Shown here one piece after another: positions 1-37,797 of a stretch of 37,797 bases of DNA. The translations under genes were made by a program, and so were the position numbers. Positions within the stretch are counted from its first letter, which is position 1, and each line of letters starts with the position of its first letter. Source of the stretch: Bacillota bacterium (lineage in GTDB: Bacteria > Bacillota > Sulfobacillia > Sulfobacillales > Sulfobacillaceae); NCBI GenBank assembly GCA_021798975.1, contig JAJZBJ010000010.1:1-37797 (forward strand). The letters run 5' to 3'. The notes beneath the pieces are model-generated. The model was not told the DNA's origin. It ran no database searches and saw only the letters and a list, made by a program, of their open reading frames with translations.

Positions 1-409
1 TGAGAACGCGCAGGCACTCGCGGATGGCCTGCACCCGATCGGCTTCCTCCAGCAAATGATACAAGGGTCCAAGCGCCAGCACGGTATCGAATGTTCCATC
101 GCCAAAGGGTGTGAGATGGCGGGCATCAACGTGGACATAGCCTGCCAACGAGGTTTTCTGCTCCTCCGCCTTCGTTTGGGCAAAGCGGAGGTTTTCCTCT
201 GCCAGGTCGGCTAAGGTCACACGGTGGCCCAACCGGTTTAGCGCCAAGGCATAGCGGCCCGGTCCCCCGCCGAGGTCGAGAACGGTCTGACCCGGGGACA
301 TGTAGCGCTTGAGATGGTGCATGGTCGTGGCCCACTCAAAGACGTGGGTGTCGAGCCGACGCCACTCCCGCTCCGGATCTTGGTTGTAGTACGCCGCGAC
401 TTTAGACAT
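1..409 (-). CDS. Class I SAM-dependent methyltransferase, 3' end outside window
   Basis: The first 136 residues of a class I methyltransferase are visible; the gene runs off the left edge. The SAM-binding motif I reads VLDLGGGPGRYALAL near residues 43-57, followed by an acidic end of strand 2 (VTLADLAEENL) and a motif II/III region (DARHLTPFGDGTFDTVLALG). A YYNQDPEREWRRL opening is typical of small 'methyltransferase domain' proteins whose substrate cannot be read from sequence. The ATG at 407-409 is preceded by GGAGG eight bases upstream. It is transcribed divergently from the kinase gene at 533. The substrate is unknown. Confidence 0.85.
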   Translation of the reverse strand, partial: MSKVAAYYNQDPEREWRRLDTHVFEWATTMHHLKRYMSPGQTVLDLGGGPGRYALALNRLGHRVTLADLAEENLRFAQTKAEEQKTSLAGYVHVDARHLTPFGDGTFDTVLALGPLYHLLEEADRVQAIRECLRVL

Positions 410-474
410 GGATAAGGCCTCCACCAGTCGGTTATCGAGACCAGTGTACCACGCGGTGGACGACGGCCCGTGGG

Positions 475-503
475 CTGGCAGTGCGAGAGGCATACGCTAC
501 ACT
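475..503 (+). promoter_or_regulatory. Sigma-A-type promoter for the P-loop kinase gene
   Basis: CTGGCA (475-480) and TACACT (498-503) are separated by 17 bases, four of six matches in the -35 box. Transcription would begin near 510, upstream of the ATG at 533 but downstream of an in-frame ATG at 470. This supports 533 as the start. Confidence 0.5.
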
Positions 504-532
504 GGATAGAGAGAAGGGGAGAGGCCGGGGCT

Positions 533-1102
533 ATGACATTTGTCCTGCTGTTTGGTCCGCAAGCGGTCGGGAAAATGACCGTGGGTGAGGAGTTGGCCGC
601 CCTGACGGGCTTCCGCCTGTTCCACAACCACATGACCATCGAGCCTCTCTATGCCATATTTGGGGATGCTCCGCAAACCTGGCGTCTTTCCAATGCGTTC
701 CGCCAGGCCATCTTCGAAGCAGCTGCTGGAAGCTCCCCTTTGCCCGGACTCATCTTCACCTATGTCTGGGCCTTCGATTTGGCCGCTGATTGGCAGTATG
801 CCCACGATGTCACGGCCATCTTCGAAACCGGGGGCTGGGACACCGTATGGGTGGAACTGGAGGCGGACATGGCGACCCGCTTGGTCCGAAACCGCACCCC
901 GCATCGATTGGAGGCCAAACCCACGAAGCGCCATGTGGCGTGGTCGGACCAGGAGGTGAAGATGACATCGGACACTCACCGGCTCAATTCGCGGCCTGGT
1001 GAAATCCAGCACCCGCACTATTTGCGCCTGGAGACTACCGACATGGCGCCGAACGATGCTGCGCGGGCTATTTGCCGCCGGTTTGGTTGGTTGAACGAAT
1101 AG
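533..1102 (+). CDS. P-loop NTPase, small-molecule kinase-like (shikimate/adenylate kinase fold)
   Basis: A 189-residue P-loop protein. Walker A is GPQAVGKMT at residues 8-16, right after a hydrophobic first strand (MTFVLLF), the arrangement of small-molecule kinases and AAA_18/33-type proteins. HNHMTIEPLY follows near residue 34, and an arginine-rich lid-like stretch (ATRLVRNRTPHRLE) lies past the middle. ATG 533 is chosen over the in-frame ATG at 470 because GAAGGGGA lies just upstream and a promoter sits between the two. The phosphate acceptor cannot be deduced. It diverges from the methyltransferase gene and is followed after 17 bases by the flavin enzyme gene. Confidence 0.75.
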   Translation: MTFVLLFGPQAVGKMTVGEELAALTGFRLFHNHMTIEPLYAIFGDAPQTWRLSNAFRQAIFEAAAGSSPLPGLIFTYVWAFDLAADWQYAHDVTAIFETGGWDTVWVELEADMATRLVRNRTPHRLEAKPTKRHVAWSDQEVKMTSDTHRLNSRPGEIQHPHYLRLETTDMAPNDAARAICRRFGWLNE

Positions 1103-1119
1103 GATGGGGAGTGGGCCAA

Positions 1120-2286
1120 GTGACCCAATATGGATTCGAAGAAGAACTGAAAATCTATCTGCGCGCCGATCCGGGCGCCCGTCTGCCGATTGGCGTTGAT
1201 GGCTGGCGCGCACGGGCTCAGGAGGTACTCGCCCCCGGCCCTTGGGGATACCTCGAGGGATCCGCGGGCGCCGAGGACACCGCCGCGGAAAACCGGCGGG
1301 CCCTTGAGCGGTGGCGGATTCGCCCGCGCTTCGGCAGAAATGTGGAGGACCGCGACCTGAGCGTAACGCTCTGCGGACAGACGTGGTCCAGTCCCTTGCT
1401 CATCGCGCCACTGGGCGTGCAGTCCATTTTGCATCCCGAAGCGGAGCGGGCCACGGCTCGGGCGGCGGCGCGTCTCGGCATCCCGTTTGTCTTGAGCACG
1501 GTGTCTTCGGTCTCCATGGAGGAGGTCGCCCGGGAGATGGGGGATTCTCCGCGCTGGTTCCAACTCTATCCGTCTCGCAGCCGAGAGGTCATGGAGAGCT
1601 TGGTGTCCCGGGCGGAAGCGGCAGGCTACAGTCTCTTGGTGGTGACCATGGACACCACCATGCTGGGCTGGCGGGTGCGCGATCTTCAAAACGCCTACCT
1701 GCCATTCCTTGAGGGTGCCGGAATCGCCAATTACGTGACAGACCCCGCATTCCGCCGGATGCTGAAACCCCCCCCCGAAGAGGACCTAGCGGCCTCAGTT
1801 CAGACCTTCTTATCCGTTTATGTGAACCCTGCATTCAACTGGGAGGATTTGGCCGGTATCCGCCGCATGACTCGGCTGCCTATGGTGGTCAAGGGGCTGA
1901 CGCATCCCGACGATGTGCGCCGGGCGCGGGATGCTGGCGCGGATGCGGTGGCGGTCTCCAATCACGGCGGCCGCCAAGTGGATGGTGCGCTCGGCGCGCT
2001 CGATGCATTGGCGGAAATATCAGTCCAGCCGGTTGGTGTGCCGCTCCTCATGGACAGCGGCATCCGAACTGGCGCGGATGTGTTCAAAGCGTTGGCGTTG
2101 GGAGCCCAAGCGGTGCTGGTGGGGCGGCCCTATGCTTATGGTTTGGCCGTAGGGGGTTCCGACGGAGTGGAGCGGGTCATGCGGCATTTGCGGGCGGAGT
2201 TCGATCTGCAAATGGCGTTGGCCGGGTATCGGACGGTGCCGGAGATTGGACGGGATGCCGTCACGTGGCGGGGCCCGGGGGGCTGA
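1120..2286 (+). CDS. FMN-dependent alpha-hydroxy-acid oxidase, lactate 2-monooxygenase-like
   Basis: This 388-residue protein belongs to the FMN-dependent alpha-hydroxy acid dehydrogenase family, TIM-barrel enzymes that oxidise L-lactate and similar acids. The signature SNHGGRQVDGA carries the catalytic His near residue 282 and the substrate-binding Arg. DSGIRTGADVFKALALGA and VGRP form the FMN phosphate site. The N-terminal part (WGYLEGSAGAEDTAAENR, FGRNVEDRD) and the length fit lactate 2-monooxygenase (lactate + O2 to acetate + CO2 + water) better than bacterial lldD, but substrate choice is inferred. GTG 1120 is chosen because GGATGGGGA ends nine bases upstream. It lies close behind the kinase gene and could share its transcript. 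Confidence 0.85.
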   Translation: MTQYGFEEELKIYLRADPGARLPIGVDGWRARAQEVLAPGPWGYLEGSAGAEDTAAENRRALERWRIRPRFGRNVEDRDLSVTLCGQTWSSPLLIAPLGVQSILHPEAERATARAAARLGIPFVLSTVSSVSMEEVAREMGDSPRWFQLYPSRSREVMESLVSRAEAAGYSLLVVTMDTTMLGWRVRDLQNAYLPFLEGAGIANYVTDPAFRRMLKPPPEEDLAASVQTFLSVYVNPAFNWEDLAGIRRMTRLPMVVKGLTHPDDVRRARDAGADAVAVSNHGGRQVDGALGALDALAEISVQPVGVPLLMDSGIRTGADVFKALALGAQAVLVGRPYAYGLAVGGSDGVERVMRHLRAEFDLQMALAGYRTVPEIGRDAVTWRGPGG

Positions 2287-2287
2287 A

Positions 2288-2521
2288 ATGGCCGATGTCC
2301 GGCGTGCCGACCTCTCGGCACTCGTGGCTATCTCGAATGAGGCAACTCGCGTGTCTGCGCCCATCCTGCCAAGGGACGGGCTCGGCATGGCGGCGGCGCA
2401 GTTTTTACCGTCTCACGGACGCCCGGTGTTGGTGGACTGGTGGGCGGGCAACATGAAGCTGCACAGTTCTACGCGTCCGGGTTCGCGTGGGCGCCTTCAC
2501 GTGGTTTCTGGGGGAGGTTAG
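2288..2521 (+). pseudogene. Probable GNAT acetyltransferase remnant (77-codon ORF)
   Basis: An ATG one base after the flavin enzyme stop opens 77 codons. The start VRRADLSALVAISNEATR resembles the beta1-alpha1 segment of phosphinothricin-type N-acetyltransferases, and FLPSHGRPVLV resembles their alpha2-beta2 segment. After about 2440 the similarity seems to continue in another frame (GGQHEAAQFYASGFAW), suggesting a frameshift, and the acetyl-CoA site (Q/RxxGxG/A) is missing because the reading frame runs into the end of thrB on the other strand. It could also be an intact small protein of unknown function. The call rests on weak similarity only. Confidence 0.4.
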
Positions 2522-3498
2522 CTGAACGCCTTGTGGCTGACGTGGTCTTCCAAGCGGGTGTTGAAGCCCATGGCTTGGCCGGCGTGCCATTGCCAACCAT
2601 CCAAGACGCATTCAGCGCCAAAGTAGCTGGGGGTGACGTCGTGCAGTTGCACGGCGTGGGGGATGGAACGCTGGGCGGCCGCAGAGAGCGCTTCCGCCAC
2701 CTCCATGACCTTCTCCGACGGTACCAGAGCCAATACGGTGGGCCCTGAGCCGGACAATGCGGCGAATGACGCCCCGTGGCTTAAGGCCGAGTCGATGAGG
2801 TCCCGCATGCCGGGGACAAGCGGTTCGCGATACGGTTGGTGGAGGCGATCCCGGCCCGCTTCCGCGAGTAACGACCAGTCGCGGCGGTGCAGCGCGTCGA
2901 TCCAGAGCGCCAACCGCTGCGCGTTGAAGACCGCGTCTTCCAGGGGCACGCTGGACGGGAGCACGTGACGGGCCTCCTCGGTCGAGACCTTGTACTCCGG
3001 AATGACAATCAAACAGCGCAGTTCAGGGGCGGGATAGCTGAGCACGCGCACCCGCCCAGCCTGCTCGAAAGCCAGCACGAACCCTCCGTAAAGCGCCGCG
3101 GCGACATTGTCGGGATGTCCTTCCAACTGTGTCGCGATGCGGAGCATTTCTTCGCGGCTGAGCCGTTCGGGGAGCACTGTGTTGGCCAGCATGATGCCGG
3201 CAACAATCGCGGCTGCGCTGGAACCCAAGCCGCGGGCTAAGGGGATGCGGCTTTTGATTGTGAGTCGGCCGTTCGGCATGGGTTCCCCAGCAGCTTGGCG
3301 ATGGACCGTGTCGGCGGTCTTCCAGACTAGATTGTCGGAGGTTTCAGGGATGATGCCCTGGCCTTGTCCTCGGACGGCAATCTCCAGCTCATCCCCTAAG
3401 GAAAACCAGCATTCCAGGGGCAGGGCCAATGCCATGCCGAGGGCGTCGAACCCCGACCCCAAGTTCGCGGTGCTGGCTGGAACCTTAATGTGCCACAT
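2518..3498 (-). CDS. thrB: Homoserine kinase
   Basis: Homoserine kinase phosphorylates L-homoserine to O-phospho-L-homoserine with ATP in the threonine branch of the aspartate pathway. The 326-residue protein has the GHMP-family opening VPASTANLGSGFDALGMAL, the ATP-binding glycine/serine loop RGLGSSAAAIVAG at about residues 89-101, and the C-terminal GHMP motif LSGSGPTVLALV. It is somewhat longer than most ThrB proteins (about 300), with an extra C-terminal tail. Its start lies inside the end of thrC (14-base overlap), so translation is probably coupled. Its stop overlaps the end of the convergent GNAT remnant by four bases. Homoserine dehydrogenase, often in the same operon, is not in the window. 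Confidence 0.95.
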   Translation of the reverse strand: MWHIKVPASTANLGSGFDALGMALALPLECWFSLGDELEIAVRGQGQGIIPETSDNLVWKTADTVHRQAAGEPMPNGRLTIKSRIPLARGLGSSAAAIVAGIMLANTVLPERLSREEMLRIATQLEGHPDNVAAALYGGFVLAFEQAGRVRVLSYPAPELRCLIVIPEYKVSTEEARHVLPSSVPLEDAVFNAQRLALWIDALHRRDWSLLAEAGRDRLHQPYREPLVPGMRDLIDSALSHGASFAALSGSGPTVLALVPSEKVMEVAEALSAAAQRSIPHAVQLHDVTPSYFGAECVLDGWQWHAGQAMGFNTRLEDHVSHKAFS

Positions 3499-4528
3499 GC
3501 GATCCAGTCCCTTCCATCAATGCGATGATGGTCTCTCCTACACGCTCTGCTGGGGTTTCGACGGTGGATGCGTCAATCCACTGGCGCGGGGTACTGCCGT
3601 CCTTGAGGCCCGTGCCCGTCAGTATGCCAACGACCGGACCGGCCGGCAGCAGGCCTTGCTCACGGAGTGCCTTGAGTCCGGCATATGCGGCGGCCGAGGC
3701 GGGTTCCACAAAGATGCCGCCGTGCGCTAACTCCTTTTGGGCGCCCAGGATCTCGTCGTCGCTGACGGCATAAAAACCGCCTCGGGAGACGGCCGCGGCT
3801 TCGAGGGCGTAGGGCTTCGAAGCCGGTTTTCCGATGCGGATGGCCGACGCGATGGTGTCAGGATTGTCAAAGTCATGACCGGCAACCAGGGGACTCGCAC
3901 CCGCCGCCTGAATGCCCAGCATGCGGGGAATGCCGCGGCCGTAACGGCGGAAGCCGTGGAAATAGGCGGAAATATTGCCGGCGTTGCCCACCGGGAGTAC
4001 TAACGCCGCCGGCGCACGATTGAGGTCATCGATGATTTCATAAGCGCCGCTTTCCTGTCCGCGCAACCGCCAGGGGTTGACGGAATTGACCAAGGCGATG
4101 GCCGGGTGGCGCTCGGCTGTCGTGCGGACGACGTCCAGCGCTTGGTCAAAGTTTCCGTCGATGGCGAGCATCTGGGCTCCATGGGCCAGCGCTTGGAGCA
4201 TTTTCTCCTGCGTGACGCGGCCTTTGGGCACCACCACGAAGGACTGGAGTCCCGCACGGGCCGCATAGGCCGCAGCCGAGGCAGCGGTATTTCCCGTCGA
4301 GGCACAGATGACAGCTCTGGCCCCCTCATGGCGAGCCACGGTGACTGCCACGGTCATGCCGCGGTCTTTAAATGATCCGGTCGGATTCGTGCCTTCCAAC
4401 TTGAGGAAAATCTCGCTCGCACCCCAGGTGTTCCAGAACACCAACGGCGTCGAGCCCTCGCCCAAGGTGACCGCCGGGGTGTCCGGCAAGTCCAAGTACG
4501 GACGGTATTGTTCGATGACGCCACGCAT
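3485..4528 (-). CDS. thrC: Threonine synthase
   Basis: A PLP enzyme that converts O-phosphohomoserine to L-threonine, the step after ThrB. The 347-residue protein is of the short bacterial type: LGEGSTPLV near the N-terminus, the PLP lysine in TGSFKDRGMT (K54), a substrate loop CASTGNTAASAAAYAARAG, and a phosphate-binding glycine stretch around LPVGNAGNISAYF. The ATG at 4526-4528 has AGGAGG ten bases upstream; an in-frame ATG at 4564 lacks a ribosome site. thrC is first in the pair and overlaps thrB by 14 bases. I see no T-box or other leader upstream; the space to the next gene is only about 115 bases. Confidence 0.95.
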   Translation of the reverse strand: MRGVIEQYRPYLDLPDTPAVTLGEGSTPLVFWNTWGASEIFLKLEGTNPTGSFKDRGMTVAVTVARHEGARAVICASTGNTAASAAAYAARAGLQSFVVVPKGRVTQEKMLQALAHGAQMLAIDGNFDQALDVVRTTAERHPAIALVNSVNPWRLRGQESGAYEIIDDLNRAPAALVLPVGNAGNISAYFHGFRRYGRGIPRMLGIQAAGASPLVAGHDFDNPDTIASAIRIGKPASKPYALEAAAVSRGGFYAVSDDEILGAQKELAHGGIFVEPASAAAYAGLKALREQGLLPAGPVVGILTGTGLKDGSTPRQWIDASTVETPAERVGETIIALMEGTGSHVAH

Positions 4529-4601
4529 GGATAGGATGCCTCCTGAGCGTAAAATTAGAGACATCCTACCACATCCCGGCGCCCTTCAGGCAGAATCTTA
4601 G

Positions 4602-4625
4602 CGCTCTTTTTGTCAGAAAAGAGCG
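4602..4625. terminator. Intergenic hairpin between thrC and the oxidase gene
   Basis: A perfect 9-bp inverted repeat, CGCTCTTTT and AAAAGAGCG, with a six-base loop. It lies 18 bases past the stop of the minus-strand oxidase gene and upstream of thrC. A run of U after the stem is absent, so it is a weak intrinsic terminator at best, or an mRNA 3' end. Confidence 0.45.
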
Positions 4626-4643
4626 GGAATGATTGGGAATGGT

Positions 4644-5789
4644 TTACAGCTCGTCCTCAAGGGTAAATCCGGGCCGAATCGGGAAATCCGAATAGGGCTC
4701 CCGGAGCGGGTTCAACGCGGGAGCCTGGGCTTGGCCGAGGGCCACCTGGCATGCCAGTTCTCCCAAGGCCGGCCCGCGCATGACCCCGAATCCTTGGTCG
4801 CCGGCGGCCACAAAGAGCCGGTCTTGAACCCGGCCGAGGAGAGGGCGGCGGTCTGGCGTGCCGCCGCAGAGACCGGCCCAGGAGCTGCGCAGTCCCGCGG
4901 TTTCCGCGAGGCTCATCAATTGCACGGTTTGGTCGGCAATGTTGGCCAAGAACTCCTCATCGCCGGTGGTTTGGTAGTTGTCGGGATCAAACTCCGCAAG
5001 GCGCGTACCGTCCCCCGCCAAGAGATTGTGCGGCCCATCAGGCACTAAGTAGACGTCGGACGAGAGCTCCCACACCATGGGAAGATGGTACCCGCCCGCG
5101 AAGTCCAGGGAAGACAGTTGCACGCGATAGGGGCGCAGGGGAATATTGATGCCGGCGGTGTTGAGCAGCTTGCGGCTCCACGTGCCTGCCGTGACCAACA
5201 CGCGTTCGGCCATGAGGCGTTCGCTGCTGACGTGGACGATGACGTGGTCATCCTGCGGCTCCAACCGTTCCACTCGGTCTCCAAGACGCGCGCCCAGGCC
5301 CTGTCGGCGTGCTTCCTGGAACACGGCTTGGCTGTAAGCGGTGGGGTTAACGTGGAAGTCTTCGGGCGTCCAGAGTCCGGTTACGTCGGATGCCAGCCGG
5401 TCGAGTTCGGGATAGGTGTCTTGAATACGCCGATAGTCCCAGATTTCGGCTTGAATCCCTTGGGACGCCAGGTTTTCTGCCCGCATCTTCAAGAGGGGTG
5501 CACGGTCTGGCTCGGCCAGGGTCAACATGCCGTAGCGTTGCAGAATCGAAGCGTCTCCGGAGAGAGCTAAGGCCTCCTCATAGAATTGGCGGCTTCTCCG
5601 CACCCAGCGAACATCGTCCTGGTGCCACACCAGGTCTGTGACGATGCCGCCCGCCTTGGCGCTGCTCTCTTGAGCGATGCCGGGATTGGCTTCGATTAAC
5701 AGAACCGACTTCAAGCCTGCGCGGACCGCGGTCAAAGCTGCCGAACAGCCCCAGACCCCGCCGCCGATGATGATTAATTCATACTTCAC
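4644..5789 (-). CDS. FAD-dependent amino acid oxidase (DAO/glycine oxidase family)
   Basis: A 381-residue member of the DAO superfamily, which oxidises glycine, sarcosine or D-amino acids to imino acids with FAD. The Rossmann dinucleotide motif IIGGGVWGCSAA is at residues 7-18, with the acidic end of strand 2 in LLIEAN. The second FAD region is near the C-terminus (RPLLGRV, VAAGDQGFGVMRGPALG). Length and layout match glycine oxidase/sarcosine oxidase beta-type proteins; the exact substrate is unknown. The start is GTG (5787-5789) with GGGAGA about nine bases upstream. It follows the DUF190 gene by 166 bases on the same strand. The gap holds no clear gene. Confidence 0.82.
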   Translation of the reverse strand: MKYELIIIGGGVWGCSAALTAVRAGLKSVLLIEANPGIAQESSAKAGGIVTDLVWHQDDVRWVRRSRQFYEEALALSGDASILQRYGMLTLAEPDRAPLLKMRAENLASQGIQAEIWDYRRIQDTYPELDRLASDVTGLWTPEDFHVNPTAYSQAVFQEARRQGLGARLGDRVERLEPQDDHVIVHVSSERLMAERVLVTAGTWSRKLLNTAGINIPLRPYRVQLSSLDFAGGYHLPMVWELSSDVYLVPDGPHNLLAGDGTRLAEFDPDNYQTTGDEEFLANIADQTVQLMSLAETAGLRSSWAGLCGGTPDRRPLLGRVQDRLFVAAGDQGFGVMRGPALGELACQVALGQAQAPALNPLREPYSDFPIRPGFTLEDEL

Positions 5790-5955
5790 GTGTTGGTCTC
5801 CCTTTCCCGTGGATGATACTCATCATGCTGAGCGATTTTGCGTTGGCTGTCCATGGATAATACGCAAAAGGGATGTTACAGGCGCATGGCAGCCTTCCCG
5901 CTCGCCCCTCCAAGCGGGGAGCCCCCCTACCCAGGTCCAATCTGGCTCGTCGTGG

Positions 5956-6327
5956 CTAGTCGTTGGCAGGCTTATCGGCCCCCGCTCGGCCGCCGGCGCC
6001 ATAATGGACGATGTTCACGGGATCCACGGTGATCAGCCCGGACGTCATCATCCCGTCAAGCACCGCGATGAAGGGCGTCAGGTATTCTTCCGAATCGATA
6101 ATCTCGATTAGGATGGGCAAGTCGGCGGACAAGTCCAGCATGTTGGCCGTGTGAATGCGCTTGGACGGGCCGAACCCCTCGATGCCGCGGACCACCGTGG
6201 CACCGGCAAGCCCCCGCTTCCGGGCTTCGAGGACAATGGCGTGGTACAACGCTTGATGGTGGTAGCGATCCGATTCTCCAATGTAAATACGCAAGCGGTG
6301 AGCTTGCCCGGTAATTTTCGCGCTCAT
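5956..6327 (-). CDS. DUF190 family protein
   Basis: A 123-residue DUF190 protein, a PII-like ferredoxin-fold family of unknown biochemical role that is often encoded beside the fluoride channel CrcB. Typical features are RLRIYIGESDRY near the N-terminus, HHQALYHAIVLEARKRGLAGATVVRGIEGFG in the middle (the last part is the family hallmark), and DLPILIEIIDSEEYL. The ATG at 6325-6327 has GGGGAGG seven bases upstream, which rules out longer in-frame starts. No crcB gene or fluoride riboswitch is visible nearby, so a fluoride role is not supported here. Confidence 0.88.
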   Translation of the reverse strand: MSAKITGQAHRLRIYIGESDRYHHQALYHAIVLEARKRGLAGATVVRGIEGFGPSKRIHTANMLDLSADLPILIEIIDSEEYLTPFIAVLDGMMTSGLITVDPVNIVHYGAGGRAGADKPAND

Positions 6328-6372
6328 GGGTGCCTCCCCTGACAGGGCTTTCGAATGGGCCTCTTTGCGTCC

Positions 6373-6401
6373 ATTATACTGCGACTGGCGGAGTTGCTCC
6401 G
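6373..6401 (-). promoter_or_regulatory. Candidate promoter for the DUF190 gene
   Basis: On the minus strand a perfect TATAAT (6373-6378) lies about 45 bases upstream of the DUF190 start. The -35 region at 17-base spacing (GGAGCA) is a poor match, so an activator may be needed. The call rests mainly on the -10 box. Confidence 0.4.
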
Positions 6402-6494
6402 AAGCATCCGATTCCCCGGGTTGCGATGCTAAAGAGATTACGCCACAGTGGAGAGGAAGCGTGACCAACCATCGAGATGTCAGGGGGAACAGGT

Positions 6495-7466
6495 ATGGAA
6501 TACCGAAACTTAGGAGCGAGCGGACTCAAGGTATCAGTGCTGGGGCTGGGATGCAACAGCTTTGGCGGGCGGGCCGATCGCGAGACCTCCATCCGCATTA
6601 TTCATGCTGCGCTGGATGCCGGCATTACCCTCATCGATACCGCCAACGGCTACACCGGCGGCCAGTCGGAGACCATTATTGGCGAGGCGTTGAAGGATCG
6701 GCGCCATGCGGCGGTTGTTGCCACGAAAGCAGGACTTCCCGTCGGCGACGGACCCTACAACCGCGGTACCTCGCGGCGGCATCTCGCCGCCCAGCTGGAT
6801 CAGAGCCTCAAGCGCCTGAATACCGATCATGTGGATTTGTTCTATGTCCACACGTTTGACGAAGAGACGCCGCTGGAAGAAACTTTGCGGACGCTGGACG
6901 ACTTTGTGCGTCAAGGCAAGGTTCGTTATGTGGCTGCCTCCAACTACCATGCACACGAGTTGGCGACCGCCTTGGGCATTGCCAAGGCGCACGGCTGGGA
7001 GCGGTTTGCCGGCTTGCAACCGTCCTATTCGTTGGTCGACCGGACGCCCGAACAAGCGCTTATCCCCCTGGCTCTCCAAGAAGGAATCGGCATTATCGCC
7101 TACTATCCCTTGGCTGGCGGTGTGCTGACGGGCAAATACCGGGGGGGTCAGATTCCAACTGGATCCCGGGCTGAAAAGCAGCCCACCTTTCTCACGATGG
7201 TCAATGCCAGGACCCAAGAGGCAGGGGATGCCTTTACGGCGCTGGCCGAGGAAGCCGGCATCGAGCCCGGTGCATTGGCACTGGCTTGGTTGACGGGACG
7301 TCCCGGCGTGTCCAGCGCCATCGTGGGTGCGACCCGCGTGGGACAGGTGGAACAAAATCTGCAGGCTCTGGACATTCATATTCCGGACCATATCAAACGG
7401 CAGCTGGACGACCTCAGCGCGCCGTTTGTCGCGGGCAAACCCTTTGGATGGTACCGGTTGAAGTAG
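6495..7466 (+). CDS. Aldo/keto reductase
   Basis: An NADPH-dependent aldo/keto reductase of 323 residues with a TIM-barrel fold. The complete catalytic tetrad is visible: Asp48 and Tyr53 in LIDTANGYTGG, Lys78 in VVATKAG, and His119 in DLFYVHTFDEETP. The C-terminal nucleotide-binding region SSAIVGATRVGQVEQNL is present. It resembles the YhdN/Tas group of general aldehyde/ketone reductases; the natural substrate is not evident. ATG 6495 is used because AGGGGGA lies about ten bases upstream. It is divergent from the DUF190 gene and followed 88 bases later by a peptidase gene on the same strand. Confidence 0.9.
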   Translation: MEYRNLGASGLKVSVLGLGCNSFGGRADRETSIRIIHAALDAGITLIDTANGYTGGQSETIIGEALKDRRHAAVVATKAGLPVGDGPYNRGTSRRHLAAQLDQSLKRLNTDHVDLFYVHTFDEETPLEETLRTLDDFVRQGKVRYVAASNYHAHELATALGIAKAHGWERFAGLQPSYSLVDRTPEQALIPLALQEGIGIIAYYPLAGGVLTGKYRGGQIPTGSRAEKQPTFLTMVNARTQEAGDAFTALAEEAGIEPGALALAWLTGRPGVSSAIVGATRVGQVEQNLQALDIHIPDHIKRQLDDLSAPFVAGKPFGWYRLK

Positions 7467-7554
7467 CGGCCGGCATTGGCAGGCTTTTCAGAGAGGTCTG
7501 TCGAACCAGGTGCTTCCCCGAACAGCGGGTCTATTTAGAAAGCGAGGGATTGTC

Positions 7555-9567
7555 GTGGCATCAAAACGGCCTATCGATATGGCAGATTGGCTGAGTTTTT
7601 CGGCCGCCGGCATGCCGCGGGTGTCGCCGGATGGGCGCTTGGTCGTTTATGTGGTGACATCCAGCAACACGGCAGAGAACCGAAACGAGTCACATCTGTG
7701 GCTCTATGACACCGAAACCCAGGAGACGCGCCGCTTGACCGCGGGTCCCAAAGACCGCGAGCCCGTCTGGAATCCAACCGGCACCCGAATTGCCTTCTTG
7801 GCTCACCGGGACGGTGAGGATGCGTGTTACATAATCCCGCCTGACGGCGGTGAGGCCGAGAAGGTATCCGCGAAACTGGATGCGCCGTCCAATTTGAGCT
7901 GGAGCCCCGACGGCAAGGCGTTGGCGATGCTGGCCTTCCGGCCGCAGCCGGAGTCAGCCGTGGCCGATTTGGCCGATGCGCTGAACTCGGAGGACGACGG
8001 CGCGGCCTTTTTCCGGGCTCAGCAGGAGAGCGAGTTGCGCCTGACCCATCGGTATCCCTTCCGGTTCGATGCGGTCGGGTACTATGACGGACGGCGCAAG
8101 CACATCCACCGTGTCGTGTTGGATGGCGGGGCAGGCGATCCGGCGTCTTTGACGGAAGGGGAGTTTGATGTTACCGCGTACGCGTGGCATCCATCGAGCC
8201 AGGCGCTAACCTATGCGACCTTGCGGGACGCGCAGGACACGCACGCGGAGATGCTCTACCACGTCAACCTTCAGGGCGAGCGCCAACCACTCTTGAATCC
8301 CAAGGGCGGCGTGTCGGGTCTGGCCTGGTCGCCGGACGGGCGGTATTTGGCTTGGGTCGGTGATGACAATAGTTATGGCTGGGGAACAGAGAACCAGTTG
8401 TGGCTCTACGACGGTGAGTCCAAGGATGTCAAAAACCTGACGCAGACGCTTGACCGGCAGATCGGCGAGGTGCCCCACGGCGACGTGCGTGGCGCGGAGT
8501 TGCTGGCCGCTCCGGTTTGGAGCCCTGATGGCCGACATGTCTATGTGGAGTACCATGACTGGGGTGTCGGGCAGCTCTTGTCGGTGTCGGTGGAGACGGG
8601 GGACTGGAAACCGCTCTTACCAGACTTCGAGGGTTCGGCACACAGTCCTGCGGCCAGCGGGGATGTGCTGTACTTTGCCGGTGAAAGCTTCTACCACCCC
8701 GCGGAATTGTTTCGGGTCAGTCGCGAGGGCGGTGTGCCGGCCCGGCTCAGCCATCTCAATGACGAACTGCTCAGCCAGTTGGAGCTTGGTACGTTCGAGC
8801 GTCTGTCCATCGAACGGGAGGGTTTCACCATCGAAGGATGGTTGGGGCGTCCGGCCGGTTTTGAGCCGGATCACACCTATCCCCTCATCCTGTACATCCA
8901 CGGCGGACCCCATGGCGGATTCGGGCAGAGTTTCCGCCACGAGTATTTGATGGAGCTGGCCCAGGGACGCCTGCTGTTGTTTGCCAACCCGCGTGGCAGC
9001 CAAGGGTACGGTCAGGCCTTTGCGGCAGCCTGTATTGATGACTGGGGCGGCGAGGACTACCAGGACCTGATGGCTGTGCTGGACCACGTGATTCAGACCG
9101 GCTCGGTAGACGTGAAGCGTATGGGGGTCACGGGGATTAGTTATGGCGGGTACATGACGAACTGGGTCATCACCCATACCGGCCGGTTTGCGGCTGCCAT
9201 TTCCGAAATGTCGGTCTCCAACCATTTGTCCATGTACACTCACAGCGACATTGGCGTGGATTTCATGCAAAGCGAATTCCATTCGTCCCCTTGGCAAGCA
9301 TGGGAGCGCCTATGGGAACGGTCGCCCATTCGCTATGCCGGCTCGGTGACGACGCCCACGCTGTTTGTGGCGGGTGCCGAAGACCACCGTTGCCCACCCG
9401 AACAGAGCGAGCAAATGTATGTCGCCCTGCTTCGCCGTGACATTCCGACGGGCTATGTCCGGTTTCCGAACGCCCCGCACGGCTTTAGCGTGTCGTCGCC
9501 GCCGGAACTGCGAATGGCCCGCAGACGCCTGATGGCGGCGTGGTGGAAGCGGTATCTGTCATCGTGA
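7555..9567 (+). CDS. S9 family peptidase (acylaminoacyl/dipeptidyl peptidase type)
   Basis: A 670-residue serine peptidase of the prolyl oligopeptidase clan. The N-terminal two thirds form a beta-propeller with repeated 'SPDG' blades (MPRVSPDGRLVVYV, WSPDGRYLAWVGD). The C-terminal alpha/beta hydrolase domain has the triad Ser529 (GISYGGYM), Asp610 (GAEDHRCP) and His642 (NAPHGFS). It likely trims small peptides in the cytoplasm, since no signal peptide is present. GTG 7555 is selected because GCGAGGGA sits five bases upstream. It is followed by a strong terminator. A second S9 enzyme at 34952-36919 is of a different subgroup. Confidence 0.9.
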   Translation: MASKRPIDMADWLSFSAAGMPRVSPDGRLVVYVVTSSNTAENRNESHLWLYDTETQETRRLTAGPKDREPVWNPTGTRIAFLAHRDGEDACYIIPPDGGEAEKVSAKLDAPSNLSWSPDGKALAMLAFRPQPESAVADLADALNSEDDGAAFFRAQQESELRLTHRYPFRFDAVGYYDGRRKHIHRVVLDGGAGDPASLTEGEFDVTAYAWHPSSQALTYATLRDAQDTHAEMLYHVNLQGERQPLLNPKGGVSGLAWSPDGRYLAWVGDDNSYGWGTENQLWLYDGESKDVKNLTQTLDRQIGEVPHGDVRGAELLAAPVWSPDGRHVYVEYHDWGVGQLLSVSVETGDWKPLLPDFEGSAHSPAASGDVLYFAGESFYHPAELFRVSREGGVPARLSHLNDELLSQLELGTFERLSIEREGFTIEGWLGRPAGFEPDHTYPLILYIHGGPHGGFGQSFRHEYLMELAQGRLLLFANPRGSQGYGQAFAAACIDDWGGEDYQDLMAVLDHVIQTGSVDVKRMGVTGISYGGYMTNWVITHTGRFAAAISEMSVSNHLSMYTHSDIGVDFMQSEFHSSPWQAWERLWERSPIRYAGSVTTPTLFVAGAEDHRCPPEQSEQMYVALLRRDIPTGYVRFPNAPHGFSVSSPPELRMARRRLMAAWWKRYLSS

Positions 9568-9594
9568 GAGGGGGCCTTGAGCCCCCTCTTTTTT
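9568..9594 (+). terminator. Rho-independent terminator after the S9 peptidase gene
   Basis: GAGGGGGC and GCCCCCTC form an 8-bp GC-rich stem with a five-base loop (CTTGA) and are followed by a run of T. The stem starts directly after the stop codon. Confidence 0.92.
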
Positions 9595-9695
9595 GTACCG
9601 GGCGCCCATCCTCCGACGGGACAATACGGGAAGCGCTCCGTCGCCGGCATCATTTGCGCGTCATTTCGGGCCATTCGCAATAGACAAATAACAGC

Positions 9696-9724
9696 TTGTC
9701 GACGGCCCAGGGCGGCGGTATAGT
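9696..9724 (+). promoter_or_regulatory. Promoter of the acyl-CoA dehydrogenase operon
   Basis: TTGTCG (9696-9701) and TATAGT (9719-9724) with exactly 17 bases between, 23 bases before the start codon at 9748. A short inverted repeat GACAA...TTGTC (about 9683-9700) overlaps the -35 box and could be an operator, but that is speculative. Confidence 0.7.
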
Positions 9725-9747
9725 GGGAACCGCAGGAGGCGCAGCCA

Positions 9748-10962
9748 ATGACCCTCTATACGTTGCCAGAACGATTGTCCGAATTCATGGAAACCCACAT
9801 CTATCCCAGCGAAAAGCCTTTTCAAGAGGCCTTGAAGTCCAATCGCTGGCAGGTGCCCGAAGTTATGGAAGACTTAAAGCAACGGGCTAAAGAGGCGGGG
9901 TTGTGGAACCTGTTTTTGCCTCCCTATAATGGGAACCCCGGGCTCACCAACCGCGAATATGCTCCGCTGTGCGCCACCATGGGCCGATCGCCCATGGCCC
10001 CGGAAGTGTTCAATTGCAGTGCCCCCGATACGGGAAATATGGAAGTCCTTCTGTACTATGGATCGCCCGAGCAACAGGAGCGCTGGCTTCGGCCCCTCCA
10101 GGACGGCGTCATCCGCTCCTGTTTCGCGATGACCGAGCCGGACGTGGCCAGTTCCGATGCCACCAATATTCGCACGGCCATTCAGCGCGACGGACACGAG
10201 TATGTCATTACAGGACGCAAGTGGTGGTCCACGGGCGCGGGCCATCCCAACTGCCGCGTGGCCATCGTCATGGGCGTCACCAATCCTGAGGCCCCTCGCC
10301 ATGAACGGCAATCGCTCATTTTGGTGCCCATGGATACCCCGGGGGTGCGCGTTGAGCGGCTTCTGACGGCCTTTGGCTATGACGATGCCCCCTCTGGGCA
10401 TGGGGAAATTATCTTTGACCATGTCCGGGTGCCGGATTCCGCCATCATTTGGGGGGAAGGCAAGGGATTTGCGATGGCCCAAGGCCGCCTGGGACCAGGG
10501 CGCATTCACCATGCCATGCGCCTCATCGGGGCTGCCGAACGCGCGCTGGACTTGATGGTGGAACGGGTGTTGGATCGAACCGCCTTTGGCCGGCCGCTGG
10601 CCGATCAAGGGGTGATTCGGCAATGGATCGCGCAGTCCCGCATAGACATCGAGCAAGCCCGCCTCCTCACCCTGCATGCGGCGGAGCAGATGGACCGGGG
10701 AGGCAGCAAGGCGGCCCGGCGGGAAATTGGCATGATTAAAGTGGTGGCGCCCAATATGGCAACCCGCGTTATCGACCGGGCCATTCAAGCATTCGGCGGA
10801 GCCGGTGTGGGGCCTGATGTGCCCTTGGCGGCGCTATGGGCCAGCGCCCGCACCTTGCGGCTTGCCGATGGGCCGGACGAGGTGCACTTGGACCAACTGG
10901 CCCGTGATGAAATACGGGCAGCGCGCGAGCGGCTGGCATCCGGCCACCCGCCCACGCCCTAA
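9748..10962 (+). CDS. Acyl-CoA dehydrogenase, ACAD10/ACAD11 (LvaC)-like
   Basis: A 404-residue FAD acyl-CoA dehydrogenase. Family marks are [16 protein letters not shown] (about residues 125-140, FAD/substrate contact), [12 protein letters not shown], a [18 protein letters not shown] helix, and the C-terminal [15 protein letters not shown] and LADGPDEVH. The wording is that of the subgroup containing the ACAD domains of mammalian ACAD10/11 and LvaC of Pseudomonas putida, which act on phosphorylated 4-hydroxyacyl-CoA. It opens an operon with SDR, acyl-CoA ligase and APH-kinase genes, the partners expected for that chemistry. The ATG at 9748 has AGGAGG about eight bases upstream. Subgroup membership is recognised by eye; the substrate is inferred. 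Confidence 0.9.
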
Positions 10963-10976
10963 AGGAGGCGACGAAA

Positions 10977-11747
10977 CTGACCATACAGGAGCTGTTTGAT
11001 TTACGGGATCAGGTGGCCATTATTACCGGCGGCGGCCGCGGGTTGGGACTGGCCATGGGGGAGGCGCTGGCAGAGGCGGGGGCGTCTCTGGTGCTGGCAT
11101 CCCGCAAGCTCGAAACCGTCCAAGCGGCTGCGGATGAGCTGAACCGGTCCGGCTATCGCGCCTTGGCTATGCGCCTTGACGTATCTAATCCCGATGATAT
11201 TGATGCGGTGGTGGATGCGACCCGGCGCCAGTGGGGCCGGATCGACATTCTCATCAACAACAGCGGAGCCACCTGGGGGGCGCCGGCGCTAGAGATGCCG
11301 CTCGAAGCGTGGCTCAAGGTGATGCGGGTCAATGTCGACGGAACCTTCCTGATGAGCCAGCGCGCGGCGCGCGTCATGCGGGAACTGGGAGGGGGCCGGA
11401 TTATCAACATCGCCTCGGTCGCCGGCCTGATGGGTACCGACCCCCAGACCATGGATGCAGTCGGCTACAGCACCAGCAAGGGAGCCATTATTGCCATGAC
11501 CCGGGACTTGGCCTTCAAGTGGGCGCCCTACAATATTCGGGTGAATGCGATTGCACCCGGCTTTATCCCCACCAAGATGTCCCAAAGACTTATCGAGCAC
11601 CACGGGGACTTGATTCGGACCGGCATTCCCTTGAGGCGGTTTGGCACCACCGACGACGTGAAGGGAGCGGCCCTGCTCTTGGCATCGCGCGCGTCCGACT
11701 ACATGACCGGCGCTGTGCTGACCGTGGACGGAGGCGTGTCCGCCTAA
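10977..11747 (+). CDS. Short-chain dehydrogenase/reductase (LvaD-like), probable CTG start
   Basis: A classical SDR of 256 residues. The NAD(P) motif TGGGRGLG is at residues 17-24, NNSGA in the middle, and the catalytic Ser (INIASVAGL), Tyr164 and Lys168 (YSTSKGA) are all present. The family normally begins 'xIQELFDLxxxVAIITGG'. Here that segment is encoded, but the only start with a ribosome site is CTG 10977, eight bases after AAAGGAGG. The first GTG (11013) would delete the beginning of strand 1 and has no ribosome site. It starts 14 bases after the dehydrogenase stop. By context it would reduce a 4-oxoacyl-CoA or oxidise a hydroxyacyl-CoA. Confidence 0.88.
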   Translation: MTIQELFDLRDQVAIITGGGRGLGLAMGEALAEAGASLVLASRKLETVQAAADELNRSGYRALAMRLDVSNPDDIDAVVDATRRQWGRIDILINNSGATWGAPALEMPLEAWLKVMRVNVDGTFLMSQRAARVMRELGGGRIINIASVAGLMGTDPQTMDAVGYSTSKGAIIAMTRDLAFKWAPYNIRVNAIAPGFIPTKMSQRLIEHHGDLIRTGIPLRRFGTTDDVKGAALLLASRASDYMTGAVLTVDGGVSA

Positions 11748-11780
11748 GCGGACGCGCAATTGGACAGGAGGACATGAGAG

Positions 11781-13388
11781 ATGCCAGTGGAAGAACGGGC
11801 TCGGGCATTGTATCCCGACTTTGTCGCTCATGAGGTGGAGGTGCCGGACTGGCGCTTGGAGGATGTGCTGAGGCGTTCGGCCGGTCAGTTTCCGGACCAG
11901 CGCGCCCTCATTTTTTATCAGCGCCATTGGACTTATCGCGAATTTCTCGCGGATGCGCAGCACTTTGCCCGCGCGCTGCAGGACCGGGGTCTCAAGGAGG
12001 GAGATCGGGTCGCTCTTATGCTGCCCAACTGCCCCCAATATGCGATTGGCTATTATGGGGTGTTGATGGCGGGAGGCGTAGTGGCGCAGGTCAATCCCCT
12101 GTCCGTGGAGCGGGAATTGCAATATCTCTTGGAGGACTCCGGCGCCACAATGATTATCGCGCTCGACCAGGTGTTGCCGCGGGTCTTGGCGGTGCAAGGG
12201 GCCACCGTCATCGAGCGGGTGCTGGGGGTCAGTCTGGGTGGAACGGTCGCACTCGAGGGCGTTGAAGACTTTTGGGAGGTCTTGCGGTCCGCGTCATCGG
12301 ATATTCCCGAGGCGCCGGTCGGCGACAACCAAGCGGTGGCGGTGCTGCAATACACCGGCGGCACCACGGGCCGTTCGAAAGGGGCGATGCTCACACATCG
12401 CAATCTGGTGGCCAATCTCGTGCAAATTCTGGCCTACAATCCCCAGGGCATGGCCATGGGGGGCGAATCCTTTCTCTCGGTCATCCCGCTGTTCCACATT
12501 TACGGGGTGGAGTGTTGCCTGAACTTGTGCGTCTTTATGGGCGGGAAGCTGGTTCTGCTGCCCCGCTTCGATGTCACAGAGGTGCTGGAGACCATTCGCG
12601 ACCAGCACGTGACTCTCTGGCCGGGCGTGCCGACCATGTATGTCGCATTGCTGCAGCGGCCGGACGTCAGCGAATACGGCGTCGACAGCATCCGTATCTG
12701 CAACAGCGGCAGCGCGCCCATGCCGGTCGAGCTCATGGAACGGTTTGAGACGATGACGGGCGCGGCGATTCTGGAAGGCTATGGACTGTCTGAGACGTCC
12801 CCCGTGACTCATACCAACCCGTATTGGGGCGTCCGAAAGCCGGGCACCGTGGGTTTGCCCATGCCGTCCACCGAGTATCGGGTGGTCGACCCGAACACCG
12901 GGAAGGATCTGGAGCCCGGAGCGTTGGGCGAGATCTGGGTGAGAGGCCCCCAAGTCATGAAGGGGTATTGGAATCGACCGGATGAGACCCAGGCGGCGTT
13001 AGTGGACGGCGGGTGGTTTCGGACCGGCGATTTGGGATCCTACGATGAGGAAGGCTATCTTTCCATCATGGATCGCCTGAAGGACCTCATCATCGCGAGC
13101 GGGTACAATGTCTATCCGCGGGAAATCGAGGAGCTGCTGTATCAGCACCCTGATATTGTCGAGGCGGTGGTGGTGGGGGCGCCGGACGCCTATCGCGGCG
13201 AGACGGTGCGGGCGGTGATTGTCCCGCGCCCCGGGTCGGGATTGACCGTGGAGCAGCTGAACGAGTACTTGGCCCGCAATTTGGCAGCCTACAAACGGCC
13301 CAAAATGATAGAGTTCCGCGACAGTCTCCCAAAGAGTGCGGTCGGAAAGATCCTGCGCCGGGTGGTGCGGGACGAGAAGCGGTCCTAA
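11781..13388 (+). CDS. Acyl-CoA synthetase (AMP-forming; FadD/LvaE-like)
   Basis: A 535-residue adenylate-forming ligase that activates a carboxylic acid to its CoA thioester using ATP. The P-loop YTGGTTGRSKGAMLTH is near residue 191, GYGLSETSP near 333, FRTGDLGSYDEEGYL near 414, the hinge DRLKDLIIASGYNVYPREIEE after it, and the catalytic lysine in PKSAVGKILRR near 517. Length and motifs fit medium/long-chain FadD proteins; in this operon it would supply the CoA ester for the dehydrogenase, SDR and kinase. AGGAGG lies about ten bases before the ATG. The acid used is not determined by sequence. Confidence 0.93.
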   Translation: MPVEERARALYPDFVAHEVEVPDWRLEDVLRRSAGQFPDQRALIFYQRHWTYREFLADAQHFARALQDRGLKEGDRVALMLPNCPQYAIGYYGVLMAGGVVAQVNPLSVERELQYLLEDSGATMIIALDQVLPRVLAVQGATVIERVLGVSLGGTVALEGVEDFWEVLRSASSDIPEAPVGDNQAVAVLQYTGGTTGRSKGAMLTHRNLVANLVQILAYNPQGMAMGGESFLSVIPLFHIYGVECCLNLCVFMGGKLVLLPRFDVTEVLETIRDQHVTLWPGVPTMYVALLQRPDVSEYGVDSIRICNSGSAPMPVELMERFETMTGAAILEGYGLSETSPVTHTNPYWGVRKPGTVGLPMPSTEYRVVDPNTGKDLEPGALGEIWVRGPQVMKGYWNRPDETQAALVDGGWFRTGDLGSYDEEGYLSIMDRLKDLIIASGYNVYPREIEELLYQHPDIVEAVVVGAPDAYRGETVRAVIVPRPGSGLTVEQLNEYLARNLAAYKRPKMIEFRDSLPKSAVGKILRRVVRDEKRS

Positions 13389-13414
13389 GAGCAGATTGAC
13401 CTCAGGAGTTGTCG

Positions 13415-14461
13415 ATGGACGAACTCATTCCGGTGCGCGCGGGCGAGGAGTTGCCGCTCGCGGTGCTGCATCCCTATCTGAATCGCATTGTCCCCGGCAC
13501 GGCGCCGGCGGACTGGGAAGTCCGCCAATATGGAGCCGGCCACTCCAACTTGACCTATCTCCTGCGGGCACCCGGAGCAAAGGTGGTGCTGCGCCGTCCG
13601 CCTCTGGGCCGCTTGGCCCCGCGGGCTCATGATATGGCGCGGGAATATCGGATATTAGAGGGATTGTCGGCCTACTACCCCTATGCACCGCGCGTCTATT
13701 GGCTGGAGGCGGAGTCATCGCCGCTGGGAGCCCCGTTCTTTCTCATGGAAGCTAGGGAAGGGGTCTTAGTGGATGAGGCGTGGATGCAGGCGCATCCATC
13801 GGAATGCGGAGCGGGGTTGGCAGGAGTCCTGGCCGAACGACTGGCTGACCTGCATCGCATTCCATGGCGCGAGACGCCGTTGGCCCAGATGGTGAAGCCG
13901 GACGGCTTTATGCGGCGGCAAGCGGAAGGCTGGGCTTCCCGCTATCAAACGACCAAGGCGGAGGACGTGCCGGGAGACCGGGAGCTTTGCCAATGGCTCT
14001 TGGATCACGTTCCCGAGTGGGGTGAGGCGTCGGTGATCCATTATGATTTCAAGTTCAACAATGTACTGTTTCGCCCCGACCTAACCGACCTGGCGGGGGT
14101 GTTCGACTGGGAAATGGCGACCGTCGGAGACCCCATGGCGGATGTGGGCGTGGCCATGAGCTATTGGGTTGAGGGGGATGATCCGCCCATCTTGAAGTCA
14201 GCCTTAGGTGAAAAGCCGGTGACGGCGACGCCGGGATTCCCGGGCCGCCGGGAGTGGCTGGAGATGTATGCCAAGGCCAGCGGCCGAGACGTTCACGATT
14301 TCAGCTATTATCTAACTTTCGCCTACTTTAAGCTGGCTGTGATTGTCGCGCAGATCTATGCCCGTTACCGGCACGGACAAACCCAGGATCCCCGGTTTCA
14401 ACATTTCGGTGCGGCGTGCCGCGACCTCGTCGCGGTGGCGCTGAGCGCCCGAAGCGTATAA
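13415..14461 (+). CDS. APH-type phosphotransferase (ACAD10/11 N-domain, LvaA-like)
   Basis: A 348-residue kinase with the aminoglycoside phosphotransferase fold. GAGHSNLTYLL is the nucleotide loop, VLRRPP contains the ATP-binding lysine/arginine region, the Brenner-type catalytic loop is VIHYDFKFNNVLF (from residue 207), and the metal site is GVFDWEMATVGDP (from 229). This is the family fused to acyl-CoA dehydrogenase in mammalian ACAD10/11 and separate as LvaA in Pseudomonas, where it phosphorylates 4-hydroxyacyl-CoA. Its position next to an ACAD10/11-type dehydrogenase supports that role over antibiotic resistance. ATG 13415 has CAGGAG six bases upstream; the TTG at 13409 lies too close to that site. 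Confidence 0.88.
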   Translation: MDELIPVRAGEELPLAVLHPYLNRIVPGTAPADWEVRQYGAGHSNLTYLLRAPGAKVVLRRPPLGRLAPRAHDMAREYRILEGLSAYYPYAPRVYWLEAESSPLGAPFFLMEAREGVLVDEAWMQAHPSECGAGLAGVLAERLADLHRIPWRETPLAQMVKPDGFMRRQAEGWASRYQTTKAEDVPGDRELCQWLLDHVPEWGEASVIHYDFKFNNVLFRPDLTDLAGVFDWEMATVGDPMADVGVAMSYWVEGDDPPILKSALGEKPVTATPGFPGRREWLEMYAKASGRDVHDFSYYLTFAYFKLAVIVAQIYARYRHGQTQDPRFQHFGAACRDLVAVALSARSV

Positions 14462-14544
14462 GTTCGACGCCAAAAGGCGAAAATCTCTTTTTGGACAGGG
14501 CGGGCCGGGCAGCCGACCGCGCCTCATTTGCTACGCGTCGTGCC

Positions 14545-14572
14545 AGGGGTCTCCCACGGGGGACCCCTCTTG
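14545..14572 (+). terminator. Terminator-like hairpin after the 4-hydroxyacid operon
   Basis: A 10-bp stem (AGGGGTC core, with one G-U pair) closes on a CACG loop, 14545-14568. Only a short TCTT follows, so termination may be partial. It lies 83 bases after the kinase stop. Confidence 0.55.
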
Positions 14573-14620
14573 CCTGACCCGCATACGATAGCAGGAAGGT
14601 ATTTTCAGGAATTTGAGGGG

Positions 14621-15160
14621 GTGATTTCCATCGCACACCAGCGACCAGGGCGTTTCCTTTGCCGGTGGGCCCAAGTGGCTCTGTACACGATGGGGTTCGG
14701 TCTGCCTGAGGTCCAGATCCCGGCTGGCAGCCGGCGCACGCGTACGCTGTTCCGGATTCTGAACTGGCCTTGGACCACCATCGCGGCTGCCGTTGCGGTC
14801 GGAACCGCGGGCAACCGGTTTCCCGCCCTGTCCGAAGGATACCTGGTTGCGGGATTAGCGGTGTCGGCGACCGTGGCCCATGTGGCGCCGACCTTGGCCG
14901 AGATGGCTGCCAAGATCCCCGGCGGGGCCGTGTCGGCTGAGATGCGCCGGTCGGTGCCGGAAGCGGTCGCCGCGAGTCGGCGGGCCTTGGGCTGGGCCTT
15001 GATGGGTTTTCTCGGGGTGCCCTGGCTGCTCCCTCACCATCACCGCTTGGCCTGGCTGGCTCTGGTGGTGCCGGCCTCATTCGCTGGACGGGCGCTGTGG
15101 GAGTCATGGTGGTGGCGGGTATCTGGGTGGCTTAGCCGATCGCTGGGGGGCCGTGCTTAA
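14621..15160 (+). CDS. Hypothetical membrane protein
   Basis: I do not recognise this 179-residue protein. It has about four hydrophobic segments: around WPWTTIAAAVAVGTAG, YLVAGLAVSATVAHVAP, ALGWALMGFLGVPWLLP and LAWLALVVPASFAGRAL. Arginine-rich loops lie between. The start is uncertain: GTG 14621 follows a GAGGGG sequence closely, an in-frame TTG at 14528 lies upstream of the terminator hairpin, and an ATG at 14690 is also possible. It is convergent with the permease gene at 15234. Confidence 0.55.
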   Translation: MISIAHQRPGRFLCRWAQVALYTMGFGLPEVQIPAGSRRTRTLFRILNWPWTTIAAAVAVGTAGNRFPALSEGYLVAGLAVSATVAHVAPTLAEMAAKIPGGAVSAEMRRSVPEAVAASRRALGWALMGFLGVPWLLPHHHRLAWLALVVPASFAGRALWESWWWRVSGWLSRSLGGRA

Positions 15161-15162
15161 GC

Positions 15163-15190
15163 CCGCTTGGACGCAACGCGCACCAAGCGG
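15163..15190. terminator. Inverted repeat between convergent genes
   Basis: CCGCTTGG (15163-15170) and CCAAGCGG (15183-15190) form a perfect 8-bp stem with a 12-base loop, three bases past the membrane protein stop and 43 bases past the permease stop. No T-run is present on either strand. It probably marks the shared 3' ends. Confidence 0.4.
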
Positions 15191-15233
15191 CCCCACCCGG
15201 AAGGGCGAGGCCGCCGTATGAACGGGTCGTCAG

Positions 15234-16775
15234 TTACTTCGCTGCCGCGACGTCTGCTTCCGGCTCTATTGGCTGATCCAGCCGGGACGCAATCCCCCAG
15301 GGCAGGAACAGGGCCAAGGATACCACAACCACAATGATGGTGCCGATGTCGACATTGAACCAGTTCTTGGCACCCACACCGCCGACGTAGGTCATGGCCG
15401 TGAGGAACACGATGTAGACCATATACCAGAGGGCGTTGCCCAAGTTTTCCTTGACGCGGTAGACGAGCCCGAACACGATGGAAGCCAACGCCAACAGCAC
15501 CGTGGCATAGGGTACCGACGGCCATCCGCTCCAATAGATAATGGCAGACGCCGAAGCGAAGGCAATCACGGCCACCACATTGCCGTGCTTCAAGAATCCT
15601 TTCTGTCCCAACCGACGCAGGGACATCATGGCGGGCGGATTGACGGCGAAGCCCATGTAGCCGGCCACCACGGCGTCGCTGATGAGGCTGTAGATGGACG
15701 GCAGCGGCGCGGCGATATAGGCGACGATCGCTCCCACCACCGTAAAGGCGACCAATGCCCAAATCGGGATGGCGGTGTTTTGCGTAATCTGCCGCATCTT
15801 CTGGCTGACTAGCCCGGTCCGGCTCATCGCCAGCATGACGCGGCTCCCAGAGCCTTGGTAGATGTATCCCGTCACGAAAGGTCCGAGGATGGCGATGATG
15901 GCGGTGATGACAATGAGCCAAGCCACATGCGAATTGCTGGAGATGGTCAGAAAGGGATTGCCAGGGATGCTGGACAGGCCGGCCCAGTGCCCGGCTGCGA
16001 TGTGGAGTCGCGCCCAGTTGATGGAGGCCAACAAGCCGACCGACAGCAGTAAGTAGAGAACGGCCTGGCCGATGACGACCCAGACAATGGCCTTTCCCAA
16101 CTGCCGAGGATTTTTAATTTCTTCGGCATAGTCCGGCAGGACGCGAATCCCACCGAAGGCGAACATGCCGAGTGGGATGGCTGCGAACAAACCGCCGGCC
16201 CCAAACGGAACGAGTCCCCCATAGTGGCTGAAGTTGTCGAAGTGGCTAAAGCCGATGAAGCCCAGAGCGACCAACAGATAGAGCACCAGCTTGACGGCGC
16301 CCAGGAGGTTGGTGGAGCGGGCGAAAGCCCGTATTCCGTAGTAGTTGAAGGGCAGGAAAATGAGCATCAGGATGATGCCCAATACGGCACCCGCTGTTGT
16401 CGGATTGCCGCCGGTTGCAATGAGGTGCGGATAGAAGTAGTTGACACCTTCTACGGTCGCCAGCGCTTCCACGGGAGGGATGAACAAGTACCAAATCAAG
16501 TCCGCAAAAGCGCCGATCATATTCGTGGCCTTGCCGTGGCTGTAGAGGCTGTATCGCGAAGGGCCGCCCGCTTCCGGATAGGTTAGGCCCAAATCGACAT
16601 ACGTCAGCCCGATGAACATGTACATAACGGCGCCGATAACCCAGGCGAGCACAACGCCGGGTCCTGCAACCGCCGCCATGCCGGCTGTGCTGAACAGCAC
16701 CCCAGTTCCGACAGCGCCGGCAATGCCCAGAATCAGCAAGTCGAAGAAGGTGAGTTGGCGCCTAAGTTGCCCCAC
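15234..16775 (-). CDS. APC-superfamily amino acid permease
   Basis: A 513-residue, very hydrophobic transporter of the amino acid-polyamine-organocation superfamily. The opening LTFFDLLILGIAGAVGTGVLF contains the helix-1 break GAVGTG, followed by YPEAGGPSRYS and a broken helix 6 (MFAFGGIRVLPDYAEEIKNP) that matches the 'FxGxE' substrate region, although the usual Glu is at a different place. Twelve or more helices are expected. GTG 16775 is chosen because AAAGGA lies nine bases upstream and the preceding in-frame residues are polar and cross a promoter and hairpin. The substrate is unknown; the next gene upstream is an N-acyl amino acid hydrolase, so an amino acid product is plausible. Confidence 0.85.
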   Translation of the reverse strand: MGQLRRQLTFFDLLILGIAGAVGTGVLFSTAGMAAVAGPGVVLAWVIGAVMYMFIGLTYVDLGLTYPEAGGPSRYSLYSHGKATNMIGAFADLIWYLFIPPVEALATVEGVNYFYPHLIATGGNPTTAGAVLGIILMLIFLPFNYYGIRAFARSTNLLGAVKLVLYLLVALGFIGFSHFDNFSHYGGLVPFGAGGLFAAIPLGMFAFGGIRVLPDYAEEIKNPRQLGKAIVWVVIGQAVLYLLLSVGLLASINWARLHIAAGHWAGLSSIPGNPFLTISSNSHVAWLIVITAIIAILGPFVTGYIYQGSGSRVMLAMSRTGLVSQKMRQITQNTAIPIWALVAFTVVGAIVAYIAAPLPSIYSLISDAVVAGYMGFAVNPPAMMSLRRLGQKGFLKHGNVVAVIAFASASAIIYWSGWPSVPYATVLLALASIVFGLVYRVKENLGNALWYMVYIVFLTAMTYVGGVGAKNWFNVDIGTIIVVVVSLALFLPWGIASRLDQPIEPEADVAAAK

Positions 16776-16796
16776 AATCTCACATCCTTTGAGGTT

Positions 16797-16878
16797 TTTT
16801 GGTAAGGTTATGCCTGTCAGAGCGCGCCGATAACTACTGGACGCGTCTTGACAGGCATTATATCGAACCTTACCAAAA
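16797..16878. repeat. Long two-block inverted repeat overlapping the permease promoter
   Basis: TTTTGGTAAGGTT (16797-16809) plus ATGCCTGTCA (16810-16819) are matched by TGACAGGCAT (16849-16858) and AACCTTACCAAAA (16866-16878), 23 of 23 pairs. A seven-base insertion (16859-16865) interrupts the right arm only. It sits between the amidohydrolase stop and the permease start. It may be an operator pair, a transcription attenuator, or the amidohydrolase terminator. Confidence 0.85.
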
Positions 16879-16886
16879 TTCGGCAA
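16857..16886 (-). promoter_or_regulatory. Permease promoter embedded in the inverted repeat
   Basis: On the minus strand TTGCCG (16881-16886) and TATAAT (16857-16862) are 18 bases apart. Most of the spacer is the outer arm of the inverted repeat, and the -10 box overlaps its seven-base interruption. A protein binding the repeat would cover the promoter. Confidence 0.6.
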
Positions 16887-16898
16887 ATCGTCTCTGCT

Positions 16899-18017
16899 CT
16901 ACAACAAAGCCTGCACGCCGCGCCACAGAAGCTCCACTCCGATGGGAAGCGCGGATTCATCGATGGTAAAGTGCGGCGAATGATGCGGGTAGTACTGCTG
17001 CGGACGGGCCCCAAGCAAGAGAAATGCTCCGGGAATGCGGTTCAAGTAGTGCGAAAAGTCTTCCCCGCCCATAATGGGGGGATGCTCCATCAGTTGGACG
17101 GCTCCATTCAGAGCCGCGGCCCATCGGTTCGCGGTCTGTGCGTCATTGATTACCGCCGGGTAGCCGCGCGTGTAGGTCACGTCGGCCCGCGCACCGTAGA
17201 GCGCGGTGATGGTGGAGGCCATGTGCTCAATTTCTTCGGCGATTTGGGATTGGACGGAAGCCGACAACGTCCGGACCGTGCCCAAAATCTCAGCGCTGTC
17301 CGCGATGATGTTGGCGGCCGAACCTGCGTGAAACGCGCCGCACGTGACCACGGCGGGATCCGTGGCGGGTACGCGCCGCGAGACAATGGTCTGCAACTGG
17401 GCCACCAACTGGGCGCCCATCAGTACCGCATCTTGTGTGGCCTCCGGCTCCGACGCATGCCCCCCACGGCCGTGGATTATAATGCGAAACCGGTCGGAAT
17501 TCGCCATCATGGCGCCGGGGTGCAGCACCGCTTGGCCAGCCGGCATGGGCGACTGGAGGTGCAAACCGATGATGCGGTCAACCCCCTCCAGACATCCATC
17601 GGCCATCATGTCCAGCGCGCCGCCGGGATGCTGTTCTTCCGCGGGTTGGAAGATGAAGCGCACCGATCCCGCCTCGGGAGGATTCTCCTGAAAACGGCGC
17701 GCCACAGCCAGAACCATGGCCATGTGGCCATCATGGCCGCACGCGTGCATGCGCCCGGCGTGGCGGGATTGGAATGCCAGACCGGTATCCTCCACCAGTG
17801 GCAAACCGTCCATTTCCGCCCGTACTGCCACCCGGTTGCCCGGGGAACGGCCTAAAATATCGACCATCAGGCCGGTCTTAGCGACCGTTTGGGGCTCTAG
17901 CCCGGCTTCCTTGAGGGCCTGCCGCAGGTATGCCTGGGTCTCGTGCTCTTCGTGTCCCAGTTCCGGGATCTGATGCAAGTTGCGCCGGTCTTCAATCAGC
18001 TGAGTGTTCCAGTCCAT
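16899..18017 (-). CDS. M20D family amidohydrolase (N-acyl amino acid/hippurate hydrolase-like)
   Basis: A 372-residue zinc amidohydrolase of the M20D group, which removes acyl groups from amino acids (hippurate, N-acetyl amino acids, IAA conjugates). Metal-site motifs are in order: MHACGHDGHM, the catalytic QPAEEQHPGG, the dimerisation domain segment GRGGHASEP, then GGEDFSHY and HSPHFTIDE. All expected ligands appear present. It is cytoplasmic. It precedes the amino acid permease on the same strand and follows the DUF3096 gene by 60 bases. AGGGAGG lies about ten bases before the ATG at 18015-18017. The acyl group and amino acid are not known. Confidence 0.92.
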   Translation of the reverse strand: MDWNTQLIEDRRNLHQIPELGHEEHETQAYLRQALKEAGLEPQTVAKTGLMVDILGRSPGNRVAVRAEMDGLPLVEDTGLAFQSRHAGRMHACGHDGHMAMVLAVARRFQENPPEAGSVRFIFQPAEEQHPGGALDMMADGCLEGVDRIIGLHLQSPMPAGQAVLHPGAMMANSDRFRIIIHGRGGHASEPEATQDAVLMGAQLVAQLQTIVSRRVPATDPAVVTCGAFHAGSAANIIADSAEILGTVRTLSASVQSQIAEEIEHMASTITALYGARADVTYTRGYPAVINDAQTANRWAAALNGAVQLMEHPPIMGGEDFSHYLNRIPGAFLLLGARPQQYYPHHSPHFTIDESALPIGVELLWRGVQALL

Positions 18018-18077
18018 CGTGTGTCATGCCTCCCTTTGAGACAAGGGTTCGCGATGGAGGCTTTAAGTCCCTCCGCC

Positions 18078-18215
18078 TCAGTGCACCAATCCCAAAATTC
18101 CGATTACGAGCAGGTAAATGGCGATGACATAGTTCAGGATTTTGGGCCGCCATAGGATTACCAATCCAGCAATGACGGCCAACAACGCAGGCAATTTGAC
18201 AAATGTAGCAATCAT
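18078..18215 (-). CDS. DUF3096-like 45-residue membrane protein, copy 1
   Basis: A very small gene with an excellent ribosome site (AAAGGAGGG seven bases before the ATG at 18213-18215). The 45-residue product has two hydrophobic segments, KLPALLAVIAGLVILW and YVIAIYLLVIGILGLV, separated by RPKILN. This is the DUF3096 pattern (helix, W-x-P turn, 'IYLLxxGxLG' helix). Function is unknown. A second copy of exactly the same length lies at 31152-31289. It may be in one transcript with the M20 hydrolase downstream. Confidence 0.85.
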   Translation of the reverse strand: MIATFVKLPALLAVIAGLVILWRPKILNYVIAIYLLVIGILGLVH

Positions 18216-18297
18216 GGGTACCCTCCTTTACCAACTATCCTGTGGATAAGGTTCGCAGGGCAGGGGCCGTTTTTGGTCCCAGAAGGAGGCAGAGGAT

Positions 18298-19158
18298 ATG
18301 CGCATCGGATTTATGGGGTTGGGACAAATGGGACGCCGCATGGTGCGGAGGCTTCCAGCGGAGGACACCTGGGTGTGGAATCGCACGCGGATGGCTGAGG
18401 ACTCCCTAGTGCAGGATGGATACCGATCGGTGGATGATGTCACGGCAGCGGTGGCTCAATCAGCGGTGGTTTTTACCATGCTCCGGGATCACGAAGCAGT
18501 GCGGGAGGTGGGGCAGCAGGGTCTGTTTGCGGGTCTGGGGCCGCAGATCACCTGGGTCGATATGTCGACCGGATCACCGGAGGCCGCGCAATCTTTTCAG
18601 GCCTTGGCCGTGTCTCAAGGGGCGGCTTTCGTGGCCGCGCCAGTCCTTGGGACCTTGGGGCCAGCTATCCAAGGAACGTTGACCGTGCTGGCCGGCGGCG
18701 CGCCGGACGATGTGGCCCGCGTGCGGTTATGGCTCGACCGGTTTGGCACCGTGCACCATGTGGGCGCCGTCCAAGACGCCCTAGCCGCCAAGCTGATGGT
18801 GAACACCGTCCTGGCCTATTACATGGAGGCGGTTTCCGAGGTCATGGTGCTGGCGGATCGGGAGGGATTGCCGCGCCAAGTGGTCGTGGACCTATTGCAG
18901 TCGAGCTCTGTGGCAGCGCCGGTGCTTGGCGGGAAAGCCGAGCGGCTTATCCAAGGACGGTACGGCCAGCCTGATTTCCCGATTGACCTGCTCGCCAAGG
19001 ATTTGGACTTAATGGTCGCGGAAGCCGACCGTGCTGGGGTGGATTTACCCGGTGTCACCGCGATGCGTGGACTGGCCCGCACAGTGGCAGCCAGTGCAGT
19101 GCACGGACAGTGGGATATGGCGGGAATGGGAGAAGCGCTGGCGCATCCGCGGGCTTAA
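18298..19158 (+). CDS. NAD(P)-dependent beta-hydroxyacid dehydrogenase (HIBADH/GLYR family)
   Basis: A 286-residue oxidoreductase. The Rossmann motif MGLGQMG is at residues 6-12 and the Arg of VWNRT suggests NADP preference. The substrate motif is VDMSTGSPEAA. The catalytic Lys165 lies in AKLMVN with Asn169. The second-domain segment APVLGTLGPAIQGTLTVLAGG differs from the classic DAPVSGG and is closer to the succinic semialdehyde/glyoxylate reductase branch. The ATG has AGAAGGAGG nine bases upstream. It is divergent from the DUF3096/amidohydrolase unit and followed by the sulfocyanin-like gene after 149 bases. Confidence 0.88.
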   Translation: MRIGFMGLGQMGRRMVRRLPAEDTWVWNRTRMAEDSLVQDGYRSVDDVTAAVAQSAVVFTMLRDHEAVREVGQQGLFAGLGPQITWVDMSTGSPEAAQSFQALAVSQGAAFVAAPVLGTLGPAIQGTLTVLAGGAPDDVARVRLWLDRFGTVHHVGAVQDALAAKLMVNTVLAYYMEAVSEVMVLADREGLPRQVVVDLLQSSSVAAPVLGGKAERLIQGRYGQPDFPIDLLAKDLDLMVAEADRAGVDLPGVTAMRGLARTVAASAVHGQWDMAGMGEALAHPRA

Positions 19159-19210
19159 CCCGTATACCCCTCAACCGGGTGAGTTCGACTGGATAATAGG
19201 ACTCGCCACC

Positions 19211-19245
19211 TTGATCAATCATTACTACATGATGTTACACTGTAA
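19211..19245 (+). promoter_or_regulatory. Possible promoter/operator of the sulfocyanin-like gene
   Basis: TTGATC (19211-19216) could be a -35 box with TACACT (19236-19241) at the long spacing of 19. A near-perfect palindrome TTACACTGTAA (19235-19245) covers the -10 box and could be a repressor site. The short repeat ATCAT...ATGAT lies inside the spacer. Confidence 0.35.
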
Positions 19246-19307
19246 ATGAGTTCCAGTTTTCCATTAGGAACTACTCCGGGTTTTTGACTGAGGGAGGTCG
19301 TGGCGTG

Positions 19308-19832
19308 ATGAAGCGCTATCAAGGGATGTTGGCGGGGTTGGCGGCCATGTCCGCGCTATTGGCGGGATGTGGTATCCAGGCTGCCCAAGCGTCTCAGTAC
19401 CTGCATGTTGAGCCGGGAACCAGCAATGTCTATCTTAAAGTTGTCAGTGGATTCAGCAACAATTTGGCCGAAAATACCATTGACGGTGTTCCGGCGGGCG
19501 ATCTGACGATTACCGTTCCTAAGGGCTCCGTGGTCCATATGAAAGTGACGAATGACGGACCGATGCCGGAGACTTTTGGAGTGTATGATCGCAACGTCCA
19601 ACTGGCGTTTAATGGTTCGGGGGACCCGTGGTACAGCGATGTCGTCCTGAACGCGGTGGATGGACTCGCAACCGGGCAATCCCAGACCTATACGTTTACC
19701 GCGTCCCGCGTGGGCAGCTACACGCTGGCCGATCTGTTGAACGGGGCTACCAACTCCAACATACCGGTGAGCAATATCTGGGAGACCTTAAAGGTTGTGC
19801 CTTCAGGACGGGCGTCCTTGACAACCAAATAG
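19308..19832 (+). CDS. Sulfocyanin-like lipoprotein lacking copper ligands
   Basis: A 174-residue exported protein with a lipoprotein signal: MKRYQ, a hydrophobic stretch, and the lipobox LLAGC (Cys21). The mature part has the cupredoxin outline of sulfocyanin: GDLTITVPKGSVVHMKVTN for the first strands, PMPETF where sulfocyanins have 'LPHNF', and VGSYTLADLL...NIPVSNIW where they have 'GxYxxxCxIxGHxxxGMW'. The His, Cys, His and Met that bind copper are therefore all missing. It is likely surface-anchored but not a blue copper electron carrier. GTG 19305 is an equally possible start; GGGAGG is 7 or 10 bases upstream. The relationship is recognised by pattern, not by search. Confidence 0.65.
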   Translation: MKRYQGMLAGLAAMSALLAGCGIQAAQASQYLHVEPGTSNVYLKVVSGFSNNLAENTIDGVPAGDLTITVPKGSVVHMKVTNDGPMPETFGVYDRNVQLAFNGSGDPWYSDVVLNAVDGLATGQSQTYTFTASRVGSYTLADLLNGATNSNIPVSNIWETLKVVPSGRASLTTK

Positions 19833-19849
19833 ATAATCCTCTCAGCTCG

Positions 19850-19890
19850 CAGCAATCCGCCTCAATGATGGGGCGGATTGCTGTGCTTTT
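19850..19890 (+). terminator. Terminator of the sulfocyanin-like gene, inside the end of the convergent permease gene
   Basis: A 12-bp stem made of AGCAATCCGCC (19851-19861) and GGCGGATTGCT (19872-19882), plus an outer C-G pair, with a 10-base loop and GCTTTT downstream on the plus strand. The loop contains the stop codon of the minus-strand permease gene. Confidence 0.75.
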
Positions 19891-21721
19891 GCTCGGCCGC
19901 ACTCGGCAGATGGAAGGGGACCACCGTCACCGAAACCTCCCGGCGGAAGACTAAGATGGCTTCCAGGGCGACCGCCATATGGTTGTGCAGGATGTTTTGC
20001 CAGCGCCGGCCCACCACAATTTCCGGTATGACCACCACGACCCGGCCGCGGGCAAATAGGTTGGTCAAGTGATCAATGTACCGGACCATGGGCCGGAGCA
20101 CCGACCGATATTGGGACTGCACCGCGATAAATTTGATCCGCGGGTCGGGATTCCACTCATCCCAGCGGTCCTGCAGGATTTTCTCACGCTCCGGCGAGGT
20201 GGCGATGTGGAGCGCAATAATCTCATGAGCGTTCATGGACAGCGCCACCGACAGGGTGTTCATGGTCATGTGGTTGATGGATGCCATCGGGACCACCACC
20301 ACCAGATGTTTCTCCTCGGGTTTCTGCGACCAGTCGGTCATGCGCAGGGTATCGGCCACCATCCGGTAGTGCCGGCGCACCGCCCGGAGCGCCATGATGA
20401 GGAGCGGAATGGCCACCACGACAATCCAGGCGCCTTGCGTAAACTTGCTCACGATGGAGATGAGAACCACGATGGTGGTCAATACGGCGCCCAGACTGGC
20501 CGTAACAATGGTGGTGAGGCGTCCGGGGGCGTCCTTTTCCTGCCAACGCTTTTTGACCAGACTGACCATCGCGATGGTAAAACTCATATAGACCCCCACG
20601 GCATAGAGCGGGATGAGCGCGTTGGTATCGCCTTTAAAAATGATGATAAGCAGGATGGCAAAGGAGGCCAGTACAAAGATGCCGTTTTGGTAAACCAGCC
20701 GGTCGCCGCGCGATAGAAACATGCGCGGCATCCACTGATCCCGGGCCATAATGCTGGCCAGTTGCGGGAACCCGGCAAAGCTGGTGTTGGCGGCGATAGC
20801 CAAGATAGCCATGGTGACGAAGGACAAGAGATAGAAGAAGATGCCATGGCCAAACAGCCGGAAGGCCAACTGCTGCAATACCGTGACTTGGTTGTTGGGC
20901 ACGATCCCATAGCGGAAGGCGATGACCGATGTCCCCAGGAACATCGCCCCCAGCAACAGCCCTAAGAACAGCAGGGTTGTCCGAGCCCGGCGCTGCGACG
21001 GTTGGGCGAAGATTGGCACACCGTTTGAGATCGCCTCGATCCCGGTCAGGGCAGACGACCCGGAACTAAAGGCCCGCAGTATCAAGAGAGGTCCTACCAA
21101 GAGACTAGCCGGCGGGGCGACGTAGGCATGCAGCGGCGGTGTGGTGGGGTCGGGCCTGATGGCGCCGAATGCGACCATAATCAGAACCATGGCGATGAAG
21201 AGATAGGTGGGGATTGTAAACAGGTTGGCCGATTCCTTAACCCCCCGCAGGTTAATCACGGCAATGAAGGCGGTAAAGAGCACCGACAGCACTACCGTCC
21301 AATGCAAGAGACCCGGGAATGCGGACACAAGGGCTGCAACACCCGCGGTCACGCTCACCGCCACGGTGAGGGTGTAATCGATGAGCAGCGCAGTGCCTGC
21401 GAGGACGCCGGACCATGGGCCGAGGGTGTCGCGGCCGATGACATAGGCGCCGCCTCCGCCGGGATAGGCTTGGATGATTTGGCGATAGTTAAAGACGAGG
21501 AAGGCCAGCAGCAGGACGATAGTGGCCGAGATGGGCAGAGAAAACCAGAGCGCCGCCATCCCGGCGGTGCTGAGTACGATCAAAATTTCTTGGGTCCCGT
21601 ATGCCACCGATGACAACGCATCCGGCGCTAGAACGGACAACCCTTGCCACACGACGACCTTGCGCCCGCCCTCTTCCCGATCCTTCAGCGGACGCCCGAA
21701 CATCAGTCTTTTCCAGTCCAA
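19862..21721 (-). CDS. APC-family permease, KimA-like potassium importer
   Basis: A 619-residue protein with about 12 N-terminal helices and a hydrophilic C-terminal domain of roughly 150 residues, the architecture of KimA (YdaO), the c-di-AMP-controlled K+/H+ symporter of Bacillus. The opening APDALSSVAYGTQEILIVL and AYPGGGGAYVIGRD are typical of the family. The C-terminal part (HLVVVVPMASINHM, RVVVVIPEIVVGRRW) resembles the regulatory domain. TTG 21721 is the chosen start, with GCGAGG seven bases upstream. A small gene ends 24 bases upstream on the same strand. No c-di-AMP riboswitch is visible in the short leader. A related amino acid permease function cannot be excluded. Confidence 0.8.
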   Translation of the reverse strand: MDWKRLMFGRPLKDREEGGRKVVVWQGLSVLAPDALSSVAYGTQEILIVLSTAGMAALWFSLPISATIVLLLAFLVFNYRQIIQAYPGGGGAYVIGRDTLGPWSGVLAGTALLIDYTLTVAVSVTAGVAALVSAFPGLLHWTVVLSVLFTAFIAVINLRGVKESANLFTIPTYLFIAMVLIMVAFGAIRPDPTTPPLHAYVAPPASLLVGPLLILRAFSSGSSALTGIEAISNGVPIFAQPSQRRARTTLLFLGLLLGAMFLGTSVIAFRYGIVPNNQVTVLQQLAFRLFGHGIFFYLLSFVTMAILAIAANTSFAGFPQLASIMARDQWMPRMFLSRGDRLVYQNGIFVLASFAILLIIIFKGDTNALIPLYAVGVYMSFTIAMVSLVKKRWQEKDAPGRLTTIVTASLGAVLTTIVVLISIVSKFTQGAWIVVVAIPLLIMALRAVRRHYRMVADTLRMTDWSQKPEEKHLVVVVPMASINHMTMNTLSVALSMNAHEIIALHIATSPEREKILQDRWDEWNPDPRIKFIAVQSQYRSVLRPMVRYIDHLTNLFARGRVVVVIPEIVVGRRWQNILHNHMAVALEAILVFRREVSVTVVPFHLPSAAEQKHSNPPHH

Positions 21722-21745
21722 CCCGTTGCCTCGCTTCTCTTTACG

Positions 21746-22111
21746 TCAGTTTTCCATCTCTAAACGGTTTCTAATCGCTTCGGCCATGGTCTCGGGGTCA
21801 TCCACCTCGACCGCCACCCCGCAGTAGGGCTGGCGCCCCAGGTAAAATCCGTCCAAGTCCAATGTCAGGACGCGATCCGGATTCTCGTACGAAAGGAAGT
21901 ACCAACCGGAGTCACCCACGTAGTGCCCTTCCTGAATGGGCCCCAGCGATGTCCCACCTACCCGTAGGAGGTGCGGGGGCACCTGCAGGGTGGAGTGAAC
22001 GGCCGAAATGTTGCCGTATGGAATTTCAATGCGGCCCTGCAAGGCTTCGATCATGGTTAGCCCGGTCAAGGTAATTTTCACGCTATCGTCATGTAATTCC
22101 ACGCGCCGCAT
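21746..22111 (-). CDS. Conserved hypothetical protein, PH-like beta fold
   Basis: A 121-residue soluble protein rich in predicted beta strands. It opens MRRVELHDDSVKITLTGL, continues IEIPYGNISAVHST, then WYFLSYENPDRVLTLDLDGF, and ends with an acidic EVDDPETMAEAIRNRL helix. This strand series plus C-terminal helix resembles small bacterial PH-like proteins found in Firmicutes and Actinobacteria; no catalytic residues are apparent. GGGAGGTG lies six bases before the ATG. It is followed after 24 bases by the KimA-like gene and probably shares its transcript. Function unknown. Confidence 0.7.
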   Translation of the reverse strand: MRRVELHDDSVKITLTGLTMIEALQGRIEIPYGNISAVHSTLQVPPHLLRVGGTSLGPIQEGHYVGDSGWYFLSYENPDRVLTLDLDGFYLGRQPYCGVAVEVDDPETMAEAIRNRLEMEN

Positions 22112-22151
22112 CTCGGTTCACCTCCCATGTCGCGCATTCCATATAACTCCT

Positions 22152-22180
22152 ACTCTAACGCGATATCGTGCTGGCGTGAA
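22152..22180 (-). promoter_or_regulatory. Candidate promoter for the PH-like/KimA-like pair
   Basis: On the minus strand TTCACG (22175-22180) and TAGAGT (22152-22157) have a 17-base spacer, about 40 bases upstream of the start at 22111. Both boxes are four-of-six matches. Confidence 0.4.
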
Positions 22181-22240
22181 GTTCTTGGGTCCGCAGCAGG
22201 AAATTTTCTGTTGGCTCGCGAAGGGCCCCTTGGTGATTTT

Positions 22241-23425
22241 ATGCAGAACGCGCGGATTGCACCGCTGTCGGAATCGGCTGTTCGGGCGCTGATGGGTCCG
22301 GCGCCGGGCGCCTGGATGCCCGTCCTGGAGCCCGGAGATATCAATTGGGCGAGTGGGTATCCGTTTCCCGAGGCTGTGCCGGTAGACGGAATGAATCAGG
22401 CCTGGCACGACATGATTGCCCGTGAGCGGGATCAGGCTTTTCAGTATTTGGGGGCGAGGGGTCAAGGTTATCTGCGCGACTGGCTGCAGGAATACACCCG
22501 GGACCTGCGATCACATGCAGATGGCGTAATGCTGACGCTGGGAGCCTTTCAGGGGATTGATGCGGTAGTGCGCGCGGTGGTGGATCCGGGCCGGTCGATT
22601 GTTGTGCAGTCCCCCACCTACATGGAGGCCCTGGAGGTGTTCCAGAATTACACGCCGCATGTGGTTGGGGTTCCCCGCGAGAACCATCGCTTTCCCATCG
22701 ACACGATCCGCCGTCTCATGACCCGCCAGAATGAGGCCGGCCATCCGGTAGCGGCCATCTATTGGCAGGCAGACTTTCAAAATCCGACAGGCATTACCAC
22801 GAGCCTCGAGGATCGCCAGGCCTTGGTGGAACTCGCTGCGGAAACCGGCGTGTGGCTCATCGAAGACGCCGCCTACCGCGAGCTGTCTTTTGATCAAGCG
22901 CTTCCGCCCCTGAAGGCGCTATCGCCGGACGTACCCGTCATCCACTTGGGCACACTGTCCAAGACCGTGGGGCCCGGACTGCGGATTGGATGGGCCGTCG
23001 GGCCGACGCGAGTCGTTCACGCTATGGAGCGCATGAAAAAAGATCTCGGGCACCCCTTGGGCGAAGCTTTGGTCGGCGAGTGGCTGCACGCTACCGAGTA
23101 TGCTGCGCATCTGACCGCCTTGCGGATGGCCTATCGGCAGCGAGCCGATGCCATGGCCGAGGCCTTGCGTCCGCTGGCGGATCAGGGAGTGACTTTTCAG
23201 CGGGCTCTGGGCGGTTACTTTATGTGGCTCGATTTGCCGCAGCCATGGACCGGCGACCGGATCAGCGCCCAGTTGCGCCACCACCGGCTGTCGGTTCTGT
23301 CAGGCAGCCATTTTGTTTTGCCCGGCGATGCCGATCCCCGCGCCGTACGGGTTTCGTTCAGTTACGCACCCATGAGGACGTTCCCGGAAGGCGCCCGGCG
23401 GTTCAGTGCGGCCCTGCGGGGTTAA
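22241..23425 (+). CDS. PLP-dependent aminotransferase, class I (LysN/MocR-catalytic type)
   Basis: A fold-type I aminotransferase of about 394 residues. It lacks the GntR DNA-binding domain of MocR regulators but resembles their catalytic part and 2-aminoadipate transaminases: INWASGYPFPEAVP near the N-terminus, YLGARGQGYLRDWL, QNPTG for substrate carboxylate, the Asp/Ala/Tyr triad in IEDAAYRELS, and the PLP lysine in LSKTVGPGLRIGW (Lys241). The C-terminal Arg is in AVRVSFSYA. The start is uncertain: ATG 22241 fits the family's N-terminus, but TTG 22211 has AGGAAA upstream. It begins a plus-strand series with a small ORF, the amidase and arsB. The amino donor is unknown. Confidence 0.85.
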   Translation: MQNARIAPLSESAVRALMGPAPGAWMPVLEPGDINWASGYPFPEAVPVDGMNQAWHDMIARERDQAFQYLGARGQGYLRDWLQEYTRDLRSHADGVMLTLGAFQGIDAVVRAVVDPGRSIVVQSPTYMEALEVFQNYTPHVVGVPRENHRFPIDTIRRLMTRQNEAGHPVAAIYWQADFQNPTGITTSLEDRQALVELAAETGVWLIEDAAYRELSFDQALPPLKALSPDVPVIHLGTLSKTVGPGLRIGWAVGPTRVVHAMERMKKDLGHPLGEALVGEWLHATEYAAHLTALRMAYRQRADAMAEALRPLADQGVTFQRALGGYFMWLDLPQPWTGDRISAQLRHHRLSVLSGSHFVLPGDADPRAVRVSFSYAPMRTFPEGARRFSAALRG

Positions 23426-23442
23426 TGAAGGAGGGGCTGGGC

Positions 23443-23574
23443 ATGGAGGGTAGGGACGATCGGACCATGATGGAGGACGCGCTGGCAGAGGTTATCCACG
23501 CCCTCAGACAGTTGACGCTGGAGGCATGGTTTGCGGCTCCATGGGAGGATCAAAAATGGCCATTCGAGAGTTGA
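23443..23574 (+). CDS. Small acidic ORF coupled to the amidase gene
   Basis: A 43-codon ORF with GGAGGGG about six bases before its ATG, beginning 17 bases after the aminotransferase stop. It overlaps the amidase start (23556) by 19 bases. The product MEGRDDRTMMEDALAEVIHAL... is an acidic, probably helical peptide ending in Trp-rich WEDQKWPFES. I do not recognise a family. Small helical partners exist for some amidases (GatC, AtzG), but there is no sequence match visible, so it may equally be a leader ORF that couples translation. Confidence 0.45.
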   Translation: MEGRDDRTMMEDALAEVIHALRQLTLEAWFAAPWEDQKWPFES

Positions 23575-24863
23575 GAGCGCGCTACCTGTCAGGAGACACA
23601 TCGCCGGTCGCTGTGGCCCAAGCGGCGTTGGCGCGCATGCGGAGTGAGGAGCCCAGGCTTCATGCCTGGGCGGATTGGGACGAGGAAGCGGTGATGCGCC
23701 AGGCCCAAGAGGCCCACCAGCGCTATCAAAAGGAGGCGCGTCCCCCGTTGCTGCTGGGAGTGCCGATGGGGGTCAAGGATCTCTATGATACGGCCGGGTA
23801 CCCCACCAGGCTCGGGACCGCATGGACTGAAGAACCAGAAACGGCCGCAGCGGATGCCGACTTAGTGTCCCGACTGCGGCAAGCCGGTGTTCTGGTGATG
23901 GGGAAGACACGCCTCTTGGAGTTTGCCTATGGGATTGTGAATCCGGAGGACGGCTCTTGTCGGAATCCCTGGAATCCGGATCGAACCGCCGGTGGATCCT
24001 CAGGCGGATCAGCGGCGGCCGTGGCCGCCGGAGAAATCCTGCTGGCACTGGGAAGCGATACGGGGGGATCCATCCGCATCCCGGCCGCCTATACGGGAAT
24101 TGTCGGGCTAAAGCCTACTTATGGCACATGGCCGCTTGGCGGGGCGTTTCCTTTATCGTGGAGTTTAGATCACGCAGGACCGCTGGTACCCTCAGCGGAC
24201 GACCTGACGGTGGTGTTGGAGGCCCTCGGGCAGCCTCCCGCGGATTTTCAGGGCCGGCCTCGCTTGGGCGTCGACTGGGGTTGGGTCGAACGAGTGATGG
24301 GGGACATGCCCGCCTACGGGGTTTTTCGGGATGTGGTGTCGAGGCTGCCGGCGGACCTGGTGGATGTCCAGTGGTCCGATAGTGCATCCGTTGAGGCGGT
24401 GATGATGGTCTTGATTATGGCGGAAGCGAGCGCCATCCATCGGCGCTACCCGGATCGGGATCGGGTCCGGTACGCGCCCCTGACGCGTCTTCAGCTGGAC
24501 ATGGGCGAAAAAATTCTGGCCATCGACTATCTGGATGCGTGCCGCCTGCAGCACCAAATGCGCTCGGACTTCGAATACCTGATGCGGGCGCAGGGATTGC
24601 AGGGATTTCTGACACCGACAGTTCCCCATGCGGCCCCGGAGCAGGACCCGGTGCTGGCCGATGGCGGAGAGGGTTCGCTGGAGTCGGCGTTCACCGCGCC
24701 TTTCAATGTCACAGGGCATCCGGCGCTAACCCTGCCGTGCGCCATGTTGGACGGCCTTCCGCTCGGGTTGCAAGTGGTGGGCCGATGGGGCCGGGACCAA
24801 GAGATCGCGGCACTTTCCCGCCAGTTGGAGCGGGCTCTGGCGTTTACTCCGTTAGCCCAGTAA
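23556..24863 (+). CDS. Amidase signature family hydrolase
   Basis: A 435-residue amidase of the GatA/AtzE/fatty-acid-amide-hydrolase superfamily. The unusual Ser-cisSer-Lys triad is complete: Lys74 in MGVKDLYDT, Ser148 in GGSSGGSAAAVAAG, and nucleophile Ser172 in LGSDTGGSIRIPAAYTG, followed by GLKPTYGTWP. GatB and GatC are not adjacent, and the length is shorter than GatA, so it is more likely a catabolic amidase. GGAGG lies seven bases before the ATG. Translation is probably coupled to the overlapping small ORF. The natural amide is unknown. Confidence 0.92.
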   Translation: MAIRELRARYLSGDTSPVAVAQAALARMRSEEPRLHAWADWDEEAVMRQAQEAHQRYQKEARPPLLLGVPMGVKDLYDTAGYPTRLGTAWTEEPETAAADADLVSRLRQAGVLVMGKTRLLEFAYGIVNPEDGSCRNPWNPDRTAGGSSGGSAAAVAAGEILLALGSDTGGSIRIPAAYTGIVGLKPTYGTWPLGGAFPLSWSLDHAGPLVPSADDLTVVLEALGQPPADFQGRPRLGVDWGWVERVMGDMPAYGVFRDVVSRLPADLVDVQWSDSASVEAVMMVLIMAEASAIHRRYPDRDRVRYAPLTRLQLDMGEKILAIDYLDACRLQHQMRSDFEYLMRAQGLQGFLTPTVPHAAPEQDPVLADGGEGSLESAFTAPFNVTGHPALTLPCAMLDGLPLGLQVVGRWGRDQEIAALSRQLERALAFTPLAQ

Positions 24864-24910
24864 GACGCACGGCTTATGCTATCCTAAACGGAGTCATACG
24901 TGCGGAGGCT

Positions 24911-26209
24911 ATGGTGCACCTAATCTTGGCGGTTAGTCTATTTGTGGTCGTTTTGGTATTGGTGACGGTGCGCCCCCGCAACCTTTCGATTGGTTGGAGT
25001 GCCGCAGGGGGCGGCGCCGCGGCCTTGCTTCTAGGAATCGTTAGCTGGGCTAATGTATGGCAAGTGGCATCGGTGGTCTGGGATGCCACTTTGACATTTG
25101 TTGCGCTGATTGTGATCTCCCTGGTGTTGGACGGTATTGGATTTTTCCATTGGGCAGCCTTGGAGGCAGCGCGGCGCGCCGGTACGCGGGGGCTTCAGCT
25201 GTTTTTCTGGATGGGGCTCTTGGGGGCGGTGGTGGCGATGTTTTTTGCCAACGATGGAGCGGCCCTGATCCTGACCCCGCTGGTGTACGAACAGGCCAAG
25301 GCGCTGGGATTCGACGGTCGTGCCACCCTCGCGTTTATTATGGCGAGCGGTTTTATTGCCGACACCACATCGCTGCCACTCGTGGTCTCCAATCTTGTCA
25401 ACATCGTGTCGGCCGACTATTTCCATCTTGGATTCATTTCGTTCGCGGTGCGCATGGTGCCGGTTGATCTCTTGGCGCTGGGGGCCAGCTTGGCGGCGTT
25501 GTGGCTCTTCTATCGCCGGGCCATCCCCCCGCGCGTGGACACGCATGCACTGCCCGACCCGTGGTCGGCCGTGAAGGATCGGCGGCTCTTCCGCCGCGCG
25601 TGGTATGTGCTGGCGGCACTGCTTTTGGGTTATTTTCTTAGTCAGATCCTGCACTGGCCGGTCTCCATCTTTGCCGGCAGCGCGGCTCTGGCGTTGCTCA
25701 TCATGGCCATCGGGAGTCCAGCGCTGCGCGTTCCGACGGTGGTTAAAGAGGCGCCATGGAACATTGTGGTCTTTTCGCTGGGCATGTACGTCGTCGTGTA
25801 TGGGCTCAAGAACGTTGGGCTCACCAGTCTCTTGGGCCATCAGTTATCGCATCTGGCTGCGTGGGGTACGTGGACGGCGGTGGTGGGCACGGGCTTTATG
25901 GCGGCCGTGCTGTCATCGGTGATGAACAACCTGCCGTCGGTGCTCATCAATGCCCTCGCCATTCACGGGGCCTCCGCCTCTCATAGTCTCAAGACAGCCA
26001 TGGCTTATGCGAACGTCATCGGGTGCGATTTAGGGCCCAAGATGACCCCCATCGGATCTTTGGCGACCCTGCTTTGGCTCTATGTCTTGGCGCGCCGGGG
26101 GGTCTCGATTAGTTGGGGATATTACATGAAGGTTGGCATTCTGCTAACCGTTCCCGTGCTGTTGGTGACTTTGACGGGTCTTTGGGCATGGTCGGCGCTG
26201 GTCGGTTAG
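24911..26209 (+). CDS. arsB: Arsenite efflux pump ArsB
   Basis: A 432-residue membrane protein of the ArsB/NhaD ion transporter superfamily, which extrudes arsenite or antimonite. The diagnostic motifs are FFANDGAALILTPLVYE, SGFIADTTSLPLVVSNLVNIVSAD, SSVMNNLPSVLINALA and NVIGCDLGPKMTPIGSLATLLW, in ArsB order. About 11-12 helices are expected. The start is not certain: GGAGG is two bases before ATG 24911 and five before GTG 24914. No arsR, arsC or arsA is nearby, so it appears as an isolated pump. Its stop overlaps the stop of the convergent small gene by four bases. Confidence 0.92.
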   Translation: MVHLILAVSLFVVVLVLVTVRPRNLSIGWSAAGGGAAALLLGIVSWANVWQVASVVWDATLTFVALIVISLVLDGIGFFHWAALEAARRAGTRGLQLFFWMGLLGAVVAMFFANDGAALILTPLVYEQAKALGFDGRATLAFIMASGFIADTTSLPLVVSNLVNIVSADYFHLGFISFAVRMVPVDLLALGASLAALWLFYRRAIPPRVDTHALPDPWSAVKDRRLFRRAWYVLAALLLGYFLSQILHWPVSIFAGSAALALLIMAIGSPALRVPTVVKEAPWNIVVFSLGMYVVVYGLKNVGLTSLLGHQLSHLAAWGTWTAVVGTGFMAAVLSSVMNNLPSVLINALAIHGASASHSLKTAMAYANVIGCDLGPKMTPIGSLATLLWLYVLARRGVSISWGYYMKVGILLTVPVLLVTLTGLWAWSALVG

Positions 26210-26427
26210 ACCGAGGATTCCAGGTCCACCACCACCGGAAAGTCCTCTCGATTGTACACCACCATGCGCATGCCGCCTTTTCCCGGCATGGCCGCCGCCG
26301 TGACGTCGGCGCCGGGCGGGTCGGTCTCATAAATCACCGCGTCCCCGGGCCGCCATCCGTTGTCCACGGGAAATGGCGGCCCTGAAGCAAAGTTGTGAGG
26401 CAGGACCCTAAGTGTTATCCGGCTCAT
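26206..26427 (-). CDS. Small hypothetical protein downstream of pirin
   Basis: A 73-residue soluble protein that I do not recognise, opening MSRITLRVLPHNFASGPPF, with WRPGDAVIYETDPPG in the middle and VVYNREDFPVVVDLE at the end. The pattern suggests a small beta-barrel. Its ATG lies 20 bases inside the end of the pirin gene, with GAAGACGAG as a weak ribosome site, so translation is probably coupled to pirin. It ends against arsB with a four-base overlap. Confidence 0.6.
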   Translation of the reverse strand: MSRITLRVLPHNFASGPPFPVDNGWRPGDAVIYETDPPGADVTAAAMPGKGGMRMVVYNREDFPVVVDLESSV

Positions 26428-27397
26428 CGCTCGTCTTCAGATGGGTGGCGGGAATGGTGCCCATACGCCCGGACTGATAGTCCTCGAAAGCTTGCACAAT
26501 GTCTGCATGGGTGTTCATCACAAACGGGCCGTAGGAGGCGATCGGTTCACGGATGGGTTCGCCGCCCATCATCAGGATCTCTAGTCGCCCGCTAGGGCCT
26601 TCCGGTTGGGGGCTAGCGGCGATGGTGATGGCGCCGCCCTGGCCGAACATTACTCCTTGGCCTTCGCGAATGAGGACACCAGCCGGCCCGATGGCGCCGC
26701 TTCCAGTCAGGACATAGGCCAGCGCATTGAAATGTTCTGGCCAGGGAATCCGCAGGCGCGCATGGGGCTCCAAGCTGGCATGAATGACGGTGATGGGGGT
26801 CCATGTAGCACCAGGACCTTGGTATCCAGCTAGATCTCCGGCAATAATGCGCAGAAGGCTGTCGCCGCGTTCCGACGCCACCAACGTCACCTGGCTGGAC
26901 TCCAGGCTCTGATACCGGGGCGGTGTCCACTTCAACTTCTGAGGCAAGTTGACCCAGAGTTGGATGCCATGAAACAGACCTCCGGTTCGGACTAATTCCT
27001 CCGGAGGCATTTCGTCGTGGAGAATACCGGCCCCAGCTGTCATCCATTGGGTGTCGCCGTTGCTGATGTAACCGCCGCCGCCTTGCGAATCGTGATGTTC
27101 GAAGGCGCCATCGATAATGTAGGTCACTGTTTCGAATCCCCGATGGGGATGCCACGGGGCCCCCTTGGCCTCGCCCGGCGCATACTCTACCGCACCCATA
27201 TGGTCGAGCAGCAAGAACGGGTCCGCTTCCCGGAATCCAATTTCACGCGTTGGCCAGGGCCGGCGTACGGGGAATCCGGCGCCCTCCAGGAGAGAGGGGG
27301 CCGAGACAACGCGCTCCACGGGGCGGTCCACGACCGTCTCCGGGGGTTCAGGCACCCGCGGCAATGCGGTCCACCGTTCAGGGGTTACTGCAGGCAT
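26408..27397 (-). CDS. Pirin family protein
   Basis: A 329-residue bicupin of the pirin family. Bacterial members are iron proteins, some with quercetin dioxygenase activity. The N-terminal cupin contains the metal ligands: HPHRGFETVTYIIDGAFEHHDSQGG supplies His residues, and AGAGILHDEMPPEE supplies a further His and Glu. LLDHMGAVEYAPGEAKGAPWHPHRG is the usual family opening. The C-terminal cupin has LMMGGEPIREPIASYGPFVMNT, a strong family marker. The ATG at 27395-27397 has AAAGGAGG eight bases upstream and a consensus-like promoter. It is followed by an overlapping small gene. Its substrate is not clear. Confidence 0.93.
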   Translation of the reverse strand: MPAVTPERWTALPRVPEPPETVVDRPVERVVSAPSLLEGAGFPVRRPWPTREIGFREADPFLLLDHMGAVEYAPGEAKGAPWHPHRGFETVTYIIDGAFEHHDSQGGGGYISNGDTQWMTAGAGILHDEMPPEELVRTGGLFHGIQLWVNLPQKLKWTPPRYQSLESSQVTLVASERGDSLLRIIAGDLAGYQGPGATWTPITVIHASLEPHARLRIPWPEHFNALAYVLTGSGAIGPAGVLIREGQGVMFGQGGAITIAASPQPEGPSGRLEILMMGGEPIREPIASYGPFVMNTHADIVQAFEDYQSGRMGTIPATHLKTSDEPDNT

Positions 27398-27427
27398 CAA
27401 GTCCGCCTCCTTTACTTACTAAAAAGA

Positions 27428-27456
27428 AGTATGACCGAGCAGCCGACGATTGTCAA
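27428..27456 (-). promoter_or_regulatory. Strong promoter of the pirin gene
   Basis: On the minus strand TTGACA (27451-27456, perfect consensus) and CATACT (27428-27433) are 17 bases apart, about 30 bases upstream of the start at 27397. Confidence 0.8.
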
Positions 27457-27494
27457 CGCTAGCATTTATCGCCCAGGGAAAAGTATCCAGGCCG

Positions 27495-28259
27495 CTATGC
27501 GCGGGCGGTGACACGGGTGATGAGATCCGCTGCGACCAGAGGCAGGGATTCGAATCCGGGCTTGGCAAAGAAATAACCTTGCATCAAGTGGATGCCGGCA
27601 TCCCAGAGGTAACGGGCTTCGTCGAGGGTTTCGACTCCTTCGGCGAGCACCATGATATGGAGGCTCTCGGCCAGCACCATCACCGAGCGGATGATGGCTT
27701 GCTTCACCCGGTCGCGATGAACGTCGCGGATGAGATGGATGTCGAGCTTTAACATGTCGGGCTGGAAGTCGGCCAGGGTGTTGAGACCCGAACTGCCGGC
27801 GCCGAAATCATCGAGGGCGGTTAAAAAGCCGTGGGCCCGGTATGCCTGCAGGATCTCCCGCAATTTGGCGGTATCGCGGATTGCCTCGCTTTCAACCACT
27901 TCGAAGATGATTTGGGAAGGCGGGAAATCGACTTCCCGCGCCACCCGCAATGTGGTCTGAAGGCACCTCTGCGGCTCGTACACCGCGTTTGGCAGGAAGT
28001 TAATGTGAAGCCGGGTGTCTAAACCCAGGCGGACACTGGAACGGAGACTACCTTCGCGACACGACTGGTCAAACGCGTACAGTGTTTCGGGTGTGACGGT
28101 TTGCAATACGGTGGCTGCCGACTCGCCGGCCGGCCCCCGCACCAAGGATTCGTAGGCCCAAATACGCCCCGACGTTAAATCGACAATCGGCTGAAAAGCA
28201 AACGCCAAGGGGGCGGGAAAGGGAAGCCGGCATTGTTGGCAGGAGGGCGGGTTTCTCAT
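27495..28259 (-). CDS. EAL-domain c-di-GMP phosphodiesterase
   Basis: A stand-alone EAL domain of 254 residues that should hydrolyse c-di-GMP to pGpG. Catalytic residues are all present: Glu in YESLVRG (ESL instead of EAL), Asn in INFLPNAVYEP, Glu in FEVVESEA, the metal Asp pair in LDDFGAGSSGLN, Lys in MLKLD, Glu in LAEGVET, and Gln in MQGYFFAKP. A CQQC pair precedes the domain, as in many EAL-only proteins. The ATG shares its A with the TGA of the response regulator gene, so translation is coupled. The pairing suggests that the receiver controls the phosphodiesterase through direct contact. Confidence 0.92.
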   Translation of the reverse strand: MRNPPSCQQCRLPFPAPLAFAFQPIVDLTSGRIWAYESLVRGPAGESAATVLQTVTPETLYAFDQSCREGSLRSSVRLGLDTRLHINFLPNAVYEPQRCLQTTLRVAREVDFPPSQIIFEVVESEAIRDTAKLREILQAYRAHGFLTALDDFGAGSSGLNTLADFQPDMLKLDIHLIRDVHRDRVKQAIIRSVMVLAESLHIMVLAEGVETLDEARYLWDAGIHLMQGYFFAKPGFESLPLVAADLITRVTARA

Positions 28260-28720
28260 CAGTCTCTGCCTGAGACCACGGGAGCGGACGGGGCTGCCGC
28301 AGCCTCTGGAAGCCAACTCGCAGGGACCCACCCGGTCCGGCGGTAATGGGTAAGCACGGCGGTCAAATAACTTTCCGAGAACCACTTCTTCGATACGAAC
28401 GTGTCGTCGCCCAACTGCTCCTGCATCGTGGGGTACTGCATAATGTTATCCACGCTGAGGTAGACGACGAGCAACTGCGGATCAGCCTGTTTGAGTCTCC
28501 GGGATACCTCGAACCCGTTGGCGCCGGGCATAAAGATATCGACCAGCGCCACGTCGGGGCGCTGCTCGATCAGTCTCTCAAACTCTGGGGTGCCGCTGGC
28601 GGTAGCCACGACCTCGAATGTGTCGGACTGCCCTAGTTCTTGGACCGCAAACTGCAGGAAATCGGGTTGGTCATCCACGATGGCGATTCGATACTTGTGC
28701 GAGCCGGGTAAAGTTTGCAT
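28259..28720 (-). CDS. Single-domain response regulator
   Basis: A 153-residue receiver with no DNA-binding output domain. The acidic pair is in IAIVDDQPDFLQ, the phosphoacceptor is Asp61 in ALVDIFMPG, and the conserved Lys is in VSKKW. The C-terminal tail is alanine/proline rich. ATG 28718-28720 fits the start of the domain but has no ribosome site; a -10 box ends six bases upstream, so a leaderless mRNA is likely. Its gene overlaps the EAL gene by one base and lies nine bases from the divergent histidine kinase start. It is therefore the probable link between the kinase and c-di-GMP turnover. Confidence 0.88.
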   Translation of the reverse strand: MQTLPGSHKYRIAIVDDQPDFLQFAVQELGQSDTFEVVATASGTPEFERLIEQRPDVALVDIFMPGANGFEVSRRLKQADPQLLVVYLSVDNIMQYPTMQEQLGDDTFVSKKWFSESYLTAVLTHYRRTGWVPASWLPEAAAAPSAPVVSGRD

Positions 28721-28723
28721 AGT
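28695..28723 (+). promoter_or_regulatory. Promoter of the histidine kinase gene (leaderless type)
   Basis: TTGTGC (28695-28700) and CATAGT (28718-28723) are 17 bases apart; the ATG of the kinase follows after six bases. The -10 box contains the start codon of the divergent response regulator gene. Boxes are weak to moderate matches; the geometry is the stronger evidence. Confidence 0.55.
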
Positions 28724-28726
28724 TGT

Positions 28727-28755
28727 ATTATGAAATCCCGATGGCACGGGCGCAA
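28727..28755 (-). promoter_or_regulatory. Promoter of the response regulator-EAL operon (leaderless type)
   Basis: On the minus strand TTGCGC (28750-28755) and CATAAT (28727-28732) are 17 bases apart and the response regulator ATG follows after six bases. The -10 box contains the kinase start codon (28730-28732), mirroring the plus-strand promoter. Confidence 0.58.
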
Positions 28756-29986
28756 TCAATTAGCGCAGAATCTTCTGGCTTACGCAGGACCGTTGACGCG
28801 CGACCAACACGAGTTGTACCGCGAGATTGTGGAAAACGCCCGGTTGGCGGTTGGGGTCCACTGGGTGCAGTTGACGCAATACGTTCCGGATACCGGGGAC
28901 GTTCGACAACTGGCCATTTCCGGCTTTCACTTGCCCAGGATGCGGCGCGCGGCCCGTGCTTTCAGCCGTTTGATGGGCGGTATGCAACTCCTGGATGTGA
29001 CGGCCAATGTTTCGGAGAATGCTTTCGTGCATGGGTTGTATGCCGAGGGGTTGGAAATCGAGGGGCGGGAACGGGATGTGACGGGCCAGCGAGTGCCGCG
29101 CGTCGTGGTCAATCTAGCTGAGTCGGTAGGCATGCGCTGGATGATGGGCTTTCCCCTAAAAGCCGGAGGCCAGGTACGGGGTTCGCTCAATTTCCACTCG
29201 GCGAAGCCTCTGACGTCACGCCAGCGGATTGTGGCCCGGGCTATGACCCGGCAAGTGGAATTGCTCTTCGAAAATGCGGAGCTGTCGCAAGACTTGGCTC
29301 AATCGGTGCAAGACCTCAGAGCGGCCCAAACGCAGTTGATGCTGGAAGAGGATCGGATTAAATCTGAATTGGCTATGGAACTTCACGGAAGAGTCCAGAC
29401 GCGGCTTCTCATCCTGTGGAGGCGCTTAAACCGGGTCATTGCCAGCATGGATCCTGATGATCCTCAGCGGGGGCCGCTCGAAGCCATCGCGGAAAACCTC
29501 GACCAAATCCGGGATGTGGACGTGCGCGGGGTCAGCCATCGCTTAGCGCCGCCGATTCTCGCGGCGGGCCTTTACCCCTCGCTCTTATTTTTAGGCTCGC
29601 TCTATTATCCGGAAATGGATGTGACGGTGACGACCGACCCGATACTGGATCCGCGTGAATACCCGGATTTGCCGCCCGAAGTGCGATTTCCTCTGTATCG
29701 AATCGTCGAAGAAGCCCTAGCCAATGCCTATCACCATGGACATGCCAAACACGCCGGGGTTCATTGGGCATTTAGTGCGGATCATCTGACGCTGACGGTT
29801 CGTGACGATGGGGCCGGGATGAGCGCCGAGGCCGCGGGGGAGGGGCTTGGGCTGGTTGGAATGCGCACACGCGCTCAATACCTGGGCGGTACTTTTGCCA
29901 TCCAGCCGATGCGGGAGGGCGGATGCGAGGTATCGGTCTCTCTGCCGGGATTAGACGCCTGGAAGGAGATGGAGAGCGGTGACTGA
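28730..29986 (+). CDS. GAF-domain sensor histidine kinase (NarL/DesK type)
   Basis: A 418-residue soluble kinase without membrane segments. The first 190 residues resemble a GAF sensor domain (VQLTQYVPDTGDVRQLAISGF, MGFPLKAGGQVRGSLNF). A coiled coil leads to an HPK7-type H-box, ELAMELHGRVQ (His219), then the N-box IVEEALANAYHHGHA and the G-boxes VRDDGAGM and GLGLVGMRTRAQYLGG. Kinases of this type normally pair with LuxR-type regulators; here the neighbour is a receiver-only protein with an EAL enzyme. The ATG lacks a ribosome site and lies six bases from a -10 box. Its stop overlaps the next gene by eight bases. The signal is unknown, presumably cytoplasmic. Confidence 0.9.
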   Translation: MKSRWHGRNQLAQNLLAYAGPLTRDQHELYREIVENARLAVGVHWVQLTQYVPDTGDVRQLAISGFHLPRMRRAARAFSRLMGGMQLLDVTANVSENAFVHGLYAEGLEIEGRERDVTGQRVPRVVVNLAESVGMRWMMGFPLKAGGQVRGSLNFHSAKPLTSRQRIVARAMTRQVELLFENAELSQDLAQSVQDLRAAQTQLMLEEDRIKSELAMELHGRVQTRLLILWRRLNRVIASMDPDDPQRGPLEAIAENLDQIRDVDVRGVSHRLAPPILAAGLYPSLLFLGSLYYPEMDVTVTTDPILDPREYPDLPPEVRFPLYRIVEEALANAYHHGHAKHAGVHWAFSADHLTLTVRDDGAGMSAEAAGEGLGLVGMRTRAQYLGGTFAIQPMREGGCEVSVSLPGLDAWKEMESGD

Positions 29987-31268
29987 GATATCGGTGAGCC
30001 GCGCAGCAGCCAGGCGTTTTCTTCTGGAGCAGCTGCAATTGGGGCCGCGGCGGGCGGGCATGCGGGATCCGGGAACGACCCCTGGCGCCTGGGTTCGTGC
30101 GCTGGAGGCGGTGCAAATTGATCCTGTGGCGCGGGTAGGGCGCAACCAAGACCTCGTGCTCTTTGCCCGCCACCCCTCATACCGTCCCCGTATGCTGGAC
30201 CGGTTGTTGAGCCAGCGCCAGGTGTTTGAGTATCGTGCCAACGAAGCCTGCGTGATTCCCATTGAGGATTATCCATTGGTGGCCGGAATTCGTCAGCGGA
30301 TAAAGGATCGGCTGGCTCCCGAGCTTCGTCGGTATGACCAGGTCAAACGGGCCATTCTCGAGAAAATCGGCCGCGAAGGTCCGTTGCCCACCCGAGCTTT
30401 TGTCACGGATCAGAAGGCCATTGGCTACTGGGACCAGGAGAAGGCTGCGACCAAGGTGACCTCGCATGTCTTGGCGCTGATGTTCGACTCCGGCGAACTG
30501 ACCGTGGGTCGCCGGGACGGATTGACCCGGTACTTCGATTTGCCCGAGCGTGTTATCCCGCCGGGGATTTACGACCAGGCCCAACAGATCGGGATGCACG
30601 AGGCCGACGAGGGGCTGTTTGACAAGTACGTTCGGGCCTATCGGCTGGTTAATGGGCGCGACGCCCGGCTTGGGTGGAGCGGATTGCCCATGGCGGAGCG
30701 TCGACGCATGCTGGAACAGCGCCTGGCGCAGGGGAAGATGGTGGAAATCCGCATTGATGGCGTGCGGTCGCCCTATTATGTGTCGGCTGAGGATGAGGAG
30801 CGGCTCCGATGGTGGGATATCGAGGGGAGCGCCTGGCGCCGCCCGATTCATGTTGTGCCGCCATTGGACAACTTGCTCTGGGACCGGGCCCGGCTCATGG
30901 ATCTCTTTGACTTTTATTATCGGTGGGAGGTGTATGTGCCGGCCCACAAACGGCAATTTGGCATTTACGCGATGCCGGTCGTGGCGGGAGATCAGATCGC
31001 TGGCCGCATCGATCCAGAATTGGACCGGGGCCAGCGGGTCATGCGAATCCGCAATCAGGACTGGACCCCAGCCGTTCGACGCACCCCAAAGTTTGAAGAA
31101 GCAGTGCAGTCAGCCATGGAGAGATGGGCGGCGGGTCTAGGGGCGGATCGGCTAGAGCCGAAGCACGCCCATACCCAAAACACCCACGATAAGGAGATAA
31201 ATGCCCACAGCGACACGGAAGTGCCGCGGCTGCCACAAGGTGACAATGCCGGCGATGATGGCCGCTAA
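29979..31268 (+). CDS. YcaQ/AlkX-type winged-helix DNA glycosylase
   Basis: A 429-residue member of the HTH_42 (AlkZ/YcaQ) superfamily of DNA glycosylases that unhook alkylated bases and interstrand crosslinks. The catalytic QxD motif is visible as VQIDPV (Gln46, Asp48), the version of the YcaQ/AlkX branch. RNQDLVLFARHPSY, then winged-helix regions (GPLPTRAFVTD) and a C-terminal LLWDRARLMDLFDFYYRWEVYVPAHKRQFGIY block are typical. GTG 29979 has AAGGAG upstream and overlaps the kinase stop by eight bases. The last 38 residues after the conserved end are antisense to the second DUF3096 gene and are unlikely to be functional. Its co-transcription with a kinase gene is unusual. Confidence 0.85.
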   Translation: MTEISVSRAAARRFLLEQLQLGPRRAGMRDPGTTPGAWVRALEAVQIDPVARVGRNQDLVLFARHPSYRPRMLDRLLSQRQVFEYRANEACVIPIEDYPLVAGIRQRIKDRLAPELRRYDQVKRAILEKIGREGPLPTRAFVTDQKAIGYWDQEKAATKVTSHVLALMFDSGELTVGRRDGLTRYFDLPERVIPPGIYDQAQQIGMHEADEGLFDKYVRAYRLVNGRDARLGWSGLPMAERRRMLEQRLAQGKMVEIRIDGVRSPYYVSAEDEERLRWWDIEGSAWRRPIHVVPPLDNLLWDRARLMDLFDFYYRWEVYVPAHKRQFGIYAMPVVAGDQIAGRIDPELDRGQRVMRIRNQDWTPAVRRTPKFEEAVQSAMERWAAGLGADRLEPKHAHTQNTHDKEINAHSDTEVPRLPQGDNAGDDGR

Positions 31269-31289
31269 GGATACAACGTCGATGCGCAT
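31152..31289 (-). CDS. DUF3096-like 45-residue membrane protein, copy 2
   Basis: A second 45-residue gene with GAGGAGG eight bases before the ATG at 31287-31289. The product has SLAAIIAGIVTLW, the turn QPRHFR, then VAVGIYLLIVGVLGMGVL. Aligned with copy 1 (18078-18215) it shares the AGxVxLWxP and IYLLxxGxLG pattern and exactly the same length. 117 of its 138 bases overlap the 3' end of the glycosylase gene on the opposite strand. The clean ribosome site and family resemblance make it a real gene. Function unknown. Confidence 0.82.
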   Translation of the reverse strand: MRIDVVSLAAIIAGIVTLWQPRHFRVAVGIYLLIVGVLGMGVLRL

Positions 31290-31349
31290 ACGAAGCCTCC
31301 TCTCGATGAGGAATTTGTCTATCGTATGCGTCAACGTCCATTAAGCTGA

Positions 31350-32459
31350 CTACCGGAATCGTTCGGGATGGAACAAAGCCGGGCTCGTTCGGACGCCGAG
31401 GGCCAGATCGGTGAGGAGCGAGCCTATGGCGGGACCAAACTTGAATCCGTGTCCGGAAAATCCGCCTGCCATGATGACGCCCGGTTCATGCGGCATCTGT
31501 CCCACCACGAAGTGGCTGTCGGGGCTGTTGGTATACAGGCACACGGCGGCTTCGTGGAGCGAGTCCGGGTGGATGCTGGGAATGAAGTCGAGAGCCTCCA
31601 TCAACTGGGCGATGTCCTGGCGGGTGACTTGGCGGTTGACGTGTTCCAGCGGGGAAACCTGTCCCTGGTGGTGTACTCCCGCCTTAATGCCTTGGCCTTC
31701 AATATAGGGAAATCCGTACGCTTGCCGGCCGCTGTGGGGATGTTCCCGAATATAGATCGGCAAGCGCTCCAAGTGCTGGTGATCCTGCGGCAGAAACCAC
31801 ATGGGTACTTGCCGTTCGACCTCCAGAGGCAGATCCGGGGCCCAGCGCGTCAGCCATGGCCCCACGGTCAGGATCACTCGCCGCGCGGCGACGCGTCCGC
31901 TCGGGGTTTCGAGCACGACATGGCCATCACGAATCTGGATATCTTCCACCGCTTGGTTGAACCGCATTTCGGCGCCGTATCGCCGCGCTTCTTGGATAAG
32001 CGCCTCCAGGCCGGATTCTACCCGCAAGTAGCCCGCCTCGGGTTCATAAATGGCGACTTCATCGTCCGTGATGTGAAACCCAGGGAAGCGCTCGTTGACC
32101 TCGGCCCCGCTCAGTTCCTCATAGGGCAGCCCATGCTGCTGGGCCGCCCGGCGCGATCCGGTTATCACGTCGGCCTCGGGACGCCCCATCATGATGCCGC
32201 CCGTCGGAATTAAGAGCGGCTCCCCAATGGATTCCTCCAAGGCATGCCATTCCCGGTAGGCATCCAGCACCAGGGGGACATAGTCGGGGTGCTCAAAATA
32301 GGCTTGGCGAATAATGCGGGTTTTTCCGTGCGAGGATCCCAGGGCGTGGATGACCGAGTCGAATTGTTCCAATCCGATGACCTTAAGATTCCGCCGGGCC
32401 GCTTGATAGACTGTCGAAGTGCCGGCGATTCCCAGTCCTACCACCGCGATGTCGTACAC
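31350..32459 (-). CDS. Monomeric sarcosine oxidase / N-methyl amino acid oxidase
   Basis: A 369-residue FAD oxidase of the MSOX/MTOX family, which demethylates sarcosine or N-methyl-tryptophan giving formaldehyde and H2O2. The Rossmann motif VVGLGIAGTSTVYQAA is at residues 6-21, SSHGKTRIIRQAYFEHPDYVPL is the family's active-site segment, and the Cys that binds FAD covalently is Cys307 in AVCLYTNSPDSHFVVG. GGFSGHGFKFGPAIG near the C-terminus is a further hallmark. The start is GTG 32459 with GAGGAGG about nine bases upstream. Substrate among secondary amines is undetermined. A different amino acid oxidase lies at 4644-5789. Confidence 0.9.
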   Translation of the reverse strand: MYDIAVVGLGIAGTSTVYQAARRNLKVIGLEQFDSVIHALGSSHGKTRIIRQAYFEHPDYVPLVLDAYREWHALEESIGEPLLIPTGGIMMGRPEADVITGSRRAAQQHGLPYEELSGAEVNERFPGFHITDDEVAIYEPEAGYLRVESGLEALIQEARRYGAEMRFNQAVEDIQIRDGHVVLETPSGRVAARRVILTVGPWLTRWAPDLPLEVERQVPMWFLPQDHQHLERLPIYIREHPHSGRQAYGFPYIEGQGIKAGVHHQGQVSPLEHVNRQVTRQDIAQLMEALDFIPSIHPDSLHEAAVCLYTNSPDSHFVVGQMPHEPGVIMAGGFSGHGFKFGPAIGSLLTDLALGVRTSPALFHPERFR

Positions 32460-32562
32460 GGTCTTCCTCCTCGAGGGTGTAATCGGCTTTGGGAGCCACT
32501 TTCAGTGTGGGGATCGGGGTCCGCAAAAGCAATCGCCCCAATATGCAAATGGCGAATATGGA

Positions 32563-32591
32563 TGGAACGGATCATGCATTCCTCGTATGAT
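32563..32591 (+). promoter_or_regulatory. Candidate promoter of the tRNA gene
   Basis: TGGAAC (32563-32568) and TATGAT (32586-32591) are 17 bases apart; the predicted start of transcription is within a few bases of the 5' end of the tRNA at 32600. The -35 box is weak. Confidence 0.45.
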
Positions 32592-32599
32592 ATAAGCGC

Positions 32600-32694
32600 G
32601 ACGGCCACCGGGTCCTGGTGGGCTCCCTCGGCTGCAAACCGAGCGACCTGAGATCGGTCTCGGGGTTGGGTTCGATTCCCAAGGGCCGTCTCCA
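32600..32694 (+). tRNA. tRNA-Cys(GCA)-like gene with a long variable arm
   Basis: The 95-base gene encodes its CCA end (32692-32694). The acceptor stem is GACGGCC/GGCCGTC (32600-32606, 32684-32690), with discriminator T at 32691. The anticodon arm is CTCGG-CTGCAAA-CCGAG (32627-32643), anticodon GCA at 32634-32636. The T arm is TTGGG-TTCGATT-CCCAA (32666-32682). An extra G (32683, opposite A32607) lies between acceptor and T stem. The 22-base variable region can form a 6-bp arm, CCTGAG/CTCGGG (32647-32652, 32659-32664). The D region could form a 6-pair stem with one mismatch (32610-32615 with 32621-32626), as in tRNA-Sec. GCA and U73 are CysRS identity elements, but normal tRNA-Cys has a short variable loop. 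A strong terminator follows. Confidence 0.85.
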
Positions 32695-32722
32695 AATTCC
32701 CGCCCATATTGATAAAAAGAAA

Positions 32723-32775
32723 GGCAACAGGGGAAAAGCCGTGCCTTTTCCCCTGTCGCCCTATTTATTTGATTT
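32723..32775 (+). terminator. Terminator of the tRNA gene
   Basis: A perfect 12-bp stem, ACAGGGGAAAAG and CTTTTCCCCTGT (32727-32738, 32745-32756), extends by three outer pairs past one mismatch. The loop is six bases and a T-rich tail (TATTTATTTG) follows. It begins about 30 bases after the tRNA CCA. Confidence 0.8.
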
Positions 32776-32851
32776 AGTATTAAGGTTAATGTTGCTGAGT
32801 GAATAATAGCGCGTGTCGACATTTGCGGAGTCTCATAATTGTCTCATTGTT

Positions 32852-34849
32852 TCAAGACAGCACCTCAGCCAAATGAGCCAAGGCCTGGTCCTGATATCGG
32901 TAGAGCGTGGCGCGACTGATATGCAGGCGCTGTGCCACCCGCCACGCAGGCTGCCGGGTGTCGAAAAATGTGGCTCTCAGAACGTCCAGATCCCGAATCG
33001 TCATCGGCGTGCGGGGCGGCTCATTCAGCAACTGCTCGATGGACCGTTTGACCTCGGCGTAGGCGACGCCCTTGATGAGGGCCAACCGCGACTCTTTTAA
33101 AGCGGCGGTCTCTCCCCAATGCGTCAGGAAGTAGCGGACATCCTGGGCGGTCACCGAGGATTGAAAAGCCTCGGAGTGCCGCCGGGACAGAATGTATCGG
33201 ATCCAGTCGCCAAAATGGTGGCCCCGCAGATCCAGCACGAACAGCTCCTCGTTCAGGCGGGGGTCTCCGCTGACGGGGAACGGATAAGCGCGGTAGCCAA
33301 TGGCTGACAGGAATGATTTGACCTCCGGGTTGGCCAGGCTGACGAGACCTAGCACACCGGCCTGAAAACTAAACTGGTCCCGCACGACAACCCCCAGGAG
33401 CTGGTCTCGGGAATACGACGTTTGGTCGCTGTCGAGACCGGTGAAAATGTTGAAGGTGGCGTTGGCATCCTCCACGGCGCAGCGTTCGATGCGAAAGGGA
33501 CTGGAGAGCAGACTGGCGACAGCGGCGGGATGGTATTCCTCCAATAGGGCGATAGTCTCCTCGTGCAGCATCAACGAGCAGGTCAGCGCCAGCGCTTCGC
33601 CGTGGCAGTTACGGGTTACGCGGATGGACTGCGGCGACTCGGACGCGATACGATCGAACAGGGACCGGGAGGACTCCACCGGCAAGGGTAGGCTCTGCCG
33701 CCCCCAATCGGCAATCAGGCGTTGCGCTTTGTCGTGGTCCTTGGGATCATAGCCGGTGACATAAAGTTCCGAGGCCGCGTAAGACATATCGGCAAAGCGG
33801 GTGATGCCCTGGAACACATCGCGGCAGAGCCACAGCAACTGCTGGGCCAAGGATCCGTGATGGGCCGGGGGGGCCGCGTCCCACTCGTTCAAGAGCACGT
33901 TTATCGCCTGCTGGCGCAGCTGCTCGAAGGCTTGAGGCTCCCGCTCCCGGAAATCATCGAATAAATGCATGCTAGCGATATCATGCAATCCGACTCCGTG
34001 AGCCGTGCGCTTGACGAAGGAAAGTTCTCGAAGCGCATGGTATTGGCGGATCGACACGCTCTTCTGCAAGACCCGCTGCAGAATGTCCAAATTGGCTTCG
34101 GCCATGAGCGTCAGCACGTCCACCATGGGCTGCAGGGCCGGATCGGTAATCTCCCGCAAAAGTTCTGCCGACAGGGTGTCCCGCACCAGGGCCGACCAGT
34201 CCTCAGGGTTTGAGGCCCGGGGGGACTTGCGCCGTGCCTCGGCCAAGACCGCCAGTGACAGAGGATGGCCCTTAGCCAACCGACGCGCCGTGATGACTTC
34301 GTCGAGGGGCCACTCACGGCGCATGAGAAAGTCTTCTACCTCGTCGGGCGTAAAGGCATCGAGCGGCCAATGCACGGTCCTCGAACGCCATCCCGGGTCC
34401 AGTTCCCATTGACTCATGAGGTGTCCCCGGGAAGCGACCAAAAGCAGCAGACCTTCATCCGGCATGTCCTGCAGAAACACTTCGCGCAGCCAAGATTCCA
34501 GCACCTGGAGGTCGTCATAGTTGTCGATGGCGACCACCATGGGCGTCGGATCGCCATCCACGGCCCGCCATTGGTCGAACGAGGCGGGCAGCGAATCCAG
34601 AAACCCGCGGGGGGTCCGGTAGCAGGTGCGTCCGTCCACCCAGGCCGTGTGAGCGCCTTCAGCCTGGGCAATTTGCAGCAACCGGACTAAAAGACTGGAT
34701 TTGCCGACACCGCCCATACCTGTGATACCCACAATGCGGGTTGGCGGATGCGGATGCGACAACCAGTGCTGGACCCATTCGCATTGGGTCTCTCGCCCGA
34801 CGAACAAGTTAATCCGCTCGTCGGCGACGCTGAAAGACAACGGATTCAC
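32852..34849 (-). CDS. STAND/NB-ARC-type ATPase with C-terminal HTH
   Basis: A 665-residue protein with an N-terminal P-loop NTPase domain: VGRE near residue 17 (the usual motif ahead of NB-ARC domains), Walker A GMGGVGKSS at 44-52, Walker B MVVAIDNYDD around 104-113, and LLLLVASRG as sensor strand. GHPLSLAVLAEA matches the STAND 'GLPLAL' segment. The middle 350 residues are helical with no recognised repeat. The last 50 residues hold a helix-turn-helix (AWRVAQRLHISRATLYRYQDQAL). This suggests a signal-dependent transcription regulator. The start is GTG 34849 with AAAGGA eight bases upstream. It converges on the unusual tRNA gene. The ligand and targets are unknown. Confidence 0.8.
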   Translation of the reverse strand: MNPLSFSVADERINLFVGRETQCEWVQHWLSHPHPPTRIVGITGMGGVGKSSLLVRLLQIAQAEGAHTAWVDGRTCYRTPRGFLDSLPASFDQWRAVDGDPTPMVVAIDNYDDLQVLESWLREVFLQDMPDEGLLLLVASRGHLMSQWELDPGWRSRTVHWPLDAFTPDEVEDFLMRREWPLDEVITARRLAKGHPLSLAVLAEARRKSPRASNPEDWSALVRDTLSAELLREITDPALQPMVDVLTLMAEANLDILQRVLQKSVSIRQYHALRELSFVKRTAHGVGLHDIASMHLFDDFREREPQAFEQLRQQAINVLLNEWDAAPPAHHGSLAQQLLWLCRDVFQGITRFADMSYAASELYVTGYDPKDHDKAQRLIADWGRQSLPLPVESSRSLFDRIASESPQSIRVTRNCHGEALALTCSLMLHEETIALLEEYHPAAVASLLSSPFRIERCAVEDANATFNIFTGLDSDQTSYSRDQLLGVVVRDQFSFQAGVLGLVSLANPEVKSFLSAIGYRAYPFPVSGDPRLNEELFVLDLRGHHFGDWIRYILSRRHSEAFQSSVTAQDVRYFLTHWGETAALKESRLALIKGVAYAEVKRSIEQLLNEPPRTPMTIRDLDVLRATFFDTRQPAWRVAQRLHISRATLYRYQDQALAHLAEVLS

Positions 34850-34874
34850 GGCCGATTCCTTTCGTCACGGGATA

Positions 34875-34928
34875 CAACAGTTCACCGTATGATTCGCCTT
34901 TGCAGATGAAAAATCCTTCTAACTGTTG
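34875..34928. repeat. Inverted repeat upstream of the STAND gene
   Basis: CAACAGTT (34875-34882) and AACTGTTG (34921-34928) are perfect inverted copies 38 bases apart, in the 102-base gap between the S9 peptidase stop and the STAND start. The two 8-base sites could be paired operator half-sites for autoregulation, or a weak mRNA stem. Confidence 0.4.
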
Positions 34929-34951
34929 CCCAGTGGGGCATTCGGACATGA

Positions 34952-36919
34952 TCAACCTTTCTCGCTCTTCTGAGGGTTGTTGCGGGGCCAGTTGTCCAAC
35001 ACGATGTCAGGGCCGCGATCGGGCAGGCGAATGCCGAGGATTTTGGCATAGAAGGCGAGCTCTGCCTCGTGCGACCGGGTTACGGTATCCGCCGCGACAA
35101 AACCATGGCCTTCGCCGGGAAAGGTCAGGTGGGCGACCGGGATACCGCGTTGCCGCACGGAATCCGCCATTACTTGGGATTGGGCGGGCGGCACCACGCG
35201 ATCGTCCAGCCCTTGGAAAAAGATGACCGGAACATTGAGCGACGCCACGTGGTGAAGCGGAGACCGGGCCGAATAGGGGTCCGCCGGGCTGTCCAAGGGA
35301 CCCACCAGACGGTCCAGATAGTGTGACTCGAACTTGTGGGTTTCCAAGGCTAAGGCACGCAGATCCGCAACACCAAAGTAGCTGGCACCGCCCCGGAATA
35401 CATCCCGGAAGGTCAACGCCGCCAACGTCGTGAATCCGCCGGCACTCCCACCTCGGATGACCATGCGGCGGGGGTCCGCTTTGCCATGACGCGCGACGAA
35501 GGCTGCCGCGTTCACAACATCGTCAACATCCACCAGCCCCCAGTTGCCGCGCAGGCGATTGCGGTACCTGCGGCCATAGCCCGAACTGCCGCCATAATTG
35601 ACATCGAGGACGGCGAAGCCGCGGGTGGTCCAGTATTGAACGGGTAAATGAAACACCGGCGGGCTGTAGCTTGTGGGACCTCCGTGCACCAATACCACCA
35701 GCGGCGGGAGTTCTCCTTCGGGCGGAATATACTCGCCGTTTTTAGGAGGGTAATAGAAGGCATGCGCCGTTTGCTGACCTTCGGTTGGGAATTCGACCAG
35801 CTCGGGCAGGGACACGTAGTCCTCCTCCAGCGCGGCTGGCGGGTTGCGGCGGGGCAGGCGGTACCGCTTGGCGCTGGCGTCGTAGACAGCGATGGCAGCC
35901 GGGGCTCGGTCCGATGACGCGATCATCGCGGCGCGGCCCTCGGTGACTTTAACGCACGAAATTGCGGTCCAAGGGCAAGGCTGGTGAGTGAACTCCCGCG
36001 TCTCGACGTCCAGCCGAATCAGGAACGTTTGCCCTCCTTGAAGGTAAACCGCCAATATTTCGCGATCATTGAGAAACCCGTAGGTGGACATGCCGAAGAC
36101 CCAGGCTGGTTCGCCGAACTCACCGCGGATAGCGGTCAGCGGACTCACAGCGTCTGCCCGGAATCGATAGAGGTTCCACCAGCCGGTCCGGTCCGAAATA
36201 AAGTACAACTGCCCGTTAGGCGACCAGCAGGGCTGGAAAATGGATTCGTCCAGGCCGCCCGCGACAGTGCTCACCGTAACGGCTGATCCGTCTTCGCCGA
36301 TCCGGGCGGTTTGGAGCCACGTTCCGTCCCATGGCATGTTGGGGTGATCCCAGCTAATCCAGGCCAGTTGGGATCCGTCGGGGCTCACGCGCGGAAACAT
36401 ATAAAAGTCGTGTCCCTCGGCCAGGACTTCCCCGATCGTATCGGGCTTGCCGATCGGAATCGCGACCAGGGTGTTCACAACGTGGCCGGGTGTGCGATGA
36501 TCCTCGCGCACGGCAATCAGCCGATTCCGGCTTGCATCCATGACTAAGTCGGCATACCGCACATCGGATGGCGCGGTCAGCGGCTCGGGTTGGCGGCCGG
36601 GAGGCATACGATAGAGGCGATGATCGCCGAAGTGGGAAAAATACACGACGCCCTGATGGACCGTAAAGGCGCCGCCGCCGTACTCGTGTGCGCGGCTGCG
36701 GACGTTCCAAGGAGCCGGAAGAATTTCCCTGGGGGCTTGACCGGCCTCTTCTTTCATTAAAACTTGCCGGCCCCCTTGGTCGGGCCGGCTCTCCAGCCAA
36801 TAGAGGGTGTTCTGGTCCCATAGGACTTCTTCGAAGGCCGCCATCTTTTGCGTTAATAGTTCGGCTGTGAGGGGCGATTTCCATGTGCCATAGGGCGCCA
36901 CGGTCGGGGCGTTGCGCAT
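34952..36919 (-). CDS. S9 family peptidase (dipeptidyl/acylaminoacyl peptidase type)
   Basis: A 655-residue prolyl oligopeptidase-clan enzyme. A beta-propeller with blades such as FPRVSPDGSQLAWISWDHPNMPWDGT precedes an alpha/beta hydrolase domain. VLVHGGPTSYSPP is the oxyanion region, DVNYGGSSGYGRRYR a family marker, and the triad is Ser492 (RGGSAGGFTT), Asp572/573 (QGLDDRVVPP) and His605 (GEGHGF). There is no signal peptide, so it probably acts on peptides in the cytoplasm. The ATG at 36917-36919 has only a weak GGAAAG ribosome site. It ends 102 bases before the STAND gene and is divergent from the rhodanese gene. Confidence 0.9.
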   Translation of the reverse strand: MRNAPTVAPYGTWKSPLTAELLTQKMAAFEEVLWDQNTLYWLESRPDQGGRQVLMKEEAGQAPREILPAPWNVRSRAHEYGGGAFTVHQGVVYFSHFGDHRLYRMPPGRQPEPLTAPSDVRYADLVMDASRNRLIAVREDHRTPGHVVNTLVAIPIGKPDTIGEVLAEGHDFYMFPRVSPDGSQLAWISWDHPNMPWDGTWLQTARIGEDGSAVTVSTVAGGLDESIFQPCWSPNGQLYFISDRTGWWNLYRFRADAVSPLTAIRGEFGEPAWVFGMSTYGFLNDREILAVYLQGGQTFLIRLDVETREFTHQPCPWTAISCVKVTEGRAAMIASSDRAPAAIAVYDASAKRYRLPRRNPPAALEEDYVSLPELVEFPTEGQQTAHAFYYPPKNGEYIPPEGELPPLVVLVHGGPTSYSPPVFHLPVQYWTTRGFAVLDVNYGGSSGYGRRYRNRLRGNWGLVDVDDVVNAAAFVARHGKADPRRMVIRGGSAGGFTTLAALTFRDVFRGGASYFGVADLRALALETHKFESHYLDRLVGPLDSPADPYSARSPLHHVASLNVPVIFFQGLDDRVVPPAQSQVMADSVRQRGIPVAHLTFPGEGHGFVAADTVTRSHEAELAFYAKILGIRLPDRGPDIVLDNWPRNNPQKSEKG

Positions 36920-37019
36920 CTATTCACCGCTTTCCGGGTTTTCCACTCGTTCTTTGTGCTATTCGTGACAGGCATACGTTTTCCTGCAATCTGGGCGGTG
37001 TTCCCGGCGTAGAAAGGTT

Positions 37020-37028
37020 TGCTATAGT
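37020..37028 (+). promoter_or_regulatory. Extended -10 promoter of the rhodanese gene
   Basis: TGCTATAGT contains TATAGT (37023-37028) with the TG extension one base upstream. No good -35 box is found at 16-18 bases, as is usual for extended -10 promoters. It lies 37 bases before the start codon. Confidence 0.6.
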
Positions 37029-37065
37029 GGAGGTCAAATCCAACTGAGAGAAGGGCGGATGTGAG

Positions 37066-37677
37066 ATGACGGCGACCGAAATTCTACGCTTGGTCTCGGC
37101 CGGCGAGGCTCAAATTATTGATGTGCGTCCCGTGCCGGCGTACAGCGGCGGCCACGTGCCGGGGGCGCTCAGCGCGCCTTTTAATCGCCAGAACTGGGCT
37201 CCCGCCGTGGCGCAATGGGCCGGCCAGCATTCCGTCGGAATTATATTGTTCGGGGATAATGCTGTCATTTTGGACGCGGCCCTAAAAGCTTTGGCTGGGC
37301 ACCACATGACACCTCGCGCGGTTTGGACTCAGGGCTCGGATGCTTGGCGGCAGGAGGGCGGCGCGCTGGCGGCGATTCGCCAGATAACCGTGGATCAACT
37401 GCAGCAGGAGCGCGCCAACCATGTGGTCATTGACGTGCGGGAACCGTACGAGTGGCGAAGCGGTATTATACCGGGTGCGCTGAAAATTCCCTTGGGCCAG
37501 CTGTCGGCACACCTGGAGGAACTCGACCGGAATCGGTCCTATGCGGTCGTCTGCGCGCACGGGAACCGCAGCCAAGCGGGAGCTTCGTTACTAGCAGATA
37601 ACGGGTACGAGGCCGGGTCCGTAGTGGGCGGGATGGCTATCTGGCTGAGCTCCGGTTATCCCGTGGACCAAGACTAG
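37066..37677 (+). CDS. Two-domain rhodanese-like protein
   Basis: A 203-residue protein with two rhodanese domains. The first (residues 1-100) has IIDVRPVPAYSGGHVPGALSAPF, but its active loop reads LFGDNAV and lacks the Cys. The second (106-203) has VIDVREPYEWRSGIIPGALKIPLGQL and an active loop CAHGNRSQAG with the catalytic Cys163. It therefore resembles classic thiosulfate sulfurtransferases, where only the second domain is active, but with shorter domains. It could transfer sulfane sulfur or handle cyanide/thiosulfate in the cytoplasm. AAGGGCGG lies about seven bases before the ATG. It is divergent from the S9 peptidase. The remaining 120 bases to the window end hold no gene I can support. 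Confidence 0.88.
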   Translation: MTATEILRLVSAGEAQIIDVRPVPAYSGGHVPGALSAPFNRQNWAPAVAQWAGQHSVGIILFGDNAVILDAALKALAGHHMTPRAVWTQGSDAWRQEGGALAAIRQITVDQLQQERANHVVIDVREPYEWRSGIIPGALKIPLGQLSAHLEELDRNRSYAVVCAHGNRSQAGASLLADNGYEAGSVVGGMAIWLSSGYPVDQD

Positions 37678-37797
37678 CTCCTCCCCTCGCCGCCAGGACC
37701 CCGTCATAGTAGGTGATAATCGCAGAATTTCGCCATTTCCCTCTTAGTACTGGCCTTACGCTGAAAAATTTGTTAGAACCATGGTATGGAACAGACC

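Follow-up and report, generated by a model that had tools for sequence, protein, structure and literature searches.

A possible bidirectional promoter shared by divergent kinase and receiver genes in Sulfobacillaceae, and a regulator start that is probably leaderless

The locus and its genes

The window, that is, the whole stretch of 37,797 nucleotides that was analysed (contig JAJZBJ010000010.1 of assembly GCA_021798975.1), belongs to a Sulfobacillaceae genome of 2.9 Mb in 192 contigs. According to the list of open reading frames and to Pfam, the gene order around the site is pirin (-), EAL (-), receiver (-), kinase (+) and AlkZ-like glycosylase (+). The receiver gene encodes a stand-alone response regulator, and its ATG (28720) stands back to back with the ATG of the kinase (28730), 9 nt separating them (Table 1). 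The GAF match of the kinase is weak (7.8e-4, below the Pfam cut-off), and we infer that kinase and receiver are partners in a cognate pair. On the regulator side, the receiver stop overlaps the EAL start in a TGATG (28257-28261, -), which suggests translational coupling of these two genes.

Table 1. Genes, promoter-like boxes and candidate start codons around the divergent start region (positions of the window)
Feature	Position	Strand	Remarks
EAL-domain gene of the regulator operon, ATG 28259	27495..28259	-	ORF list; PF00563, 7.9e-48
Stand-alone receiver (REC) response regulator, 153 aa, ATG 28720	28259..28720	-	PF00072, 5.9e-17; 57% identity to S. harzensis ortholog
Proposed kinase -35, TTGTGC, 3/6	28695..28700	+	Within regulator coding sequence
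Proposed kinase -10, CATAGT, 4/6	28718..28723	+	Overlaps regulator start codon; kept in G006 relic; CATACC in S. harzensis
Alternative kinase -10, TATTAT	28726..28731	+	Common to regulator -10; predicted start ~28738, 18 bp from regulator start
Putative regulator -10, CATAAT	28727..28732	-	Predicted transcription start 28720 (A of ATG); S. harzensis counterpart TAATAT-6-ATG
Regulator -35-like box, TTGCGC, weak, 3/6	28750..28755	-	S. harzensis: TTGACT (5/6), spacer 18
GAF/HATPase histidine kinase, start at ATG 28730 or TTG 28793	28730..29986	+	PF02518, 6e-12
TTG, alternative kinase start	28793..28795	+	Aligns with the TTG at which the S. harzensis kinase starts; coding signal jumps

Promoter-like boxes between the start codons

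The initial annotation described this site as a pair of mirror-image promoters, and the letters are as it claimed: on each strand, TTGNGC is followed after 17 nt by CATANT and, 6 nt later, by ATG. Equally, no Shine-Dalgarno-like stretch is present directly upstream of ATG 28720 or of ATG 28730. The reading drawn from these letters is that interlocked promoters of the 10-bp class, with each start codon inside the -10 of the other gene, would produce leaderless mRNAs from 28720 and 28730. The presence of both sets of boxes with their 17-nt spacers and 6-nt gaps speaks for it, as does the fact that ATG 28730 is the sole ATG near the kinase start and is not preceded by a ribosome site. Additionally, divergent starts separated by 10 bp form a common class (PMC12825309). 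However, the boxes are weak, since they reach 7/12 (kinase) and 8/12 (regulator) when scored against the sigma-70 consensus (TTGACA/TATAAT), and neither promoter was listed by a scan of the window at a threshold of 9/12.

The site was also said to have a nearly palindromic core. A perfect mirror image is not supported, and much of the palindrome follows from the two facing start codons alone: ATGs that face away from each other 9 nt apart make CAT...ATG palindromic and provide each -10 with two of its six matches (A2 and T3). In simulations with the spacing given, the chance of both strands reaching the observed scores was 0.0007 (60% GC) to 0.0023 (50% GC), a result that favours the interlocked promoters and is conditional on the spacing and the box definitions as chosen, uncorrected for that choice.

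Both strands of the window hold 412 sites of at least 7/12 (310+88+11+2+1), a background that points to a different explanation, namely, that the regulator promoter is real and that the kinase boxes arose by chance where two start codons face each other in an AT-rich stretch, the kinase being driven from elsewhere. For instance, an 8/12 site on the kinase strand (TGGTCA-16-GATACT, 28668-28695), inside the regulator gene, might serve as its promoter. This explanation seems improbable to us: with transcription from so far upstream, the kinase leader would measure ~28 nt (to the ATG) or ~91 nt (to the TTG), and neither codon is preceded by a good ribosome site.

Comparison with related genomes

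Orthologs were searched with a regulator profile (E<=1e-14) in 42 genomes of the order. The profile found matches in 5 of them, strong ones, besides the window, only in Sulfobacillus harzensis, and a single intact ortholog pair was recovered from the 42 genomes, that of S. harzensis DSM 109850 (contig NZ_JABBVZ010000120.1). In this species, kinase and receiver are divergent and lie between pirin and AlkZ-like genes, as in the window, and the EAL gene is absent from the locus. The kinases of the two loci share 46% identity, and the alignment of the receivers (57%) runs from the first residue. Among the 8 kinase relatives found in the genome contigs, the divergent arrangement is observed only in S. 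harzensis, and in one genome (G008) the relatives of kinase and receiver stand convergent. No ortholog was found in plasmid records, where the matches (171 of 72,556) were all below 60% identity.

Another genome of the same genus (G006) keeps a relic of the locus (L050, G006:C179, ~3969-4415), in which both genes are broken and the start region can still be aligned; the adjoining pirin and AlkZ-like genes are still open. The relic retains CATAGT and both ATGs, a persistence that counts in favour of the interlocked promoters, and 36 of the 37 positions of the core are identical to those of the window. However, a special conservation of the core was rejected, since 63 of the 3063 aligned 37-nt windows, including that of the core, are equally conserved; the block kept with this genome is thus unexceptional.

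The pirin gene offers a well-kept example of a promoter in these genomes. Its boxes are TTGACA-17-CATACT both in the window (27428-27456, -) and in G006, and TTGACA-18-GATACT in S. harzensis, and in each of the three the leader that follows contains a ribosome site (AGGAGG). By contrast, the -35-like boxes of the kinase/regulator site are not so kept.

The regulator start

At the orthologous start, the S. harzensis regulator is preceded by TTGACT-18-TAATAT-6-ATG, which scores 9/12. An in-frame TAA lies 12 nt upstream of this ATG, so that this codon must be the start, with no room for a ribosome site before it. A -10 located ~6 nt before the regulator start is kept between the window (CATAAT-6-ATG) and its one intact ortholog (TAATAT-6-ATG). 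A survey of 424 kb from Sulfobacillus, covering 482 early ATGs, found a site of at least 8/12 located 5-7 nt upstream at only 4 of them, the S. harzensis regulator being one; the window regulator falls outside this sample owing to the overlap of its ORF with the longer EAL frame.

The better leaderless-type promoter of S. harzensis and the in-frame stop just upstream of its start make the regulator half of the site credible. Consequently, of the two leaderless mRNAs originally proposed, that of the regulator gains comparative support, whereas the kinase side of the arrangement has no equivalent in S. harzensis. The genus shows no enrichment of leaderless genes, which gives a leaderless regulator a low prior; with the support of the ortholog, we consider the regulator mRNA probably leaderless.

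The kinase start

In S. harzensis the kinase frame starts with a TTG (2272) behind GAGGAAGG, neither ATG nor GTG being available there, and CATACC is found where the window has the proposed kinase -10, CATAGT. The proposal of this -10 together with a start at ATG 28730 therefore failed the comparison with this species. The lack of the kinase boxes and of an in-frame ATG in that species argues against the interlocked promoters, and the loss of the boxes would be expected if they were accidental in the window.

When the window kinase is aligned with that of S. harzensis, similarity sets in at residue 22, which corresponds to TTG 28793. At this point, the codon score of the window rises from 0.010 (28730-28792, 21 codons) to 0.359 (28793-28855). 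The score of the first segment is low for coding sequence (6% of 251 coding segments score lower, and 22% of 244 out-of-frame segments score higher), which also weighs against a kinase start at 28730 and, with it, against the interlocked promoters. However, the codon score is a weak guide, since in S. harzensis the stretch of 13 open codons ahead of the TTG, with no ATG, GTG or further TTG in it, scores 0.110 as well. The preservation of TTG 28793 as a codon is likewise weak evidence, as TTG accounts for 26% of Leu codons in a sample of the genus, and this TTG has a poor ribosome site, with AGGA only, 3 nt upstream. Kinase translation may thus start at either ATG 28730 or TTG 28793.

Considering these data, we regard the interlocked promoters with two leaderless mRNAs as a possible but rather unlikely arrangement. 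Their corollary, that the -10 on each strand would begin with bases supplied by the start codon of the other gene, neither start being changeable without altering the promoter of the other gene, is doubtful to a similar or slightly greater degree.

A shared bidirectional promoter

The explanation that we favour, with a probability of roughly one half, is that the site is a weak, compact bidirectional promoter shared by both genes, with a leaderless regulator and a kinase transcript that would start at 28738 or 28730. The housekeeping RNA polymerase would use one AT-rich -10 region (~28726-28732) in both orientations. In the direction of the regulator, the first transcribed base would be the A of ATG 28720 or a neighbour of it, and the resulting leaderless mRNA would be translated from its 5′ end. 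In the direction of the kinase there are two options: a start at ~28738 (18-bp class), with translation from TTG 28793 as in S. harzensis, or a start at 28730 (10-bp class), with a leaderless mRNA read from ATG 28730. The polymerase would be unable to occupy both orientations simultaneously. The low predicted strength leads us to expect both genes to be expressed together at a low level, which would fit a cognate kinase-receiver pair.

Several features of the sequence are consistent with the shared promoter. In all three loci, the kinase strand carries a TANNNT that starts 6 nt away from the A of the regulator ATG: TATTAT in the window, TATATT in S. harzensis and TATGAT in the G006 relic. The predicted starts are separated by 18 bp (28720/28738) or 10 bp (28720/28730) in the window and by 18 bp (2187/2205) in S. 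harzensis. It has been described that 18 bp is the most common distance between divergent starts (PMC12825309), and bidirectional promoters have been defined by divergent starts 7-25 bp apart, with a T at -18 and reciprocal -7/-11 positions among their features (PMC10268837). In the 18-bp geometry, the reciprocal pairing of -11A and -7T is observed at 28727 and 28731 in the window and at 2194 and 2198 in S. harzensis. However, this pairing comes automatically with any -10 that has A at -11 and T at -7, and the shared geometry is thus consistent with a bidirectional promoter without being proof of one. In this same geometry, the kinase direction shows the T at -18 (28720; 2187 in S. harzensis) and the regulator direction lacks it in both species; in the 10-bp version it is absent in both directions. 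Against the shared promoter, no good -35 accompanies the alternative TATTAT in the window (the site scores below 7/12), and its predicted start base is C.

The site resembles the bidirectional promoters described by Warman, Grainger and co-workers (PMC12825309, PMC10268837) in its divergent genes, its overlapping putative -10s on opposite strands, its predicted starts 10 or 18 bp apart and the expected binding of polymerase one way at a time. By contrast with the promoters presented in those reports, one or both of the predicted starts fall here on a start codon. We consider the site a single case that plausibly belongs to a known kind.

Mutual exclusion of the two genes

From the occupation of the site by one polymerase at a time, it had been deduced that kinase and regulator would be expressed in mutual exclusion or in alternation, the site acting as a switch. 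Although steric exclusion is plausible here, as at any bidirectional promoter, exclusion or alternation of expression does not follow from it. A cognate kinase and receiver are normally required at the same time, which speaks against a switch. As for published systems, opposed polymerases have been described to exclude each other sterically at bidirectional promoters (PMC12825309), an observation on the side of the switch, but the same source reports that basal activity was too low for competition in all five promoters tested. Moreover, in Mycobacterium tuberculosis, prpD and Rv1129c are divergent and both leaderless, and both are up-regulated in starvation (PMC3898074). That pair is similar to the one discussed here in that a gene and its adjoining divergent regulator are both leaderless, as the interlocked reading would have it here; it differs in being co-induced rather than exclusive, and the accessible portion of that report does not state that the start codons lie inside each other's -10. 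The absence of competition at basal activity and the co-induction of prpD/Rv1129c, as far as these sources describe them, mean that alternation is not the default expectation, and we consider a switch at this site very improbable.

Occurrence in the family and the genus

A family-wide promoter class was considered and rejected, as the core CATANTNNNANTATG is found at 44 sites in 34 genomes of the family, against 38 for the reversed control; this lack of enrichment is a further point against the interlocked promoters. None of the 26 sites examined, out of the 43 others with the core pattern, was a double gene start between two ORFs of at least 80 aa.

A leaderless habit of the genus was similarly rejected. 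[TC]ANNNT was found 6 nt before the ATG at 4 of 227 intergenic starts (1.8%) and at 1.5% of 1662 internal ATGs, and the four include the S. harzensis regulator and the kinase of the window. With TANNNT at gaps of 6 and 7 nt, there were 3 and 3 of 630 candidates in the genus (background 4.96 per gap) and 4 and 7 of 596 in the stretches of a further genome, G011 (background 7.54), with no peak in either. The Deinococcus MP1 control showed a modest peak, with 3 and 3 of 177 (background 0.88). A further run with [TC]ANNNT gave 3 and 1 of 319 in the genus and 5 and 11 of 297 in G011 (background 7.19). All these counts rest on a crude ORF caller, and a small leaderless class would escape detection, since even the control was enriched just ~3.4-fold. 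Leaderless-looking starts were seen elsewhere in the family, at L103 10253 (-, TACAAT-7-ATG) and L120 5075 (-, TATAAT-6-ATG).

In the Firmicutes, leaderless genes have been reported mainly in Lactobacillales and Mycoplasma, as far as the accessible text of PMC3160421 describes. The regulator start is similar to the leaderless genes of that work, with TANNNT ~12 nt before the start codon, a likeness that is clearest in S. harzensis; it differs in that, in Sulfobacillus, it would be an exception and not a habit of the genome. Our literature searches found no work on leaderless genes in Sulfobacillus, no more than a single mention of transcription start and promoter in this genus, and none joining "widespread divergent transcription" with leaderless.

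The site is a clean example of how short the DNA serving a divergent kinase/receiver pair may be, and presents a probably leaderless start that is kept between species in a genus otherwise devoid of a leaderless signal. If the interlocked reading were true, a coding start and the opposite promoter would each restrict the other at the level of single bases, and this in a lineage with few leaderless genes.

Follow-up and report, generated by a model that had tools for sequence, protein, structure and literature searches.

Selenoproteins are encoded by about 20% of prokaryotic genomes (PMC5330540). According to the selC* review (PMC7609411), selC* tRNA-Cys combines cysteine identity with a tRNA-Sec-like body (Mukai et al. 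2017), carries U73 with a GCA or, in some members, a UCA anticodon, and occurs in phyla that include Firmicutes and Nitrospirae, the organisms being spoken of as anaerobic bacteria. The same review describes an 8/4 form with a bulged A51a, called the most striking selC* feature although reported to be dispensable for charging, and places selB* and cysS* beside selC* in some deltaproteobacterial groups only. Allo-tRNAs, found in the same surveys (Mukai et al. 2017, reviewed in PMC7609411), share the Sec-like body; their identity is that of serine, and their acceptor domain is 12 bp long, in 8/4 or 9/3 form. For Desulfotomaculum nigrificans, a Sec-like tRNA-Cys(GCA) is reported to be delivered by SelB and not by EF-Tu, and to place Cys at Sec UGA codons (Vargas-Rodriguez et al. 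2018, cited in PMC11415595).

The window analyzed here, a 37,797-nucleotide stretch of contig JAJZBJ010000010.1, contains a tRNA gene that belongs to this published kind, selC*/tRNA-ReC (Table 1). The second name is reportedly the one used by Vargas-Rodriguez et al. 2018 for the Desulfotomaculum nigrificans tRNA. ARAGORN called positions 32600-32694 as tRNA-Cys with anticodon GCA, and the sole gathering-level Rfam match in the whole window was tRNA-Sec (RF01852) at 32600-32690, so that the Sec covariance model proposed as a check by the first-pass annotation recovers the gene (57.8 bits against a gathering cut-off of 47 bits, E=2.5e-9). The score of model R1 for 32600..32694 is 112.2 bits. The gene reads GACGGCCA CC GGGUCC UGGU GGGCUC C CUCGG CUGCAAA CCGAG CGA CCUGAGA UCGG UCUCGGG G UUGGG UUCGAUU CCCAA GGGCCGUC U CCA. 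Its minimum free energy (MFE) fold comprises a 7-bp acceptor stem, a 6-bp D stem with a 4-nt loop, a 5-bp anticodon stem with a sixth pair formed across a bulged C, a 7-bp variable arm with a 4-nt loop, and a 5-bp T stem; the fold energy by itself is unremarkable (z=-1.39). GCA, a discriminator T, the encoded CCA, a long variable region and a six-position D arm, all listed by the first-pass annotation, are present on the + strand, and the long variable arm it drew stands, at 7 bp in place of its 6. Eight nucleotides lie on each side between the T stem and the ends, with A.G as the eighth pair, in agreement with its two drawings (7/5 with a bulged G, or 8/5 with an A.G mismatch).

Table 1. Positions of the tRNA gene, its parts and flanking elements in the window
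Feature	Position	Strand	Basis
tRNA-Sec-like tRNA-Cys gene, selC*/tRNA-ReC kind, CCA encoded	32600..32694	+	ARAGORN, Rfam, fold
Acceptor 5' strand GACGGCCA, pairs 1-7 Watson-Crick, eighth A8.G	32600..32607	+	MFE fold
D arm, 6 bp, 4-nt loop UGGU, tRNA-Sec-like	32610..32625	+	fold, Rfam, covariation
Anticodon GCA	32634..32636	+	ARAGORN
Variable arm, 7 bp, loop UCGG	32647..32664	+	MFE fold
T arm, 5 bp, without bulge	32666..32682	+	MFE fold
Acceptor 3' strand, 8 nt, G facing A8	32683..32690	+	
Discriminator U73, cysteine identity	32691..32691	+	sequence; U73 in all orthologues
Upstream dyad ATGCA-N5-TGCAT, right half degenerate in window copy	32543..32557	+	
Possible -10 hexamer TATGAT, by eye	32586..32591	+	TATRAT-like string, same place, several orthologues
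18-pair hairpin, terminator-like on the - strand	32721..32762	-	

The molecule departs from the neighboring tRNA classes in distinct ways. The short variable loop, 7/5 form and short D stem of canonical tRNA-Cys are absent, and in place of the G73 and UCA of tRNA-Sec it has U73 and GCA, which bears out the earlier statement that this is no normal tRNA-Sec. The 6-bp D stem with its 4-nt loop, the long variable arm and the 13-pair acceptor/T domain are nonetheless those of tRNA-Sec RF01852. Thirteen acceptor/T pairs is the length found in bacterial tRNA-Sec. Allo-tRNAs (PMC7609411) differ in both identity and domain length from the window tRNA, whose discriminator is U73 and whose domain comprises 8 nt plus 5 bp. 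With selC* and the Desulfotomaculum nigrificans tRNA it shares the Sec-like body (long D stem, long variable arm and extended acceptor), Cys identity and the GCA anticodon (PMC7609411 and PMC11415595), and its host, as expected for selC*, also has a canonical tRNA-Sec and Sec machinery. The window tRNA differs from the selC* description in that it is unbulged and of 8/5 form, its eighth pair being A.G, and in that neither selB* nor cysS* lies beside it; since adjacency of those genes is reported in some deltaproteobacterial groups only, this adjacency does not define the kind as a whole. A further difference from the anaerobic bacteria of which the selC* review speaks is that Sulfobacillus species are facultative anaerobes (PMC4378227).

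The host is a metagenome-assembled genome (2.89 Mb, 87% complete). Sulfobacillus is an acid-loving bacterium. A plasmid from G011, a member of the host's family, is 100% identical over the first 20 kb tested to CP003180.1 of Sulfobacillus acidophilus DSM 10332, which places the host in the GTDB family of that strain. A canonical tRNA-Cys(GCA) lies at C45:18643 and a true tRNA-Sec, with UCA and G73, at C174:6031; the window tRNA is therefore an additional isoacceptor distinct from both. The reading of this gene as the genome's ordinary and only tRNA-Cys, for which the first-pass annotation had asked that a standard copy be sought, is ruled out by the copy on C45, and its preferred reading, a minor tRNA-Cys isoacceptor on a tRNA-Sec-like body, agrees with the RF01852 match, the U73/GCA pair and this second tRNA-Cys. 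The special decoding role that it suggested as possible is one published for tRNAs of this kind (PMC11415595) and is predicted for the window tRNA. The selenium genes it also suggested looking for include SelA (on C182) and one SelB (on C50); there is one CysRS (on C126), and neither SelB nor CysRS has a paralogue. SelA is nearly universal within the host family, so its co-occurrence with the tRNA there is uninformative. In the host, a cysK-like gene precedes the tRNA-Sec gene by 37 nt (L083:5019-6126); G178 likewise has a cysK-like gene, at a distance of about 1.1 kb from its Sec-like tRNA-Cys.

Orthologues were found in the genus (G001, G004, G006), the family (G011, G013, G021, G023) and the order (G035), and further copies, with a model built from nine copies, in G005, G014, G017, G022, G027, G030 and G031, giving 16 carrier genomes in family and order with the host counted. 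U73 is present in all orthologues and GCA in all except the G005 copy, which has lost one anticodon-loop base and looks degenerate. In an alignment of nine sequences, 94.6% of cells are paired and both-sided changes occur at 13 pairs. The covariation score is 0.371 versus 0.154 in shuffles, none of 500 shuffles matched the observed value on any measure, and sliding the partner columns by at least one position destroyed the signal. The D-arm helix is 98% paired across the nine orthologues, with compensatory change, and the variable arm varies in sequence among orthologues with its pairing kept. In a FastTree analysis, the Sulfobacillaceae copies group with Sec-like Cys tRNAs from other phyla in a clade of 23 such tRNAs and no tRNA-Sec (support 0.94), a weak result because the alignment is short (66 columns, identity positions and variable arm excluded). 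A recent duplication of the host tRNA-Sec is accordingly not favored, with the same weakness. One Sec-like tRNA at L068:6150-6250 (G042) has GCA, U73, an unusual C33 and a variable arm of about 10 bp by eye.

The window tRNA can be drawn as 8/5, with 13 pairs and A8.G as the eighth, and given the mismatch could alternatively be drawn as 7/5 plus a bulged G. The eighth pair is A.G in most family copies and A-U in genus g8, where the 8-bp acceptor is thus real. A non-Watson-Crick eighth pair is also found in the host's own tRNA-Sec, which has G.A, as do almost all tRNA-Secs of the class that were examined; a mismatch common to the lineage's genuine tRNA-Sec is no argument against the 8/5 form. 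Co-evolution of this pair with tRNA-Sec is not strict, as g8 has A-U yet the parsed tRNA-Secs keep G.A (a comparison from which the G027 tRNA-Sec was left out).

The window gene is flanked by genes for an FAD oxidoreductase, a STAND-like NTPase and an S9 peptidase, a neighborhood partly kept in the family (FAD oxidoreductase, pirin, S9 peptidase). No selenium, SelB or CysRS gene adjoins the tRNA in the Sulfobacillaceae loci examined, and yedF gave no match above cut-off in the host family. A 15-bp dyad, ATGCA-N5-TGCAT (T-N11-A), with 9-10 of 10 matches, precedes six orthologues at -57 to -60 (L067, L069, L070, L071, L076, L077), and 12 sites of such quality occur in the 283 kb examined. Judged on its sequence, the dyad is operator-like. 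In these genomes no such dyad closely precedes selA, selB or tRNA-Sec, and none was found at genes of the selC*/tRNA-ReC kind in other phyla. The possible -10 hexamer was not reported by the consensus scan. The downstream hairpin may also terminate the tRNA transcript.

When whole genomes were scanned for the pattern of a GCA anticodon loop with a long variable arm after it, the matches listed fell into three groups. The first consists of Sec-like tRNAs with U73, from records that carry the labels Nitrospirae, Firmicutes, Actinomycetes, Chloroflexota and Planctomycetota. The second, from Rubrivivax and relatives, is Sec-like and has GCA together with G73, and the third comprises Phycisphaerales tRNA-Cys with a long variable arm and an otherwise ordinary D region. 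SelB scored above the curated cut-off in 31 of the 32 carriers tested among the matches listed (the U73 group, Sulfobacillaceae and two other class members), which are not mutually independent; the share of prokaryotic genomes with selenoproteins, for comparison, is about 20% (PMC5330540). Outside the class, a neighbor in a selB, yedF, yedE or LysR_Se homologue cluster was present at 15 of 25 loci among the matches listed, and ten representative selenium-gene neighbors were confirmed above cut-off by NCBIfam HMM. Such genes adjoin the tRNA at L099, L110, L113 and L155 (Nitrospirota records) and at L102, L114, L128, L161, L112, L160 and L168. In G105, G113 and G126, selB lies directly 3' of the tRNA and another SelB is found elsewhere in the genome. 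G105 has a bulged copy (L099) and an unbulged copy (L110), each followed by selB; the bulge thus varies inside the kind and is not treated here as defining.

Several further observations were made in these genomes. CysRS homologues that cover the 466-position model only up to about position 402-409 occur at G113:C7:32819-34030, G126:C54:4361-5584, G127:C181:20072-21304 and G119:C87:896-2122 (the genomes of L113, L155, L157 and L130, respectively), two of them with in-frame stops; from their sequences they are possibly CysRS* proteins without the C-terminal region. Long-arm tRNA-Cys(GCA) genes occur at the Phycisphaerales loci L101, L103, L105, L108, L111, L118 and others, that of L105 being the sole tRNA-Cys of a 31-gene tRNA cluster. 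The GCA/G73 loci of Rubrivivax and relatives (L095, L119, L126, L129, L149, L151, L153, L173) probably encode tRNA-Sec that reads Cys codons, and in G101, the genome of L095, this tRNA is the single tRNA-Sec match.

The window tRNA is probably a functional member of the selC* kind, charged by CysRS and used by SelB to deliver Cys at SECIS-marked UGA as a fallback for Sec. Its structure, conservation, Cys identity elements and co-residence with a full Sec decoding set (SelA, SelB, tRNA-Sec) and an ordinary tRNA-Cys are seen directly, and each step beyond structure and gene content we infer. The single CysRS of the host would charge the tRNA through U73 and GCA. The 13-pair acceptor/T domain and long D stem would disfavor EF-Tu and suit the single SelB, and the SelB-bound Cys-tRNA would enter at a SECIS-programmed UGA, with GCA mispairing with UGA. 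Cys versions of selenoproteins, for example formate dehydrogenase, would be made when Sec-tRNA is short. Sulfobacillus genomes encode putative Sec-containing formate dehydrogenases (PMC4378227), so that UGA-SECIS targets should exist and are predicted for the host. Consistent with such a fallback are the union of Sec body and Cys identity, the covariation and the conserved family locus; the single SelB and CysRS together with SelA and tRNA-Sec in the host; and, both among the matches listed, the near-constant presence of SelB in carriers and the selenium-gene linkage in other phyla. The Desulfotomaculum nigrificans precedent points the same way, SelB delivery and UGA recoding being reported there (PMC11415595) and predicted here. 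Counting against it are the normal reading of UGC/UGU by GCA, the absence of selenium-gene linkage across the Sulfobacillaceae loci examined, and the mismatched eighth pair, although the host's own tRNA-Sec has a mismatch there as well.

One alternative is an auxiliary Cys isoacceptor, delivered by EF-Tu to UGC/UGU on an inherited Sec-like body that SelB does not use: GCA and U73 amount to normal Cys identity, and the gene lies apart from selenium genes in the family. Such a tRNA is unlikely, because the canonical tRNA-Cys already fills this role, compensatory change has preserved the 13-pair domain together with the variable arm and the Sec-like D stem, SelB is present in almost every carrier among the matches listed, and EF-Tu is reportedly not used by the Desulfotomaculum nigrificans counterpart (PMC11415595). 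A role outside translation, as a Cys donor or in regulation, or one in sensing Cys/Se status, would fit the operator-like dyad conserved upstream in six orthologues and the linkage to selenium-metabolism genes in other phyla, but no enzyme using aminoacyl-tRNA was found next to the window tRNA, where the three neighbors named above stand instead; we regard this as quite improbable. A Sec body with a GCA anticodon also recalls Aeromonas salmonicida, in which a tRNA-Sec variant inserts Sec at cysteine codons. SerRS favors G73, yet U73 is present in all orthologues, and the host genome has a normal tRNA-Sec, leaving a variant of this type very improbable. Decay to a pseudo-tRNA, suggested by the G005 copy, is the faintest of these prospects: the window copy is intact, and orthologues in 15 further genomes together with covariation above all shuffles indicate that it is not a pseudo-tRNA.

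Returning to the Cys fallback through SelB, it is tempting to ask how it might be controlled. In Sulfobacillaceae the tRNA could be a regulated switch responding to selenium status, in which a LysR-type or other regulator acting on the T-N11-A dyad would set the share of Cys versus Sec in formate dehydrogenase and other selenoproteins, the cell's one SelB serving both tRNAs, a rather doubtful proposal. The presence of such tRNAs in Sulfobacillaceae, the 8/5 form with A.G and the upstream dyad may be new, as may the linkage of the tRNA to yedE, yedF and LysR_Se, although earlier reporting is possible in each case. That this tRNA recurs beside homologues of selB, yedE, yedF and LysR_Se in other phyla speaks for a role in selenium economy. 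The range of natural Sec-to-Cys recoding tRNAs thereby widens to a family that has members in culture and genomes that are complete (S. acidophilus DSM 10332). SelB and CysRS are apparently single-copy there, so that how Sec-tRNA and Cys-tRNA compete for a single SelB would be directly testable.
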